Shown here one piece after another: positions 1 to 57,055 of a stretch of DNA of 57,055 nucleotides. Under the pieces are notes generated by a model. It was not told the DNA's origin, searched no databases, and saw only the letters and a list, made by a program, of their open reading frames with translations. The DNA is taken from the NCBI GenBank assembly GCA_947445225.1, contig CANFCX010000003.1:1-57055 (forward strand). The letters run 5' to 3'. The stretch is from Rhodospirillales bacterium. Its GTDB lineage: Bacteria; Pseudomonadota; Alphaproteobacteria; CACIAM-22H2. Every line of letters begins with the position of its first letter. Positions within the stretch are counted from its first letter, which is position 1. A program made the translations under genes and the position numbers.

Positions 1-427
1 CGGGCTTGAGCGCGTAATAAGTCAGCTCGAAGCGGACCTGATCGTTGCCCTTGCCGGTGGCGCCATGAGCCACCGCGTCGGCCCCGACTTCTTGCGCGAT
101 CTCGATCTGGCGCTTGGCGATCAACGGCCGCGCGATCGAGGTGCCGAGAAGGTACACGCCTTCATACAAGGCATTGGCGCGAAACATAGGGAAGACGAAA
201 TCGCGGACGAATTCCTCGCGCAAATCCTCCACGAAGATTTGCTTCACGCCGAGCAGCTCGGCTTTCTTGCGCGCCGGCTCCAGCTCCTCGCCCTGGCCGA
301 TATCGGCGGTGAAGGTGACCACCTCGCAGCCATAGGTCTGTTGCAGCCAGCGCAGGATGACCGAGGTATCGAGCCCCCCGGAATACGCCAGCACCACTTT
401 CTTGACCGCTTTCTTATCGCCCGCCAT
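1..427 (-). CDS. argG: argininosuccinate synthase, N-terminal part (truncated by window edge)
   Basis: Minus-strand translation from ATG at 427: [60 protein letters not shown]...; SGGLDTS PP-loop typical of ArgG. Confidence 0.95.
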
Positions 428-511
428 GTGTCACTTCCCTCAATCCCTTGGCCGAAACGGCGCGGCAGTATAGGCGGGCCGAGGAGCCGCCGCGATGGGT
501 TATTGCCGCGC

Positions 512-611
512 CCCCACCCGCGGCTGCGCCGCGACCTCCCCCGGTGGGGGGAGGTGGGGAAGTCTCACCTCTCCCTCTGGGAGAGGTCGGCGCTTCCGAG
601 CGCCGGGTGAG
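512..611. repeat. two adjacent cloverleaf-like palindromic units (512-559 and 564-611)
   Basis: Unit 1: CCCCACC/GGTGGGG enclosing CGCGGC-tgc-GCCGCG and ACCTCCCCC-ggt-GGGGGAGGT. Unit 2: CTCACC/GGTGAG enclosing CCTCTCCC-tct-GGGAGAGG and GGCGCT-tccg-AGCGCC. Confidence 0.7.
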
Positions 612-639
612 GGGGGGGGACAGCGCCCCGGCGCGGTCT

Positions 640-1803
640 TTACCCGGATACGGCCGCTTCGCTCGCCGCGTCGCGCAGCGTGCGCCGGGCGCGTTCGCTG
701 GCGCTTTTGAGCTGGCCGCAGGCGGCCATGATGTCCTCGCCGCGCGGGGTCCGCACCGGGGCCATGTAGCCGGCTTTCAGCACGATCTGGGCGAAGGCCT
801 CGATGCGTTCGGGCGGGGAACGGCCGAAGGGCGCCCCCGGCCACGGATTGAACGGGATGAGATTGACCTTCGCCGGGATGCCGGCGATCAGCCGCACCAG
901 AGCGCGCGCCTCGGCCGGGGAATCGTTCACGCCGTCGAGCATCACGTATTCGAACGTGATGCGGCGCCCGCCGCGTTCCAGCACCGGGTAGTCGCGGCAG
1001 GCGGCGATCAACTCGGCGATTGGGTATTTCCGGTTGATCGGCACGATGCGGTCGCGCAATTCGTCGGTGACCGCGTGCAGCGAAATCGCGAGATTAAGCC
1101 GCAGCTCCGTGCCCGCGCGCCGGATCATCGGCACTACCCCGGCCGTCGATAAGGTGATCCGCCGCCGCGAAAACGCCAGCCCCTCGGGGTCGAGCGCGAT
1201 TTTCATGGCGGCGGCGACGTTATCGTAATTGAACAGCGGCTCACCCATGCCCATCAGCACGATGTTGGTGATGGCGCGCCCCTCTTGTGGGGGGGGATTT
1301 TCGCCGAGCTGCTCGCGCGCGGTCATGATCTGGCCGAGGATTTCGCCGGAGGTCAGGTTCCGCACCAGTTTTTGCGTCCCGGTGTGGCAAAACGCGCAGG
1401 TCAACGTGCAGCCGACCTGGGACGAAACGCACAACGTGCCGCGCTCTTCCTCCGGGATATAAACACATTCGATGTCGCGGCCATCGTTTTGGCGCAGCAG
1501 CCATTTGCGCGTGCCGTCCGCCGATTCCTGGGCGGCGGCGATGGTCGGGCGGCCGACGAAGTAACCTTCCTCCAACCGGCTCCTGATGTCCTTGGAAAGC
1601 GTCGTCATCGTGGCGAACGATGTGGCGCCGCGCTGATACAGCCAATGCCAAAGCTGCTTTAGCCGATAGGGTTCGATTCCCAACGGGGCCAGCTCGGCGG
1701 CGAGTTCGGCCCGGCTCATCCCGAGCAAATCCCTGCGCCCGTCGGGCGCCGTCGCCGGCATCCGCGCCGCCGGTTCCTTGACCACAGCGGTTTCGACTTT
1801 CAT
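640..1803 (-). CDS. rlmN: 23S rRNA (adenine2503-C2)-methyltransferase, radical SAM
   Basis: 387 aa; CAFCHTG radical-SAM CxxxCxxC and [12 protein letters not shown] motifs. Confidence 0.96.
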
Positions 1804-1816
1804 GAGGCCGGGCGGT

Positions 1817-2341
1817 TCATTTGATGCCGCAGGCCTTGTCGATTTCCGCGCGCGCCTTGGTAAAGCCGCTGAGGGAAAACGTGTCGGTCGTGGGTGTGCC
1901 GCGCGCGGAGGTCGCCTTCACCACCATCGTTCGGCCCTTGGCGAGCGCGTCCACGAAAGCCTTGTCGGCGGCGGCGTCGGGGGTCCAGGCGGTATCCTTC
2001 TGCCCGGCTTCGAGCGTGAATTTCTTGTCGCCGATCTCGACCGCAACCGCGCTGTCGGGCTTGAGGTCGTAGCCGGCGATGAAACTCACCTCGTCGCGCG
2101 CCTTGGCGCCGGGGCGGTGGGTGACCATCAGGAAAACCTCGTCGCGGCGGGTGTAGTTGCCCTCCGATTTGGTCGGCTTGACGGCGGCGTAGCAGATTTT
2201 CCCGGCCTTCTCGGTCCCCGCCGCTGCGGTCCAGGTCTCGAACGCGCCGAGCACCTGCGCGTCGGCCGCGAGCGCGGGCAAAGCCGATCCGAGCAGCAGA
2301 CCCAGGCCGAGCGTGGGGGTGGTCTTGGCGATCCTTCGCAT
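1817..2341 (-). CDS. invasion-associated locus B (IalB) family protein
   Basis: Signal peptide, then a region with IalB-like features ([20 protein letters not shown]..., [19 protein letters not shown]). Confidence 0.75.
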
Positions 2342-2368
2342 GGTCTATCCTCCTGCCACCGCAAGCGG

Positions 2369-2397
2369 TGATCCGGTCCGCGAGCGAAGCCGTATGA
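2369..2397 (+). promoter_or_regulatory. candidate ECF (RpoE/ChrR-type) sigma promoter TGATCC-N18-TATGA
   Basis: TGATCC at 2369-2374 and TATGA at 2393-2397 upstream of the ECF sigma gene; resembles the TGATCC/TAAGA-type sites of alphaproteobacterial RpoE-ChrR. Confidence 0.5.
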
Positions 2398-2521
2398 CAT
2401 TGCAATGATCGGCGTCAATCATAACCAATCCCGTGGGGGAAGACCGACGATGACCGCCGCCTTTGCCTGCGGTGCGGCCAGCGGCCTTGTCGGTCGCGCG
2501 CCCCATCGACAATATAGGCGC

Positions 2522-3091
2522 ATGGAGCGGCGGCCGGGAGAGGTGGGCGAAGAATTGGCCGCGTTGATGGAAGCGGTGGCGCTTCGCCGCGACCGCGCCG
2601 CCTTCGCCGCCCTGTTCGATCGCCTGGCCCCGCGCGTGAAATCCTACCTGATGCGGTTGGGTCTGGACGCCGCCGTGGCCGAGGAATTGACCCAAGAGGT
2701 CATGCTGATTGTGTGGCGGCGGGCGGCGAGCTTCGACCCCCGGCTGGCCGGGGTCAGCACCTGGGTCTTTACCATCGCCCGCAACAAACGCATCGATGCC
2801 CTGCGCCGCGCCGCCCATCCCGAGATCGAACGCGACGACCCGGCGCTGGTGCCCGCGCCGGAAGCAGCACCCGACGAACGCACCGAGGCCGGTCAATGGG
2901 AACGGCGCCTGGCGGCGGCCATCGCGGAATTGCCTCGGGAACAAGCGAGTCTCCTGCGGCAGTCGTTCTTCGACGATCGCTCGCACAGCGAGATCGCCCG
3001 CTCGTCGGGCCTGCCCCTCGGCACGGTCAAATCGCGACTGCGGCTTGCCATGGCCCGCCTGCGCCAGGCTTTCAAGGATGGACCACGATGA
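2522..3091 (+). CDS. rpoE: ECF RNA polymerase sigma factor (RpoE/ECF11-like)
   Basis: RDRAAFAALFDRLAPRVKSYLMRLG... EELTQEVMLIVWRRA... and sigma-70 region 4; ORF opens at 2405 but ATG 2522 is the likely start; overlaps the next gene by ATGA. Confidence 0.85.
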   Translation: MERRPGEVGEELAALMEAVALRRDRAAFAALFDRLAPRVKSYLMRLGLDAAVAEELTQEVMLIVWRRAASFDPRLAGVSTWVFTIARNKRIDALRRAAHPEIERDDPALVPAPEAAPDERTEAGQWERRLAAAIAELPREQASLLRQSFFDDRSHSEIARSSGLPLGTVKSRLRLAMARLRQAFKDGPR

Positions 3092-3753
3092 CCCGGATTT
3101 CCTTGCCCACGCATCACCCCGCCGAAGAACATCTGCTCGACTACGCCGCCGGCGCGATCGATCCCGCCGCGGCCCTGGCCACCGCGACACATCTTACTTT
3201 CTGCCCGGCCTGCCGGGATCGGGTCGCGGAGCTGGAGGCGATCGGCGGAGCCTTGTTCGACGAATTGCCGCCCGCGCCGGTTTCGGCCGGGGCCCGCGCC
3301 GCGCTGTTCGATCATCTGGATGACGGCATCGACCCACAACCGGAGGCGCGGCCACCATTGCCAAATGGCGGTCCCCTGCTGCCGCGTCCCCTGGCCGCTT
3401 TAGTCGGCGGCGGATTGGAGAGTCTGCCCTGGCGGCGGTTGGCGTGGAACGTGGAAGAAGCGGCACTTCCGGTCGCCGCGGCCGCGATGCGGGCACGGCT
3501 GATGCGGATCAAGCCGGGTGCCGCGATCCCGCGACACCGCCATGGCGGCAGCGAAATGGTGGCGGTGCTGGCCGGCGGTTTTGTTGATGCCTTCGGTGAA
3601 CATCGGCGCGGCGATCTGGCCGTGCATGAACAAGATTCGGACCACCAGCCGGTCGCCCAAGCCGGCGAGGATTGCCTGTGCCTGGTCGTCGATGAGGCGC
3701 CTGTCCGCCTGACCGGGTTCTTCGCCCGCTGGCTTAATCCGTTCCTGAGATAA
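3088..3753 (+). CDS. chrR: ChrR-family anti-sigma factor with C-terminal cupin
   Basis: HHPAEEHLLDYAAGAIDPAAALATATHLTFCPACR zinc anti-sigma motif plus cupin-like RHRHGGSEMVAVLAGGFVD; coupled to the sigma gene. Confidence 0.88.
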   Translation: MTRISLPTHHPAEEHLLDYAAGAIDPAAALATATHLTFCPACRDRVAELEAIGGALFDELPPAPVSAGARAALFDHLDDGIDPQPEARPPLPNGGPLLPRPLAALVGGGLESLPWRRLAWNVEEAALPVAAAAMRARLMRIKPGAAIPRHRHGGSEMVAVLAGGFVDAFGEHRRGDLAVHEQDSDHQPVAQAGEDCLCLVVDEAPVRLTGFFARWLNPFLR

Positions 3754-3762
3754 TTTCGGGGA

Positions 3763-4314
3763 TCACGTCTCCCCGCCGGCCTTGGCCCGCGGTCGCTTGC
3801 GGATCGGCGCCCCATAAACATGGGCGGGCAGGGCTTCGCTGGGTCCGCCGGGCATGACCGGGCGGGCGGGGAAGCGGCCCAGGCTGATCAGCCGGTCATA
3901 CATGACGATGGCGCCGGCCAGCGCCAGGTTGAGCGAAAACCGCGTCGGAATGCGGACGACGTGATCGCAGAGCGCGGTCAGCGCCGGCGACAGGCTGGCG
4001 CGCTCCCCGCCCACGACATAAGCGGCGCAGCGCGGATGGCGAAAGCGCGGCAGTTCGACCGCGTCATCGGTGATTTCGATGCCGACCAGCGTGCAGCCCT
4101 TGGGCAAGGCCAGCGATCCGGCATCGGCGAAGCTGTAATAGGGCAGGCTCGCGGGTGTATCGGCGGTGTCCGACAGGCGGATTTCGTCGCGCGCCACCTG
4201 CGAATCGACGGTGAACACGAAGCTGGCGCCGAAGGCGTGAGCTGACCTGAACAGGCTGCCCAGGTTCATGCCCTTGGTCGTGCCCTCCGCCCCGATCCCG
4301 AAATAACCCTTCAT
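3763..4314 (-). CDS. TrmH/SpoU-family RNA methyltransferase
   Basis: MKGYFGIGAEGTTKGMNLGSLFRSAHAFGASFVFTV...; AYVVGGERASLSPAL...IPTRFSLNLALAGAIVMYDRL. Confidence 0.88.
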   Translation of the reverse strand: MKGYFGIGAEGTTKGMNLGSLFRSAHAFGASFVFTVDSQVARDEIRLSDTADTPASLPYYSFADAGSLALPKGCTLVGIEITDDAVELPRFRHPRCAAYVVGGERASLSPALTALCDHVVRIPTRFSLNLALAGAIVMYDRLISLGRFPARPVMPGGPSEALPAHVYGAPIRKRPRAKAGGET

Positions 4315-4358
4315 GGCGCGACCTTGCCCAGGATCGGCGGGCGAGGCAAGGTGCCGCG

Positions 4359-5378
4359 ATGATCCAACCGGCCGAGGCCGACCCAATCCTGGTCGAAGTC
4401 ACCCGCGGCGCCCTGGTCGAAAGCCGGCATCGCGGCGCCGTGGCGGTCTGCGATGCGGACGGCGCGCTGGTCCAATCCTGGGGTGACGTCGAACGCCCGG
4501 TCTACCCGCGTTCGGCGGTCAAGCCGTTGCAGGCGCTGCCCCTGATCGAAACCGGCGCCGCCGACCGCTTCGGCCTCACCGATGCCGAAATCGCGCTGGC
4601 CTGCGCCTCCCATTCCGGCGAACCCGAACATGAAGGTGCCGTGAATGCCTGGTTGCGATCCATCGGGCTGTCGGGTGGCGATCTGGAATGCGGCGAACAT
4701 TGGCCGATGCATGAGGACGCGGCGCGGGCCTTGGTTCGCGAAGGCCGGTCTCCCTCGGCCGTGCACAATAATTGCTCGGGCAAACACAGCGGCTTTCTCA
4801 CCGCCTGCCGCCATCTCGGCGAGCCGACCAAGGGTTATGTCGCGGCCGATCACCCGGCGCAGCGCCGCGTGCGCCAGGCCCTGTCCGACATGTGCGCGAT
4901 CGATCTGTCGGGGGCGCCCGCCGGCATCGATGGCTGCGGCATCCCCACCATCGCCATGCCGCTGTCGGCGCTGGCGCGTGGCATGGCGCGGCTGGCCGCG
5001 GGCACCGGGCTCGGATCCAGCCGGCAGGCCGCCTGCGCCCGCATCCGGCGGGCGATGACCACCCATCCGCTGCTGGTCGCCGGCCATGGCCGATTCTGCA
5101 CCGAAATCATGGCGGCGAATTCGGGCCGGGTTGTGGTCAAGGGCGGGGCGGAGGGCGTCTACCTCGCCGCCCTGCCGGAGCGCCGCCTGGGCATCGCGCT
5201 CAAGATCGCCGACGGCGCCAGCCGCGCCGCCGAAACCGCGATGGCCGCACTTCTGCGCCGCTTCGGCGGCTTCGACGGCGCCGACGCGGACATCGTCGGA
5301 AGCTGGCTGGAGCCGCCGATCCGCAATCGTGCCGGGATCGAGGTCGGCGTCGTGCGGGAAGTGGCCTGGCGCGCATGA
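4359..5378 (+). CDS. L-asparaginase, AsnA/Rhizobium type II family
   Basis: 339 aa; RSAVKPLQALPLIETGAADRFGL, CASHSGEPEHEGAV, HNNCSGKHSGFL. Confidence 0.88.
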   Translation: MIQPAEADPILVEVTRGALVESRHRGAVAVCDADGALVQSWGDVERPVYPRSAVKPLQALPLIETGAADRFGLTDAEIALACASHSGEPEHEGAVNAWLRSIGLSGGDLECGEHWPMHEDAARALVREGRSPSAVHNNCSGKHSGFLTACRHLGEPTKGYVAADHPAQRRVRQALSDMCAIDLSGAPAGIDGCGIPTIAMPLSALARGMARLAAGTGLGSSRQAACARIRRAMTTHPLLVAGHGRFCTEIMAANSGRVVVKGGAEGVYLAALPERRLGIALKIADGASRAAETAMAALLRRFGGFDGADADIVGSWLEPPIRNRAGIEVGVVREVAWRA

Positions 5379-6634
5379 AAGACGCGGTGGCCGAACAATA
5401 CGAAGCCTATCCCTATCCGCCGCGCGATCCGCGCGACGAGAAAAAAAGGCTGATCGCGGGTTCGCCCAGCCATGTCGCCGAAATCAACCACTACGTCTTC
5501 GGCGGCCGGCTCGATTTCACCCGGCCTTTCCGCGCCTTGATCGCCGGCGGCGGCACCGGCGACGGCGCCATCATGCTCGCCCAGCAACTGACCGACGCGG
5601 CGTGCCCGGCCGAGATCGTCTATCTCGACCGCTCCGCCGCCGCGCGCCGCATCGCCGAGGCCCGCGCCCAGGCGCGCGGCCTGGGCAATCTGCGCTTTGT
5701 CACGGGTTCGCTGCTCGATGTCCAATCGCTTGGGCTCGGCGTCTTCGATTACATCGATTGCTGCGGCGTGCTGCATCATCTCGACGAACCGCGCGACGGG
5801 CTGAAAGCGTTGGTCGGGGTGTTGTCCTCGCGCGGCGGCATGGGGCTCATGGTTTATGGCGGGCTCGGCCGCACCGGCGTTTATCCCGTGCAGACGATGC
5901 TGCGGGCGTTGAGCGCGAGCGCCGACACGCTGGCCGACCGCGTCGCCTCGGCGCGGCGGCTGCTGGCGCAACTGCCGCCCACCAACTGGCTGCGCCGCAA
6001 TTCCGGGGTCGCCGACCATGTGACGCAGAGCGACGCCGGCGTCGTCGATCTGCTGCTCCACGCCCGCGACCGCGCTTATGACGTTCCCGAACTGGCCGTG
6101 CTGGTCGAAGAGTCGGGGCTGCGGATCGCCGGCTTTATCGAGCCGGCGCTCTACGATCCCCTCACCTATGTCAACGACCCGGTGTTGAGGCCGCGCCTGG
6201 AATCGCTGAATTTGCTGGAGCGCGCCGCCTTCGCCGAACTTCTGGCCGGAAACCTGAAGACCCATGTTGTCTATGTCGTCGCCGTCGCCAACCCGGTGGC
6301 GCCGCCGCCGCCGGATGCGCCGTCCACCGTGCCGGTGCCGCGCGAGGGTGATTTCGCCGGCTGGGCGCGGGATTTCCAGCCCGGCGGCGCGCTGACCACG
6401 CGTATCGGCGACTTGACGCTGCGGTTTCCCCTGCCGCGCCTGGCCGCCGCCATCGCCGCGCGGATCGATGGGCGGCGGACGTTGCGGGACATTTTCGTGG
6501 ACTTGCCCGAAGCCCAGGCCGGCAGGCTCGATTGGGCCGGGTTCGCCGGGCAATTCGTCCAGCTCCACGCCGTGCTCAACGGTCTCAACAAATTGCTGCT
6601 GGCCGCGGGGCCGGAGGCGCCGGCGGACGGGTAA
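5375..6634 (+). CDS. class I SAM-dependent methyltransferase
   Basis: AVAEQYEAYPYPPRDP... FRALIAGGGTGDGAIMLAQQL... DYIDCCGVLHHLDEP. Confidence 0.85.
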   Translation: MKDAVAEQYEAYPYPPRDPRDEKKRLIAGSPSHVAEINHYVFGGRLDFTRPFRALIAGGGTGDGAIMLAQQLTDAACPAEIVYLDRSAAARRIAEARAQARGLGNLRFVTGSLLDVQSLGLGVFDYIDCCGVLHHLDEPRDGLKALVGVLSSRGGMGLMVYGGLGRTGVYPVQTMLRALSASADTLADRVASARRLLAQLPPTNWLRRNSGVADHVTQSDAGVVDLLLHARDRAYDVPELAVLVEESGLRIAGFIEPALYDPLTYVNDPVLRPRLESLNLLERAAFAELLAGNLKTHVVYVVAVANPVAPPPPDAPSTVPVPREGDFAGWARDFQPGGALTTRIGDLTLRFPLPRLAAAIAARIDGRRTLRDIFVDLPEAQAGRLDWAGFAGQFVQLHAVLNGLNKLLLAAGPEAPADG

Positions 6635-6749
6635 ACACCGGGTTGCGCCCGGTGCCGTCGCCGTCGCCGCCCTCTGGACAGCGCCGTACATCCCGCTATG
6701 GTGGCGCGTTCCGAAAGACGGGACAAAATGGACGGCCGGGAGGGGTGAC

Positions 6750-7676
6750 ATGGCGACGATACGGGTGGCGACGTTCAACGCCGAGAATCTCTATGCGCGT
6801 TACAAATTCGACGGCAAGGGCGGCAAGGGCAAGGACGGCGCCGGTTTCGAGGATTTGAACGAAAAGGAAAGGCGCCTGACCGGCCTGACCATCAAGGCGG
6901 CCGATGCCGACATCATCGCCCTGCAAGAGGTCGAGAGCCTGGCTTCGCTGAAGAAATTCTTCACCGCCTATGTCAAGGACAAGACCTATACCCATTTCGC
7001 CATGGCCGAGATCAACGATTCCAAACAACAGGAAATCGCCGTCGTCAGCCGTTATCCGATAACCCACACGCGGTCGCATCAGCACGAAAAGGACGGCAAG
7101 AACCCGGTCTTCACCCGCGATTGCCTGGAAGTGGACATCGAAATCGGCAAACAGCGCAATGTCACGCTGTTTGTCGTGCATTTCAAATCTCCGACCGACA
7201 AGGCAGACCCCTGTAACGGCCGCAAGAACACCCGCGCCCTGCGTATGCGCGAAGCGGCGAAGGTCAAGCAGATCGTCCAGGCCCGCTTCGGCGAGAAGCC
7301 GGGGAAGACACCCTTCATCGTCCTCGGCGACCTCAACGATTATCCCGAATCCGACGATCAGGGCGCGCCCGGTATCGAGGATTTGATCAAATGGGATGCG
7401 GTCGTCAACGTCGTGGAGCGTATGTCCCACGCCGATCGCTGGACCCATTACGAAGCGGCCAACGCCGCCTGCGAACACCCGGACGCCTTCCGCCAGCTCG
7501 ACTACATCCTGTTGTCGAAGTCGCTGGCCGATGACAGCCCGTGGCCGCCGAAGATGGTCCGCAAGGGCATGACCACGCGAGCCTGGCTGGTGATGGAGGA
7601 ACGCTTCAAGGAGGTCGGCGCCGACCGCGCCAGCGCCTCCAGCCACTCCCCGCTGACGATGGACGTGTCGATTTAG
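6750..7676 (+). CDS. endonuclease/exonuclease/phosphatase family protein
   Basis: VATFNAENL...IIALQEVES...FIVLGDLNDYPES...DYILLSKSL. Confidence 0.88.
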   Translation: MATIRVATFNAENLYARYKFDGKGGKGKDGAGFEDLNEKERRLTGLTIKAADADIIALQEVESLASLKKFFTAYVKDKTYTHFAMAEINDSKQQEIAVVSRYPITHTRSHQHEKDGKNPVFTRDCLEVDIEIGKQRNVTLFVVHFKSPTDKADPCNGRKNTRALRMREAAKVKQIVQARFGEKPGKTPFIVLGDLNDYPESDDQGAPGIEDLIKWDAVVNVVERMSHADRWTHYEAANAACEHPDAFRQLDYILLSKSLADDSPWPPKMVRKGMTTRAWLVMEERFKEVGADRASASSHSPLTMDVSI

Positions 7677-7678
7677 TC

Positions 7679-7699
7679 GTGGGGGCCGGCGGCCCCCAC
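7679..7699. terminator. hairpin between convergent genes
   Basis: GTGGGGGCC-ggc-GGCCCCCAC perfect 9-bp stem between convergent stops at 7676 and 7710; no clear U-tract. Confidence 0.5.
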
Positions 7700-7709
7700 A
7701 CCCCGAAAA

Positions 7710-9713
7710 TTAGCTGCGCAATTCCGTCCGGTCTCTGAACAAATCGAGCGCGTCGGGGTTGGCGAGCGCCTCCTTGTTTTTCACCGGGCGGCCGTGGACG
7801 ACCTCGCGCACCGCCAGTTCCACGATCTTTCCGCTCTTGGTGCGGGGAATGTCGGTGACCTGAAGGATCTTGCCGGGCACGTGGCGGGGCGTGGTGTTCT
7901 TTCGGATGTGGTCCTTGATCTTCTTTTCCAGCGCGGCGTCGAGTTTCAAACCCTCGCGCAGCCGCACGAACAACACGACGCGGACATCGGCGTCCCAATC
8001 CTGGCCGATGACGATGCTTTCCACGACTTCGTCGAGCTGCTCGACCTGGCGATAGATTTCCGCCGTGCCGATACGCACGCCGCCGGGGTTGAGCACGGCG
8101 TCGGAGCGGCCATAGATGACCAGCCCGTCATGGGTCGTGATCTCGGTCCAGTCGCCGTGGCACCACACGCCGGGGAACTTCTCGAAATAGGCGGCGCGGT
8201 ATTTCTTGTCGCCGGGATCGTTCCAGAACATCACCGGCATCGACGGGAAGGGCTTGGCGCAGACCAATTCGCCTTTTTCCCCGCGCGTGGATTTGCCGCT
8301 TTCGCCGAACACGTCCACCGCCATGCCCAGCCCGCGGCACTGGATTTCGCCGCGCCACACCGGGGCCAGCGGATTGCCCAGCACGAAACACGAAATGATG
8401 TCGGTGCCGCCCGAGATCGAGGCCAGATGCACGTCCTTCTTGATCTTGTTGTAGACGAAATCGAACCCCTCGGGCACCAGCGGCGAGCCGGTCGAGGTGA
8501 TGACGCGCAGATCGCGCAGCTTGTGGGTTTTCATCGGGTCCAGCCCGGCCTTGGCCGCGGCGTCGATGAATTTGGCCGAGGTGCCGAGCAGGGTCATGGC
8601 CTCGGCGTCGGCGATGTCGAAGACGGTATTGCCGCTGGGATAAAAGGGCGAGCCGTCATACAGGATCAGCGTGGCTTCGCACGCCAGCGCGCCGATCAGC
8701 CAGTTCCACATCATCCAGCCGCAGGTCGTGAAATAAAACACGCGGTCGCCGCGTTTGATGTCGCAATGGAGCAGATGCTCCTTCAAATGCTGGATGAGCG
8801 TGCCGCCGGCGCCGTGGACGATACATTTGGGCACCCCGGTCGTGCCCGACGAATACATGATGTAGATCGGGTGGTTGAAGGGCAGGCGCGCGAACGCGAT
8901 GTCGCCCGCCCGATAGGGCGCGATGAATTCGTCGAAACGCACGGCGTTGGGTACGGTCGCCAGCGACCGCGGGCTGCCGGCATAAGGCAGGATGATGGTC
9001 CGCGTCACGCTCGGCAGTTTCGCCAGCACCGCTTCTAGCTTTTCCAGGCAGTCGAAGGTCTTGCCGCCGTAATAATAACCGTCGGCGCAGAACATCACCT
9101 TGGGCTCGATCTGGCCGAAGCGGTCGAGCACGCCCTGCACGCCGAAATCCGGCGAGCAGGACGACCAGATCGCCCCCAGGCTGGTCGCGGCCAGCATGGC
9201 GATGGCCGCCTCGGGCAGATTGGGCAGATAACCGGCCACGCAGTCGCCGGGCTTGATGCCGGCGGCGGCCAGAGCCTGGGCCAGCCGCGAAACCTGGTCG
9301 TGAAGATCGCGGAAGCCGACGACCCGCCGCACCTTGTCCTCGCCCCGGAAGATCATGGCCGGGGCGTCGTCGCGGCGGCGGAGAAGGTTTTCGGCATAGT
9401 TCAGCTTGGCCTCGGGGAAGAACCGCGCACCCGGCATCTTGCCGGCATCCTTGACCTCCGCCGTGCCGCGGGACTCCGCGACGATGCCGCCGAAATCCCA
9501 CATCGAGGTCCAGAATTGTTCGGGTTTGTCGATCGACCAGCGCCAGAGCTGCGCGTAATCGGCGGCCTTGACCTGCCAATGCCGCTCGACGGCGGCGATG
9601 AAGGTAGTGAGATTGGCTTCCGCGATGCGTTTTGGCGACGGGCGCCACATCGGCATGTCGGATGTCGCTTCGGTCATGGCGTTTCCTTCCCTTGTGGGCG
9701 GGTTCTTGTTCAT
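7710..9713 (-). CDS. acetoacetate-CoA ligase (acetoacetyl-CoA synthetase)
   Basis: ANL adenylating enzyme ([42 protein letters not shown]); overall AACS-like length and order; start may be the internal MTEATSDMP. Confidence 0.9.
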
Positions 9714-10000
9714 GGCAACGCGGCGAGGCGGAAAGGCCGGATTTCAACCTCCCGCCAGACATCGCCGACGGTATAGGGATCGGCCTTCAACCACGAATCC
9801 AGGGCGTCGCGCGAGGGAAAATCGAGCAAACAGGCCGAACCGATCATGCCGCCCGATTCGCCGAGGATCGCGCCCCCGGCGATGAAATTGCCCGCCTCCT
9901 TGAGCCGGGCGATGCCGTCAAGATGCGCCATTCGCGCGGCCCTGCGGCGTTCGGCCGCGCCGGCATCGGTGCCATCGTGGGCGATCAGAAGAAATTGCAT
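9710..10000 (-). CDS. YciI family protein
   Basis: 96 aa; [27 protein letters not shown]...[10 protein letters not shown]...[23 protein letters not shown]. Confidence 0.85.
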
Positions 10001-10103
10001 CGGCGCCAGTATGGCTAAGGCCGAATCCCCTGCATAGGACGGACATCACACCTTCACCCAACAACCGATTCCCTTTGGGATTGGCCCATGCGAGTCTGCG
10101 GCG

Positions 10104-11036
10104 ATGTTCGATCGCGTGGCGGCGGGTCTCAAGAAACGTTGGCGGGCGTTGCCTGGCTTCACGCGCGGCGCCATCCTCATTCTGTGCGCGGCGGCCATCT
10201 CGTCGATGCAGATGGCCCAGATCAAATCGATGGGCACCCGGCTCGATACGTTTCAGGTCGGGTTTTTCCGCTTCGCCGCCGCGCTGATCGTGATCCTGCC
10301 GTTCGTCGCCAGGGCGGGGCCTTCGGCTTTTCTGACCGGCCATTTTCGGATGCATGCGGCGCGCGGGACGCTGAGCTTCTGCGCCCAGATTTTTACTTTC
10401 TACGCGATCATCCATTTGACGTTGGCCCAAGCTACGGCTCTGTCGTTCACCAAATCGCTGTACATGGTGCCGCTCGCCATCCTGGTGCTGGGCGAAACCG
10501 TGGGCTGGCGCCGCGCCCTGGCCACCGCCACCGGGTTCCTCGGGGTGTTGGTCATGATTCGGCCGGGTTACGCGGAATTCAGCCTGGCCGTGCTGGCCGG
10601 GCTGATCGGGCCGTTTTTCGTGGCCGATTCGGTGGTCGTGGCCCGCAAGCTCGCCCATCGCGAACAGCCGGTGACGATCTTGTTCTATTTCGGCGTCGTC
10701 ACCACGACCGTCTCGCTCGGCCCCGCCCTTTATGTGTGGCAGAACCCGACCTGGTTCGATCTTTTCCAGGCGTTCACGATCGGGGTGTCCGGTCTTTTGC
10801 TGCAACGCTGCCTGATCGGGGCCTATCAGGTGACCGAGGCCTCCGCCGTCGCTCCCTTCGACTACACTAGGCTGTTGTTCGCGGCGGCCGCCGGCTTCAT
10901 GCTGTTCGGCGAAATTCCCGATCCCTGGACCTGGGTTGGGGCCGCGATTATCGCCGGCAGTTCGATCTACATCGCCCGCCGCGAAACCAAACTCGCCCGT
11001 CACCGACCGCCGCCACCGCCGGAAGACGCGACCTGA
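10104..11036 (+). CDS. EamA/DMT family transporter
   Basis: 10-TM type hydrophobic protein; AQATALSFTKSLYMVPLAILVLGETVGWRRALATATGFLGVLVMIRPG. Confidence 0.87.
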   Translation: MFDRVAAGLKKRWRALPGFTRGAILILCAAAISSMQMAQIKSMGTRLDTFQVGFFRFAAALIVILPFVARAGPSAFLTGHFRMHAARGTLSFCAQIFTFYAIIHLTLAQATALSFTKSLYMVPLAILVLGETVGWRRALATATGFLGVLVMIRPGYAEFSLAVLAGLIGPFFVADSVVVARKLAHREQPVTILFYFGVVTTTVSLGPALYVWQNPTWFDLFQAFTIGVSGLLLQRCLIGAYQVTEASAVAPFDYTRLLFAAAAGFMLFGEIPDPWTWVGAAIIAGSSIYIARRETKLARHRPPPPPEDAT

Positions 11037-11116
11037 CCCGCGGTTTAGGGGTGGCGGTCCAAATATTCGACGATCGGCGGCTTGGCCCTGCGGCGTTCAG
11101 GGGCTAGTCTCCGCCG

Positions 11117-11518
11117 ATGCTCACCCGATCCACCCTGCCGCCGACCCTGGCCGAGATCGAAGATTTGGCCCGCGCCGCCCTCAAGACCATCCCGGAGGAG
11201 CTGCGGAGTCACGCCCAGGACTTGGTCATCCGCGTCGAGGATTTTCCCGACGAGGAGACCGAGCGCGACATGGACCTCGAAACGCCGTTCGATATTCTGG
11301 GCCTCTATCAAGGCGTGGCGCTCGCCCGCCAGAGCGTGGCCGACGCGCCGCAGGACCTCAACCGCGTGTTCCTGTATCGGCGCCCGATCCTGGACTATTG
11401 GTGCGAGACCGGGGACGATCTCTACCGCATCGTTCGCCACGTCCTGATCCACGAAATCGGCCATCATTTCGGCTTCTCCGACGAAGACATGGACGCCATC
11501 GAGACCCAGAACGAGTAA
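11117..11518 (+). CDS. metallopeptidase family protein (zincin-like)
   Basis: 133 aa; HVLIHEIGHHFGFSDEDMDAIE (HExxH). Confidence 0.88.
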   Translation: MLTRSTLPPTLAEIEDLARAALKTIPEELRSHAQDLVIRVEDFPDEETERDMDLETPFDILGLYQGVALARQSVADAPQDLNRVFLYRRPILDYWCETGDDLYRIVRHVLIHEIGHHFGFSDEDMDAIETQNE

Positions 11519-11520
11519 CT

Positions 11521-12339
11521 CTAGTCCGCGAGATCGGCGACGGCGCCGCGCAGCACCGGCAGCAAGTCGCTCTCGAACCAGGGATTGCGCTTCAGCCAGC
11601 CCTGGTTGCGCCAGCTTGGATGGGGCAGCGGCAGGAAGTCGGGCAGGTATTCATCGAAGGCTTGGACCGTCGCGGTGACGGTCTCCTTGGCGTCCTTGCC
11701 CAGGTAATAGGCCTGGGCATAAGCCCCGATCAGCAGCGTCAGCTTCACGCGTTTCAACAAGGGGCGAAGCCGCGGATGCCACAGCGGCGCACATTCGGGC
11801 CGGGGCGGAAGATCGCCGCCCTTGGCGTCGTTTCCGGGAAAACAGAATCCGGTGGGCAGGACGGCGACGAGATTTTCGTCATAGAATCGGTCGCGGTCGA
11901 TGGCCAGCCAATCGCGCAATCGCTCGCCGCTCGCATCGTTCCACGGCACGCCGGATTCATGCACCCGCGTGCCCGGCGCCTGCCCCACGATCAACAGCCG
12001 CGCCGTGGCGGTCGCGCGCAGCACCGGCCGCGGGCCATGCGGCAGATGCGCCGCGCAAACGCGGCAGGCCCTGGCGGCTTCCAACTCGATGGTCAATTGT
12101 CGTTGAACGGCGCTCGGCGGCTTTGGAATCTCTTCGGCTCCCCCCAGGGCCGTGTGGTACCTTAACCACTGGAGCGGCCGAAGCAACCGGCCGCCGCCAG
12201 CCCAGTATCGGCGAGAGAATTCGCGCGATCCGGCGCCGATGGTTTCGCGCGCGGCGGCGTTTGTTCGATCGCCGCCGCGCCCGTTGCGCCGACCGCCGCG
12301 AGCGAGGACTAAAGTCGAGAACTTCCCTGGAAGCGTCAC
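11521..12339 (-). CDS. uracil-DNA glycosylase family protein
   Basis: CRVCAAHLPHGPRPVLRATATARLLIVGQAPGTRVHESGVPWNDASGERLRDWL...PLPHPSWRN; true start probably internal, near 12130-12190. Confidence 0.8.
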   Translation of the reverse strand: MTLPGKFSTLVLARGGRRNGRGGDRTNAAARETIGAGSREFSRRYWAGGGRLLRPLQWLRYHTALGGAEEIPKPPSAVQRQLTIELEAARACRVCAAHLPHGPRPVLRATATARLLIVGQAPGTRVHESGVPWNDASGERLRDWLAIDRDRFYDENLVAVLPTGFCFPGNDAKGGDLPPRPECAPLWHPRLRPLLKRVKLTLLIGAYAQAYYLGKDAKETVTATVQAFDEYLPDFLPLPHPSWRNQGWLKRNPWFESDLLPVLRGAVADLAD

Positions 12340-14229
12340 GTGATCGCGAATCTCGCCTCAAAGGTATTTCGGTTTTTCGAGAGCCTGCTCGAACCCACGG
12401 AAAGGGAGCCGGACGCCACCCCGCCGCAGGAGTTGTGGGCCTTTTACTGGCACTATGCCCGCCAGGTCCGCGGCCTGGTGGTGTTGCTGTTCGCCTCGGG
12501 GTTGATCGTCGCCATCCTCGATACGACCGTCCCGGTGTTCATCGGCGAGGTCGTGGGCCTGATTTCCCGCGGCACGCCTGGAGAACTCTTCGAGGAATCC
12601 TGGCCGCGGCTGGTCGGCATGGCGGCGATCGTGTTGATCGCGCGCCCGATCGCGCTTTTGTTCCAGAACCTGATCACACTCCAGGCCATCAATCCCGGGC
12701 TGACCAACCTGATTCGCTGGCAGAGCCATTGGCACGTCGTGCGCCAGAGCTGGACGTTTTTTCAGAACGATTTCGCCGGCCGCATCGCCAACCGCGTGAT
12801 GCAAACCGGCCCGTCCTTGCGCGAAAGCGTCGTCGCCGCCACCAACGCGGTTTGGTACATCTTGATTTACGGGACCAGCGCCATCGTCTTGATGGCGTCG
12901 AGCGACGTCCGGCTGGCCGCGCCGGCGCTGGCATGGTTCGTCGCTTATGCGGTTCTCCTGCGTTATTTCGTGCCGCGCATGCGCGAGCGGTCGCGCCAGA
13001 TGTCGGAGGTGCGCTCGGCCCTGACCGGACGCGTCGTCGATAGCTACACCAATATCCTGACGGTCAAGCTGTTCGCCCGGCCGGACGACGAAGACCAATT
13101 CGTGCGGGCCTCGGTCGATAAACACACCGCGACCTTCCGCCAGCAAACCCGGCTGATGACTTTCTTCAGCGTCACGTTGTCGACCGTGAACGCGGCCCTG
13201 TTGGTCAGCACGGGTGCGGTCTCGGTCTTGCTGTGGAACAACGGCAGCATCGATGTCAGCGCCGTCGCCATGGCGCTGCCGCTCACCTGGAACATCGCCA
13301 GCATGGCCGGCTGGGTGGCCCAGAACGTCACCTCGATTTTCGAGAACGTGGGCACCGTGCAGGAAGGCATGCGGTCGATCGCCGTGCCGCGCCAGCTTCC
13401 CGACCGGCCGGACGCCGTACCCCTGCGCGTGGAGCGCGGTGAGGTAGTGTTCGAAGACGTGCGTTTCGGCTATGGCACGGTGCGCGGCGTGCTGCACGGC
13501 ATCAACCTGTCCATCGCGCCCGGCGAACGTGTCGGCCTGGTCGGCCGCTCGGGCGCCGGCAAATCGACCCTGGTCAATCTGCTGCTGGGTTTCTACGAAA
13601 CCGAGGCCGGGCGCATCCTGATCGATGGACAGGACATCGCCGGCGTCACCCAGGAAAGCCTGCGCGCCCACATCGCCATGGTCACCCAGGATACCTCGCT
13701 GTTGCACCGTTCGATCAAGGACAACATCCGCTACGGACGGCCGGGAGCGACCGACGAGGAGGTGATCGCCGCGGCCGCCAGCGCCCATGCCTTGGACTTC
13801 ATCGAGAAGCTGGAGGATTGGCTGGGACGCAAGGGGTTCGATGCCCATGTCGGGGAACGCGGCGTCAAACTGTCCGGCGGACAGCGGCAGCGCATCGCCA
13901 TCGCCCGCGTGATCCTGAAGAACGCGCCGATCCTGGTGCTGGACGAGGCAACCTCCGCGCTCGATTCCGAAGTCGAGGCCGCGATCCAGGAACAGCTCGG
14001 CACCCTGATGAAAGGCCGCACCGTCATCGCCATCGCCCATCGGCTGTCCACCATCGCCCGCTTGGATCGGCTGATCGTCATGGACCATGGCCGCATCGTC
14101 GAGGAAGGCACCCACGCCGAGCTGCTGGCCAGCGGCGGCCATTATTCGCGTCTGTGGCTGCGGCAATCGGGCGGGTTCTTCGAACCCGACGAGCCAGAGG
14201 CCGTCACCATCCCGCCCATCGGCGAATGA
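12340..14229 (+). CDS. ABC transporter, fused permease/ATP-binding protein
   Basis: 629 aa; GRSGAGKSTL Walker A, LSGGQRQRIAIARVILKNAPILVLDEATSALD; GTG start. Confidence 0.92.
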   Translation: MIANLASKVFRFFESLLEPTEREPDATPPQELWAFYWHYARQVRGLVVLLFASGLIVAILDTTVPVFIGEVVGLISRGTPGELFEESWPRLVGMAAIVLIARPIALLFQNLITLQAINPGLTNLIRWQSHWHVVRQSWTFFQNDFAGRIANRVMQTGPSLRESVVAATNAVWYILIYGTSAIVLMASSDVRLAAPALAWFVAYAVLLRYFVPRMRERSRQMSEVRSALTGRVVDSYTNILTVKLFARPDDEDQFVRASVDKHTATFRQQTRLMTFFSVTLSTVNAALLVSTGAVSVLLWNNGSIDVSAVAMALPLTWNIASMAGWVAQNVTSIFENVGTVQEGMRSIAVPRQLPDRPDAVPLRVERGEVVFEDVRFGYGTVRGVLHGINLSIAPGERVGLVGRSGAGKSTLVNLLLGFYETEAGRILIDGQDIAGVTQESLRAHIAMVTQDTSLLHRSIKDNIRYGRPGATDEEVIAAAASAHALDFIEKLEDWLGRKGFDAHVGERGVKLSGGQRQRIAIARVILKNAPILVLDEATSALDSEVEAAIQEQLGTLMKGRTVIAIAHRLSTIARLDRLIVMDHGRIVEEGTHAELLASGGHYSRLWLRQSGGFFEPDEPEAVTIPPIGE

Positions 14230-14239
14230 TGGAGGAAGG

Positions 14240-14761
14240 ATGAGTAAGCCGGTTTCTTCGCCCGAGCGCGCGCCGCTCCGCGTCCTGTTCGTGTGCACCG
14301 GCAACATCTGTCGGTCGCCGACGGCGGAAGGCGTATTCCGCGCCTTGGCCGAACGCGCCGGACTGGCGCGGGCCGTGGAGGCCGATTCGGCCGGCACCCA
14401 CGATTACCATGTCGGCGAGCCGCCGGATGAACGCAGCCAGATCGCGGCCAGGCGGCGTGGCGTGGAAATCGGCCAGTTGCGGGCGCGCCGAGTCGATGAC
14501 GGCGATTTCGATCGGTTCGACATGATCCTGGCGATGGACCGCGGACATCTTCGGATACTCCGGCGCCGCTGCCCGGCGGACAAGGCCGACCGCGTGCGAT
14601 TGTTTCTCGATTTCGCCCCCGGCCACGGCCAGGACGTGCCCGATCCTTATTTCGGCGAATCCAACGGGTTCGAGACGGTGCTCGATCTGGTCGAAAAGGC
14701 ATCGGCCGGTCTGATCGAGGCGCTGCGACCGTCGATCGCGTCCCGAGGCCCGGGGGCGTGA
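14240..14761 (+). CDS. low-molecular-weight protein-tyrosine-phosphatase family
   Basis: VLFVCTGNICRSPTAEGVFR (CX5R loop) and DVPDPYFG. Confidence 0.93.
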   Translation: MSKPVSSPERAPLRVLFVCTGNICRSPTAEGVFRALAERAGLARAVEADSAGTHDYHVGEPPDERSQIAARRRGVEIGQLRARRVDDGDFDRFDMILAMDRGHLRILRRRCPADKADRVRLFLDFAPGHGQDVPDPYFGESNGFETVLDLVEKASAGLIEALRPSIASRGPGA

Positions 14762-15609
14762 GCGGCACACTCGCCGACCGCATCGAAACCGCGATCGGAC
14801 GCCGGCCGCTGCACAGCGCGCCGCTTTCCGGCGGCTGCGTCAGTACGGTTCACCGCGTGAGCTTCGGCGACGGCAGCCAGGCCGTGGTCAAACAAACCGC
14901 CGCGGGCGGTCTCGCCCTCGAAGGTTTCATGCTCCGCTACCTTCACGACCGCACCAATTTGCCGGTACCCGCCGTCATCCACGCCGAGGACCGGCTGTTG
15001 ATCATGGAATATGTCGATGCCGGCGACGGGCTCGACGAAAGCGTGGAAGCCGAAGCCGCCGAGTTGCTGGCCGATCTTCACAACCTGTCCGCCGACCGCT
15101 TCGGTTTCGGCCGCGACACGTTGATCGCCGGCCTTCACCAGCCCAACCCGGAGGGCGACGATTGGCTCGCCTTCTTTCGCGACCACCGCCTTCTCTACAT
15201 GGCCGGGGAAGCGCAACGAGCCGGCCGCCTGCCGGGGCGGGCGATGCGCCGGGTCGAACACCTGGCGGGAAGGCTGCATACCTGGATCGACGGCCAGGCG
15301 CGGCCCTCGTTGATCCATGGCGATATGTGGGGCGGCAATGTGTTGGCGCGAAAGGGACGCATCGCCGCCTTTATCGATCCCGCGATCTACCACGCCGATG
15401 CGGAAATCGAGCTGGCGTTTTCGACGTTGTTTTCGACCTTCGGCCCCGCTTTTTTCAGCCGCTACGGCGAAATCCGCCCGCTCCGTCCCGGTTTTTTCGA
15501 GGCCCGCCGCGACCTGTACAATCTGTATCCGCTGCTGGTCCATGTCCGCCTGTTCGGCGGCGTCTATGTCGGCCAGGTCGAGCGAATTCTCAGCCGGTTT
15601 GGGAGTTAG
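14758..15609 (+). CDS. fructosamine kinase family protein
   Basis: GTG start; PLSGGCVSTVHRVSFGDGSQAVVKQTA...LIHGDMWGGNVLARKGRIAAFIDPAIYHADAEIELA. Confidence 0.9.
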   Translation: MSGTLADRIETAIGRRPLHSAPLSGGCVSTVHRVSFGDGSQAVVKQTAAGGLALEGFMLRYLHDRTNLPVPAVIHAEDRLLIMEYVDAGDGLDESVEAEAAELLADLHNLSADRFGFGRDTLIAGLHQPNPEGDDWLAFFRDHRLLYMAGEAQRAGRLPGRAMRRVEHLAGRLHTWIDGQARPSLIHGDMWGGNVLARKGRIAAFIDPAIYHADAEIELAFSTLFSTFGPAFFSRYGEIRPLRPGFFEARRDLYNLYPLLVHVRLFGGVYVGQVERILSRFGS

Positions 15610-16171
15610 GGGCGCGCGCGATTGCGCCCTGGTCCTCGGCCAGTTCGTAATCCGCCTCCAGGCGATAGACCGCGCCGTTGCGGCCGCGGTGGCTGGAAAA
15701 CAACGCGAACCGCTCCACCGGGAAGGGCGGCGCGCGGAACAATCCGAACCGGCCGAGAAAGGCCGAAACCTTGGGCGCCGGCGCGTCGCGCAGCCGGGCG
15801 AGCGTCACATGCGGGAGGAATTTCCGACCCTCGGGCGCGAAGCCGGCGCGGACCAGCGCCGATTCGATCCGGTCGCGCAGCCCGATCAGGGGCGCGATCT
15901 TGGGCACCCCGGCCCATAAGGCGCGCGGCTGGCCCGAGGTCTCGAAATGGCCCACACCGGCCAGCTCGAGCAAAAAACGCGGCGAGCGCACCGCCAACAG
16001 CGCGCGGTCGATGTCCTCGATCCGGGGTTCTTCCACCTCGCCGATGAAACGCAGCGTCAAATGCATGTTCTCGACCGGCGTCCAGCGTGCGCCCGGCACG
16101 CCAGCATGCAGGAAGCCGAGGATTGTTCGCACGCTCGCGGGCAACTCGATGGCGACGAAGAGCCGGATCAT
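15590..16171 (-). CDS. thpR: RNA 2',3'-cyclic phosphodiesterase
   Basis: MIRLFVAIELPASVRTIL...MHLTLRFIGEV...FLPHVTLARLR (two HxT motifs). Confidence 0.92.
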   Translation of the reverse strand: MIRLFVAIELPASVRTILGFLHAGVPGARWTPVENMHLTLRFIGEVEEPRIEDIDRALLAVRSPRFLLELAGVGHFETSGQPRALWAGVPKIAPLIGLRDRIESALVRAGFAPEGRKFLPHVTLARLRDAPAPKVSAFLGRFGLFRAPPFPVERFALFSSHRGRNGAVYRLEADYELAEDQGAIARAPNSQTG

Positions 16172-16217
16172 GGTTCAGGTGCCGCGCCGGGGGTCTATCC
16201 GCTCCTAAGAAATAGGC

Positions 16218-16904
16218 TCAGCTCCCGGCCGCGACCAGCTTTCGCACGAGCGGGAGCAGCCGGCCGACGATGATCTCCACACCCTTGGCGTTGGGATGGA
16301 TGCCGTCGGCCTGGTTGAGCGCCGGGTCGGCGGCGACGCCTTCCAGAAAAAACGGATAAAGGGGCACGCCGTGTTTTTCGGCCAAACGCTGGAACATGCC
16401 GTTGAAGTCGCGGCCGTAGTCGCGGCCGAAATTGGGCGGCGCCATCATGCCGGTCAGCAGCACGCGCAGGCCCCTGGCCCGCAATCGCGTGAGAATCGCA
16501 TCGAGATTGGCCTCGGTTTGTTTGGGATCGAGGCCGCGCAGCCCGTCATTGGCCCCGAGTTCGACGATGACGGCATCGGGCCGTTCGGCCAGGGCCCAAT
16601 CCAGTCGCGCCAGCCCGCCGGCCGAGGTGTCGCCGGACACGCCGGCATTGATAACCTGGATTGGCAGTCCCTCGGCGCGGAGCGCGGCTTCGAGCCGGAC
16701 CGGGAAGGCGTTGGCCGGCGGCAGGCCGTATCCGGCGGCCAGGCTGTCGCCCAACACGAGTATCTTGGCGCCGGATTGCGCCATCGCGGCTGTACACATG
16801 ATCGCGAGCGCGACCAGCCCGACGTTGACAATCGACAACAGCGGACGATATCCGGGAAACCTGCCATTGTTGTCCCTGCCCGAAAATCGCGCGAGAAGGC
16901 CCAT
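16218..16904 (-). CDS. tesA: arylesterase / TesA-type SGNH hydrolase
   Basis: ILVLGDSLAAGYGLPP, VIVELGANDGLRGL, DGIHPNAKG. Confidence 0.92.
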   Translation of the reverse strand: MGLLARFSGRDNNGRFPGYRPLLSIVNVGLVALAIMCTAAMAQSGAKILVLGDSLAAGYGLPPANAFPVRLEAALRAEGLPIQVINAGVSGDTSAGGLARLDWALAERPDAVIVELGANDGLRGLDPKQTEANLDAILTRLRARGLRVLLTGMMAPPNFGRDYGRDFNGMFQRLAEKHGVPLYPFFLEGVAADPALNQADGIHPNAKGVEIIVGRLLPLVRKLVAAGS

Positions 16905-17640
16905 GGATTCCCTTTCCGCTTCACCCGAAGCGATCGTCTCTCTGACCGATGTTCATCTAACACTGGCGAGCGCGGCGGGTGAGGTCAATATCCTGCGCGG
17001 GGTCAGCCTATCGGTCGATCGCGGCGAATCCGTGGCCATCGTTGGACCGTCCGGTTCCGGCAAATCGACCATGATGATGGTCATGGCCGGGCTGGAACGG
17101 CCCACATCGGGACGGGTGCGGGTCGCCGGCCTCGATCTCGGCGACCTCAGCGAGGACGGCCTCGCCTTGTTCCGCCGGGACACCGTCGGCATCGTTTTCC
17201 AGGCCTTTCACCTGATCCCGGCGATGAACGCGCTCGAAAACGTGGCCGTGCCGCTTGAATTCACCGGGCGGCGCGATGCGTTCGCGCGAGCCCGAGAAGC
17301 CCTTGCCGCGGTCGGGCTCGACCATCGGATGGACCATTATCCGTCGCAGCTTTCCGGCGGCGAACAACAGCGCGTGGCGCTGGCCCGCGCCGTCGCCACC
17401 GAACCGAAGCTGCTGTTGGCGGACGAGCCGACGGGCAATCTCGACGCCGTTACCGGCCGCGCCGTGGTCGATCTCTTGTTCGAGCTGCGGCAGCGGCTTT
17501 CGGCGACGCTGGTGTTGATTACCCATGACCGCGACCTCGCCTCGCGCTGTGAACGGACCGTGCGCCTCCAGGACGGCCGCGTCGTCGGCCCGGTGGCGGT
17601 GGTCAACAAAGCCGGCGCGGCGGGCGCGGGCCCGCGATGA
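16903..17640 (+). CDS. ABC transporter ATP-binding protein (YbbA/LolD-like)
   Basis: GPSGSGKSTMMMVMAGLERPTSG...LSGGEQQRVALARAVATEPKLLLADEPTGNLD; divergent from tesA. Confidence 0.92.
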   Translation: MDSLSASPEAIVSLTDVHLTLASAAGEVNILRGVSLSVDRGESVAIVGPSGSGKSTMMMVMAGLERPTSGRVRVAGLDLGDLSEDGLALFRRDTVGIVFQAFHLIPAMNALENVAVPLEFTGRRDAFARAREALAAVGLDHRMDHYPSQLSGGEQQRVALARAVATEPKLLLADEPTGNLDAVTGRAVVDLLFELRQRLSATLVLITHDRDLASRCERTVRLQDGRVVGPVAVVNKAGAAGAGPR

Positions 17641-20162
17641 ACGATCTGTCCCTCGCCCTCCGCCTTGCCCGCCGGGAACTGCGCGGTGGCCTGCGCGGTT
17701 TTCGCGTTTTTGTCGCCTGCCTGGCGCTGGGCGTGGCCGCCATCGCCGGCGTCGGTTCCTTGGCGGCTTCCATCCGCGCCGCGCTCGAGGCCGATGGCCG
17801 CGTGCTGCTGGGCGGCGACATCGATCTCACGGTCGTTCACCGGCCGGCGGAGGCCGACCAGATCGCCTACATCGAACGTGCCGGCACGGTCTCTTCGACC
17901 ATCGGCATGCGGGCCATGGCCCAGGCCGGGGACCGCCGCAGCCTCGTCGAATTGAAGGCCGTGGATGGCCAATATCCCCTGTACGGCGAGGTGATGCTGG
18001 AGCCGGCGATGGATTTGCGCGAGGCGCTGGCGACCAAAGCGGGCATCGCCGGCGCGGTCGCCGATCCCAATCTGTTGCTGCGCCTCGGGCTCGGACTCGG
18101 CGCGCGCCTGTCCGTCGGCGATTCGCAATTCGAGGTGCGGGCGACCATCCGCCGGGAGCCCGATCGCGGCACCAACATCTTCATCCTCGGCCCGCGATTG
18201 ATGATCGGCGCCGAAGGTTTGGCCGCGACCGGCCTGATGCAGCCAGGAAGCCTGATCGACTACCGCTACCGCGTGGCGCTTCCCAACGGGGTGTCGCCCG
18301 ACATCGTGGCCGAGGAAATTCGCGCCACTTTTCCCGACGCGCCGTGGCGGATTCGGCGCCTATCACAGGCGGCGGCCGGCATGCAGCGTTTCGTCGACCG
18401 CATGGCGCAATTCCTGACGCTGGTCGGCCTGTCGGCGCTTCTGGTCGGCGGCGTCGGCGTCGCCAACGCCGTGCGCGCCTATCTCGACGGCAAGACCGAA
18501 ACCATTGCCACCTTGAAATGCCTGGGGGCGCAGGGCCGCCTCATACTCCAGGTCTACCTTCTGCAGATTCTGGCGCTGGCGGTCGTCGGCATTCTCATCG
18601 GGCTCATCGTCGGGGCGTTGGCGCCGGTCTTCGTGGCGCCCTTGCTGGGCGACAGCCTGTCGGTCACGGCGCGGCTGGGGTTCCATCCCGGGCCGCTGTT
18701 GATGGCCGCGGCCTATGGGCTGCTGACCGCGTTGGCGTTTTCGTTATGGCCGCTGGGCCGCGCCCGCGAGGTTCCCGCCGCCGCCCTGTTCCGCGATCTG
18801 GTCGCGCCCGCGCGGCGTTGGCCGCGCCCGGTCTATATGTGGACGACCGGCGGGGCGCTGGCTGGCCTAGCGGCGTTGACCGTCCTGGTCGCGGAGATGC
18901 GGAACATCGGCGTGTGGTTCATTCTGGGGGCGATCCTGGTGTTTGGATTGTTCCGCGGCGCCGGCTGGCTGCTGTCGATCGCGGCGCGCCGCGCCGGCGG
19001 CATGGCCACGTCGGGCCGGCCGGGTTTGCGGCTCGCCTTGGCCAATCTGCACCGGCCCGGCACACCGGCGCCCAGCATCGTGTTGTCGCTGGGGCTGGGC
19101 CTGACGGTGCTGGTCGCGGTGGCGGTCGTCCACGGCAATCTCGAGCGCGAAATCAGGCAACAGCTTCCCGCGGTGGCGCCTTCGTTCTTCTTCATCGACA
19201 TCCAGCCCGACCAGACCGCCGCCTTCGACGACGCCGTCCGCGCCGTGCCCGGCGTCGGCAAGATTCGCCGCGTGCCCTCCTTGCGCGGCCGCATCTCCCG
19301 CATCGGCGATGTCTCGGCGGAGGAAGCGCGGGTGCGCGGCGACGCGCAATGGGCCACCCAAAGCGAACGCGGCCTGACCTATTCGGCCACGGTGCCGGAC
19401 AACAGCGAAGTCGTCCAAGGCGCCTGGTGGCCCGCCGCCTATTCCGGGCCGGCCCTGGTTTCGCTGGAAGTCGATGTCGCCGAAGGCATGGGAATCGGCG
19501 TGGGCGACCGGATAACGGTCAACGTACTCGGCCGCGATATGGAGGCCACCGTCGCCAATCTGCGCCGCCTGAACTGGTCCTCGCTCGGCATCAATTTCGT
19601 TCTCGTGTTTTCGCCCGGCATGTTGGAGGCCGCGCCCCACACCCATATCGCGACGGTGGAGGCGACACCGGCGGCGGAGGCGGCGCTGGAGCGCGCGGTC
19701 GCGGAACGTTTCCCCAACATCTCGGCGATCCGGGTCAAGGAGGCGCTCGACGCCGTTGACGGAATGCTCGGCCAGATCAGCGCCGCGGCGAGCGCGGTCG
19801 CGGCCCTGACCCTGGCCGCCGGGGTTCTGGTTCTCGCCGGCGCGGTTTCGGCCTCGCACCGGCGGCGCGTCTACGATGCCGTCATGTTCAAGGTGCTGGG
19901 CGCTCGGCGGCGCATGGTGCTGCGGACCTTCCTGACCGAATTCGCCTTGATCGGTGTGGCCACGGCGGCCCTCGCCGCCCTGATCGGCACCGTCATCGCC
20001 GGAGCGATCATGACCGGCTTCATGCGTATCGATTGGATTTTTCTGCCGGGAACCGCCGCGGCGACGATCGTGGGCGCGACCGTGGCCATCGTCGCGCTGG
20101 GTTTTGTCGGTACCTGGCGGGCCCTGGGCCAAAAGGCCGCGCCGGTGCTCCGCAACGCCTGA
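17637..20162 (+). CDS. FtsX-like ABC permease (YbbP-like)
   Basis: 841 aa; overlaps the ATPase by ATGA; repeated TM permease blocks. Confidence 0.9.
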   Translation: MNDLSLALRLARRELRGGLRGFRVFVACLALGVAAIAGVGSLAASIRAALEADGRVLLGGDIDLTVVHRPAEADQIAYIERAGTVSSTIGMRAMAQAGDRRSLVELKAVDGQYPLYGEVMLEPAMDLREALATKAGIAGAVADPNLLLRLGLGLGARLSVGDSQFEVRATIRREPDRGTNIFILGPRLMIGAEGLAATGLMQPGSLIDYRYRVALPNGVSPDIVAEEIRATFPDAPWRIRRLSQAAAGMQRFVDRMAQFLTLVGLSALLVGGVGVANAVRAYLDGKTETIATLKCLGAQGRLILQVYLLQILALAVVGILIGLIVGALAPVFVAPLLGDSLSVTARLGFHPGPLLMAAAYGLLTALAFSLWPLGRAREVPAAALFRDLVAPARRWPRPVYMWTTGGALAGLAALTVLVAEMRNIGVWFILGAILVFGLFRGAGWLLSIAARRAGGMATSGRPGLRLALANLHRPGTPAPSIVLSLGLGLTVLVAVAVVHGNLEREIRQQLPAVAPSFFFIDIQPDQTAAFDDAVRAVPGVGKIRRVPSLRGRISRIGDVSAEEARVRGDAQWATQSERGLTYSATVPDNSEVVQGAWWPAAYSGPALVSLEVDVAEGMGIGVGDRITVNVLGRDMEATVANLRRLNWSSLGINFVLVFSPGMLEAAPHTHIATVEATPAAEAALERAVAERFPNISAIRVKEALDAVDGMLGQISAAASAVAALTLAAGVLVLAGAVSASHRRRVYDAVMFKVLGARRRMVLRTFLTEFALIGVATAALAALIGTVIAGAIMTGFMRIDWIFLPGTAAATIVGATVAIVALGFVGTWRALGQKAAPVLRNA

Positions 20163-20259
20163 GCCGGGGGGAGCGCCGGCCGGCGGCGGATATTGATTTT
20201 GCGCGGTCGGCTTCATATATATGGCGGCGTAAGCTGCACTTCTCCGCGTGGAGGACTTC

Positions 20260-20976
20260 ATGGCTCTCGGATATGACAATCGCGCGCTAGGCCGTGGCGC
20301 CGAGCAAGCTCTCGTTGATGAGGGCCTGCGCGCCCATATGCTGCGCGTATACAACTACATGGCGTCCGGGCTGGCGCTGACCGGAATCGTTGCTTATCTG
20401 GTCGCCAGTACGCCATCCCTGGCCCAGGCGATCTTCGGCACGCCGCTGCAATGGGTCGTGATGCTGGCGCCGATTGGCTTCGTTCTCTTCCTGTCGGCGC
20501 GCATCCACAGGATGAACTTTTCGACCGCGCAGTTGACCTTCTGGGTCTTTGCAGGGGTCATGGGCCTGTCGATGGCCTCGATCTTCCTCGCCTTCACGGG
20601 GGCAAGCGTCGCGCGCGTCTTCTTCATCACTGGCGGCACTTTCGCGGCGATGAGCCTGTATGGCTACACGACGAAGAGCGACCTGTCGCGGTTCGGCTCG
20701 TTCCTGTTCATGGGCCTGATCGGCGTTATCCTCGCCAGCATCGTCAATATCTTCCTGGCGAGTTCCGCGCTTCAATTCGCGATTTCCGTGATCGGCGTTC
20801 TCGTGTTCGTGGGCCTGACCGCCTATGACACGCAGCGGATCAAGGAGACCTATCTCGAAGCCGACGATCACGAGACGACGGGAAAGAAGGCGCTGATGGG
20901 CGCGCTGACGCTCTATCTCGACTTCATCAATTTGTTCGTGATGCTGATGCAGCTTTTCGGTCAGCGCCGCGACTAA
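20260..20976 (+). CDS. Bax inhibitor-1/YccA family protein
   Basis: 7-TM; YGYTTKSDLSRFGSFLFMGLIG...FVGLTAYDTQRIKETY...LYLDFINLF. Confidence 0.93.
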   Translation: MALGYDNRALGRGAEQALVDEGLRAHMLRVYNYMASGLALTGIVAYLVASTPSLAQAIFGTPLQWVVMLAPIGFVLFLSARIHRMNFSTAQLTFWVFAGVMGLSMASIFLAFTGASVARVFFITGGTFAAMSLYGYTTKSDLSRFGSFLFMGLIGVILASIVNIFLASSALQFAISVIGVLVFVGLTAYDTQRIKETYLEADDHETTGKKALMGALTLYLDFINLFVMLMQLFGQRRD

Positions 20977-20999
20977 AACCGACACACGCGGTTGAGACG

Positions 21000-21032
21000 A
21001 ACCGGGGCCTTCGCGGCCCCGGTTTCTTTTTT
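21000..21032 (+). terminator. Rho-independent terminator
   Basis: AACCGGGGCC-ttcgc-GGCCCCGGTT followed by TCTTTTTT. Confidence 0.9.
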
Positions 21033-21111
21033 GGCCCGCCGGCGAGGCTTGCCAATACCATCGGACTCCGAGCCGTGTTAGGTTTGTCCGTCCAGGCGGA
21101 AGCTGGAGAAA

Positions 21112-21945
21112 ATGAGCCAAATGACCGGAACCGCGTTGCGCGCTTGGACCGCAGCACAGCCCGCGACCGCCACGGCGCCCGGCGAAGCGCGGCTTACTTT
21201 GTCCGTTGTCGTGCCGGTACGCGACGAGGCCGAAAACATCGCGCCCCTGATCGCGGAAATCGATCGCGCCCTGGCCGCGCATTCACCCTTCGAAGTGATA
21301 TATGTCGATGATGGCAGCGCCGACGACACACCGCGCCGGCTGGCCGAAGCCAAGGCGCTGTACCCCTGGCTGCGTGTGCTGCGCCATCGCGGGAGCTGCG
21401 GGCAAAGTGCGGCGTTGACCACGGGCATCCGCGCCGCGCGGGCCGAATGGATCGCCACGCTCGACGGCGACGGCCAGAACGATCCGGCCGACATTGGGGT
21501 GCTTTTGCGGGCGCTGGGGGACAGCGCCGCGGCCGACGCGCCCGCCCTGGTCGCCGGCCTTCGCCGCCGCCGCCGCGACGGCATCGGTAAACGCGTGGCC
21601 TCGCGCATCGCCAATTTCATCCGGTCCCGGCTGTTGCGCGACGACACGCCCGATACTGGCTGCGGGTTGAAGCTGTTCCGGCGCTCGGCTTTCCTCGCCT
21701 TGCCGAATTTCGATCACATGCATCGCTTCCTGCCGGCGCTTTTTCGCCGGAGCGGGGGCTGCGTGCGGCTGGTCGAGGTCGGCCATCGCCCGCGGACAAG
21801 CGGAATTTCAAAATACGGGAATCTACAACGCGCGCTGGTCGGCAGCGTCGACCTTTTCGGGGTGATGTGGCTGCAGCGGCGCAGCCGGCTCCCCGTCGTC
21901 GAAGGCGACGGCGACGCGCCTCCTTCTTCCAACACCGGGGAATAG
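21112..21945 (+). CDS. family 2 glycosyltransferase (polyprenyl-phosphate type)
   Basis: TLSVVVPVRDEAENIAPLIAEIDRAL...VIYVDDGSADDTPRRL...TLDGDGQNDPADI. Confidence 0.9.
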   Translation: MSQMTGTALRAWTAAQPATATAPGEARLTLSVVVPVRDEAENIAPLIAEIDRALAAHSPFEVIYVDDGSADDTPRRLAEAKALYPWLRVLRHRGSCGQSAALTTGIRAARAEWIATLDGDGQNDPADIGVLLRALGDSAAADAPALVAGLRRRRRDGIGKRVASRIANFIRSRLLRDDTPDTGCGLKLFRRSAFLALPNFDHMHRFLPALFRRSGGCVRLVEVGHRPRTSGISKYGNLQRALVGSVDLFGVMWLQRRSRLPVVEGDGDAPPSSNTGE

Positions 21946-21949
21946 TTCC

Positions 21950-22249
21950 GTGTCGAACGAGACGATTTGGCTGGTCATCGGTTTCGTTGGCCAGGGGTTG
22001 TTTTCAGCGCGCTTCGTTGTTCAATGGCTGCAAAGCGAGCGGCGGCGGCGCAGCGTCATTCCCGTCGCTTTCTGGTATTTCAGCATGGCTGGCGGCGCCG
22101 TCCTTTTGTCCTATGCGATCTATCGCCTCGATCCGGTTTTCATCGTCGGGCAACTCGCCGGTCTGTTCATCTATGCGCGCAACCTGCACCTGATCGGCCG
22201 CGAACGGCGCGAGGCGGCGGAGTCGGAAGAGGCGGCCCCGCCGGCATGA
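21950..22249 (+). CDS. lipid-A-disaccharide synthase N-terminal-like (LABN) domain protein
   Basis: 99 aa; IGFVGQGLFSARFVVQWLQSERRRRSVIPVAFWYFSMAGGAVLLSYAIYRLDPVFIVGQ; GTG start. Confidence 0.88.
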   Translation: MSNETIWLVIGFVGQGLFSARFVVQWLQSERRRRSVIPVAFWYFSMAGGAVLLSYAIYRLDPVFIVGQLAGLFIYARNLHLIGRERREAAESEEAAPPA

Positions 22250-23871
22250 GGCGCTGGCCGGTTGCGCTGTTCGGGGCGGCGGTGTTGTGGCTCGCCGTGG
22301 TCGCCTCCGCGCTGCTGTCGCGCGCCCCACTGCCGGTCGACGAGACTCGGTATCTCGCCGCGGCCTGGGAGATGTGGTCGCGCGGGGATTTCCTGGTCCC
22401 GCATCTGAACGGCGTCCCCTATTCACACAAGCCGCCACTGCTGTTTTGGCTCATGCATTTGGGCTGGACGGTATTCGGAGTCGTCGAATGGTGGGCGCGG
22501 GTCGTGGCGCCGCTGTTTTCGCTCGGCGCCTTGATTCTGACGGCGCTCCTGGCCCGGCGGCTGTGGCCTGACGACGCGCCGGCGGCCGGGTTGGCGCCGC
22601 TGGTGCTGGTCGGATTCGGGCTTCTCGGCGTGCTCGCGCCGATGACGATGTTCGATGGCATGAATATGTTTTTCACCGCTCTGGGACTTCTCGGTGTCTT
22701 GCGCGCGGCCGAAGGCCGCCGGCGATCGGGTTGGATGCTATTCGGTTTCGCCATCGGGCTCGGCATTCTGTCGAAGGGGCCGGTTATCCTTGTCGGGCTG
22801 CTGCCGGCGCCGTTGTTGGCGCCGATCTGGGCGGCGCGCGGCCAATGGGGTGGCCCGGGGCGCTGGTATGGCGGGCTCGGCGTGGCCATCCTCGGCGGCG
22901 CCGCCGTGGCGCTTGCCTGGGCGATCCCGGCGGCTTTTTCCGGCGGTCCCGAATTCCGCGACATGCTTCTTTTCGGCCAGACCGCCGGACGGGTGCTCGA
23001 CGCCTTCGCCCATGGCCGTCCCTGGTGGTGGTACCTCGCGTTGCTGGCACCGCTCCTCTACCCGTGGGCCTGGTGGCCCGGCCTGTGGCGGGCGGTGTCG
23101 CAAGCCTGGCCGCTGCGGTTCGACCGCGGATTGCGGTTCTGCGTTTGCGTGGTGGTTCCGGCGTTGCTTGTATTTTCGCTGATCAGCGCCAAACAGCCGC
23201 ATTATCTGCTGCCATTGTTTCCGGTTTTCGCGCTGGCCTTTGCCCGGCTTCTTAGCTGGAACCCGCTGAACGACCGGCCCCTGGCGCGGCTGCCCGTGGC
23301 ATTGCCGACGATTGTTCTTGGCATCGCCGTGCTGCTCGCGCCCCCGGTCGCCGGATGGATCGCCGAATCGCCGCCGTGGTTGGCCGACATCCCCTGGCTC
23401 GGTGGTGTCCTGCTGGCGGCGGCGGGCGGCGGCTTGATCATGGACGGCCCGCGCACCGTGAGCGTTCGCATCGCATCGATCGCGGCGGTCACGACGTTGA
23501 CGGTGTGTGTCGTTAACGTCGCCGGTTTCGCCGCGGCCGGCCCTTATTACGATCTGCGGGGCATCGCCACCGTCCTCGCCGATGGTGAGCGGGAGGGCAG
23601 GCCGATCGCCCATGTCGGCGATTACGAGGGCCAGTTCCATTTCCTGGGCCGATTGCGAAAACCGATCGAGGATGTCCTGGCGCCGGACGCTCAGGCCTGG
23701 GCGCGGGCGCATCCCAACGGCCTGATCGTGGCCTATTTCAGGGGCAATCCCGCGGGGCTGCCGCAACGGCCGCTGTGGCTCCAGCCCTATCGCGGGCGTT
23801 GGGCGGCGGTTTGGAGCGCCGGGGTAGTCGGCGAGGACGGCGCCAAGCTGCTTGAAGATCGTTTCCCCTAG
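22246..23871 (+). CDS. ArnT-like GT39/GT83 family glycosyltransferase
   Basis: 542 aa multi-TM; DETRYLAAAWEMWSRGDFLVPHLNGVPYSHKPPLLFWL; overlaps LABN gene by ATGA. Confidence 0.9.
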   Translation: MRRWPVALFGAAVLWLAVVASALLSRAPLPVDETRYLAAAWEMWSRGDFLVPHLNGVPYSHKPPLLFWLMHLGWTVFGVVEWWARVVAPLFSLGALILTALLARRLWPDDAPAAGLAPLVLVGFGLLGVLAPMTMFDGMNMFFTALGLLGVLRAAEGRRRSGWMLFGFAIGLGILSKGPVILVGLLPAPLLAPIWAARGQWGGPGRWYGGLGVAILGGAAVALAWAIPAAFSGGPEFRDMLLFGQTAGRVLDAFAHGRPWWWYLALLAPLLYPWAWWPGLWRAVSQAWPLRFDRGLRFCVCVVVPALLVFSLISAKQPHYLLPLFPVFALAFARLLSWNPLNDRPLARLPVALPTIVLGIAVLLAPPVAGWIAESPPWLADIPWLGGVLLAAAGGGLIMDGPRTVSVRIASIAAVTTLTVCVVNVAGFAAAGPYYDLRGIATVLADGEREGRPIAHVGDYEGQFHFLGRLRKPIEDVLAPDAQAWARAHPNGLIVAYFRGNPAGLPQRPLWLQPYRGRWAAVWSAGVVGEDGAKLLEDRFP

Positions 23872-24090
23872 GCGGCTCCCTCAGGGGTTGCATCAACCAC
23901 AGCCCGGATACCCCTGAATTATTGGGGATTTATCCAATTTTAAGTATAGGCTAGTATTAATACAACCAGCGATCGGCACGCCGACGCGGCATAGATGACG
24001 CCGCGCCCGGCGCCCGGCACGCAAGAATCGCGTGGAGACTGACTGCGTACGCGGAAGGACTAGGCCGTCGGGCCACCGGGAGGGCGCCAG

Positions 24091-25359
24091 GTGAGTCTCC
24101 TCATCGAGTTTCTTGAATTCATAGAGATCCCGCCGGGTGAACCGGTCGGCAAGCTGCTGTCCCGCGTATTGCTCAAAAGCCGCCAGATCACCAATGCCGA
24201 GGCAGGCACCTTCTTCGTGCTGCATGGCCGCGGCCCTCATCGAAAACTCGAAGCATCCAGCCTGCAAAACGATCGCGTCCGGCTCAAATCCGCGGGTTTT
24301 GTCATTCCGGTCACGACCAGCTCGATCGCCGGTTATGTCGCGACGACCGGGGAAATCGTGATCATCGACGATCTCTATGCGATTCCGGCGGGGCGATCCT
24401 ACAGCTTCAATCCCGCCTTCGATCAGGCCACGGGTTATCAAAGCCGCTCGATGTTGTGTTTCCCGCTCCAAAACTATGCGGGCGAGTTGACCGGGGTCGT
24501 TCAGCTCCTCAATCGCCGATTGCCCGGAAGCGACAAACCCGTTCCCTTCACGCGCGACCAGGTCGATCTGATCGGCCCGATCAATCACATCGTGGGCACG
24601 GCCATCGAACGCGCCCAGATGGTCGACCGCATCCACCGGCAAAATAAACGGCTTCGCGAACGTGCCCGGCTGCTTACCGAACAACGGTCGCGGATCGAAG
24701 CACTTCAGGACGAAACCGAAGACGCTTTCCAGATTTCGATCAGGCTGCTCGCGCGCGCCGCCGAACTTCATGACGAGGACACCGGCAACCACATCCTGCG
24801 GACCAATGAATACAGCTATTACCTCGCCAAGTGTTTGGATATGCCGGACGATTTCTGCGACGAAATCCGCTACAGCGCGCAGCTTCACGACGTCGGCAAG
24901 ATGAGCGTCGATGCCGCGGTTCTGAAAAAACGCGGAGGTCTATCGTCGCTGGAGCGCGACGAAATAAACCGCCACCCCTATTACGGCTACAAGATATTGT
25001 CGGCTTCGGACCGGTTGCGGATGGCCGCGGAGATCGCCTATTGCCATCATGAAAAATGGGACGGCACCGGTTATCCGCGCAAACTGAAGGGCGACGAGAT
25101 TCCGTTATCCGCGCGCATCGTCCAGATCGCCGATATCTATGACGCCCTTCGTTCCGAGCGCCCCTATAAACCCGCCTTCAGCCACGAACGATCGGTAGCG
25201 ATTATCACCAAGGGGGACGACCGCATCGACCCGCGTGCCCATTTCGATCCGCGGCTGATCGATCTGTTCGCCGCCAATCACGAAGGCATGGACCGGTTGT
25301 GGTGCGAGCTCGCCGATCCACCCGGCGCCGTCGTCGCACCCGTCGTCCAGCACGCTTAG
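24091..25359 (+). CDS. GAF + HD-GYP domain protein (candidate cyclic-dinucleotide phosphodiesterase)
   Basis: GTG start; N-terminal GAF; LHDVGKM and HHEKWDGTGYPRKLKGDEIPLSARIVQIADIYDAL. Confidence 0.88.
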   Translation: MSLLIEFLEFIEIPPGEPVGKLLSRVLLKSRQITNAEAGTFFVLHGRGPHRKLEASSLQNDRVRLKSAGFVIPVTTSSIAGYVATTGEIVIIDDLYAIPAGRSYSFNPAFDQATGYQSRSMLCFPLQNYAGELTGVVQLLNRRLPGSDKPVPFTRDQVDLIGPINHIVGTAIERAQMVDRIHRQNKRLRERARLLTEQRSRIEALQDETEDAFQISIRLLARAAELHDEDTGNHILRTNEYSYYLAKCLDMPDDFCDEIRYSAQLHDVGKMSVDAAVLKKRGGLSSLERDEINRHPYYGYKILSASDRLRMAAEIAYCHHEKWDGTGYPRKLKGDEIPLSARIVQIADIYDALRSERPYKPAFSHERSVAIITKGDDRIDPRAHFDPRLIDLFAANHEGMDRLWCELADPPGAVVAPVVQHA

Positions 25360-25360
25360 G

Positions 25361-25834
25361 TTAGACGCTCTTTCCGTCCGCCGCCCGTCGTTCGCCCGCC
25401 CCGTCGCGCCGGCGGCGGAAGACGGCGACAATCTTCCGGCGGGCGATGCGCCAGCCCTGTCCGGTACGCTCGAAACTGTCATGGAATTCACCGACGGCAT
25501 CCAGCCCGTCGAGCGGGTAGGGCGGCGTCTGGCCCTCGATGCCGTCATGGCGGGCCACAAGGAAATAGGTCACGGCGTCGGCTTTATCCGCATCGACGAC
25601 GGCGAAGAGCGTGCCCGTGCACAGATGACGCGTGACCATGTCTGTGGACCGCGTTTCCATCTCGCGGCGGATCGCGGCATGACCGACATGGACCTTGCCG
25701 AATCGTTCAAAACAGCCATCGGTGGTGAATAGGGCCGCGAGGTCGCCATAACGGCGTTGGTCGACGAGATGGCTGAAGGCGATACACAGGCGCTCGCATT
25801 CGGCCTCGATCGCCAATCGCTCCGACGGGTTCAC
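25361..25834 (-). CDS. SnoaL-like / NTF2-fold protein
   Basis: ECERLCIAFSHLVDQRRYGDLAALFTTDGCFERFG...AIRREMETRS...HDSFERTGQGWRIARRKIVAVFRR. Confidence 0.8.
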   Translation of the reverse strand: MNPSERLAIEAECERLCIAFSHLVDQRRYGDLAALFTTDGCFERFGKVHVGHAAIRREMETRSTDMVTRHLCTGTLFAVVDADKADAVTYFLVARHDGIEGQTPPYPLDGLDAVGEFHDSFERTGQGWRIARRKIVAVFRRRRDGAGERRAADGKSV

Positions 25835-25981
25835 GAGACCTTACGCCCCGCGCTTTCGAAACCGGATGGATGTCACGCGATCCAATGCAGTGCGATACTG
25901 GGAACGATGTGCGCGAAACTATAGCAGCCACTCGTGGGGCGCAAATGCGGTCCTTGGGAACAGGCACCGATCGCTCGTGTG

Positions 25982-26788
25982 ATGCCGCTATTTAGCGACG
26001 TCTCGACCGTGCTGGCCGGGGTGCTGGCCATCGCCGCGGTCGTCGCCATTGGCATTTTCGCCTTCACCCGATTTCGGCGCGCGCGGCGCGATCTTTCGGC
26101 GGCGGCCGGGGACACCCTACCGCCGCGGCCGGAATTCTACGACCCCGACATGCCACCGGCCGCGCCCGGCGCCGCCGCCCAGCGGGCGCTGCGCTCCCTG
26201 TCTTATGTCGTCTTCGACACCGAAACCACCGGTCTGAGGCCGTCGCTGGGCGACGAGATTGTCGCCATCGCTGGCGTCCGGGTCATCGACGGCCGCGTCG
26301 ACGCGAGTGATACCTTCAACCGCCTGGTCAATCCGGGCCGTGGCATCCCGAAGCAATCGACGCGGTTCCATGGAATCACCGACGACATGGTTCGCCACGA
26401 ACCGCCGCTTGCCGTCGTGCTCCCGCAATTCAAGGCATTCATCGGCGATTCCGTTCTGGTCGCGCACAACGCCGCGTTCGACATGAAGTTTCTGAAAATG
26501 AAGGAGGCCGAGCTCGCAATCCGCTTCGACAATCCGGTCTTGGACACGTTGCTGATCTCGGCTTTCCTGTTCGACACATCGCAGGACCACAGCCTGGACG
26601 CCGTGCTTGGCCGGTTCGACATTCCCGCGTTGGGGCGGCACACGGCGCTGGGCGACGCACTCGCCACCGCCGCCGCTTTCATTCGCTTGATCGAAATTCT
26701 CGAAGATCGCGGCATTGGAACGTTCGAGCGGCTTCTCCGCGTCTCGAACATGGCGATGGAGGTGCGGGTTCGGCAGGCCCGCTTTTGA
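25982..26788 (+). CDS. 3'-5' exonuclease, DnaQ-like DEDD family, membrane-anchored
   Basis: N-terminal TM; YVVFDTETTGLRPSLGDEIVAIAGVRVIDG...LVAHNAAFDMKFL...HTALGDALATAAAFIRL; start uncertain (ORF opens at 25934). Confidence 0.88.
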   Translation: MPLFSDVSTVLAGVLAIAAVVAIGIFAFTRFRRARRDLSAAAGDTLPPRPEFYDPDMPPAAPGAAAQRALRSLSYVVFDTETTGLRPSLGDEIVAIAGVRVIDGRVDASDTFNRLVNPGRGIPKQSTRFHGITDDMVRHEPPLAVVLPQFKAFIGDSVLVAHNAAFDMKFLKMKEAELAIRFDNPVLDTLLISAFLFDTSQDHSLDAVLGRFDIPALGRHTALGDALATAAAFIRLIEILEDRGIGTFERLLRVSNMAMEVRVRQARF

Positions 26789-26798
26789 TCGATCGGCG

Positions 26799-28250
26799 TT
26801 ACCCCCCGAGAATTTCGCCGGTCGCGTCGGCGCGGGCGCGCCGGCGGAAGGAACCGATGGATTTCAGGGCGCGGCGCAGCGCGCTTTTTTCCGGCCGCGA
26901 CATCGATTCGAGCCGAACCAGGTTGCCGACGGGCCGGCCGGCGCGGTAATCGGCCAGTTGCTGCCGCAGCAGCAGGAACCCAATATGCTCGAACGCCGCG
27001 ACCAACTCGTCATGGTCGTTGGCGTCGAGCCGGCCGCGGGCGCGGAGCGCCCCGAGGCGGCCGAGCGTGGAGGTTTGCTCCAATCCGTCGACCAGGGCCA
27101 AGAGACGCACCGATTCGACCAAGGGCACGGTGGCGTGCCGCTTGATGTCGAAGCGTCCGCCGGTTCCGGTGCGGAAGCGGCCCAACCAGTCCAGGCCCAC
27201 GCCATGGCCGGAATCGTCGCGAGCCATCGTGGCGAGGAAATTCGGATGGGACGCCGCGATCTTGGTGATGTCGGCGCGCAACGCGGCGGCAAGAGCGGCC
27301 TCGCCCCAGACCGGTTGGAAATCGAAAAAGATATCGGCATTCAGCACGGCTTCGCCGCCGCGGCGTTTGGCCCACAGCGCCACCTGATGGCGCCATTGGG
27401 ACAAGGTCTTGCGCCACAGCGGATTGGTGGCCATCACATGGCCCTGGCAATACGGGATGCCGATTGCGTCGAGGTCGGCGGTCAGCTTCGTCGCGAATTC
27501 GATGAAATAACCGTCGATCCGGTCATGGGCGTCGTCCGGGTAGTCGGCGATGATGAATCCGTTGTCCTGATCGGGGAACAGGAAACTTTCGCCGCGCCCG
27601 CCCGAGCCCATGACGATAAGGGCCGACGCCACGGGAGGCGGACCCCGGCCGCGTTCCTGCATGGCCTGGGTCGCGGTCTCGGCCAGGTGCCGGTGAATGT
27701 CGCGATTGATGTCGGTCAACAGTGCCTGGATGTCCGGGGCCGGCAGGTTGTCCTCCAACAATTCCTCGGCGATGTCGGCCTGTGCCGCCTTCACCTGCCG
27801 CAAACCGGCGACATCGCCTTCTTGGGTTAGCCGCTCGATCTGGCCCATGGTTCGCGACGCGGCCGCGGCCAGGGTCTCGGTGAGGTCAAGCATGCCGACC
27901 AACCGATGGCCATCGTCGACGACCGGCATGTGGCGCCGGTGCTGCCGGCGCATGCGGGCGATGGCGCGATAGAGATAGTCGTCGGCCTCGGCGACCGCGA
28001 CCGGCCGCGTCATGACCGCCTCCACCGCAATCTCCGGGCCATGCTGGAATGTCACGCGGCGCGCGATGTCCTGCTCGGTAAGAATGCCGACCGGCCGCCG
28101 ATCGGCATCAACGACGACCGCGCTCGATTGGCCGGACCGCGAGAGCAGGGCGACGACATCGGCGAGTTTGGTCCCTGGGCCGCAGGCGACCGGCGGGGCG
28201 CCCATGACATCGCGGACCCGTTTGCTGAAGATTTCGGTCTGCGCGGCCAT
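26799..28250 (-). CDS. CBS-domain / DUF294 putative nucleotidyltransferase
   Basis: Two CBS units (RDVMGAPPVACGPGTKLADVV..., MTRPVAVAEADDYLYRAIARMRRQHRRHMPVVD) and MGSGGRGESFLFPDQDNGFII. Confidence 0.9.
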   Translation of the reverse strand: MAAQTEIFSKRVRDVMGAPPVACGPGTKLADVVALLSRSGQSSAVVVDADRRPVGILTEQDIARRVTFQHGPEIAVEAVMTRPVAVAEADDYLYRAIARMRRQHRRHMPVVDDGHRLVGMLDLTETLAAAASRTMGQIERLTQEGDVAGLRQVKAAQADIAEELLEDNLPAPDIQALLTDINRDIHRHLAETATQAMQERGRGPPPVASALIVMGSGGRGESFLFPDQDNGFIIADYPDDAHDRIDGYFIEFATKLTADLDAIGIPYCQGHVMATNPLWRKTLSQWRHQVALWAKRRGGEAVLNADIFFDFQPVWGEAALAAALRADITKIAASHPNFLATMARDDSGHGVGLDWLGRFRTGTGGRFDIKRHATVPLVESVRLLALVDGLEQTSTLGRLGALRARGRLDANDHDELVAAFEHIGFLLLRQQLADYRAGRPVGNLVRLESMSRPEKSALRRALKSIGSFRRRARADATGEILGG

Positions 28251-28265
28251 GGGCGGTTCTCTAGC

Positions 28266-28934
28266 CTAGGGGCGAGGCGGATCGGAAAGGATGCCGGCGA
28301 GAGCGGCGACATCTAAACGCCGCGCCAGGCGTTCGCGCAGGGCCACCATCTGGAACGAGATCGAGTTGGCGATAATTTCTGCATCGTTGCCGCTGTAGCG
28401 CCGATGAATGGGCAAGGCTTCGAAAATTCGGCGTCCCGAGGTTTCGGCGATTCGCGCCGCCGGCAATGGCGCCGTGGAACGGATTTGATCGAGGCGCTGA
28501 GTGAGTTCACCGATCGCGGCGGTCCAGTCCGGTGGCTCCGGTGTTAACCTCGGCGTATCCTCTAGCGTGGACCGATAGAGATCGGTCAGGGCTTCGTTCC
28601 GCAAGGAACCATGGGGCCGCAACAACCCCTCCAGGATGACCACGAGATCGGCCAACACCGCGGCGAAGCCGTGGCTGCGGCTGAGCGCCAGGGCATCGAG
28701 GAAACTGCGTTCGGCATAAAGCGCGTGGCTGAAAAGGCCGACCCTGGCGCGGCAATAATCGTCGATTGTTTTTTGGGCGATATAGGCGGCCTGACTGCGC
28801 AAGAAATCAGCAAGCTCGTGCCGGGTGGCGATGGGCGGAGTCCACCACCATTGCGCCAAAACATTGAGAAGACGCGTTAATCGCCCTTCGGTTGGGTTTG
28901 GCTTCGATCTCGGTGCCGGGTTGAAGCTGGTCAT
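28266..28934 (-). CDS. conserved hypothetical protein
   Basis: 223 aa from MTSFNPAPRSK; directly follows the divergent region and co-directional with DUF294; no family recognised. Confidence 0.65.
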   Translation of the reverse strand: MTSFNPAPRSKPNPTEGRLTRLLNVLAQWWWTPPIATRHELADFLRSQAAYIAQKTIDDYCRARVGLFSHALYAERSFLDALALSRSHGFAAVLADLVVILEGLLRPHGSLRNEALTDLYRSTLEDTPRLTPEPPDWTAAIGELTQRLDQIRSTAPLPAARIAETSGRRIFEALPIHRRYSGNDAEIIANSISFQMVALRERLARRLDVAALAGILSDPPRP

Positions 28935-28991
28935 GGCCCATGATATTAAAAGATTCTTAAAAAATGATCCCTCCTTACCGGCGGCGGGAAT

Positions 28992-29025
28992 ATTACGGCC
29001 AACTTTCATCAAAGTGGGCCGTAAT
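28992..29025. promoter_or_regulatory. imperfect inverted repeat upstream of symporter operon
   Basis: ATTACGGCC-a-ACTTT-catc-AAAGT-g-GGCCGTAAT: 9 bp + mismatch + 5 bp arms. Confidence 0.5.
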
Positions 29026-29086
29026 GGCGAACCAAGCGCAGGCTTGGATTCCTTCGACCCAAGGGGGGGACGAACAGGAGGCGCCC

Positions 29087-29356
29087 ATGCAGGAATCAAC
29101 GCTCTCACGCGAGAAGATGGACAATTATTGGCGGAAAACGTCCCGCTTGATGTGGACTATCCTAGCCTTGTGGTTTATCGCCAGTTTCGTCGTTCATTTC
29201 TTCGCGGTCCCGCTTAACGGGATCAAGATCCTCGGGTTCCCGCTCGGCTTCTACTTCGCCGCGCAGGGGTCGCTGATCGCGTTTGTCGTTCTGTGTTTCT
29301 GGAACGCCTACGCACAGAACAAGATCGATGAAGAATTCGGCGTTGCCGAGGACTGA
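29087..29356 (+). CDS. DUF4212 family small subunit of Na+:solute symporter
   Basis: YWRKTSRLMWTILALWFIASFVVHFFAVPLNGIKILGFPLGFYFAAQGSLIAFVVLCFWNAYAQNKID. Confidence 0.93.
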   Translation: MQESTLSREKMDNYWRKTSRLMWTILALWFIASFVVHFFAVPLNGIKILGFPLGFYFAAQGSLIAFVVLCFWNAYAQNKIDEEFGVAED

Positions 29357-29367
29357 GGGGGAAAATC

Positions 29368-31188
29368 ATGGCCTACGACATCAGCACCAAGACCGGATTT
29401 GTCGCCAATCTCGGTAAGATTTATGGCGGTTATGCCGGCGCGTTTCTCGGATTTGTCGTCGTACTCGCTATCCTCGAGCAGATGGGCGTGCCCAACGCCG
29501 TCATCGGCTATTGCTTCGTGTTCCTGACCATTGGCGTCTATGCCTATATCGGTATCCTTTCGCGCACGATGGAGCTGTCGGAATATTACGTGGCCGGCCG
29601 CGTCGTCCCCGCTTTTTACAACGGCATGGCCACCGGCGCCGACTGGATGAGCGCGGCGTCCTTCATTTCCATGGCCGGCGGCCTCTATCTCGCCGGCTTC
29701 GCCAATCTCGGCTACGTCCTGGGGTGGACGGGCGGTTACGTGCTGGTGGCGATCCTGCTGGCGCCCTATCTGCGCAAATTCGGTCAGTTCACCGTGCCCG
29801 ATTTCCTGGGGACACGGTACGAAGGAAACGGCGCCCGTGTCTGCGGGGTGATTGTGCTTTTCGCCGCGTCCTTCACCTACATCGTGGCCCAGTGTTACGG
29901 CATCGGCATCATCACCTCGCGTTTCATCGGCATCAGTTTTGAACTTGCCATCTTTGTCGGGCTCGCCGGCATCCTGGTGTGTTCGATGCTGGGCGGCATG
30001 CGCGCGGTGACCTGGACTCAGGTGGCGCAATACATCGTGTTGATCGTTGCCTATCTGGTCCCGGTTATCTGGCTGTCGACCAAACTGTACGGCATCCCGA
30101 TTCCGGAACTGACCTATGGCATGGCGTTGGAAGAGATCGCTTCGCTCGAACAGAAGCTCGGCATTCTCAAGCCCCACGCCGCGCCCTATGTCGACGCGGC
30201 GGGCAAGTTCAGCTGGGTCGAATTCAACAATTTCTGGGCGCTGGTGTTGTGCCTCATGGTTGGCACCGCATCGCTTCCGCACATCCTGATGCGTTATTTC
30301 ACCACGCCCAATGTGCGTCAGGCGCGTGAATCCGTGGGCTGGAGCATCTTCTTCATCTTCCTGCTTTATTTCACGGCTCCGGCCTATGCCGCCTTCGCCA
30401 AGCTTGAGGTTTATTCCCACGTCATCGGACAACCGATCGCGCAGCTACCGATCTGGGTCCAAAACTGGTCTCAAGTCGGCGGGTTGCTCACGATCCGCGA
30501 CGCCAACAACGACGGCATCCTTCAACTCGCCGAATTCATCATCAACCAGGACATCATCGTTCTGTCGATGCCGGAAATCGCCGGCTTGCCCTATGTGATC
30601 TCGGGCTTGGTGGCGGCGGGTGGTCTCGCGGCGGCGTTATCCACCGCGGACGGACTTCTGCTCGCCATCGCCAACGCGCTTAGCCACGACATCTATTACA
30701 AAATGCTCGATCCGAAGGCGAGCACGACTCGGCGCCTGACCGTCGCCCGCGTTCTGCTGGTCGGCGTGGCCCTGGTGGCCGCGGCGGTGGCGGGAACGCG
30801 TCCCGACGGCATCATCCAGATGGTGGCCTGGGCGTTTTCCCTAGCCGCGGCCGGACTCTTCGCTCCGCTGGTGCTGGGGATCTGGTGGAAGCGAACAACC
30901 GCGGCCGGCGCCGTTGCCGGCATGATCAGCGGCTTTTCGGTGTGTCTCTTCTATCTGGTGATGACGCGGTATTTCCCGGAAACGTTCCAGGCTTGGTTCG
31001 GCACCAATCTGTGGTGGGGAATCCGTAACATCTCCAGCGCGCTGTTCGGCCTGCCGGTGGCCTTCGGCGTGACCTGGGCTGTCAGCATGTTGACGACGCC
31101 ACCGTCCAAAGAGATGCAGGATTTCGTCGATTCGATCCGCACGCCCCGGGGCGACGTGAAGTGGGCGATCGCCGGCGTCCGCGAATAA
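29368..31188 (+). CDS. sodium:solute symporter, ActP-like / VC_2705-type
   Basis: 606 aa; YVAGRVVPAFYNGMATGADWMSAASFISMAGGLY; contains EF-hand-like DANNDGILQLAE. Confidence 0.92.
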   Translation: MAYDISTKTGFVANLGKIYGGYAGAFLGFVVVLAILEQMGVPNAVIGYCFVFLTIGVYAYIGILSRTMELSEYYVAGRVVPAFYNGMATGADWMSAASFISMAGGLYLAGFANLGYVLGWTGGYVLVAILLAPYLRKFGQFTVPDFLGTRYEGNGARVCGVIVLFAASFTYIVAQCYGIGIITSRFIGISFELAIFVGLAGILVCSMLGGMRAVTWTQVAQYIVLIVAYLVPVIWLSTKLYGIPIPELTYGMALEEIASLEQKLGILKPHAAPYVDAAGKFSWVEFNNFWALVLCLMVGTASLPHILMRYFTTPNVRQARESVGWSIFFIFLLYFTAPAYAAFAKLEVYSHVIGQPIAQLPIWVQNWSQVGGLLTIRDANNDGILQLAEFIINQDIIVLSMPEIAGLPYVISGLVAAGGLAAALSTADGLLLAIANALSHDIYYKMLDPKASTTRRLTVARVLLVGVALVAAAVAGTRPDGIIQMVAWAFSLAAAGLFAPLVLGIWWKRTTAAGAVAGMISGFSVCLFYLVMTRYFPETFQAWFGTNLWWGIRNISSALFGLPVAFGVTWAVSMLTTPPSKEMQDFVDSIRTPRGDVKWAIAGVRE

Positions 31189-31206
31189 CAAACTTTCTAT
31201 AGAATG

Positions 31207-31239
31207 GGGCAGGGCACGGTCACGGGCCCTGCCCTTTTT
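31207..31239 (+). terminator. Rho-independent terminator
   Basis: GGGCAGGGC-acggtcacgg-GCCCTGCCC-TTTTT after the symporter. Confidence 0.92.
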
Positions 31240-31259
31240 CTTAGCGAGATTTCAAGCCG

Positions 31260-31580
31260 ATGGCGGGACAGGATATTTGGTGGAGTTATTGGTATTTCCA
31301 CCTGCCCAATTACGCGCTTTCGGTGTTGTTCTACACGATGTTCGGGCGGTTCGCCCTCGGCCTCTTGCTTCCCCCGGATAGCCCGAATTACGTCTATCGC
31401 TGGTTCCGCCGGCTGACCGATTGGATCGTCGCGCCGGTTGCCTTTGTCACGCCGCGCGCCCTCCATGGCCCGCTCCTGGCTCCGGTCGCGGCCTTTTGGA
31501 TCATGGTCGCGCGGGTCACGTTATTCGCCGTGTTGTACGCCGCGGAGCTTTTGCCGCGGGCGGCGCCGGGGACTTCCTGA
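31260..31580 (+). CDS. small membrane protein, possibly YggT-like
   Basis: YWYFHLPNYALSVLFYTMFGRFAL...YRWFRRLTDWIVAPVAFVTPRALHG. Confidence 0.65.
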   Translation: MAGQDIWWSYWYFHLPNYALSVLFYTMFGRFALGLLLPPDSPNYVYRWFRRLTDWIVAPVAFVTPRALHGPLLAPVAAFWIMVARVTLFAVLYAAELLPRAAPGTS

Positions 31581-31586
31581 CGGCCC

Positions 31587-31913
31587 ATGGGCGACCGCCG
31601 CAACCTGCTGATGATCGTGGTCGGATTGTGCGCCGCCAATGGCGTGTTTTCGCCCTATGTCGCCATCGCGCTTCAGATCGCGCCGGTTTTGATGCCCGAG
31701 GTGTTCCCGCGCACCGTGGGCTGGGCTTTGTTCTTCAGTTCGGTCGCGGTGTCGACGGCGACCTTGTTGCTCAGCGGGGTGCCGGCGGCGCTCTACGAAA
31801 GGCTGACGCGGAATGAAGAGGGCACGGCGTCGATGTGGATTTGGATGGCGGGCGCCGCCTTCCTTTCACTTCCGGCCCTGGTCAATCTCGACCGGATCGT
31901 CCGCGCCGATTGA
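31587..31913 (+). CDS. small membrane protein of unknown function
   Basis: 108 aa, about three predicted TM segments, closely spaced with upstream gene. Confidence 0.6.
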   Translation: MGDRRNLLMIVVGLCAANGVFSPYVAIALQIAPVLMPEVFPRTVGWALFFSSVAVSTATLLLSGVPAALYERLTRNEEGTASMWIWMAGAAFLSLPALVNLDRIVRAD

Positions 31914-31988
31914 CCCCCGATTGCCGCGCCAAACGCGCTTCCCATTCTGGTATCATCCGACGGGCGCGCATTGGATTTTCGTTATCCC

Positions 31989-32360
31989 ATGGATCGCATT
32001 CGCTACTTCGCCGACCAATCGATACGCCGCGCTTGCGGCTTTGGCTTTCTGGCGCTCGCCACCGGCATGGTCGGCCTTTATTGGGACATCGCCAGCGCCC
32101 TGAAACTTGGCGCGACCGGGGCCACGTTCATGGCGGCGCTATTGGTGTGGAAAGCGTTCGAGGCGCCACGGCGCAATTATCGGCGCACCGAAGTCTTTCT
32201 GTTGATGGACAAGAAACACGATTTTCCGGAAGCCCGCGCTCAGCAGATTTTCGGTAACACCCTGCGGGATCGTTACCTTTGGCACGCCACGCTCATCGCC
32301 GGATTGGCGGCTGTCTTGTGGTTGTTTGCATTTGTCGTACAGATCGTCGGAGCGGATTAG
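31989..32360 (+). CDS. conserved hypothetical membrane protein
   Basis: 124 aa; two hydrophobic segments, RRNYRRTEVFLLMDKKHDFPEARAQQIFGNTLRDRYLWHATL. Confidence 0.6.
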   Translation: MDRIRYFADQSIRRACGFGFLALATGMVGLYWDIASALKLGATGATFMAALLVWKAFEAPRRNYRRTEVFLLMDKKHDFPEARAQQIFGNTLRDRYLWHATLIAGLAAVLWLFAFVVQIVGAD

Positions 32361-32386
32361 GCCGCCGCCACTTGGCCGCGCGACAA

Positions 32387-32701
32387 TCAGAAGACGGCGG
32401 CGAAACTACCGTCCAGCCGTTTCTCGGCGATGCATTGATAAAGGCCGCGCTTCTCGCCCATTTCGTACCGGATCGAGACGCGGAACTGATCGTCGCCGGT
32501 CGAAATCGCGACCAAGGATTTCTCGAATGGCTCGAAATTGGCCGCGGCGAGTTCGGATCCCGGCTTTTTGGCGTTGGCGAGGCAAATATCGTAGGCCGCT
32601 CGATTGAACTTTTCGCTCTGACCGCAGCCGGCGACCAAGAGCGCCGCCGAAAGGATCGCTGCGAGCCGGGCGGTGAACACGGGCATGGGTATCATCCTCA
32701 A
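32387..32701 (-). CDS. small putative lipoprotein
   Basis: Signal peptide with lipobox-like LLVAGC followed by CLANAKKPGSELAAANFEPFEKSLVAISTGDDQFRVSIRYEMGEKRGLYQC. Confidence 0.65.
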   Translation of the reverse strand: MRMIPMPVFTARLAAILSAALLVAGCGQSEKFNRAAYDICLANAKKPGSELAAANFEPFEKSLVAISTGDDQFRVSIRYEMGEKRGLYQCIAEKRLDGSFAAVF

Positions 32702-32805
32702 GCCTGAGGCTGCTTAAGCGCGGTCGTGTGAATATCGAGCGTGTCCCACTGGGTCAAGTCCAATGCGGCGCCTTCGCGCGCGCCGATTTCACCGCTTCGG
32801 AAAAC

Positions 32806-32834
32806 TTGCACTTCGGTTGTTGATTTCCTATATA
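32806..32834 (+). promoter_or_regulatory. candidate sigma-70 promoter for coaBC
   Basis: TTGCAC (32806-32811)-N17-TATATA (32829-32834). Confidence 0.6.
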
Positions 32835-32865
32835 TTACATGACTAATTCGTAGAATGGGACAATC

Positions 32866-34092
32866 GTGCTGAACGGCAAACGTGTTCTGTTGATCATTTC
32901 CGGCGGCATCGCGGCTTACAAGAGCCTCGATCTCATCCGCCGGTTGCGCGAGCGCGGCGCCGCGGTTCGCTGTGTCCTCACCGAAGGGGGCGCGCAATTC
33001 GTCACGCCGCTTTCCGTCGCGGCACTCAGCGAAGACAAGGTTTACGGCGACCTGTTTTCGCTGACCGACGAAAGCGAAATGGGCCACATACGTTTGTCGC
33101 GCGAGGCCGACCTTATCGTCGTCGCCCCCGCGAGCGCGGACATCTTGGCGAAAATGGCGACCGGCTTGGCTGGCGACCTCGCCGCCGCCGTATTGCTTGC
33201 CTCCGATAAACCGGTGCTGGTGGCGCCCGCCATGAACACCATGATGTGGCGCCATCCGGCGACTCAGCGCAATGTGCAGACCTTGGCGGGCTGGGGAATC
33301 CAGCGCGTCGGCCCGCGACCCGGCGATTTGGCCTGCGGCGAGACCGGCGATGGCCGCATGGCCGAGCCGTTGGAGATCGTCGAGGCCATCGAGGCGATGT
33401 TCGTTCCGGCGCGACCTCTTTCCGGAAAGCGTGCACTGGTCACCAGCGGCCCCACCTACGAGGCGATCGATCCGGTTCGGTATATCGCCAATCGTTCTTC
33501 CGGCCGTCAGGGCCATGCCATCGCAGCCGCGCTGGCCCGCCACGGCGCCGGGACGATCCTGGTCGCCGGGCCCACCGCGCTGCCCGATCCGCCCGGTGTC
33601 AAAACCGTTCACGTCGAGACCGCGGCCCAGATGCTGGCGGCGTGTGAAGCCGCGCTGCCCGTCGATCTCGCGGTGTGCGCCGCCGCCGTGGCGGATTGGC
33701 GACCGCAGGCGCCGGCCAACCGAAAACTCAAGAAGGACGGAAAAGCGCCGGTCCTGCACTTGGCCGAAAACACCGACATCCTGGCCCGATTGTCCACGCC
33801 CGGCCGAACGCGCCCGGCGCTCGTCGTCGGCTTCGCCGCCGAGACCGCCACGGACATCGATGAGCTTGTCACCCTCGCGTCGGCCAAACGTACGCGCAAG
33901 GGGTGCGATTGGATGCTGGCCAACGATGTCTCGACAGCCGCCGGTACGTTTGGGGGCGAGGCCAACACCGTTCACCTGATCGATGCGGCCGGTGTCGAAC
34001 ATTGGCCGCGTTTGGACAAGGACGCCGTCGGTGAACGCCTGGCCGAGCGCATCGGGAAGTATTTTTCGCCACGGCCGGGGGCCGCCGCGTGA
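32866..34092 (+). CDS. coaBC: bifunctional phosphopantothenoylcysteine decarboxylase / phosphopantothenate-cysteine ligase
   Basis: [63 protein letters not shown] start. Confidence 0.97.
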
Positions 34093-34538
34093 GCATCGCC
34101 GTGGCTTTGCGCCGGCTGCCGCACGCCGCCGAACTGCCGCTGCCGGCCCCCGCCACGGCCGGCGCCGCCGGCGCCGACCTGGCCGCCGCGATCACGTCCG
34201 AAATCGTGATTCCGCCGGGCGGACGCGCCTTGATTCCGACCGGTTTTGCGATCGCGGTTCCTTTGGGATTTGAGGCGCAAATCCGGCCGCGATCGGGTTT
34301 GGCGCTGCACCATGGCGTTGCCCTCTTGAACAGCCCCGGCACCATCGACTCCGATTACCGCGGCGAAATCGGCGTCATTCTGATCAATCTTGGCAGCGCC
34401 GATTTTCGCATCAGCCGCGGGATGCGCGTGGCCCAGATCATCCTCGCCCCGGTCGCGGCGGCGGCCTGGCAGGAGGTCGTTGCCCTTCCCGACAGTCCGC
34501 GCGGTGCCGGCGGCTTCGGGTCAACCGGCGTCGGCTGA
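34089..34538 (+). CDS. dut: dUTP diphosphatase
   Basis: [55 protein letters not shown]. Confidence 0.97.
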
Positions 34539-34548
34539 GGCGGCGACG

Positions 34549-35004
34549 ATGTTGAGGTTATCCAAGAAGCTCTTGTTCGCCATCGAGACGGTTTTGGACA
34601 TCGCCTACCACGCGGGGTCGGCGCCGGTCCGCAGCCCGGACATCACCCGCCGCCAGGGCATTCCGGCGCGCTCCCTGGAACCGGTTCTCCAGCATCTTGT
34701 GCGCGCCGGTGTGCTGACCGGCGTGCGCGGTCCGCGCGGGGGTTATCGCCTGGCGCGCGAGCGGCGGCGGATCACGCTGGGCGAAATCGTGCGCCTGGTG
34801 GGCGCGCTGGAAAAGACCAAGGACCCCATCTACGACGCCGCCGGTGCGCCGCTCGGCCACCGCGTCGTCCGCCCCTTGTGGCGGGAGTTGCAAGAGGAGC
34901 TGACGGAGCGGCTCGATGCCGTGACCATCGAGGATCTGTGCAAACGCGCCCGCGATGCCGGCGTCGAAAACGAAGCCGTGGCCGGTTATGACTACAGCAT
35001 CTGA
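34549..35004 (+). CDS. Rrf2 family transcriptional regulator
   Basis: KLLFAIETVLDIAYHAGSAPVRSPDITRRQGIPARSLEPVLQHLVRAGVLTGVRGPRGGYRLAR. Confidence 0.9.
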   Translation: MLRLSKKLLFAIETVLDIAYHAGSAPVRSPDITRRQGIPARSLEPVLQHLVRAGVLTGVRGPRGGYRLARERRRITLGEIVRLVGALEKTKDPIYDAAGAPLGHRVVRPLWRELQEELTERLDAVTIEDLCKRARDAGVENEAVAGYDYSI

Positions 35005-35040
35005 CGGATCGGGAGCGGCGTTCGGAATCGGGAGGGTGCG

Positions 35041-36021
35041 ATGAACCCGCGCGAGGCGCCCGGCTTGGCCGCGCGGGGTGAATTCCGCGGCCGCATCTAC
35101 GAAACCATCGTCGATACCATCGGCGCCACGCCGCTGGTGCGGCTGCGCCGGATCGCCAAGAAAGCGGGCGCCGTCGCCGATGTCGTGGCCAAGCTCGAGT
35201 TTTTCAACCCGCTGGGTTCGGTGAAGGACCGCATCGGCGTTGCCATGATCGAGGCGGCCGAGGCCGCGGGCACGATCAAGGCCGGCACGGTGGTGATCGA
35301 ACCGACCTCCGGCAATACCGGGATCGCGTTGGCGTTCGTCTGCGCCGCCAAGGGGTATCGGTTGATCTTGATCATGCCGGAGAGCATGTCGGTGGAACGC
35401 CGCAAGATGTTGAAACTGCTGGGCGCCGAACTTGAATTGACGCCGGCGGCCGAAGGCATGCGCGGCGCCATCCGGCGGGCGGAGCAGCTTTTGAAGGAAA
35501 TGCCCGATGCCTTCATGCCCCAGCAATTCAACAATCCGGCGAACCCCGAGATTCATCGGCGCACGACGGCGGAGGAAATCTGGCGGGATACCGAAGGCCG
35601 CGTCGACGTCGTGGTCAGCGGCGTCGGCACCGGCGGAACCTTGACCGGCGTCGGCGAGGTGATCAAGCCGCGCCGGCCCGGCCTGCAGATGGTCGCGGTC
35701 GAGCCCGAGGATAGCCCGGTTCTGTCGGGTGGGGCGCCCGGTCCGCATAAGATTCAGGGCATTGGCGCCGGGTTCATTCCCGATATCCTGCGCCGCGACC
35801 TTATCGATGAAGTCATCCGCGTCGGCAACGCCACCGCGTTTGAAACCGCGCGCGAGGTCGCGCGCCTCGAGGGCATACCGGTTGGCATCTCCTCCGGCGC
35901 CGCCATCGCCGCCGGTCTCGAAATCGCCGCGCGCAAGACTATGGCCGGCAAATTGATCGTCGTCGTGGTACCGTCTTTCGCCGAACGTTATCTTTCCACC
36001 CCCCTTTTCGAAGGCCTGTGA
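35041..36021 (+). CDS. cysK: cysteine synthase A (PLP)
   Basis: [17 protein letters not shown]...[16 protein letters not shown]...[19 protein letters not shown]...[13 protein letters not shown]. Confidence 0.95.
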
Positions 36022-36022
36022 C

Positions 36023-36829
36023 ATGGAACTCAGCGAGCATCAGATCCACCGCTATGCGCGCCATCTGATCCTCGACGAAGTGGGCGAGGAAGGTCAGGCC
36101 AAGCTGTTGGCGGCGCGTGTGTTGGTGATCGGCGCGGGTGGTTTGGGTTCGCCCGTCTTGCTCTATTTGGCCGCGGCCGGCATCGGCACGCTTGGCTTCG
36201 TCGACAGCGACGTCGTTGAATTGTCGAACCTTCAGCGCCAAATCATCCACACCAATGACAGCATCGGCCGCGCGAAAGTGGATAGCGCGCTGGCCACGCT
36301 GCGCTCGGTCAATCCCGACATCACACTTGTCCCGCACCATTTCCGGCTGACGGTCGACAATGTGCGCGAATTGATCGCCGATTACGATCTGGTCGCCGAT
36401 GGCAGCGACAATTTCAGCACGCGGTATCTGCTGAACGACGCCTGCTACCTGGCGAAAAAGCCCCTGGTGTCGGCCGCCCTCCTGCGCTTCGAGGGCCAGC
36501 TTTCGACCTTCAAGGCACACCACCCCGGCGATGGGTTCCCGTGTTATCGGTGCATCTTTCGCGACCCGCCGCCGCCGGATTTGATTCCGCGCTGCGAGCA
36601 GGCCGGCATCCTGGGATCGGTGGCCGGGGTTCTGGGCACACTTCAGGCGACGGAGATCGTGAAAGAGGTCCTTGGTCTGGGCGACAGCCTCTCCGGCCAG
36701 TTGTTGATCTATGACGCTCTCTCTTCGGAATTCCGCAAGATCAAGGTCAAGCGCGACCCCGGCTGCCCGCTTTGCGGGTCGCAGGCGACGATCAAGGATT
36801 TGTCGCGCCACGAAAAGAAGCCGAATTGA
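36023..36829 (+). CDS. moeB: ThiF/MoeB-family adenylyltransferase
   Basis: RYARHLILDEVGEEGQAKLLAARVLVIGAGGLGSPVLLYLAAAGIGTLGFVDSDVVELSNLQRQ; Zn-binding CYRC/CPLC pairs. Confidence 0.92.
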   Translation: MELSEHQIHRYARHLILDEVGEEGQAKLLAARVLVIGAGGLGSPVLLYLAAAGIGTLGFVDSDVVELSNLQRQIIHTNDSIGRAKVDSALATLRSVNPDITLVPHHFRLTVDNVRELIADYDLVADGSDNFSTRYLLNDACYLAKKPLVSAALLRFEGQLSTFKAHHPGDGFPCYRCIFRDPPPPDLIPRCEQAGILGSVAGVLGTLQATEIVKEVLGLGDSLSGQLLIYDALSSEFRKIKVKRDPGCPLCGSQATIKDLSRHEKKPN

Positions 36830-36875
36830 GACCGCGTCGAGTTTGATCTCGACGGTACGCGACCCCGGACATGAC

Positions 36876-37811
36876 ATGACCACCGACCGACTTCGCATCG
36901 GCACGCGCGGTTCCCCCCTCGCGCTGGCCCAGGCCGATGAAACACGCCGGCGGCTCATCGCCGCGCACCCGGCCTTGGCCGAGGCCGGCGCCATCGACAT
37001 CGTTGTCATCAAGACGACGGGCGACAACGTGGTCGATCGGCCGCTTGCCGATGTCGGCGGCAAGGGTTTGTTCACCAAGGAAATCGACGAGGCGCTGTTG
37101 GCCGGGGTCGTCGATCTCGGCGTGCACTCGACCAAAGACATGCCAACCATCCTTCCCGACGGACTCATCCTCGCCACCGTGCTGCCCCGGCAGGACCCCC
37201 GCGACGTGTTGATCGCTCCGGGCGCGCGTTCCCTGCGCGAGTTGCCGGCGAACGCGTCGCTCGGCACTTCATCGCCGCGGCGCCAGGCGCAGGTCCTTGC
37301 GTTGCGTCCCGATCTTCGCGTGTTGCCCCTGCGCGGCAATGTGCAGACTCGTTTGCGCAAGGTCGGCGAGGGCGCGGTTGGCGCCACGCTGCTGGCTCTG
37401 GCCGGGCTGCGGCGTCTTGGCCTTCCCGACGACACCGGCGCGATCCTCGAAGCCAGCGAAATGCTGCCGGCGGTGGCGCAAGGGGCCATCGGATTGGAAT
37501 GCCGCGAAAGCGATTCCCGCGTGCGGGCCTTGATCCAACCCTTGAACGACGGCCCCAGCTTCATCGCCATAACCGCCGAACGCGCCATGCTGGCGGTGCT
37601 CGACGGCTCCTGCCGCACGCCAATCGGCGGGCTCGCCGAGGTCGACGGAAGCCGGATCGTTCTGCGCGGGCTGCTCGCGCGGCCGGACGGGTCCGGCCTG
37701 TGGCGGGCGGAGCGATCCGGGGCCGCCGCCGACGCCGCCGCGATCGGCCGGGACCTCGGCGCGGCCCTGCGCGCCGCCGCCGGAGCCGATTACGCCGCGC
37801 TCACCGGATGA
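36876..37811 (+). CDS. hemC: hydroxymethylbilane synthase
   Basis: RIGTRGSPLALAQADE...KGLFTKEIDEALL...HSTKDMPT...LDGSCRTPIG. Confidence 0.97.
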   Translation: MTTDRLRIGTRGSPLALAQADETRRRLIAAHPALAEAGAIDIVVIKTTGDNVVDRPLADVGGKGLFTKEIDEALLAGVVDLGVHSTKDMPTILPDGLILATVLPRQDPRDVLIAPGARSLRELPANASLGTSSPRRQAQVLALRPDLRVLPLRGNVQTRLRKVGEGAVGATLLALAGLRRLGLPDDTGAILEASEMLPAVAQGAIGLECRESDSRVRALIQPLNDGPSFIAITAERAMLAVLDGSCRTPIGGLAEVDGSRIVLRGLLARPDGSGLWRAERSGAAADAAAIGRDLGAALRAAAGADYAALTG

Positions 37812-37817
37812 AGCGGC

Positions 37818-38540
37818 ATGCGTGTCCTCATCACCCGGCCGCGCGAGGATGCCGAGAGCCTGGCGGCGATTCTCGGCGAACGCGGAATCGATGCTCTGGT
37901 CGAACCGCTCCTCGAGATTCGTTTGCTGCCCGATGCCGTGGTTACGCTTGACGGCGTGCAGGCCGTTCTTCTGACCAGCGCCAATGGCGCCCGGGCGTTT
38001 GGCGGGCTCTGCGACCGGCGCGATGTGCCGGTCTTCGCCGTCGGCGCTGCCACGGCGAGGACGGCGCGCGACCTCGGATTTTCCAACGTCCATAGCGCCG
38101 GTGGCGATATCGGCGACCTGGCGCACCTCGCCGCCGCGCGCCTCGATCCGCGGGCCGGGGCTTTGCTTCATGTCGCCGGAACCGAAATCGCGGGCGACCT
38201 TTCGGGCATTTTGGGTGGACGGGGTTTTTCGGTCAGGCGGGCGACGCTCTACGAGGCACGCCCGGTAGCGGCTCTTTCCAGCCGGGTGATGGCGGCGATG
38301 GCGGATGGTTCCCTCGACGCCGCCCTGTTTTTCTCTCCCCGGACGGCGTCCGCCTTTGTTAATTTGGCGCGGGGGGCGGATGTGGCGGAGAAATGCGCGA
38401 CCATCGACGCAATCTGCTTGAGTGCTGCCGTCTCCAAGGCGTTGGAAGGCCTGACCTGGCGGTCGCGGCGCGTGGCGGACCGGCCGGACCAGGCTTCTCT
38501 GCTCGCCTGCCTTCAACATTCGCTGGAGGATCGGGCCTAA
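37818..38540 (+). CDS. hemD: uroporphyrinogen-III synthase
   Basis: MRVLITRPREDAESLAAIL...VLLTSANGARAF...FFSPRTASAFV...CLSAAVSKAL; follows hemC. Confidence 0.9.
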   Translation: MRVLITRPREDAESLAAILGERGIDALVEPLLEIRLLPDAVVTLDGVQAVLLTSANGARAFGGLCDRRDVPVFAVGAATARTARDLGFSNVHSAGGDIGDLAHLAAARLDPRAGALLHVAGTEIAGDLSGILGGRGFSVRRATLYEARPVAALSSRVMAAMADGSLDAALFFSPRTASAFVNLARGADVAEKCATIDAICLSAAVSKALEGLTWRSRRVADRPDQASLLACLQHSLEDRA

Positions 38541-38589
38541 TGCCTGGGATTCCCCCTCTGCGCGGAACAAGGCGAGCGCGTTCGGGGCC

Positions 38590-39798
38590 ATGCCGATGAC
38601 CGACGCGCCGCCAACACCCGTGCCGGAGGCGCCGGCGACGGCCGTCTCGGAAAAACCGAACGCGCCGATCGCCAAACCGGCGGCCGACCATTCCGCACGC
38701 GGACTGCGCTGGACGGGTGCCGCGGTTCTCGTCACCGCCACCCTCGGCCTGGCCGCCTATTTCGCGACGATGCCCCCGGCACCGCCGCCTCCCGCACCGC
38801 CGCCTCCCGCACCGCCGCCGACCGCGCCGCCGAATATCGTGTCCGTGCCGCCCGCGATCGATCCTGAGTTGATATCGCGGCTCGCGCGTATCGAGGCGCG
38901 GCTGGCCGAGCCGCCACCCCGCGAACCCGTCGGTGTTTCGGCGGCGGAGACTGCCGCGTTGGCGCAGCGTCTGGCGGCCGTGGAGCTTGCCGCGACCGAA
39001 AGTCGAACGTTTGCCGCCGCCGTCGAATCACTTCGCCGCGACCTTGCCGCCGCGGAGATCAAGCGCGCGACCGAGGCGGGTGGGCTCGCAACACAACTGG
39101 CGGCGATAGACGTCCCGGCGGAACAGGTTTCCGAACCGCGGCTGCGGGCAATCGAAGAGAGGGTCGCCGGTCTGGCGGCTTCGATCGAGGCGATGCGCGG
39201 CGAGGTAGCCGCCGCCGCCAAGGTGCTGGCCGAGCGCGCCCAGGCCGATACCGGCTCCGCCGCGCGTCAGGCCTCAGTCGAGGCGCGGATGGCGGCGACG
39301 CAGATCGCTTTGCGACTCCGCGCGGGTTTGAGCATCGGGGCGCCCTTCGCCGCCGATTTGGCCGCTTCACGCGCGGCTTGGTCCGGTAATCCGACGGTGC
39401 TGCGGCTGCTGGCGTCGTTGGACGCCCACGCCGACAGGGGACTGCCCACCATCGAGGTCCTGCGTGTTCGTTTCCAGCGCGTCGCCGGAGAGGCGATGGC
39501 GGCGGCAATTGTCCCGGCCGACCCGAATTGGGCGAGTGGGTTTCTGCGCCGGCTGGTTTCCGCCATCAGCATCCGGCCGGTCGGCGATGTCGCCGGAAGC
39601 GACGCCGCGGCGGTTGTCGCGCGCACCGAGGTCAGACTCGCCGCCAACGACCTGCCGGGGGCGGTGGCCGTGTTGGCGGAAATCGCCGAGTCGCCGGTCG
39701 CGGCGGCGGTCGGGCCGTGGCTCACGGTCGCACGCGCGCGTCTGGCGGCGGAAATGGCGGTTCAGGCCATGCTGGCCGACGCCAGTCAACTTCCCTAG
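38590..39798 (+). CDS. mitofilin-related inner-membrane protein (COG4223-like)
   Basis: Single TM, proline-rich linker, coiled-coil, C-terminal helical domain; located between hemD and hemY. Confidence 0.78.
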   Translation: MPMTDAPPTPVPEAPATAVSEKPNAPIAKPAADHSARGLRWTGAAVLVTATLGLAAYFATMPPAPPPPAPPPPAPPPTAPPNIVSVPPAIDPELISRLARIEARLAEPPPREPVGVSAAETAALAQRLAAVELAATESRTFAAAVESLRRDLAAAEIKRATEAGGLATQLAAIDVPAEQVSEPRLRAIEERVAGLAASIEAMRGEVAAAAKVLAERAQADTGSAARQASVEARMAATQIALRLRAGLSIGAPFAADLAASRAAWSGNPTVLRLLASLDAHADRGLPTIEVLRVRFQRVAGEAMAAAIVPADPNWASGFLRRLVSAISIRPVGDVAGSDAAAVVARTEVRLAANDLPGAVAVLAEIAESPVAAAVGPWLTVARARLAAEMAVQAMLADASQLP

Positions 39799-39809
39799 TC
39801 CGGGAAAAC

Positions 39810-41192
39810 ATGGTCCGCGCGCTCGGTTACTTCATCCTTCTGGCGGCGGTGATGGCCGCCGTCGCCTGGTTCGCCGACCGCCCGGGCGAAGTCACCATCG
39901 TATGGCAGGGTTGGCGCATCGACGCGACGGTCGGCATGGTTGTGCTAGCCGTCGGCATCGTCGCTGTTGTCGCCGCCGCGGTGCATCACCTCTGGTGGCG
40001 AATTCGGCGGCTGCCGCGTGATTGGGCGCGGCGCCGGCACGATCATCGGCGGCGGCGCGGCTATCTGGCCTTGACCCAGGGCATGGTCGCGGTCGCGGCC
40101 GGCGATCCGGACGAGGCGCAGCGGCAGGCGCGGCGCGCCGATGTCCTGCTCTCCGAGCCGCCCCTGACCATGCTGCTATCGGCCCAGGCGGCCCAGCTCA
40201 TGGGCGACGACAACGCCGCCAATCGCTATTTCACCGCGATGCTCGAACGGCCGGAGACGGCTTTCCTCGGCTTGCGCGGCTTGCTCATGGGGGCGATGCG
40301 CCGGGGCGACCGAAAAGCCGCGCTTGACCTTGCCCGCCGCGCCCGATTGTTGAGGCCGCGAACGCCATGGGTGCTGACCACACTCTTTGAGTTGGAGACC
40401 ACGGCCGGCGAGTTGGCGGCGGCGGAGCTGACCCTGGGCGACGCCATCGACAATGGGGCGTTCGCCGCGGCGGCGGGCCGGCGCAAACGTGCGGTCCTTT
40501 TGGCCGAAAAGAGCCGCGTTGACGACGCCGCCGGGCGTGCGGCTGACGCTTTGGCGGCGGCCAAACAGGCGGTCGCGGCCGATCCGACGCTGGTGCCGGC
40601 GGCGGCGCGCTGGTCGCGCCTGCTCGCGGCCTCCGGGCGCACCCGGAAGGCGGCGAAGGTTGCCGAGGCCGCCTATGCGCTCTCGCCGCATCCCGACCTG
40701 GTGCAGGCCTTTCTCGGGGCGCGCGGCGAAACCGATCCGGTGTTGCGCTACCAGCGCGTGGAAGGCCTATCGCGATCGGCGCCCGACCACCCGGAAAGCC
40801 GCTTTGCGCTCGCCGAAGCAGCACTTGCCGCACGTTTGTGGGGGGAGGCGCGCCGGCATCTGGCCGCGCTGAACGGTCATCTCGAGGCGCGGCATTGCCG
40901 GTTGATGGCGCAGGTCGAGGAAGGGGAACACGCCAATCGCCAGGCCGCCGCCCTGTGGCTGGCCCGCGCCGCCGGCGGTGGCGCCGACGGGGCCGCGCCG
41001 GACCCGACTTGGGTATGCGGAAGCTGCGGCGCCGTCGCCGCGTTTTGGACCGCGCTCTGCGGACATTGCGGCAATTTCGACACGCTCGCCTGGCGCGAAC
41101 CGGGTTGGATCGCGCCGAAGGTTAGCGGAGCCCCGCCGCCCCTGCTTGCGGCCGCGAGCACGGCGACACCCGGCTCGGAGCCCGCGGCATGA
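39810..41192 (+). CDS. hemY: HemY-like membrane TPR protein
   Basis: N-terminal two-TM and HemY-N-like sequence; C-terminal zinc-ribbon-like CGSCGAVAAFWTALCGHCG. Confidence 0.85.
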   Translation: MVRALGYFILLAAVMAAVAWFADRPGEVTIVWQGWRIDATVGMVVLAVGIVAVVAAAVHHLWWRIRRLPRDWARRRHDHRRRRGYLALTQGMVAVAAGDPDEAQRQARRADVLLSEPPLTMLLSAQAAQLMGDDNAANRYFTAMLERPETAFLGLRGLLMGAMRRGDRKAALDLARRARLLRPRTPWVLTTLFELETTAGELAAAELTLGDAIDNGAFAAAAGRRKRAVLLAEKSRVDDAAGRAADALAAAKQAVAADPTLVPAAARWSRLLAASGRTRKAAKVAEAAYALSPHPDLVQAFLGARGETDPVLRYQRVEGLSRSAPDHPESRFALAEAALAARLWGEARRHLAALNGHLEARHCRLMAQVEEGEHANRQAAALWLARAAGGGADGAAPDPTWVCGSCGAVAAFWTALCGHCGNFDTLAWREPGWIAPKVSGAPPPLLAAASTATPGSEPAA

Positions 41193-42664
41193 GCGGAAAG
41201 CCGGCGGCACCGCCGGCAGAGCGTTCCGCCGCTTTCGAGGGCACGGTTCTCGAGGGCAGGTCGGGCCGCGCGCCCGCCTCCCTGGCCGATGCCAGTCGCA
41301 TCGCCGAGGCGGAAAAACTTTATGCCCAGGGTGTCGCCCTGCATCGCGCTCGCAAATTCGACGACGCGGCGAAGTTCTACGACCGGGCGCTCAAGCTGAA
41401 TCCCGATATGCCCCATGGCTACAACAATCTCGGCGTCCTCCTCCGCACCCAGCGCAAATACGCGGCCGCGATCGCGGTCTATCAGTTGGGGTTAAGGGCC
41501 GATGTGGACAATCCGGGCATTTATTCCAATCTCGGGAACGCCCTCAAGGACGCAGGCCGATTCGACGAGGCGGTCGCGGCGCATCGGCACGCCGTGACGC
41601 TGGCGCCAACCTCGCCCGATACACTGAACAACCTGGCGATCGCCCTGAAGGCAGCGGGGCGGTTTCGGGAAGCGCTCGACGGCTTCGAGCAGGTCATCGC
41701 GCTCAAGCCATCACACCTCGATGCGCAATGGGATCGGGCGCTGCTCCTGCTGCATCACGGCGATTTGGCGCGCGGTTTCCCAGCCTATGAATCGCGGTGG
41801 CGGCTGCGCGACGTCAAGGCGCCGGCTTTCGAGCAGCCGCGGTGGGACGGCACGCCCTTCCCCGGAAAAACGATCCTGCTGTTCGGCGAACAGGGTTTCG
41901 GCGACACCATTCAATTCGTCCGTTATGCGGCGCGCGTGAAGGCATTGGGCGGGACCGTCTTTGTGGAATGTCGTCCCGGCCTCGGCCGGTTGTTCGAGGG
42001 AACCGCGGGCGTGGATCGTGTTTTCGAACGGGGATCTGGGCTGCCCGCCTTTGACCTGCAATGCCCGTTGATGTCGCTGCCCGCGGTCATGGGAACCGAT
42101 GCCGCGACCATTCCGTCGGATGTTCCCTATCTTCAGGTCAGCGCGGCGGCCATCGCCAAGGCCCGTGCCAGACTCGATTCCCCCGGTAAAGCGTTCCGCA
42201 TCGGCATCGTCTGGGCCGGCAGCCCCACCCACAAGAACGATCACAACCGCTCGCTCGAGCTGGAGCCGTTTCTTCGCCTCCTCGAGGTGCCCGGCACGCG
42301 GCTGTTCAGCTTGCAAAAGGGGCCGGCGCGCGGCCAACTCGCCGCCCTGGGTCTGGATTCCGTCGTCACCGATCTCGACGCCGCCATCGGCGATTTCACC
42401 GACACGGCCGCTTTTATCTGCGCGCTCGATCTGGTGGTGACGGTCGACAGCGCCGTCGCCCACCTTGCCGGCGCGCTGGGCCGGCCGGCCTGGGTGATGG
42501 TGCCCTTCGTCCCGGATTGGCGATGGATGGAGGGCATCGCCCATTCGCCGTGGTATCCGAGCCTGCGCCTGTTCCGGCAGCCGGGCCATGGGGATTGGTC
42601 CGCGGTCGTGGGGGACATCGTGGCCGCGCTGAACCAGGCCGTGGCCGCGAACCCCGGGGTTTGA
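41189..42664 (+). CDS. TPR protein with C-terminal GT-B (GT9/GT41-like) domain, paralog 1
   Basis: N-terminal TPRs; ILLFGEQGFGDTIQFVRYAARVKALGGTVFVECRPGL...RIGIVWAGSPTHKNDHNRS. Confidence 0.85.
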   Translation: MSGKPAAPPAERSAAFEGTVLEGRSGRAPASLADASRIAEAEKLYAQGVALHRARKFDDAAKFYDRALKLNPDMPHGYNNLGVLLRTQRKYAAAIAVYQLGLRADVDNPGIYSNLGNALKDAGRFDEAVAAHRHAVTLAPTSPDTLNNLAIALKAAGRFREALDGFEQVIALKPSHLDAQWDRALLLLHHGDLARGFPAYESRWRLRDVKAPAFEQPRWDGTPFPGKTILLFGEQGFGDTIQFVRYAARVKALGGTVFVECRPGLGRLFEGTAGVDRVFERGSGLPAFDLQCPLMSLPAVMGTDAATIPSDVPYLQVSAAAIAKARARLDSPGKAFRIGIVWAGSPTHKNDHNRSLELEPFLRLLEVPGTRLFSLQKGPARGQLAALGLDSVVTDLDAAIGDFTDTAAFICALDLVVTVDSAVAHLAGALGRPAWVMVPFVPDWRWMEGIAHSPWYPSLRLFRQPGHGDWSAVVGDIVAALNQAVAANPGV

Positions 42665-42675
42665 GCGACGCGTTC

Positions 42676-44391
42676 ATGGCGAAGGGCAACCGGATTTCGA
42701 CGCAGGCTCAGGTGGCACGCGGTTCAAACGACGACGCCGACCGTTTCTTCGCGCGCGCCTTGACGAGCCATCGCGGCGGCGATCTTCACAAGGCCGTCGG
42801 CGACTACACGCGCGCCATAGCGGCCCGGCCCGACCATGCCGATGCCCTGAATAATCTGGGCGTGGCCTTGCGGGCGCTTGGCCGCGATGGCGAGGCCGCG
42901 GCCGTGTTGCGGCGGGCGATCGAAGCCCGTCCGCGTCAGGCCGATTTTCACTACAATTTGGGCAACGCCCTGCGTGGCTTGGGGCGCCGCGAGGATGCCG
43001 TGGCCAGTTATCGGAGCGCGCTTTCGTGCGATCCGAAATCGATCCAGGCCCTTACCAATCTTGGTCTTTTGCTGCGCGATCTCGGGCGGCACGAAGAGGC
43101 CGTTGAGGCTCACGCCAACGCCGCCCGGCTCGATCCCACCTCGGCCGAATGCCTCAACAATCTCGGCTCGTCGTTGTTGGACGATGGCAAGCCGGAGGCG
43201 GCGTTGCTGGCGCTGCGCCGCGCCGCCATGCTCAAGCCCGATTATGCCGCCGCGTTGTACAATCAGGGCCTCGCCCAATTCAATTTGGGGCGTCTGGACG
43301 AGGCTGCCGCCTGCCATCGCGCGGCCATCGCATTAAAGCCGGACATGGCCGAGGCCCATGCCAATCTCGGCCAGGCCCTGGTTGGGGTCGGGCGGTTCGA
43401 CGACGCCATGGCCTGCTTCAATCGGGCGAAATCGCTGTCACCCGACAATCTCGACGCCAATCTCGGCCGCGCGCGGGCGTTGCTGCTGATCGGCCGCTTC
43501 AAGGAAGGCTGGGAGGCCTATGAATGGCGCTGGCGCCGCCCCAACAATCCGCCGCGCCAGTTTCCGCAGCCAATCTGGGACGGCGCCCCGCTCGATGGGC
43601 GAACGATCCTGCTGTATCCCGAGCAGGGTTTGGGCGACACAATTCAATTCGTGAGATACGCGCCGAAACTGGCGGAATTGGGCGCGCGCGTCGTCCTCGA
43701 ATGCCAGCCGCCCCTGCTGCGGCTTTTCTCCGGACTTCCCGGGGTGGAATCGATCGTCTCGCAGGGCGGTGCCCTGCCGAATTTCGACGTACACCTTCCG
43801 CTTTTGAGCCTTCCCCGAATCCTCGGCACGGAAATGGCGACAATCCCGGCCACCGCTCCCTATCTGCCAATGCCACCGGCGGGGCCACCCGTGCCGGCCG
43901 CCCCGGCCGGAACACGGTTGCGAATCGGCATCTCCTGGGCCGGCAACCCAAAACATCAGAACGACCGGTTTCGATCCTGCCCGCTGGCGCTTTTTCTCGA
44001 CCTCGCCGCGATACCGGGCGTGGCCCTTTATTCCCTGCAGGTGGGACCGGCGGCGGCGGACATCAAGAAGCTGGGCCTAGACGGCCTGATCCCCGACCTG
44101 GGTGCGGGGTTTGGCGACTTCGCGGAAACCGCCGCCGCCGTGACGCAGCTCGATCTTGTCATCGCCGTGGACACGGCCATCGTCCACCTCGCCGGCGCGT
44201 TGGCTCGGCCAACATGGGTCATCCTGCCGCAGGTGCCCGACTGGCGGTGGCTAGAGCAAGGCGATCGCAATCCGTGGTATCCTACGTTGCGCCTGTGGCG
44301 ACAGGAGCGGCTGGGGGATTGGCCGCCGGTTTTCGCGCGCATGGCGGCGGCACTGGGGGGGCTTGCCGAGGCTCGGCGGCACCCTTCCTGA
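42676..44391 (+). CDS. TPR protein with C-terminal GT-B (GT9/GT41-like) domain, paralog 2
   Basis: More TPRs; ILLYPEQGLGDTIQFVRYAPKLAELGARVVLECQPPL...RIGISWAGNPKHQNDRFRS. Confidence 0.86.
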   Translation: MAKGNRISTQAQVARGSNDDADRFFARALTSHRGGDLHKAVGDYTRAIAARPDHADALNNLGVALRALGRDGEAAAVLRRAIEARPRQADFHYNLGNALRGLGRREDAVASYRSALSCDPKSIQALTNLGLLLRDLGRHEEAVEAHANAARLDPTSAECLNNLGSSLLDDGKPEAALLALRRAAMLKPDYAAALYNQGLAQFNLGRLDEAAACHRAAIALKPDMAEAHANLGQALVGVGRFDDAMACFNRAKSLSPDNLDANLGRARALLLIGRFKEGWEAYEWRWRRPNNPPRQFPQPIWDGAPLDGRTILLYPEQGLGDTIQFVRYAPKLAELGARVVLECQPPLLRLFSGLPGVESIVSQGGALPNFDVHLPLLSLPRILGTEMATIPATAPYLPMPPAGPPVPAAPAGTRLRIGISWAGNPKHQNDRFRSCPLALFLDLAAIPGVALYSLQVGPAAADIKKLGLDGLIPDLGAGFGDFAETAAAVTQLDLVIAVDTAIVHLAGALARPTWVILPQVPDWRWLEQGDRNPWYPTLRLWRQERLGDWPPVFARMAAALGGLAEARRHPS

Positions 44392-44408
44392 AGGGGAGCA
44401 GGCAATAC

Positions 44409-46838
44409 ATGGAAGGCACAACCCCGGTTCCCGTCGAGCGGCGTCTACGCCGCGATCGGCGCCAATCGGATCAACCGCAAACCGGTCCGGATCGGCGTTC
44501 GGGGGATGAGCGGCGCTCGAAATGGCGTTCCCTGGCCTTTATCGCCAAGCGCAGCACGGCTGTCCGGCGCGACAAGAACCGTCGCAGCGTCCCCTTTCGG
44601 CAGCGCATCGTACCGTTCCTTCGCGGGATCGTGTGGTCCCAGCGCACATTCGCGTTCGTTCTGTTGCTGTTATTCGTTTCCCTGCGTCAGTGGGATCCGG
44701 CGCCGGTCCAATTGCTGCGCGAACGGGGCTTCGATTTCATCCAATCGATGCGGCCGAATGTTATGGCGCCCGAACCCAATGTCGTCATTGTCGATATTGA
44801 CGAAAAGAGCCTGGCCAAGATCGGCCAGTGGCCGTGGCCGCGCGTTCTGCTCGCGCAGTTGGTCGAAAATATTATCCTCGACTATGGGGCATTGGTGGTC
44901 GGCTTCGACATCGTGTTCGCCGAGCCGGACCGCGTTTCGCCGCCGAAGCTGGCCGAATTCGTTAGGCCGTACGATCCACAAACCGCCGACGCCTTACTTA
45001 AATTGCCCGACAGCGACGAAGTTTTTGCCGCGGCCTTGAAGCGCACCAGCGTGGTGGCGGGTCAGTCCGGGCATTTTGACGAAAGCCTGGGCAAAGGGAC
45101 GCCGCCGGTGCGAACGACGATTGCCGAGATCGGCGGCGATCCGCGGCCGTACCTCCTCAACTTCGGCGGCATGGTGCGCAATCTGCCCATCATCGAGGAG
45201 GCCGCCGCCGGTCGCGGGATGTTTACGGTCAGCCCGGAGCCCGATGGCGTTGTTCGCCGAGTGCCCGCAATCATGTCGGTGGGAAAGGACTTGTATCCGA
45301 CTCTTTCCATCGAAATGTTGCGCGTGGCGCTGGGGGGAAGCAACATCGCCATCAAATCGGACCTCAACGGCGTGAAAAGTGTTGTTGTCGCGGGTTTTGA
45401 AGTTCCTACGGACACCTCGGCGCGGGTGCGCCCTCATTTTGCCCACTACGATAGGCCCCGTTATATCCCGGCGATCGACATCCTAACCGGCGAGGTCGAT
45501 CCCAAACGCCTCAATCGAAAACTCGTGCTCCTTGGAACTTCGGCGCTGGGGCTCGTCGACAACAAGACCACGCCGGTCGACCAATTCCTGCCGGGTGTGG
45601 AAGTTCACGCCCAACTCATCGAGGGCATGATTGCCGGAACATTGCTCACGCAATGGCAATGGATCGCGGAAGGCAAAATAATACTCGACGCAAAAATGGC
45701 TGAAATCTTGCTGGCGTTTGTTGTCGGCGCGATGATGATTTGGCTGGTGCCGCGATTCGGCGCTAAGCCCATGCTAATCATGTTCTTTGCCATTGCCGGC
45801 ACTCTCATGGGCGGCACGACATATTTGTTCATCGAACAAAGGCAACTCCTGGATTTCATCTTTCCGGCCGGCACGGCGCTCGTTCTGTTCATGCTGCTCG
45901 GTTACCTGAACTACGCCCGCGAGGAGGCCCAAAAGAAACAGGTGCGCGGAGCCTTCAGCCGCTACATGTCGCCGGCCCTGGTCGAAAAATTGGCGCAATT
46001 TCCGGAATCCCTGAAACTCGGCGGCGAAACCCGGGACATGACGATCATGTTCTCCGACATTCGCGGCTTCACCACGATTTCCGAACAATTCGACGCCGAA
46101 GGCCTCACTCGATTCATCAACCGGTTCCTTACGCCCATGACGGACATCATCCTCAAGGGCCGCGGCACCATCGACAAATACATGGGCGACGCCATCATGG
46201 CGTTCTGGAACGCGCCGTTGGACGACGAAGAACATGCGCGTCACGCCTGTCGTTCTGGACTGGCGATGATGGCCGAATGCCGCCTTCTTAATCAGCGTTG
46301 GAAGGCGGAGGCGGAGGCCGAGGGGCGCAAATTCATTCCGGTCAATATCGGCGTCGGGCTCAATTCCGGCAGCGTGTGCGTCGGCAACATGGGTTCGGAT
46401 TTGCGCTTCGACTATTCGGTGCTCGGCGATGACGTCAATCTGGCGTCGCGCCTGGAAGGCCAATCCAAGACCTATGGCGTCGACATCGTCATCGGCAAGA
46501 ACACGCGCGACGGCGTTCCCGATTTTGCCACCATCGAAATCGACATGATCAAGGTGAAGGGCAAGACCCAGCCGGTTCGCATCTTTGCCTTGCTCGGCGA
46601 TGAAACGGTGGCCGCGACGCCATCAATTCAAAGCCTTTGCAAGCTGAACGACGCCTTGATCACGTCTTATAGGGCGCAGGAATGGGATAAGACCCTGGCA
46701 TTGATCGCACAGGCCCGCCCGTTGGGCGAAGGCAAGCTGAACACGCTGTACGAACTTTATGAGGAGCGTGTCGCCTATTACCGGGAAAACCCGCCGGGTG
46801 CGGATTGGGACGGCGTCTACGTCGCAACCTCGAAATAA
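44409..46838 (+). CDS. CHASE2-domain adenylate/guanylate cyclase (class III)
   Basis: 810 aa; CHASE2 region (VVIVDIDEKSLAKIGQWPWPR), 3 TM, cyclase domain (MTIMFSDIRGFTTISE, YMGDAIMAFWNAP, GDDVNLASRLEGQSK). Confidence 0.93.
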   Translation: MEGTTPVPVERRLRRDRRQSDQPQTGPDRRSGDERRSKWRSLAFIAKRSTAVRRDKNRRSVPFRQRIVPFLRGIVWSQRTFAFVLLLLFVSLRQWDPAPVQLLRERGFDFIQSMRPNVMAPEPNVVIVDIDEKSLAKIGQWPWPRVLLAQLVENIILDYGALVVGFDIVFAEPDRVSPPKLAEFVRPYDPQTADALLKLPDSDEVFAAALKRTSVVAGQSGHFDESLGKGTPPVRTTIAEIGGDPRPYLLNFGGMVRNLPIIEEAAAGRGMFTVSPEPDGVVRRVPAIMSVGKDLYPTLSIEMLRVALGGSNIAIKSDLNGVKSVVVAGFEVPTDTSARVRPHFAHYDRPRYIPAIDILTGEVDPKRLNRKLVLLGTSALGLVDNKTTPVDQFLPGVEVHAQLIEGMIAGTLLTQWQWIAEGKIILDAKMAEILLAFVVGAMMIWLVPRFGAKPMLIMFFAIAGTLMGGTTYLFIEQRQLLDFIFPAGTALVLFMLLGYLNYAREEAQKKQVRGAFSRYMSPALVEKLAQFPESLKLGGETRDMTIMFSDIRGFTTISEQFDAEGLTRFINRFLTPMTDIILKGRGTIDKYMGDAIMAFWNAPLDDEEHARHACRSGLAMMAECRLLNQRWKAEAEAEGRKFIPVNIGVGLNSGSVCVGNMGSDLRFDYSVLGDDVNLASRLEGQSKTYGVDIVIGKNTRDGVPDFATIEIDMIKVKGKTQPVRIFALLGDETVAATPSIQSLCKLNDALITSYRAQEWDKTLALIAQARPLGEGKLNTLYELYEERVAYYRENPPGADWDGVYVATSK

Positions 46839-46857
46839 CAGGCCGCGTGCGTCGCCT

Positions 46858-48501
46858 TCAGCGTTGATCCCGGGGAGGCTCGAAGCCCATGAAATTCCAT
46901 GGGCTTCCCGCTCGGTCAAGCTGACCCTCGAACCGCGTGCTTTGCTTTTCCACGTTGCCGGCGAGATCCTCGCGGGTCGCGGGTCGTGACGGTATCGCCG
47001 CCGGTGTCCGCGACGCCGGGCTTGCCGTCGGAATGGCCGCCGGTGCAGTCGCGGCCCTTTGGCTCGCCGGCGCCGGGGTAACGACAGCGGCGACCGGCGC
47101 AACCGGCGCCTCTGGCTTTGCCGCCGCGGCCGGGGGTGCAACCCGCGTGGTGGCGACGACCGCGCCCGGACGAACCGGGGGCTCGATCGCCCCGGTTTGC
47201 GGCGTGACGCCCAGCGTCGTCGGCGTCAGGCGACCCATGGCGTTCAGCGTCCGGTAGACGGCCTTGCGCGCATCGAACGCGGCCCCGACGAAGTTGATGC
47301 GCGCGCTGTAGACCTCGTTTTCGGCATCGAGCACGTTCAACGCGGATTCGCGGCCGGCGTCGCGAAGCTTGACGCGGGCGTCGAAGACCTCCGAAGCGAT
47401 GTTGACGGCGTTTTGCAACAGCCCAACGCGCTCGCGGGTGGTCAGCATTTCATTCCAAGCCATCCGGACTTCTTCAACGATCCGCCGCGAGCCGAGGTTC
47501 AAATTGTCCTTCGACGCCTCGAAGTTCAGCGACGCCTCGGCGACCCCGGCGCGTTTGGCGAAACCGGAGAACAATTCCCAGGTCGCCTTGAGGAGGACGG
47601 AGAAATCGCGTCGCGTCCCGCGCGTGGCGTCGGCATCCTGTTCGATATTGCTCTTACCCACCAAGTCCAGCTTTGGAAAATATTCGGCGAAGGCGACATC
47701 GCGCTTGGTATCGGCCAGATCGACCTGGCGTGCCGTCGATTGCAGGGCGGGATTTCCCGACAGCGCGATGCGTGCGGCGTCTTCGACTGTCTCCGGTATC
47801 TGCTCCACCGGCGCCAGGGGATCGGCCATGGCATCGGGATTGGGCCGGTGGTCGAATATTTGGGTGTAACGCGCCACGGCATCGTTGAATTGGCCTTCGA
47901 ACGCGACACGCCTTTCCTTGGCGAGCTGCAAACGCGAGCGCGCAAGCAATTCGTCCACGGCCAGGCCGCCGCCGCGCTGCACGCGTTCGCTTTCCAAATT
48001 GAGCTGGCGTTGAACCGTGGCCTCATTGTTGCGGGCGAGATTGACGAGCTGCGAGTTGCGGAGGACGTCCAGATAGGCGGACACGGCGTCGAACAACACC
48101 GATTGCCGCGTGCCCTCTAACGCCAAGCCGGCGATATCCGCCGAAACCCGCGCGCCTTCGTAATTGCCGTCGCGTTTGCCCCCGTCGAAGATGCGTTGGG
48201 TCAAGGTCAGGGTGGCTTTGTCGCGCACGATGCCCGATGCCGCGCCCTCGGTGCGGCGGCGCGCGGGGCTGTCGATGCTCTCATACCCGGTATCGCCGTC
48301 CGCGGTCAGGGTCGGCAGGTACTCCCCGAACGATTTCTTGATGCCTTCCTGAGCGGCGGCGGCGCCCTTTTCGGCGGCCTTGATGCGGGGATTGCTCGTC
48401 AGCAGCCCGACCAACTCCGTGCTTAGGGACTGGGCGGTCGCATCGGCGGCCGTAAAAACGACAACAACCGCCGTCAGGACGCAAAGTTTCAGCTTAGGCA
48501 T
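46858..48501 (-). CDS. tolC: TolC-family outer-membrane efflux protein
   Basis: Signal peptide, SLSTELVGLLTSNPRIKAAEKGAAAAQEGIKKSFGEYLPTLTADGDTGYES; periodic helical OEP repeats; Ala/Pro-rich C-terminus. Confidence 0.9.
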   Translation of the reverse strand: MPKLKLCVLTAVVVVFTAADATAQSLSTELVGLLTSNPRIKAAEKGAAAAQEGIKKSFGEYLPTLTADGDTGYESIDSPARRRTEGAASGIVRDKATLTLTQRIFDGGKRDGNYEGARVSADIAGLALEGTRQSVLFDAVSAYLDVLRNSQLVNLARNNEATVQRQLNLESERVQRGGGLAVDELLARSRLQLAKERRVAFEGQFNDAVARYTQIFDHRPNPDAMADPLAPVEQIPETVEDAARIALSGNPALQSTARQVDLADTKRDVAFAEYFPKLDLVGKSNIEQDADATRGTRRDFSVLLKATWELFSGFAKRAGVAEASLNFEASKDNLNLGSRRIVEEVRMAWNEMLTTRERVGLLQNAVNIASEVFDARVKLRDAGRESALNVLDAENEVYSARINFVGAAFDARKAVYRTLNAMGRLTPTTLGVTPQTGAIEPPVRPGAVVATTRVAPPAAAAKPEAPVAPVAAVVTPAPASQRAATAPAAIPTASPASRTPAAIPSRPATREDLAGNVEKQSTRFEGQLDRAGSPWNFMGFEPPRDQR

Positions 48502-48595
48502 CTCAACTCCCCTACCCATCGCATGAGCTCGTATCTCGACACCCGGCTTCGATCCCAAGCGCGTCGGGAGTCGTCCCATTGAGACGAGTATCGCG

Positions 48596-48624
48596 AAGAT
48601 AGGTTCCTGAATCGAGGCTGTCAA
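48596..48624 (-). promoter_or_regulatory. candidate sigma-70 promoter for tolC
   Basis: Minus strand TTGACA (48624-48619)-N17-TATCTT (48601-48596); -35 lies in the left arm of the palindrome. Confidence 0.55.
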
Positions 48625-48668
48625 AATATCAGTTTGGCCGGCCAAACTGATATTTTGACAGCCTCGAT
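48611..48668. repeat. perfect 58-bp palindrome (29-bp arms, no spacer)
   Basis: ATCGAGGCTGTCAAAATATCAGTTTGGCC|GGCCAAACTGATATTTTGACAGCCTCGAT. Confidence 0.97.
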
Positions 48669-48731
48669 AAGCCTGGCCCCTTTCCGTTCGATCCGGGGTG
48701 CTTTATACCAAGGCAGCAAGAGCCCAAAGCC

Positions 48732-49154
48732 ATGAACGACCATCGCCGTTATGCCCGCGCGATCGAGCTGCTCCGAGCAGCGAAATTGCGCCCCACACGC
48801 CAGCGGATGGCGCTCGCCCGCCTGCTTTTTGCCACCGGCCACCGGCATGTCACCGCCGAGACCCTTCATGACGAGGCGCTGGCGGCGCATGTTCGGGTTT
48901 CCCTGGCCACGGTCTACAACGCGCTGCATCGGTTCACGGCCGCGGGGCTGCTGCGCGAGGTGGTCGTCGACGGCCAGCGATCCTGTTTCGATACCAACAC
49001 CACCGATCATCAGCATTTCTTCATCGAGGAAGAGGGGCAGCTTCAAGACATTCCGGCCGCCAGCGTGCAGATCACCGGATTGCCCGCACCGCCGCCGGGA
49101 ACCAGCATCCGGCGCGTCGATGTCATCGTCCGCGTGGCAAAAGTATCGGGCTAG
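48732..49154 (+). CDS. irr: Fur-family iron response regulator Irr
   Basis: RPTRQRMALARLLFATGHRHVTAETLHDEALAAHVRVSLATVYNALHRFTAAGLLREVVVDGQRSCFDTNTTDHQHFFIEE. Confidence 0.9.
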   Translation: MNDHRRYARAIELLRAAKLRPTRQRMALARLLFATGHRHVTAETLHDEALAAHVRVSLATVYNALHRFTAAGLLREVVVDGQRSCFDTNTTDHQHFFIEEEGQLQDIPAASVQITGLPAPPPGTSIRRVDVIVRVAKVSG

Positions 49155-49186
49155 TTGTTGGCCCAATCGAGTGACAGCCAGTAAAT

Positions 49187-49201
49187 TAGAATCGTTCTAA
49201 A
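49187..49201. promoter_or_regulatory. candidate Irr binding site (ICE box)
   Basis: TTAGAA-TCG-TTCTAA, matching the core of the TTTAGAANNNTTCTAAA-type ICE motif, just upstream of a TTGACA -35 and the rubrerythrin gene. Confidence 0.75.
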
Positions 49202-49205
49202 ATAT

Positions 49206-49234
49206 TGACAGCGTTGGGCGGCGCTGCCATATGA
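49206..49234 (+). promoter_or_regulatory. candidate promoter of rubrerythrin gene
   Basis: TTGACA (49206-49211)-N17-CATATG (49229-49234); -10 is weak. Confidence 0.45.
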
Positions 49235-49315
49235 AACGGTGACGGAATTCGCGGCCTCGGCCGCGGATTTCGGAAAGATTGTCGTCCACCAACACGTCCG
49301 CTGAAAAGGTGCATC

Positions 49316-49735
49316 ATGGCCAATTTGAAGGGCTCCAAGACCGAGCAAAATCTGAAAGACGCCTTCTCCGGCGAATCGCAAGCCAATCGACGGTATCTCT
49401 ATTTCGCGCAAAAGGCCGATGTCGAAGGCTACAACGATGTTTCGGCGGTTTTTCGGTCGACGGCCGAGGGCGAAACCGGACACGCCCACGGCCACCTTGA
49501 ATTTCTCGAGGCCGTTGGGGATCCCGCGACGGGGTTGCCCATTGGCGACACCTCGAAGAACCTGAAAGCGGCGATCGCGGGCGAAACCCATGAGTACACC
49601 GACATGTACCCGGGTATGGCCAAGGTCGCCCGCCAGGAAGGCTTCGGCGAGATCGCCGATTGGTTCGAGACTCTGGCGAAAGCTGAACGGTCTCATGCCG
49701 GCCGGTTCCAAAGGGCTCTCGATACTTTGACCTAA
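49316..49735 (+). CDS. rubrerythrin-family protein
   Basis: [60 protein letters not shown]; diiron ExxH motifs; no C-terminal rubredoxin domain. Confidence 0.93.
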
Positions 49736-49746
49736 GAGCCTTCTCG

Positions 49747-49777
49747 GCCCTGCCGCAGCCTCGTGCTGCGGCGGGGC
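49747..49777 (+). other. stable hairpin between rubrerythrin and Fe-S protein genes
   Basis: GCCCTGCCGCAGC-ctcgt-GCTGCGGCGGGGC, 13-bp stem with one U-G wobble; no U-tract. Confidence 0.55.
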
Positions 49778-49787
49778 TACAACCGGA

Positions 49788-51185
49788 ATGCGGCCGATTT
49801 CCGATCGAACGCGGCCCTGGGGATGGAGTACAATCTTGCGCGAAGGTAGCCTCGAAGCGCCAACTCGCCATCCGGTCGCGTGGAACGACCCGGCTTTCAC
49901 CGACCCGGCCGCCATCGACGCCGAATTGAGGCGGATTTTCGACATCTGCCACGGCTGCCGCCGCTGTTTCAATCTGTGCGACAGCTTTCCCCGGCTGTTC
50001 GACTTGGTCGACAACGCACCGACCGGGGAACTCGATTCGGTCGACAGCAAGGATTTCAAGGGCGTCGTTGACGCCTGCACGCTGTGCGACATGTGTTTCA
50101 TGACGAAATGCCCCTATGTTCCGCCGCACGCCTTCAACCTCGATTTTCCGCATTTGATGCTGCGGTATCGCGTCGCCGAGGCGAAGGCCGGCATGAACAA
50201 CGTGGTCGAGGGGTTGCTGTCGGAGACCGACCGCAACGGCAAAATGGCGGGGATGGTCGCGCCGCTGGCCAATTGGGCGGGAAAGACCGGTAACCGCCTC
50301 ACCCGGCCGGCGATGGAAAAGGCCCTTGGTGTGCATCGCGACGCACACCTGCCGAAATTTCACGGAAAAAGCTTTTCGCGGCGGGCGCGCACCGAGGCGC
50401 CGCCACGCGCGGCGAACGCCCCGGCGTTGGCGCGCAAGGCCGCGCTTTATGCGACCTGTTTCGTGAACTACAACAACCCCGATATCGGCATGGCGGCGCT
50501 CGGCGTTCTGGCCAAGAACGGCGTCGACGCCAAAGTCGTTTATCCCCGTTGCTGCGGCATGCCACAGCTCGAACGCGGGGAAATCGAGCGGGTCGCCGAA
50601 GCCGCGCGGGCGGTTGCGCGAGATCTGGCGCCGGTTCTCGATGACGGTTACGACATCGTCGCCCTCATGCCGTCCTGCGCGCTGATGATGAAATTCGAAT
50701 GGCCGTTGATCGTGCCCGACGATCCCGCGGTCAAGCGCCTCGCCAAGGCGACTTTCGACATCAGCGAATACGTCGTGGACATCGCCCGCAAGGAGGGCAT
50801 GGCCCCTGGAATGCAGCCGCTTCCCGGTGGCGTGACGCTTCATCTGGCCTGCCATTCGCGCGCCCAAAACATGGGTCCGAAGGCGGCGGAGATGCTCCGT
50901 CTCATCCCGGGCGCCGATGTCGCCGTGATCGAGCGATGCTCCGGTCACGGCGGTTCCTGGGGGGTCATGAAGGAGAATTTCGAGGTGGCGCTGAAGGTTG
51001 GCCGGCCGGTCGTTAAACAGGCGATCGCCAACGCCAAGGCGCATCTGGCGTCGGAATGTCCGTTGGCCGGCGCTCATATCGTCCAGGGAATGCAGCGCAG
51101 CGATGGCGACAAGGCGCCCGCGGCCGCCGTCCATCCCATCCAATTGCTGGCCCGGGCCTACGGCCTGGACGGCGCCGCCTCCTAA
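49788..51185 (+). CDS. CCG-domain Fe-S oxidoreductase (GlpC/HdrD-like)
   Basis: CHGCRRCFNLC and CTLCDMCFMTKCP ferredoxin-like clusters, two Cys-rich CCG-type regions (CCGMPQLERG; CSGHGGSWG); start may be TTG 49836. Confidence 0.88.
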   Translation: MRPISDRTRPWGWSTILREGSLEAPTRHPVAWNDPAFTDPAAIDAELRRIFDICHGCRRCFNLCDSFPRLFDLVDNAPTGELDSVDSKDFKGVVDACTLCDMCFMTKCPYVPPHAFNLDFPHLMLRYRVAEAKAGMNNVVEGLLSETDRNGKMAGMVAPLANWAGKTGNRLTRPAMEKALGVHRDAHLPKFHGKSFSRRARTEAPPRAANAPALARKAALYATCFVNYNNPDIGMAALGVLAKNGVDAKVVYPRCCGMPQLERGEIERVAEAARAVARDLAPVLDDGYDIVALMPSCALMMKFEWPLIVPDDPAVKRLAKATFDISEYVVDIARKEGMAPGMQPLPGGVTLHLACHSRAQNMGPKAAEMLRLIPGADVAVIERCSGHGGSWGVMKENFEVALKVGRPVVKQAIANAKAHLASECPLAGAHIVQGMQRSDGDKAPAAAVHPIQLLARAYGLDGAAS

Positions 51186-51205
51186 TCGGGGCGAAGGGTT
51201 GCGCC

Positions 51206-51808
51206 ATGAGCCAGAGACGCCAGGTGACCGCGGCCGAAATCCTGCCGCTTGAGGACTACAACCGAAAACGCCCGGCAAAACGGCGGGAGATGGTGGTTCT
51301 CAAGGCGAGGCGGCGCATGGAAGTCGGCCCGTTCGCCATGTTCAATTTCGAGAACTACGACACGATGTGGTACCAAATTCACGAGATGCTGGCGATCGAG
51401 AAGGGCGCCGAGGCGCAGCTCAAAGAGGAGCTGGCCGCCTATAACCCCTTGATTCCGAACGGTCGCGAACTCGTCGCCACGGTCATGTTCGAAATCGAGG
51501 ACCCAGTTCGGCGGGGCCGGGTTCTCGCCCAACTCGGCGGCGTCGAGCATTCGGCCTTTCTAACCGTAGGCGGCGACCGTATCGTGGGACAAAGCGAAGA
51601 CGACTCGGAGCGAACGCGCGCCGATGGCAAGGCCTCGGCGGTGCAATTCGTGCATTTCCCATTTTCGCCGGCTCAGATCGAAGTTTTCCGGAGATCCGGG
51701 GCGCAAATCGTTCTTGGCTTCGATCATCCCAACTATCGCCATATGGCGGTGATGCCCGACGACGTCCGCCGGGAATTGGCCGCGGATTTCGAGGCGCCAC
51801 CTGCTTAA
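51206..51808 (+). CDS. DUF3501 family protein
   Basis: RREMVVLKARRRMEVGPFAMFNFENYDTMWYQIHEMLAIEKG...YNPLIPNGRELVATVMFEIEDP. Confidence 0.9.
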   Translation: MSQRRQVTAAEILPLEDYNRKRPAKRREMVVLKARRRMEVGPFAMFNFENYDTMWYQIHEMLAIEKGAEAQLKEELAAYNPLIPNGRELVATVMFEIEDPVRRGRVLAQLGGVEHSAFLTVGGDRIVGQSEDDSERTRADGKASAVQFVHFPFSPAQIEVFRRSGAQIVLGFDHPNYRHMAVMPDDVRRELAADFEAPPA

Positions 51809-51927
51809 GTTAGATGGCCGCAGCAACGGTTCGCATCGCCCGGCGATCCGTGTATAGATTGGGGACGCGTTTGGACGGCGCGCGGCGCGCGCGGTCCATC
51901 TCGAGGTTCGGCCAATACACGCGCGGC

Positions 51928-51957
51928 TGATCCGAACAACGGCCGGCCATCGTATGA
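51928..51957 (+). promoter_or_regulatory. candidate ECF sigma promoter TGATCC-N19-TATGA
   Basis: TGATCCG...CGTATGACA, same end-motifs as upstream of the window's ECF sigma gene. Confidence 0.4.
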
Positions 51958-52003
51958 CAATAACCAAACAGCGCGTGGAGCAAAGAGTAGCAGGGGGACG
52001 ACG

Positions 52004-52828
52004 ATGAGCTTCAAGCTCAAATTCTGGGGTGTGCGCGGGAGTATTGCTTGTCCGTCGCCGAGGCATATCGCCTTTGGTGGCAACACCAGCTGCATCGAGG
52101 TCACATGCGGTAGCCATCGCATCATCCTCGACGCCGGGACGGGCATCCGCGGTCTCGGTCATTGGCTGCTCAAGAAGAACATCAATCGCGCCACCATTTT
52201 GTTGACGCACACGCATTGGGATCACATCAACGGGTTTCCCTTCTTCTCGCCCGCCTATCACCCCAACCACGAGTTCCGGCTCATGGCCGGCCAACTTTCG
52301 GACAAGGGCGGCATCAAGAACATCCTGGCTGGCCAAATGGCCACGCCGACATTCCCGGTGCCGATCGAGACAATGCGGGCAAAGATCGCGTTCGAGGATT
52401 TTCGCGCCGGCGACACCTTTACAGTCGAGAACGGGGTTACCATCAAGACCGCCCCGCTCAATCATCCCGACGGCGCCACCGGATACCGGATCGAATATCG
52501 GGGCAAGTCGCTGTGTTATGTCACCGACACCGAACATGTGCCCGGCAGGCTCGACCAAAACATCCTGGCCCTGATCGAAGGCGCCGAATACGTGATCTAT
52601 GATTCCACCTACACCGATGCCGAGTTCAAGAACAAGGTCGGTTGGGGCCATTCCACCTGGGAAGAAGGCGTCCGCCTCTGCCAGGCCGCCAATGCGAAAT
52701 CCTTGGTCATCTTCCATCACGATCCCGACCACGAGGATCTGTTCATGGAAGAATTGGAGGCCAAGGCGCGCATCACCTGGTCGCAGACCATCGTCGCCCG
52801 CGAACATATGCGGCTGATGATCGCCTAA
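52004..52828 (+). CDS. MBL-fold metallo-hydrolase
   Basis: FWGVRGSIACPSPRHIAFGGNTSCIEV...LTHTHWDHINGFPFF. Confidence 0.9.
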   Translation: MSFKLKFWGVRGSIACPSPRHIAFGGNTSCIEVTCGSHRIILDAGTGIRGLGHWLLKKNINRATILLTHTHWDHINGFPFFSPAYHPNHEFRLMAGQLSDKGGIKNILAGQMATPTFPVPIETMRAKIAFEDFRAGDTFTVENGVTIKTAPLNHPDGATGYRIEYRGKSLCYVTDTEHVPGRLDQNILALIEGAEYVIYDSTYTDAEFKNKVGWGHSTWEEGVRLCQAANAKSLVIFHHDPDHEDLFMEELEAKARITWSQTIVAREHMRLMIA

Positions 52829-52841
52829 AGGTCCCGGCCGG

Positions 52842-53384
52842 CTATTTGGCGGTTTCGTCCGGCGTCGGGCCCCAGATATCGGTTCGTTTGAGCCATCCGA
52901 CCAGGCCGGCGACTTCGATTCGGCACCATTGGACCTCGCATGCGCGCATGGTCCCGATGACACCGGGCTCGATGCGGGCGAGGATGACGGAGTCCTCGGC
53001 GGGTTTGCGATACAGTACCCGGACCTCCCCAGTGACGAGCACGTTGCGGGCGGTGGAGAGCATGCTTTGATGCACCCAGCCTTCGGTGCCCTGCCAATCC
53101 CTGATTTTCCGCCAGTTTTCGAATTGGGCGACGACCTCGACCGGCAATTGCCGCCGGCGGTAAACCCAATCAACCGGGTAACGCACGCCCGGCCCTGTGC
53201 GCAGATTTACTTCGTCGGCGCGGAGGCTGGCAAAACGCGGCGGGGCCGGATCGGCGGCCTGAGACAATGCCGGGATCAGAACCGCGGCGACAACAACCGC
53301 CAGAATGGCCAGCCGCCTCCAAACCGGGGAAGCGGCTGGACATTCCAAGATGCGCTTGCTATGGACCGCGCGGGAGCGTGCCAT
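52842..53384 (-). CDS. SH3-domain (bacterial SH3 type) periplasmic protein
   Basis: Signal peptide; LRADEVNLRTGPGVRYPVDWVYRRRQLPVEVVAQFENWRKIRDWQGTEGWVHQSML. Confidence 0.88.
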   Translation of the reverse strand: MARSRAVHSKRILECPAASPVWRRLAILAVVVAAVLIPALSQAADPAPPRFASLRADEVNLRTGPGVRYPVDWVYRRRQLPVEVVAQFENWRKIRDWQGTEGWVHQSMLSTARNVLVTGEVRVLYRKPAEDSVILARIEPGVIGTMRACEVQWCRIEVAGLVGWLKRTDIWGPTPDETAK

Positions 53385-54369
53385 GACTTCTAGAAAACCC
53401 CTCGTCTTCGTCACCCGGAAATTGCCCGACGTCATCGAGACCCGGATGATGGAGCTATTTCAGACACGGCTCAACCTCGACGATCATCCCATGGGGCAGG
53501 CGGAGCTGATCGAAGCCGCCAAGACCGCGCATGTTCTCGTTCCCACCGTTACCGACCGCATCGATTCGGGTGTGTTGTCCCAGGCCGGCCCCGATCTGCG
53601 CCTGATTGCCTCGTTCGGCACCGGCGTCGACCATATCGACCTTGCCACCGCGCGCAGTCGCGGCATCACCGTCACCAACACGCCGGGCGTGTTGACCGAG
53701 GACACGGCCGATATGACGATGGCCTTGATCCTCGCCGTTCCGCGGCGGTTGACCGAAGGCGAAAGGCTGGTGCGCGCGGGTGGGTGGAGCGGCTGGAGCC
53801 CCACTTTCATGCTCGGCAACCGAATTTGGGGCAAACGGCTGGGGATCATCGGCATGGGCCGGATCGGCACCGCCGTCGCCCGCCGGGCCCGCGGATTCGG
53901 TCTTTCGATCCATTACCACAACCGGCGCCGCGTCGACCCCGCGTTGGAGGCCGAACTCGAGGCCACATATTGGGAGAGTCTCGACCAGATGCTGGCCCAT
54001 ATGGACATCGTTTCGGTCAACTGCCCACACACGCCGGCGACCTATCATTTGCTCTCGGCCCGGCGGCTCAAACTTCTGCGTCCGCATGCCTATGTCGTCA
54101 ACACCGCGCGCGGCGAGGTCATCGACGAAAACGCCTTGGCCCGCATGCTCATCAGCCGGGAAATTCGCGGTGCGGGTCTGGACGTCTATGAAAACGAACC
54201 TTCGATCAACCCCAAGCTGCTCCAGCTCGAAAACGTCGTGCTGCTTCCCCATATGGGCTCCGCCACCATGGAAGGCCGCGTCGACATGGGAGAGAAGGTC
54301 ATTATCAACATCAAGACCTTCGTCGACGGCCATGCCCCGCCTGATCGCGTGATCGAAACGATGTTCTGA
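53383..54369 (+). CDS. D-isomer specific 2-hydroxyacid dehydrogenase (glyoxylate/hydroxypyruvate reductase-like)
   Basis: GTGVDHIDLATARSRGITVTNTPGVLTEDTADMTMALIL...GIIGMGRIGTAVARRA...NTARGEVIDE. Confidence 0.92.
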   Translation: MTSRKPLVFVTRKLPDVIETRMMELFQTRLNLDDHPMGQAELIEAAKTAHVLVPTVTDRIDSGVLSQAGPDLRLIASFGTGVDHIDLATARSRGITVTNTPGVLTEDTADMTMALILAVPRRLTEGERLVRAGGWSGWSPTFMLGNRIWGKRLGIIGMGRIGTAVARRARGFGLSIHYHNRRRVDPALEAELEATYWESLDQMLAHMDIVSVNCPHTPATYHLLSARRLKLLRPHAYVVNTARGEVIDENALARMLISREIRGAGLDVYENEPSINPKLLQLENVVLLPHMGSATMEGRVDMGEKVIINIKTFVDGHAPPDRVIETMF

Positions 54370-54378
54370 TCGGGCGCC

Positions 54379-54783
54379 CTACCACGGCATGAAGCAATCG
54401 TAGTTGCGCTGGGCGACGATCCGCCCCTGGCGAAATTCAAAGAACACGGCGAAATGGGCCTTCATCGTCGCTCCGGCCGGCAGGGTGCCCAGAGCCACGC
54501 GCAACGTGGCTTCCCAAAAGGCCTCGATCGCGACCTGGTCGCCATTGGCGACGGCGTTGCGGATGTCAAAACGTTGGTTGGCCACGATCTTCTGCCCGCG
54601 TTCCGCGGCATCGAGAATGGCGGCCAGATCGCGCCGCGCGCCTTGGGCCATGAGCCGGTTTGGAAATTCCTCCTGCACGACTTCGGGATCGTAGAATTTC
54701 GCGAGGTCCTCTCCGGTGGCACCCCGCTCGATAGCGCGAAGACATTCGCGTACGATTGCGATGGGGTCGCTCGACGTTTCCAT
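54379..54783 (-). CDS. SnoaL/NTF2-like protein
   Basis: IAIVRECLRAIERGATGEDLAKFYDPEVVQEEFPNRL...VAIEAFWEATL...AHFAVFFEFRQGRIVAQRNYDCF. Confidence 0.85.
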   Translation of the reverse strand: METSSDPIAIVRECLRAIERGATGEDLAKFYDPEVVQEEFPNRLMAQGARRDLAAILDAAERGQKIVANQRFDIRNAVANGDQVAIEAFWEATLRVALGTLPAGATMKAHFAVFFEFRQGRIVAQRNYDCFMPW

Positions 54784-54892
54784 TCTTGATGCCTCACTTG
54801 TCTGTTCGGGCGGATCGGTTGGATGGCGGCTGGGGTAAGGCTCATACGAAGACCGGCGGGCAATGGGCGCGCGGTCGATCCGGGGCGGCGCG

Positions 54893-55927
54893 ATGATAGT
54901 TCTTGGCATTGAAACCAGTTGCGATGAAACGGCGGCGGCCATCGTAACCGGCGACCGCGCGGTGTTGTCCGATCTCGTGTTGTCGCAACTTGAAATCCAT
55001 CGGCCGTTCGGCGGCGTGGTTCCGGAGATCGCCGCGCGTGCTCATCTCGAACACCTCGATTCCCTGATTGGGCGCGCCGTCACCGCCGCCGGGGTGGGAT
55101 TTCACGACCTCGACGCCATCGCGGCGACGGCCGGCCCGGGGCTGATCGGCGGGCTCATTGTCGGCGTGACCATGGCCAAAGCGATTGCCTGTGTGCATGA
55201 TTTGCCTTTCATCGCGGTCAATCACCTGGAAGGACACGCGTTGAGCGCGAATTTGGCCGAGATCGTCAGCTTTCCCTATTTGCTGTTGCTTGTCTCCGGC
55301 GGCCATTGCCAGTTGCTGATCGTCGAGGATGTCGGCCGCTATCGGCGATTGGGCGGCACGCTCGACGATGCCATTGGCGAGGCATTCGACAAGACGGCGA
55401 AACTCCTGGGACTCAGTTATCCGGGCGGTCCGGCGGTGGAGCGGGCCGCCGCCCGCGGGGATGTCGGGCGGTTTACCTTGCCGCGCCCGATGGTCGGACG
55501 GCCGGGCTGCGATTTTTCCTTTTCCGGCTTGAAGACCGCCGTCGCCCGCGCGGTCGAAACTCTGCCCGCCGGCCCCTTGGCGGATCGAGACGTCGCCGAT
55601 CTTGCCGCCGGCTTTCAGGCCGCCGCGGCGGACGTCGTGGACGATCGCACGGCAAACGCCATCGCGGCTTTCAAGCGGAGTCACCCGTCCGGCGAATCCC
55701 TGGTCGTGGCCGGGGGCGTCGCCGCCAATCAGGTCCTGCGCACGCGCCTGAAGGCATTAGCCGCCCGCAACGACCTCCGCTTCATCGCGCCGCCGCCGCG
55801 CCTTTGCACCGACAATGCCGCCATGATCGCGTGGGTCGGGATTGAACGGCTGCGGCGCGGCCTTGTCGATGGGATGGACTTCGCGGCGCGACCGCGGTGG
55901 CCACTCGAATCGATGGGGGCGCCATGA
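54893..55927 (+). CDS. tsaD: tRNA N6-adenosine threonylcarbamoyltransferase
   Basis: [65 protein letters not shown]. Confidence 0.97.
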
Positions 55928-55952
55928 TGGGCTCGTTCCGGCGGTCCCGGCC

Positions 55953-56957
55953 ATGAAACATGTCGGGATCATCGGCGCCGGCGCTTGGGGCACCGCGCTG
56001 GCCCTCGTCGCCAGCCGCGCCGGCCGTTCCACTCTGGTCTGGGCGTTGGAGCCCGAAGTGGCGGCCGACATCAACACCAACCATAGGAACGAGGCGTTGC
56101 TTCCCGGCATCGAACTCGATCCGTCCATCCGCGCGACCGGTGATTTGGCCGCCGCCGCCGCCGCCGACATCGTGTTGTTGACGGTGCCGGCTCAATTCAT
56201 GCGCGGGGTCGTTGCCAAATTGGCGCCAGATCTGCGGGCCGGCGCGCCGGTAGTGATCTGCGCCAAGGGCATCGAAATCGAGACCGGTGCGTTGATGAGC
56301 GAGGTTGTCGCGTCGTCCTTGCCGCGCGCCCCGTACGCGGTTCTCTCCGGGCCGACCTTCGCCGACGAAATCGCGCGCGGTTTGCCGGCCGCGGCGACGC
56401 TGGCCTGTACCGACACGGTTCTTGGCCGGCGGATCGTGGAGGCGATTGGCGGGTCGTTCTTCCGGCCCTATCTGGCCGACGATCCGATCGGGGCGCAGGT
56501 TGGCGGCGCGGTGAAGAACACCATCGCCATCGGCTGCGGGATCGTGACGGGAAGACAGTTAGGGCACAGCGCGCGCGCCGCGCTCATCACGCGCGGCTTG
56601 GCCGAAATGGCCCGTCTGGCGGTCGCGTGCGGCGGCCGCGCGGAGACCATGATGGGGTTGTCCGGGATCGGCGATCTGACGTTGACCTGCAATGCCGAGA
56701 AATCGCGGAACTATGCCCTCGGCGTCGCCCTGGGCGGGGGGGCGCGGCTCGCCGACATACTCGCCGGACGGCGGTCGGTCGTCGAGGGAGTCTATACCGC
56801 AACCGCGGTGACAAGACTGGCGAACCGGCTGGGGGTCGACGTCCCGATCTGCGAGGCGGTGAACGCCATTTTACATGGCGGGGCGGACATCGGTGCGTCG
56901 ATCGAGGCCCTGCTGGCCCGGCCCTTCCGCAGCGAAGGTTTGGGTGTCCTGGCCTGA
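55953..56957 (+). CDS. gpsA: NAD(P)-dependent glycerol-3-phosphate dehydrogenase
   Basis: VGIIGAGAWGTALALVASRAG, VICAKGIE, LSGPTFADEIARGLPAA, GGAVKNTIAIGCGI. Confidence 0.97.
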   Translation: MKHVGIIGAGAWGTALALVASRAGRSTLVWALEPEVAADINTNHRNEALLPGIELDPSIRATGDLAAAAAADIVLLTVPAQFMRGVVAKLAPDLRAGAPVVICAKGIEIETGALMSEVVASSLPRAPYAVLSGPTFADEIARGLPAAATLACTDTVLGRRIVEAIGGSFFRPYLADDPIGAQVGGAVKNTIAIGCGIVTGRQLGHSARAALITRGLAEMARLAVACGGRAETMMGLSGIGDLTLTCNAEKSRNYALGVALGGGARLADILAGRRSVVEGVYTATAVTRLANRLGVDVPICEAVNAILHGGADIGASIEALLARPFRSEGLGVLA

Positions 56958-57055
56958 ACGCGGTCCGGTCGAGGGCCGGCCCGGTTACGGCGTCGCTTGG
57001 CGGCACCGCCGGCTTGCTTTAGCCTCCGGCCAAAGGCGGAGGACGCGATGGATTA

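Follow-up and report, generated by a model that had tools for sequence, protein, structure and literature searches.

Predicted control of the aerobic-type rubrerythrin operon by Irr through an ICE-type operator conserved across Alphaproteobacteria

Introduction

A rubrerythrin (RBR), a CCG-domain Fe-S protein (RFO), and a DUF3501 protein were named the aerobic-type rubrerythrin system and analysed phylogenetically by Cardenas, Quatrini and Holmes in 2016 (PMC5114695). The trio is linked and the rubredoxin domain is absent; RFO was suggested as the replacement for the lost rubredoxin, and its supply of electrons to rubrerythrin was proposed from genome context (PMC5114695). In the 2020 report on the Andalucia godoyi genome, the trio is presented as a mitochondrial system whose RFO and DUF3501 proteins are alphaproteobacterial in origin (PMC7050145).

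Irr and its ICE operator control mbfA, bfr, and ccpA in Rhizobiales and Rhodobacter (PMC3413700, citing Rudolph 2006 and Rodionov 2006). No link between Irr and the trio was found in the literature that we searched, and an earlier prediction in Rodionov 2006 or Rudolph 2006 is possible.

Here we describe a locus in which irr and the trio genes lie together on the + strand of contig CANFCX010000003.1 of a Rhodospirillales bacterium. The whole stretch analysed, 57,055 nucleotides, is referred to as the window. A sequence-only reading of it had put the cluster forward as an under-described system, a description that no longer fits the trio, since it was named in 2016 (PMC5114695) and assigned to mitochondria in 2020 (PMC7050145).

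Results

The irr gene (48732-49154, +) encodes a Fur-family haem/iron response regulator of 140 aa, recognized by PF01475 (64.5 bits) and by the NCBIfam Irr models. It is followed by rbr (49316-49735, +), encoding an aerobic-type, rubredoxin-less rubrerythrin of 139 aa (PF02915, 105 bits), by the gene of the CCG-domain Fe-S protein RFO (49788-51185, +; CCG domain, 35 bits), and by that of a DUF3501 protein of 200 aa (51206-51808, +; PF12007, 189 bits). RFO translation starts either at the ATG at 49788 or roughly 16 codons further on, at an internal start codon. The end of irr at 49154, the start of rbr at 49316, and the same-strand order of a CCG Fe-S protein and a DUF3501 protein agree with the sequence-only reading. 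The gap of 161 bp between irr and rbr holds both the operator and the promoter.

On the other side of irr, the divergent tolC/irr gap contains a perfect 58-bp inverted repeat with zero spacer (48611-48668), which carries TTGACAG on both strands and is the only palindrome in the window with arms of at least 13 bp. Its counterpart in a relative of the same genus (G008, L009) is merely imperfect. The repeat may be a corrected quasi-palindrome, a mirror promoter pair, or an assembly hairpin.

The regulator passed both NCBIfam thresholds, with 204 bits for IrrA (cut-off 150) and 189 bits for Irr (cut-off 170), and scored far under the cut-offs of the PerR models. Its HxH haem-binding motif is HQH, within TTDHQHFF, and an HxH motif is present in all 29 neighbouring Irr proteins. 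An N-terminal Cys-Pro haem-regulatory motif was found neither in the sequence of this Irr nor in 28 of its 29 relatives. This motif belongs to the B. japonicum type only and is not required of every Irr. The R. leguminosarum-type Irr, for example, functions without it (PMC7762939). The Fur family of the genome comprises three genes, namely one Irr, one Fur, and one Zur-like gene, Irr being single.

The rubrerythrin domain spans residues 12-134 of the rbr product and no domain follows it. The protein matched, over its full length, the rubredoxin-less structures 9onm and 4di0 (E about 6e-73) and sulerythrin 1j30 (1e-52). With the linked RFO (COG0247/CCG) and DUF3501 (PF12007) genes, the locus has the composition of the aerobic-type system. 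Twelve cysteines of RFO are invariant in 64 homologues (numbered from the codon at 49830): C40/43/46/50 and C83/86/89/94 form two ferredoxin-type motifs, and C210, C241, C242, and C283 are the CCG cysteines. The predicted model of RFO resembles LutA, HdrB, and EtfD; judged by these cysteines and this model, RFO is built as an electron-transfer subunit, a build that does not indicate the electron source. An assignment as GlpC was rejected, as the scores of 193.5 and 134.9 bits stay under the respective cut-offs of 278 and 279.9 and mark RFO as related to GlpC only. No invariant Cys or His was found in DUF3501 among 64 homologues, which makes a redox centre of its own unlikely. The DUF3501 model (pLDDT 95) had a sole match, PDB 3fjv, itself without a known function; the fold was therefore dropped as a clue, there being no function to transfer. 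Neither haem catalase (PF00199) nor peroxidase (PF00141) was found in the genome (G000, 97.5% complete), so that a non-haem peroxidase plausibly matters in this organism.

The predicted Irr site is the ICE-type operator TTAGAATCGTTCTAA, a perfect 6-3-6 inverted repeat without strand. The match of TTAGAA-TCG-TTCTAA lies at 49186-49200, with 0 mismatches, and is the single perfect copy in the 2.6-Mb genome; shuffles of the window yielded 0.11 operator matches with up to two mismatches allowed. A TTTAGAANNNTTCTAAA-type inverted repeat, as expected of an ICE box near a promoter, is thus present as ATTAGAATCGTTCTAAA, whose 6-3-6 arms are perfect and whose outer pair is mismatched. The sequence-only reading was right that the repeat is perfect and precedes TTGACA; its position (49187-49201) was one base off, and the gap is 4 bp rather than 5. 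In the rbr promoter, the -35 box TTGACA (49205-49210, +) stands at a conserved spacing from the operator and is followed, after a 17-bp spacer, by the probable -10 box CATATG (49228-49233, +). Transcription of rbr is predicted to start at about 49240, which places the operator centre at about -47.

A wider Irr regulon in this genome was sought with a degenerate scan allowing one mismatch and was rejected, the scan giving 20 sites per strand against 53 for the reversed control. As the control outnumbers the scan, the rbr site alone stands out in the genome. Another zero-mismatch match (C59), 22 bp upstream of an amidohydrolase-like ORF and beside a LysR-like gene, was not accepted as a target.

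By itself, the window offers one lone palindrome, and chance is excluded because the palindrome is conserved among 102 irr-linked loci. In the order of the window genome, an rbr match was present in 21 of 23 genomes, and in 19 loci the upstream side is intact. All 19 have irr in front of rbr and a 6-3-6 palindrome in the gap, with the consensus YTRGAANNNTTCYAR, a few bp upstream of TTGAC. Across the class, an rbr relative was detected at E <= 1e-30 in 215 of 387 genomes, and 93 loci, picked for family spread before the upstream sequence was inspected, though from the best-scoring matches, were joined to the 19 order loci to give a sample of 112. A survey of the ICE site, a check that the sequence-only reading had proposed, bore out its conservation. 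In 102 of the 112 loci, irr is the immediate upstream neighbour of rbr, the RFO gene comes next after rbr in 110 of 112, and YTRGAANNNTTCYAR occurs with at most one mismatch in 92 of the 102 irr-linked loci (54 exact, 38 with one mismatch). At the same threshold, dinucleotide shuffles of these upstream sequences gave a mean of 0.7 loci (maximum 3), and the reversed motif was found in 2 loci of the irr-linked set. When the promoters are aligned, the palindrome widens to about AGTTTAGAANNNTTCTAAACT, with the half-sites preserved and the centre variable, and an A/T-rich NATAT -10 element is kept 17 bp after TTGACA.

In one genome (G061; L205/L216), three consecutive ICE-type palindromes, TTGGAATAGTTCTAA, TTAGAATTGTTCTAA, and TTAGAATTATTCTAA, lie upstream of rbr.

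Because adjacency alone could mimic a conserved Irr site, we compared genomes in which irr is unlinked or missing. Of the 8 genomes in which irr is located elsewhere, 7 keep the site with no more than one mismatch, namely G068, G318, G296, G098, and those with the Methylocapsa/Methylocystaceae loci L064, L079, and L065, three of the seven being Beijerinckiaceae-type; in G188, whose divergent Irr-like gene is also elsewhere, the site has two mismatches. Meanwhile, in 12 of the 13 rbr-bearing genomes lacking an Irr-like gene, the best site has 3-4 mismatches. One of the irr-less genomes (G124, L220) retains the promoter TTGACA-17-CATATA and has lost the site. The sole exception among the 13 is G181 (L219), where a perfect TTAGAATTATTCTAA stands upstream of rbr and the best Irr-model score is 35.9 bits. 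Absence of Irr was judged by the NCBIfam model NF045677; a protein search at 1e-25 proved too stringent and was discarded, divergent Irr proteins adjacent to rbr in G235, G271, and G292 and the unlinked one in G188 having escaped it. The site depends on the presence of Irr with a Fisher p = 5e-4, a value to be read in the light of same-family genomes not being independent and of an Irr-less set spanning nine families. As the site tracks Irr whether linked or not, it appears to be Irr rather than its neighbourhood that keeps the site, and this is our strongest argument.

Among the 92 loci, 81 have a TTGAC that starts 2-7 bp past the site, the commonest gap being 4 bp (55/92). A looser promoter search placed the site directly against the -35 box in 84 promoters out of 104. 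The site lies between the -35 and -10 boxes or over the -10 box in L127, L128, L192, and L211, and downstream of the -10 box in L214.

Outside the class, TTAGAC-N3-GTCTAA was seen upstream of aerobic-type rbr genes with no neighbouring irr at seven gammaproteobacterial loci (L055, L069, L088, L101, L108, L110, and L111), and the variant TTAGAA-N3-TTCTAA upstream of rbr at three others (L077, L106, and L112). Irr-like Fur proteins scoring 114-130 bits, under the Irr cut-off, were present in 9 of the 13 gammaproteobacterial genomes searched.

Discussion

The sequence-only reading proposed that Irr governs the rbr cluster, and comparative genomics lends this strong support, the site being conserved in orthologous promoters. 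Whatever the sign of regulation, a link between Irr, the site, and the operon is very probable. The best explanation of the whole, to which we assign a probability of roughly 60%, is an aerobic-type rubrerythrin operon repressed by Irr, with binding, sign, a shared transcript, and the functions of RFO and DUF3501 all predicted. While haem or iron is scarce, Irr would occupy the ICE palindrome next to the rbr -35 box and keep rbr, RFO, and DUF3501 repressed. Once haem is made, or haem-loaded Irr is oxidised, Irr would leave the site and the operon would be transcribed. Rubrerythrin would then reduce peroxide at its diiron site, RFO, in place of the absent rubredoxin domain, would feed it electrons, and DUF3501 would serve as a non-redox partner. 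The role of RFO as electron donor is an inference that has already been proposed in print.

The sign of regulation is where the main competitor lies. Irr bound upstream of the -35 box might instead turn the operon on when haem is scarce, so that a non-haem diiron peroxidase would be produced at times when haem catalases and peroxidases cannot, sparing haem; we regard this as possible, though distinctly less probable than repression. The operator centre at about -47 and the modal 4-bp gap would suit contact with RNA polymerase. The usual position just upstream of the -35 box, at a rather fixed spacing, is a geometry that activators also use, and it weighs against repression. The Rudolph study of 2006 is said to have found ICEs upstream of the promoter in positive control in B. 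japonicum, and ICEs overlapping the -10 box or the start in negative control. Irr activates or represses according to the ICE position (PMC7762939), and in mbfA of R. sphaeroides, whose ICE is bound by Irr, the 5' end falls inside the box (PMC3413700), a case that would favour repression. A rubrerythrin of Pelagibacter rises 1.57-fold under iron limitation (PMC2864753), which by analogy would point to activation and is the only expression hint. As both geometries occur, the operator position alone was rejected as a criterion for the sign. All of the observed site positions are compatible with repression by occlusion; the fixed spacing seen in most promoters accords with activation. Sites that overlap or follow the core promoter occur in at least five lineages, which argues against activation and speaks for repression under low haem or iron. 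The full-consensus -35 box of rbr, of a kind often missing from activated promoters, the iron-rich nature of the trio enzymes themselves, and the irr-less lineage (G124) that retains its promoter without the site count against activation as well. Repression is the predicted sign, with somewhat better than even odds.

Two further readings give Irr no part at the site. Fur, a PerR-like protein, or an unrelated dimer might bind the palindrome, the irr neighbourhood being incidental, and the gammaproteobacterial TTAGAC-N3-GTCTAA promoters with no adjacent irr, together with the site retained in G181 where no Irr was detected, would fit such a regulator. We consider it improbable, given that within the Fur family the window genome offers only Fur and the Zur-like protein besides Irr, that the site follows Irr in the Fisher comparison although several Irr-less genomes have other Fur-family proteins, and that most of the gammaproteobacterial genomes searched contain an Irr-like protein after all. 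The palindrome could, in principle, be a chance or structural repeat without a regulatory role, as it is a single short repeat in the window and a long palindrome is also found upstream of irr; conservation at 92 of 102 loci, with half-sites kept while the centre varies, leaves this idea with next to no probability. The repressed, Irr-controlled operon remains our preferred reading.

If it is right, Irr would have to be seen less as a rhizobial iron regulator that touches peroxide defence than as one linked, throughout Alphaproteobacteria, to a single peroxide-defence operon; haem status and the promoter would also give an entry into a trio whose joint function is inferred only. Tentatively, Irr might have begun as the regulator of the rbr trio, handed down together with the operon as a local haem/peroxide switch, and the global iron regulon of Rhizobiales might be a later elaboration of this role. 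The gammaproteobacterial TTAGAC-N3-GTCTAA sites and Irr-like proteins might then represent an older, PerR-like form.

PerR-type regulators control peroxide-defence genes in other bacteria. There too, a Fur-family dimer acts on a related palindrome that precedes the peroxide-defence gene, whereas the regulator of the window scores as Irr and far under the PerR cut-offs. The described Irr/ICE targets share the regulator family and the operator type with our locus, and one of them, the MbfA protein blr7895, has been called rubrerythrin-like (PMC3413700). However, MbfA is a membrane-bound ferritin, and the target in the window is a soluble aerobic-type rubrerythrin accompanied by RFO and DUF3501; the promoters of aerobic-type rbr genes differ from those targets further in that the site mostly abuts the -35 box. 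The mitochondrial trio of Andalucia and other protists consists of the same three proteins, with unlinked genes and no Irr seen in the available text of the report (PMC7050145). The operon of the window is the free-living counterpart of the trio proposed for the ancestral mitochondrion. With the system of Cardenas et al. it shares the three proteins, their linkage, the rubredoxin-less rubrerythrin, and the proposed electron supply by RFO; the upstream irr and the ICE operator are new here, the text of PMC5114695 mentioning neither Irr nor the Fur family. The operon itself is thus known, and what the comparison adds, even if it may have been predicted earlier, is a well-conserved, apparently new target and gene neighbourhood of a known regulator.
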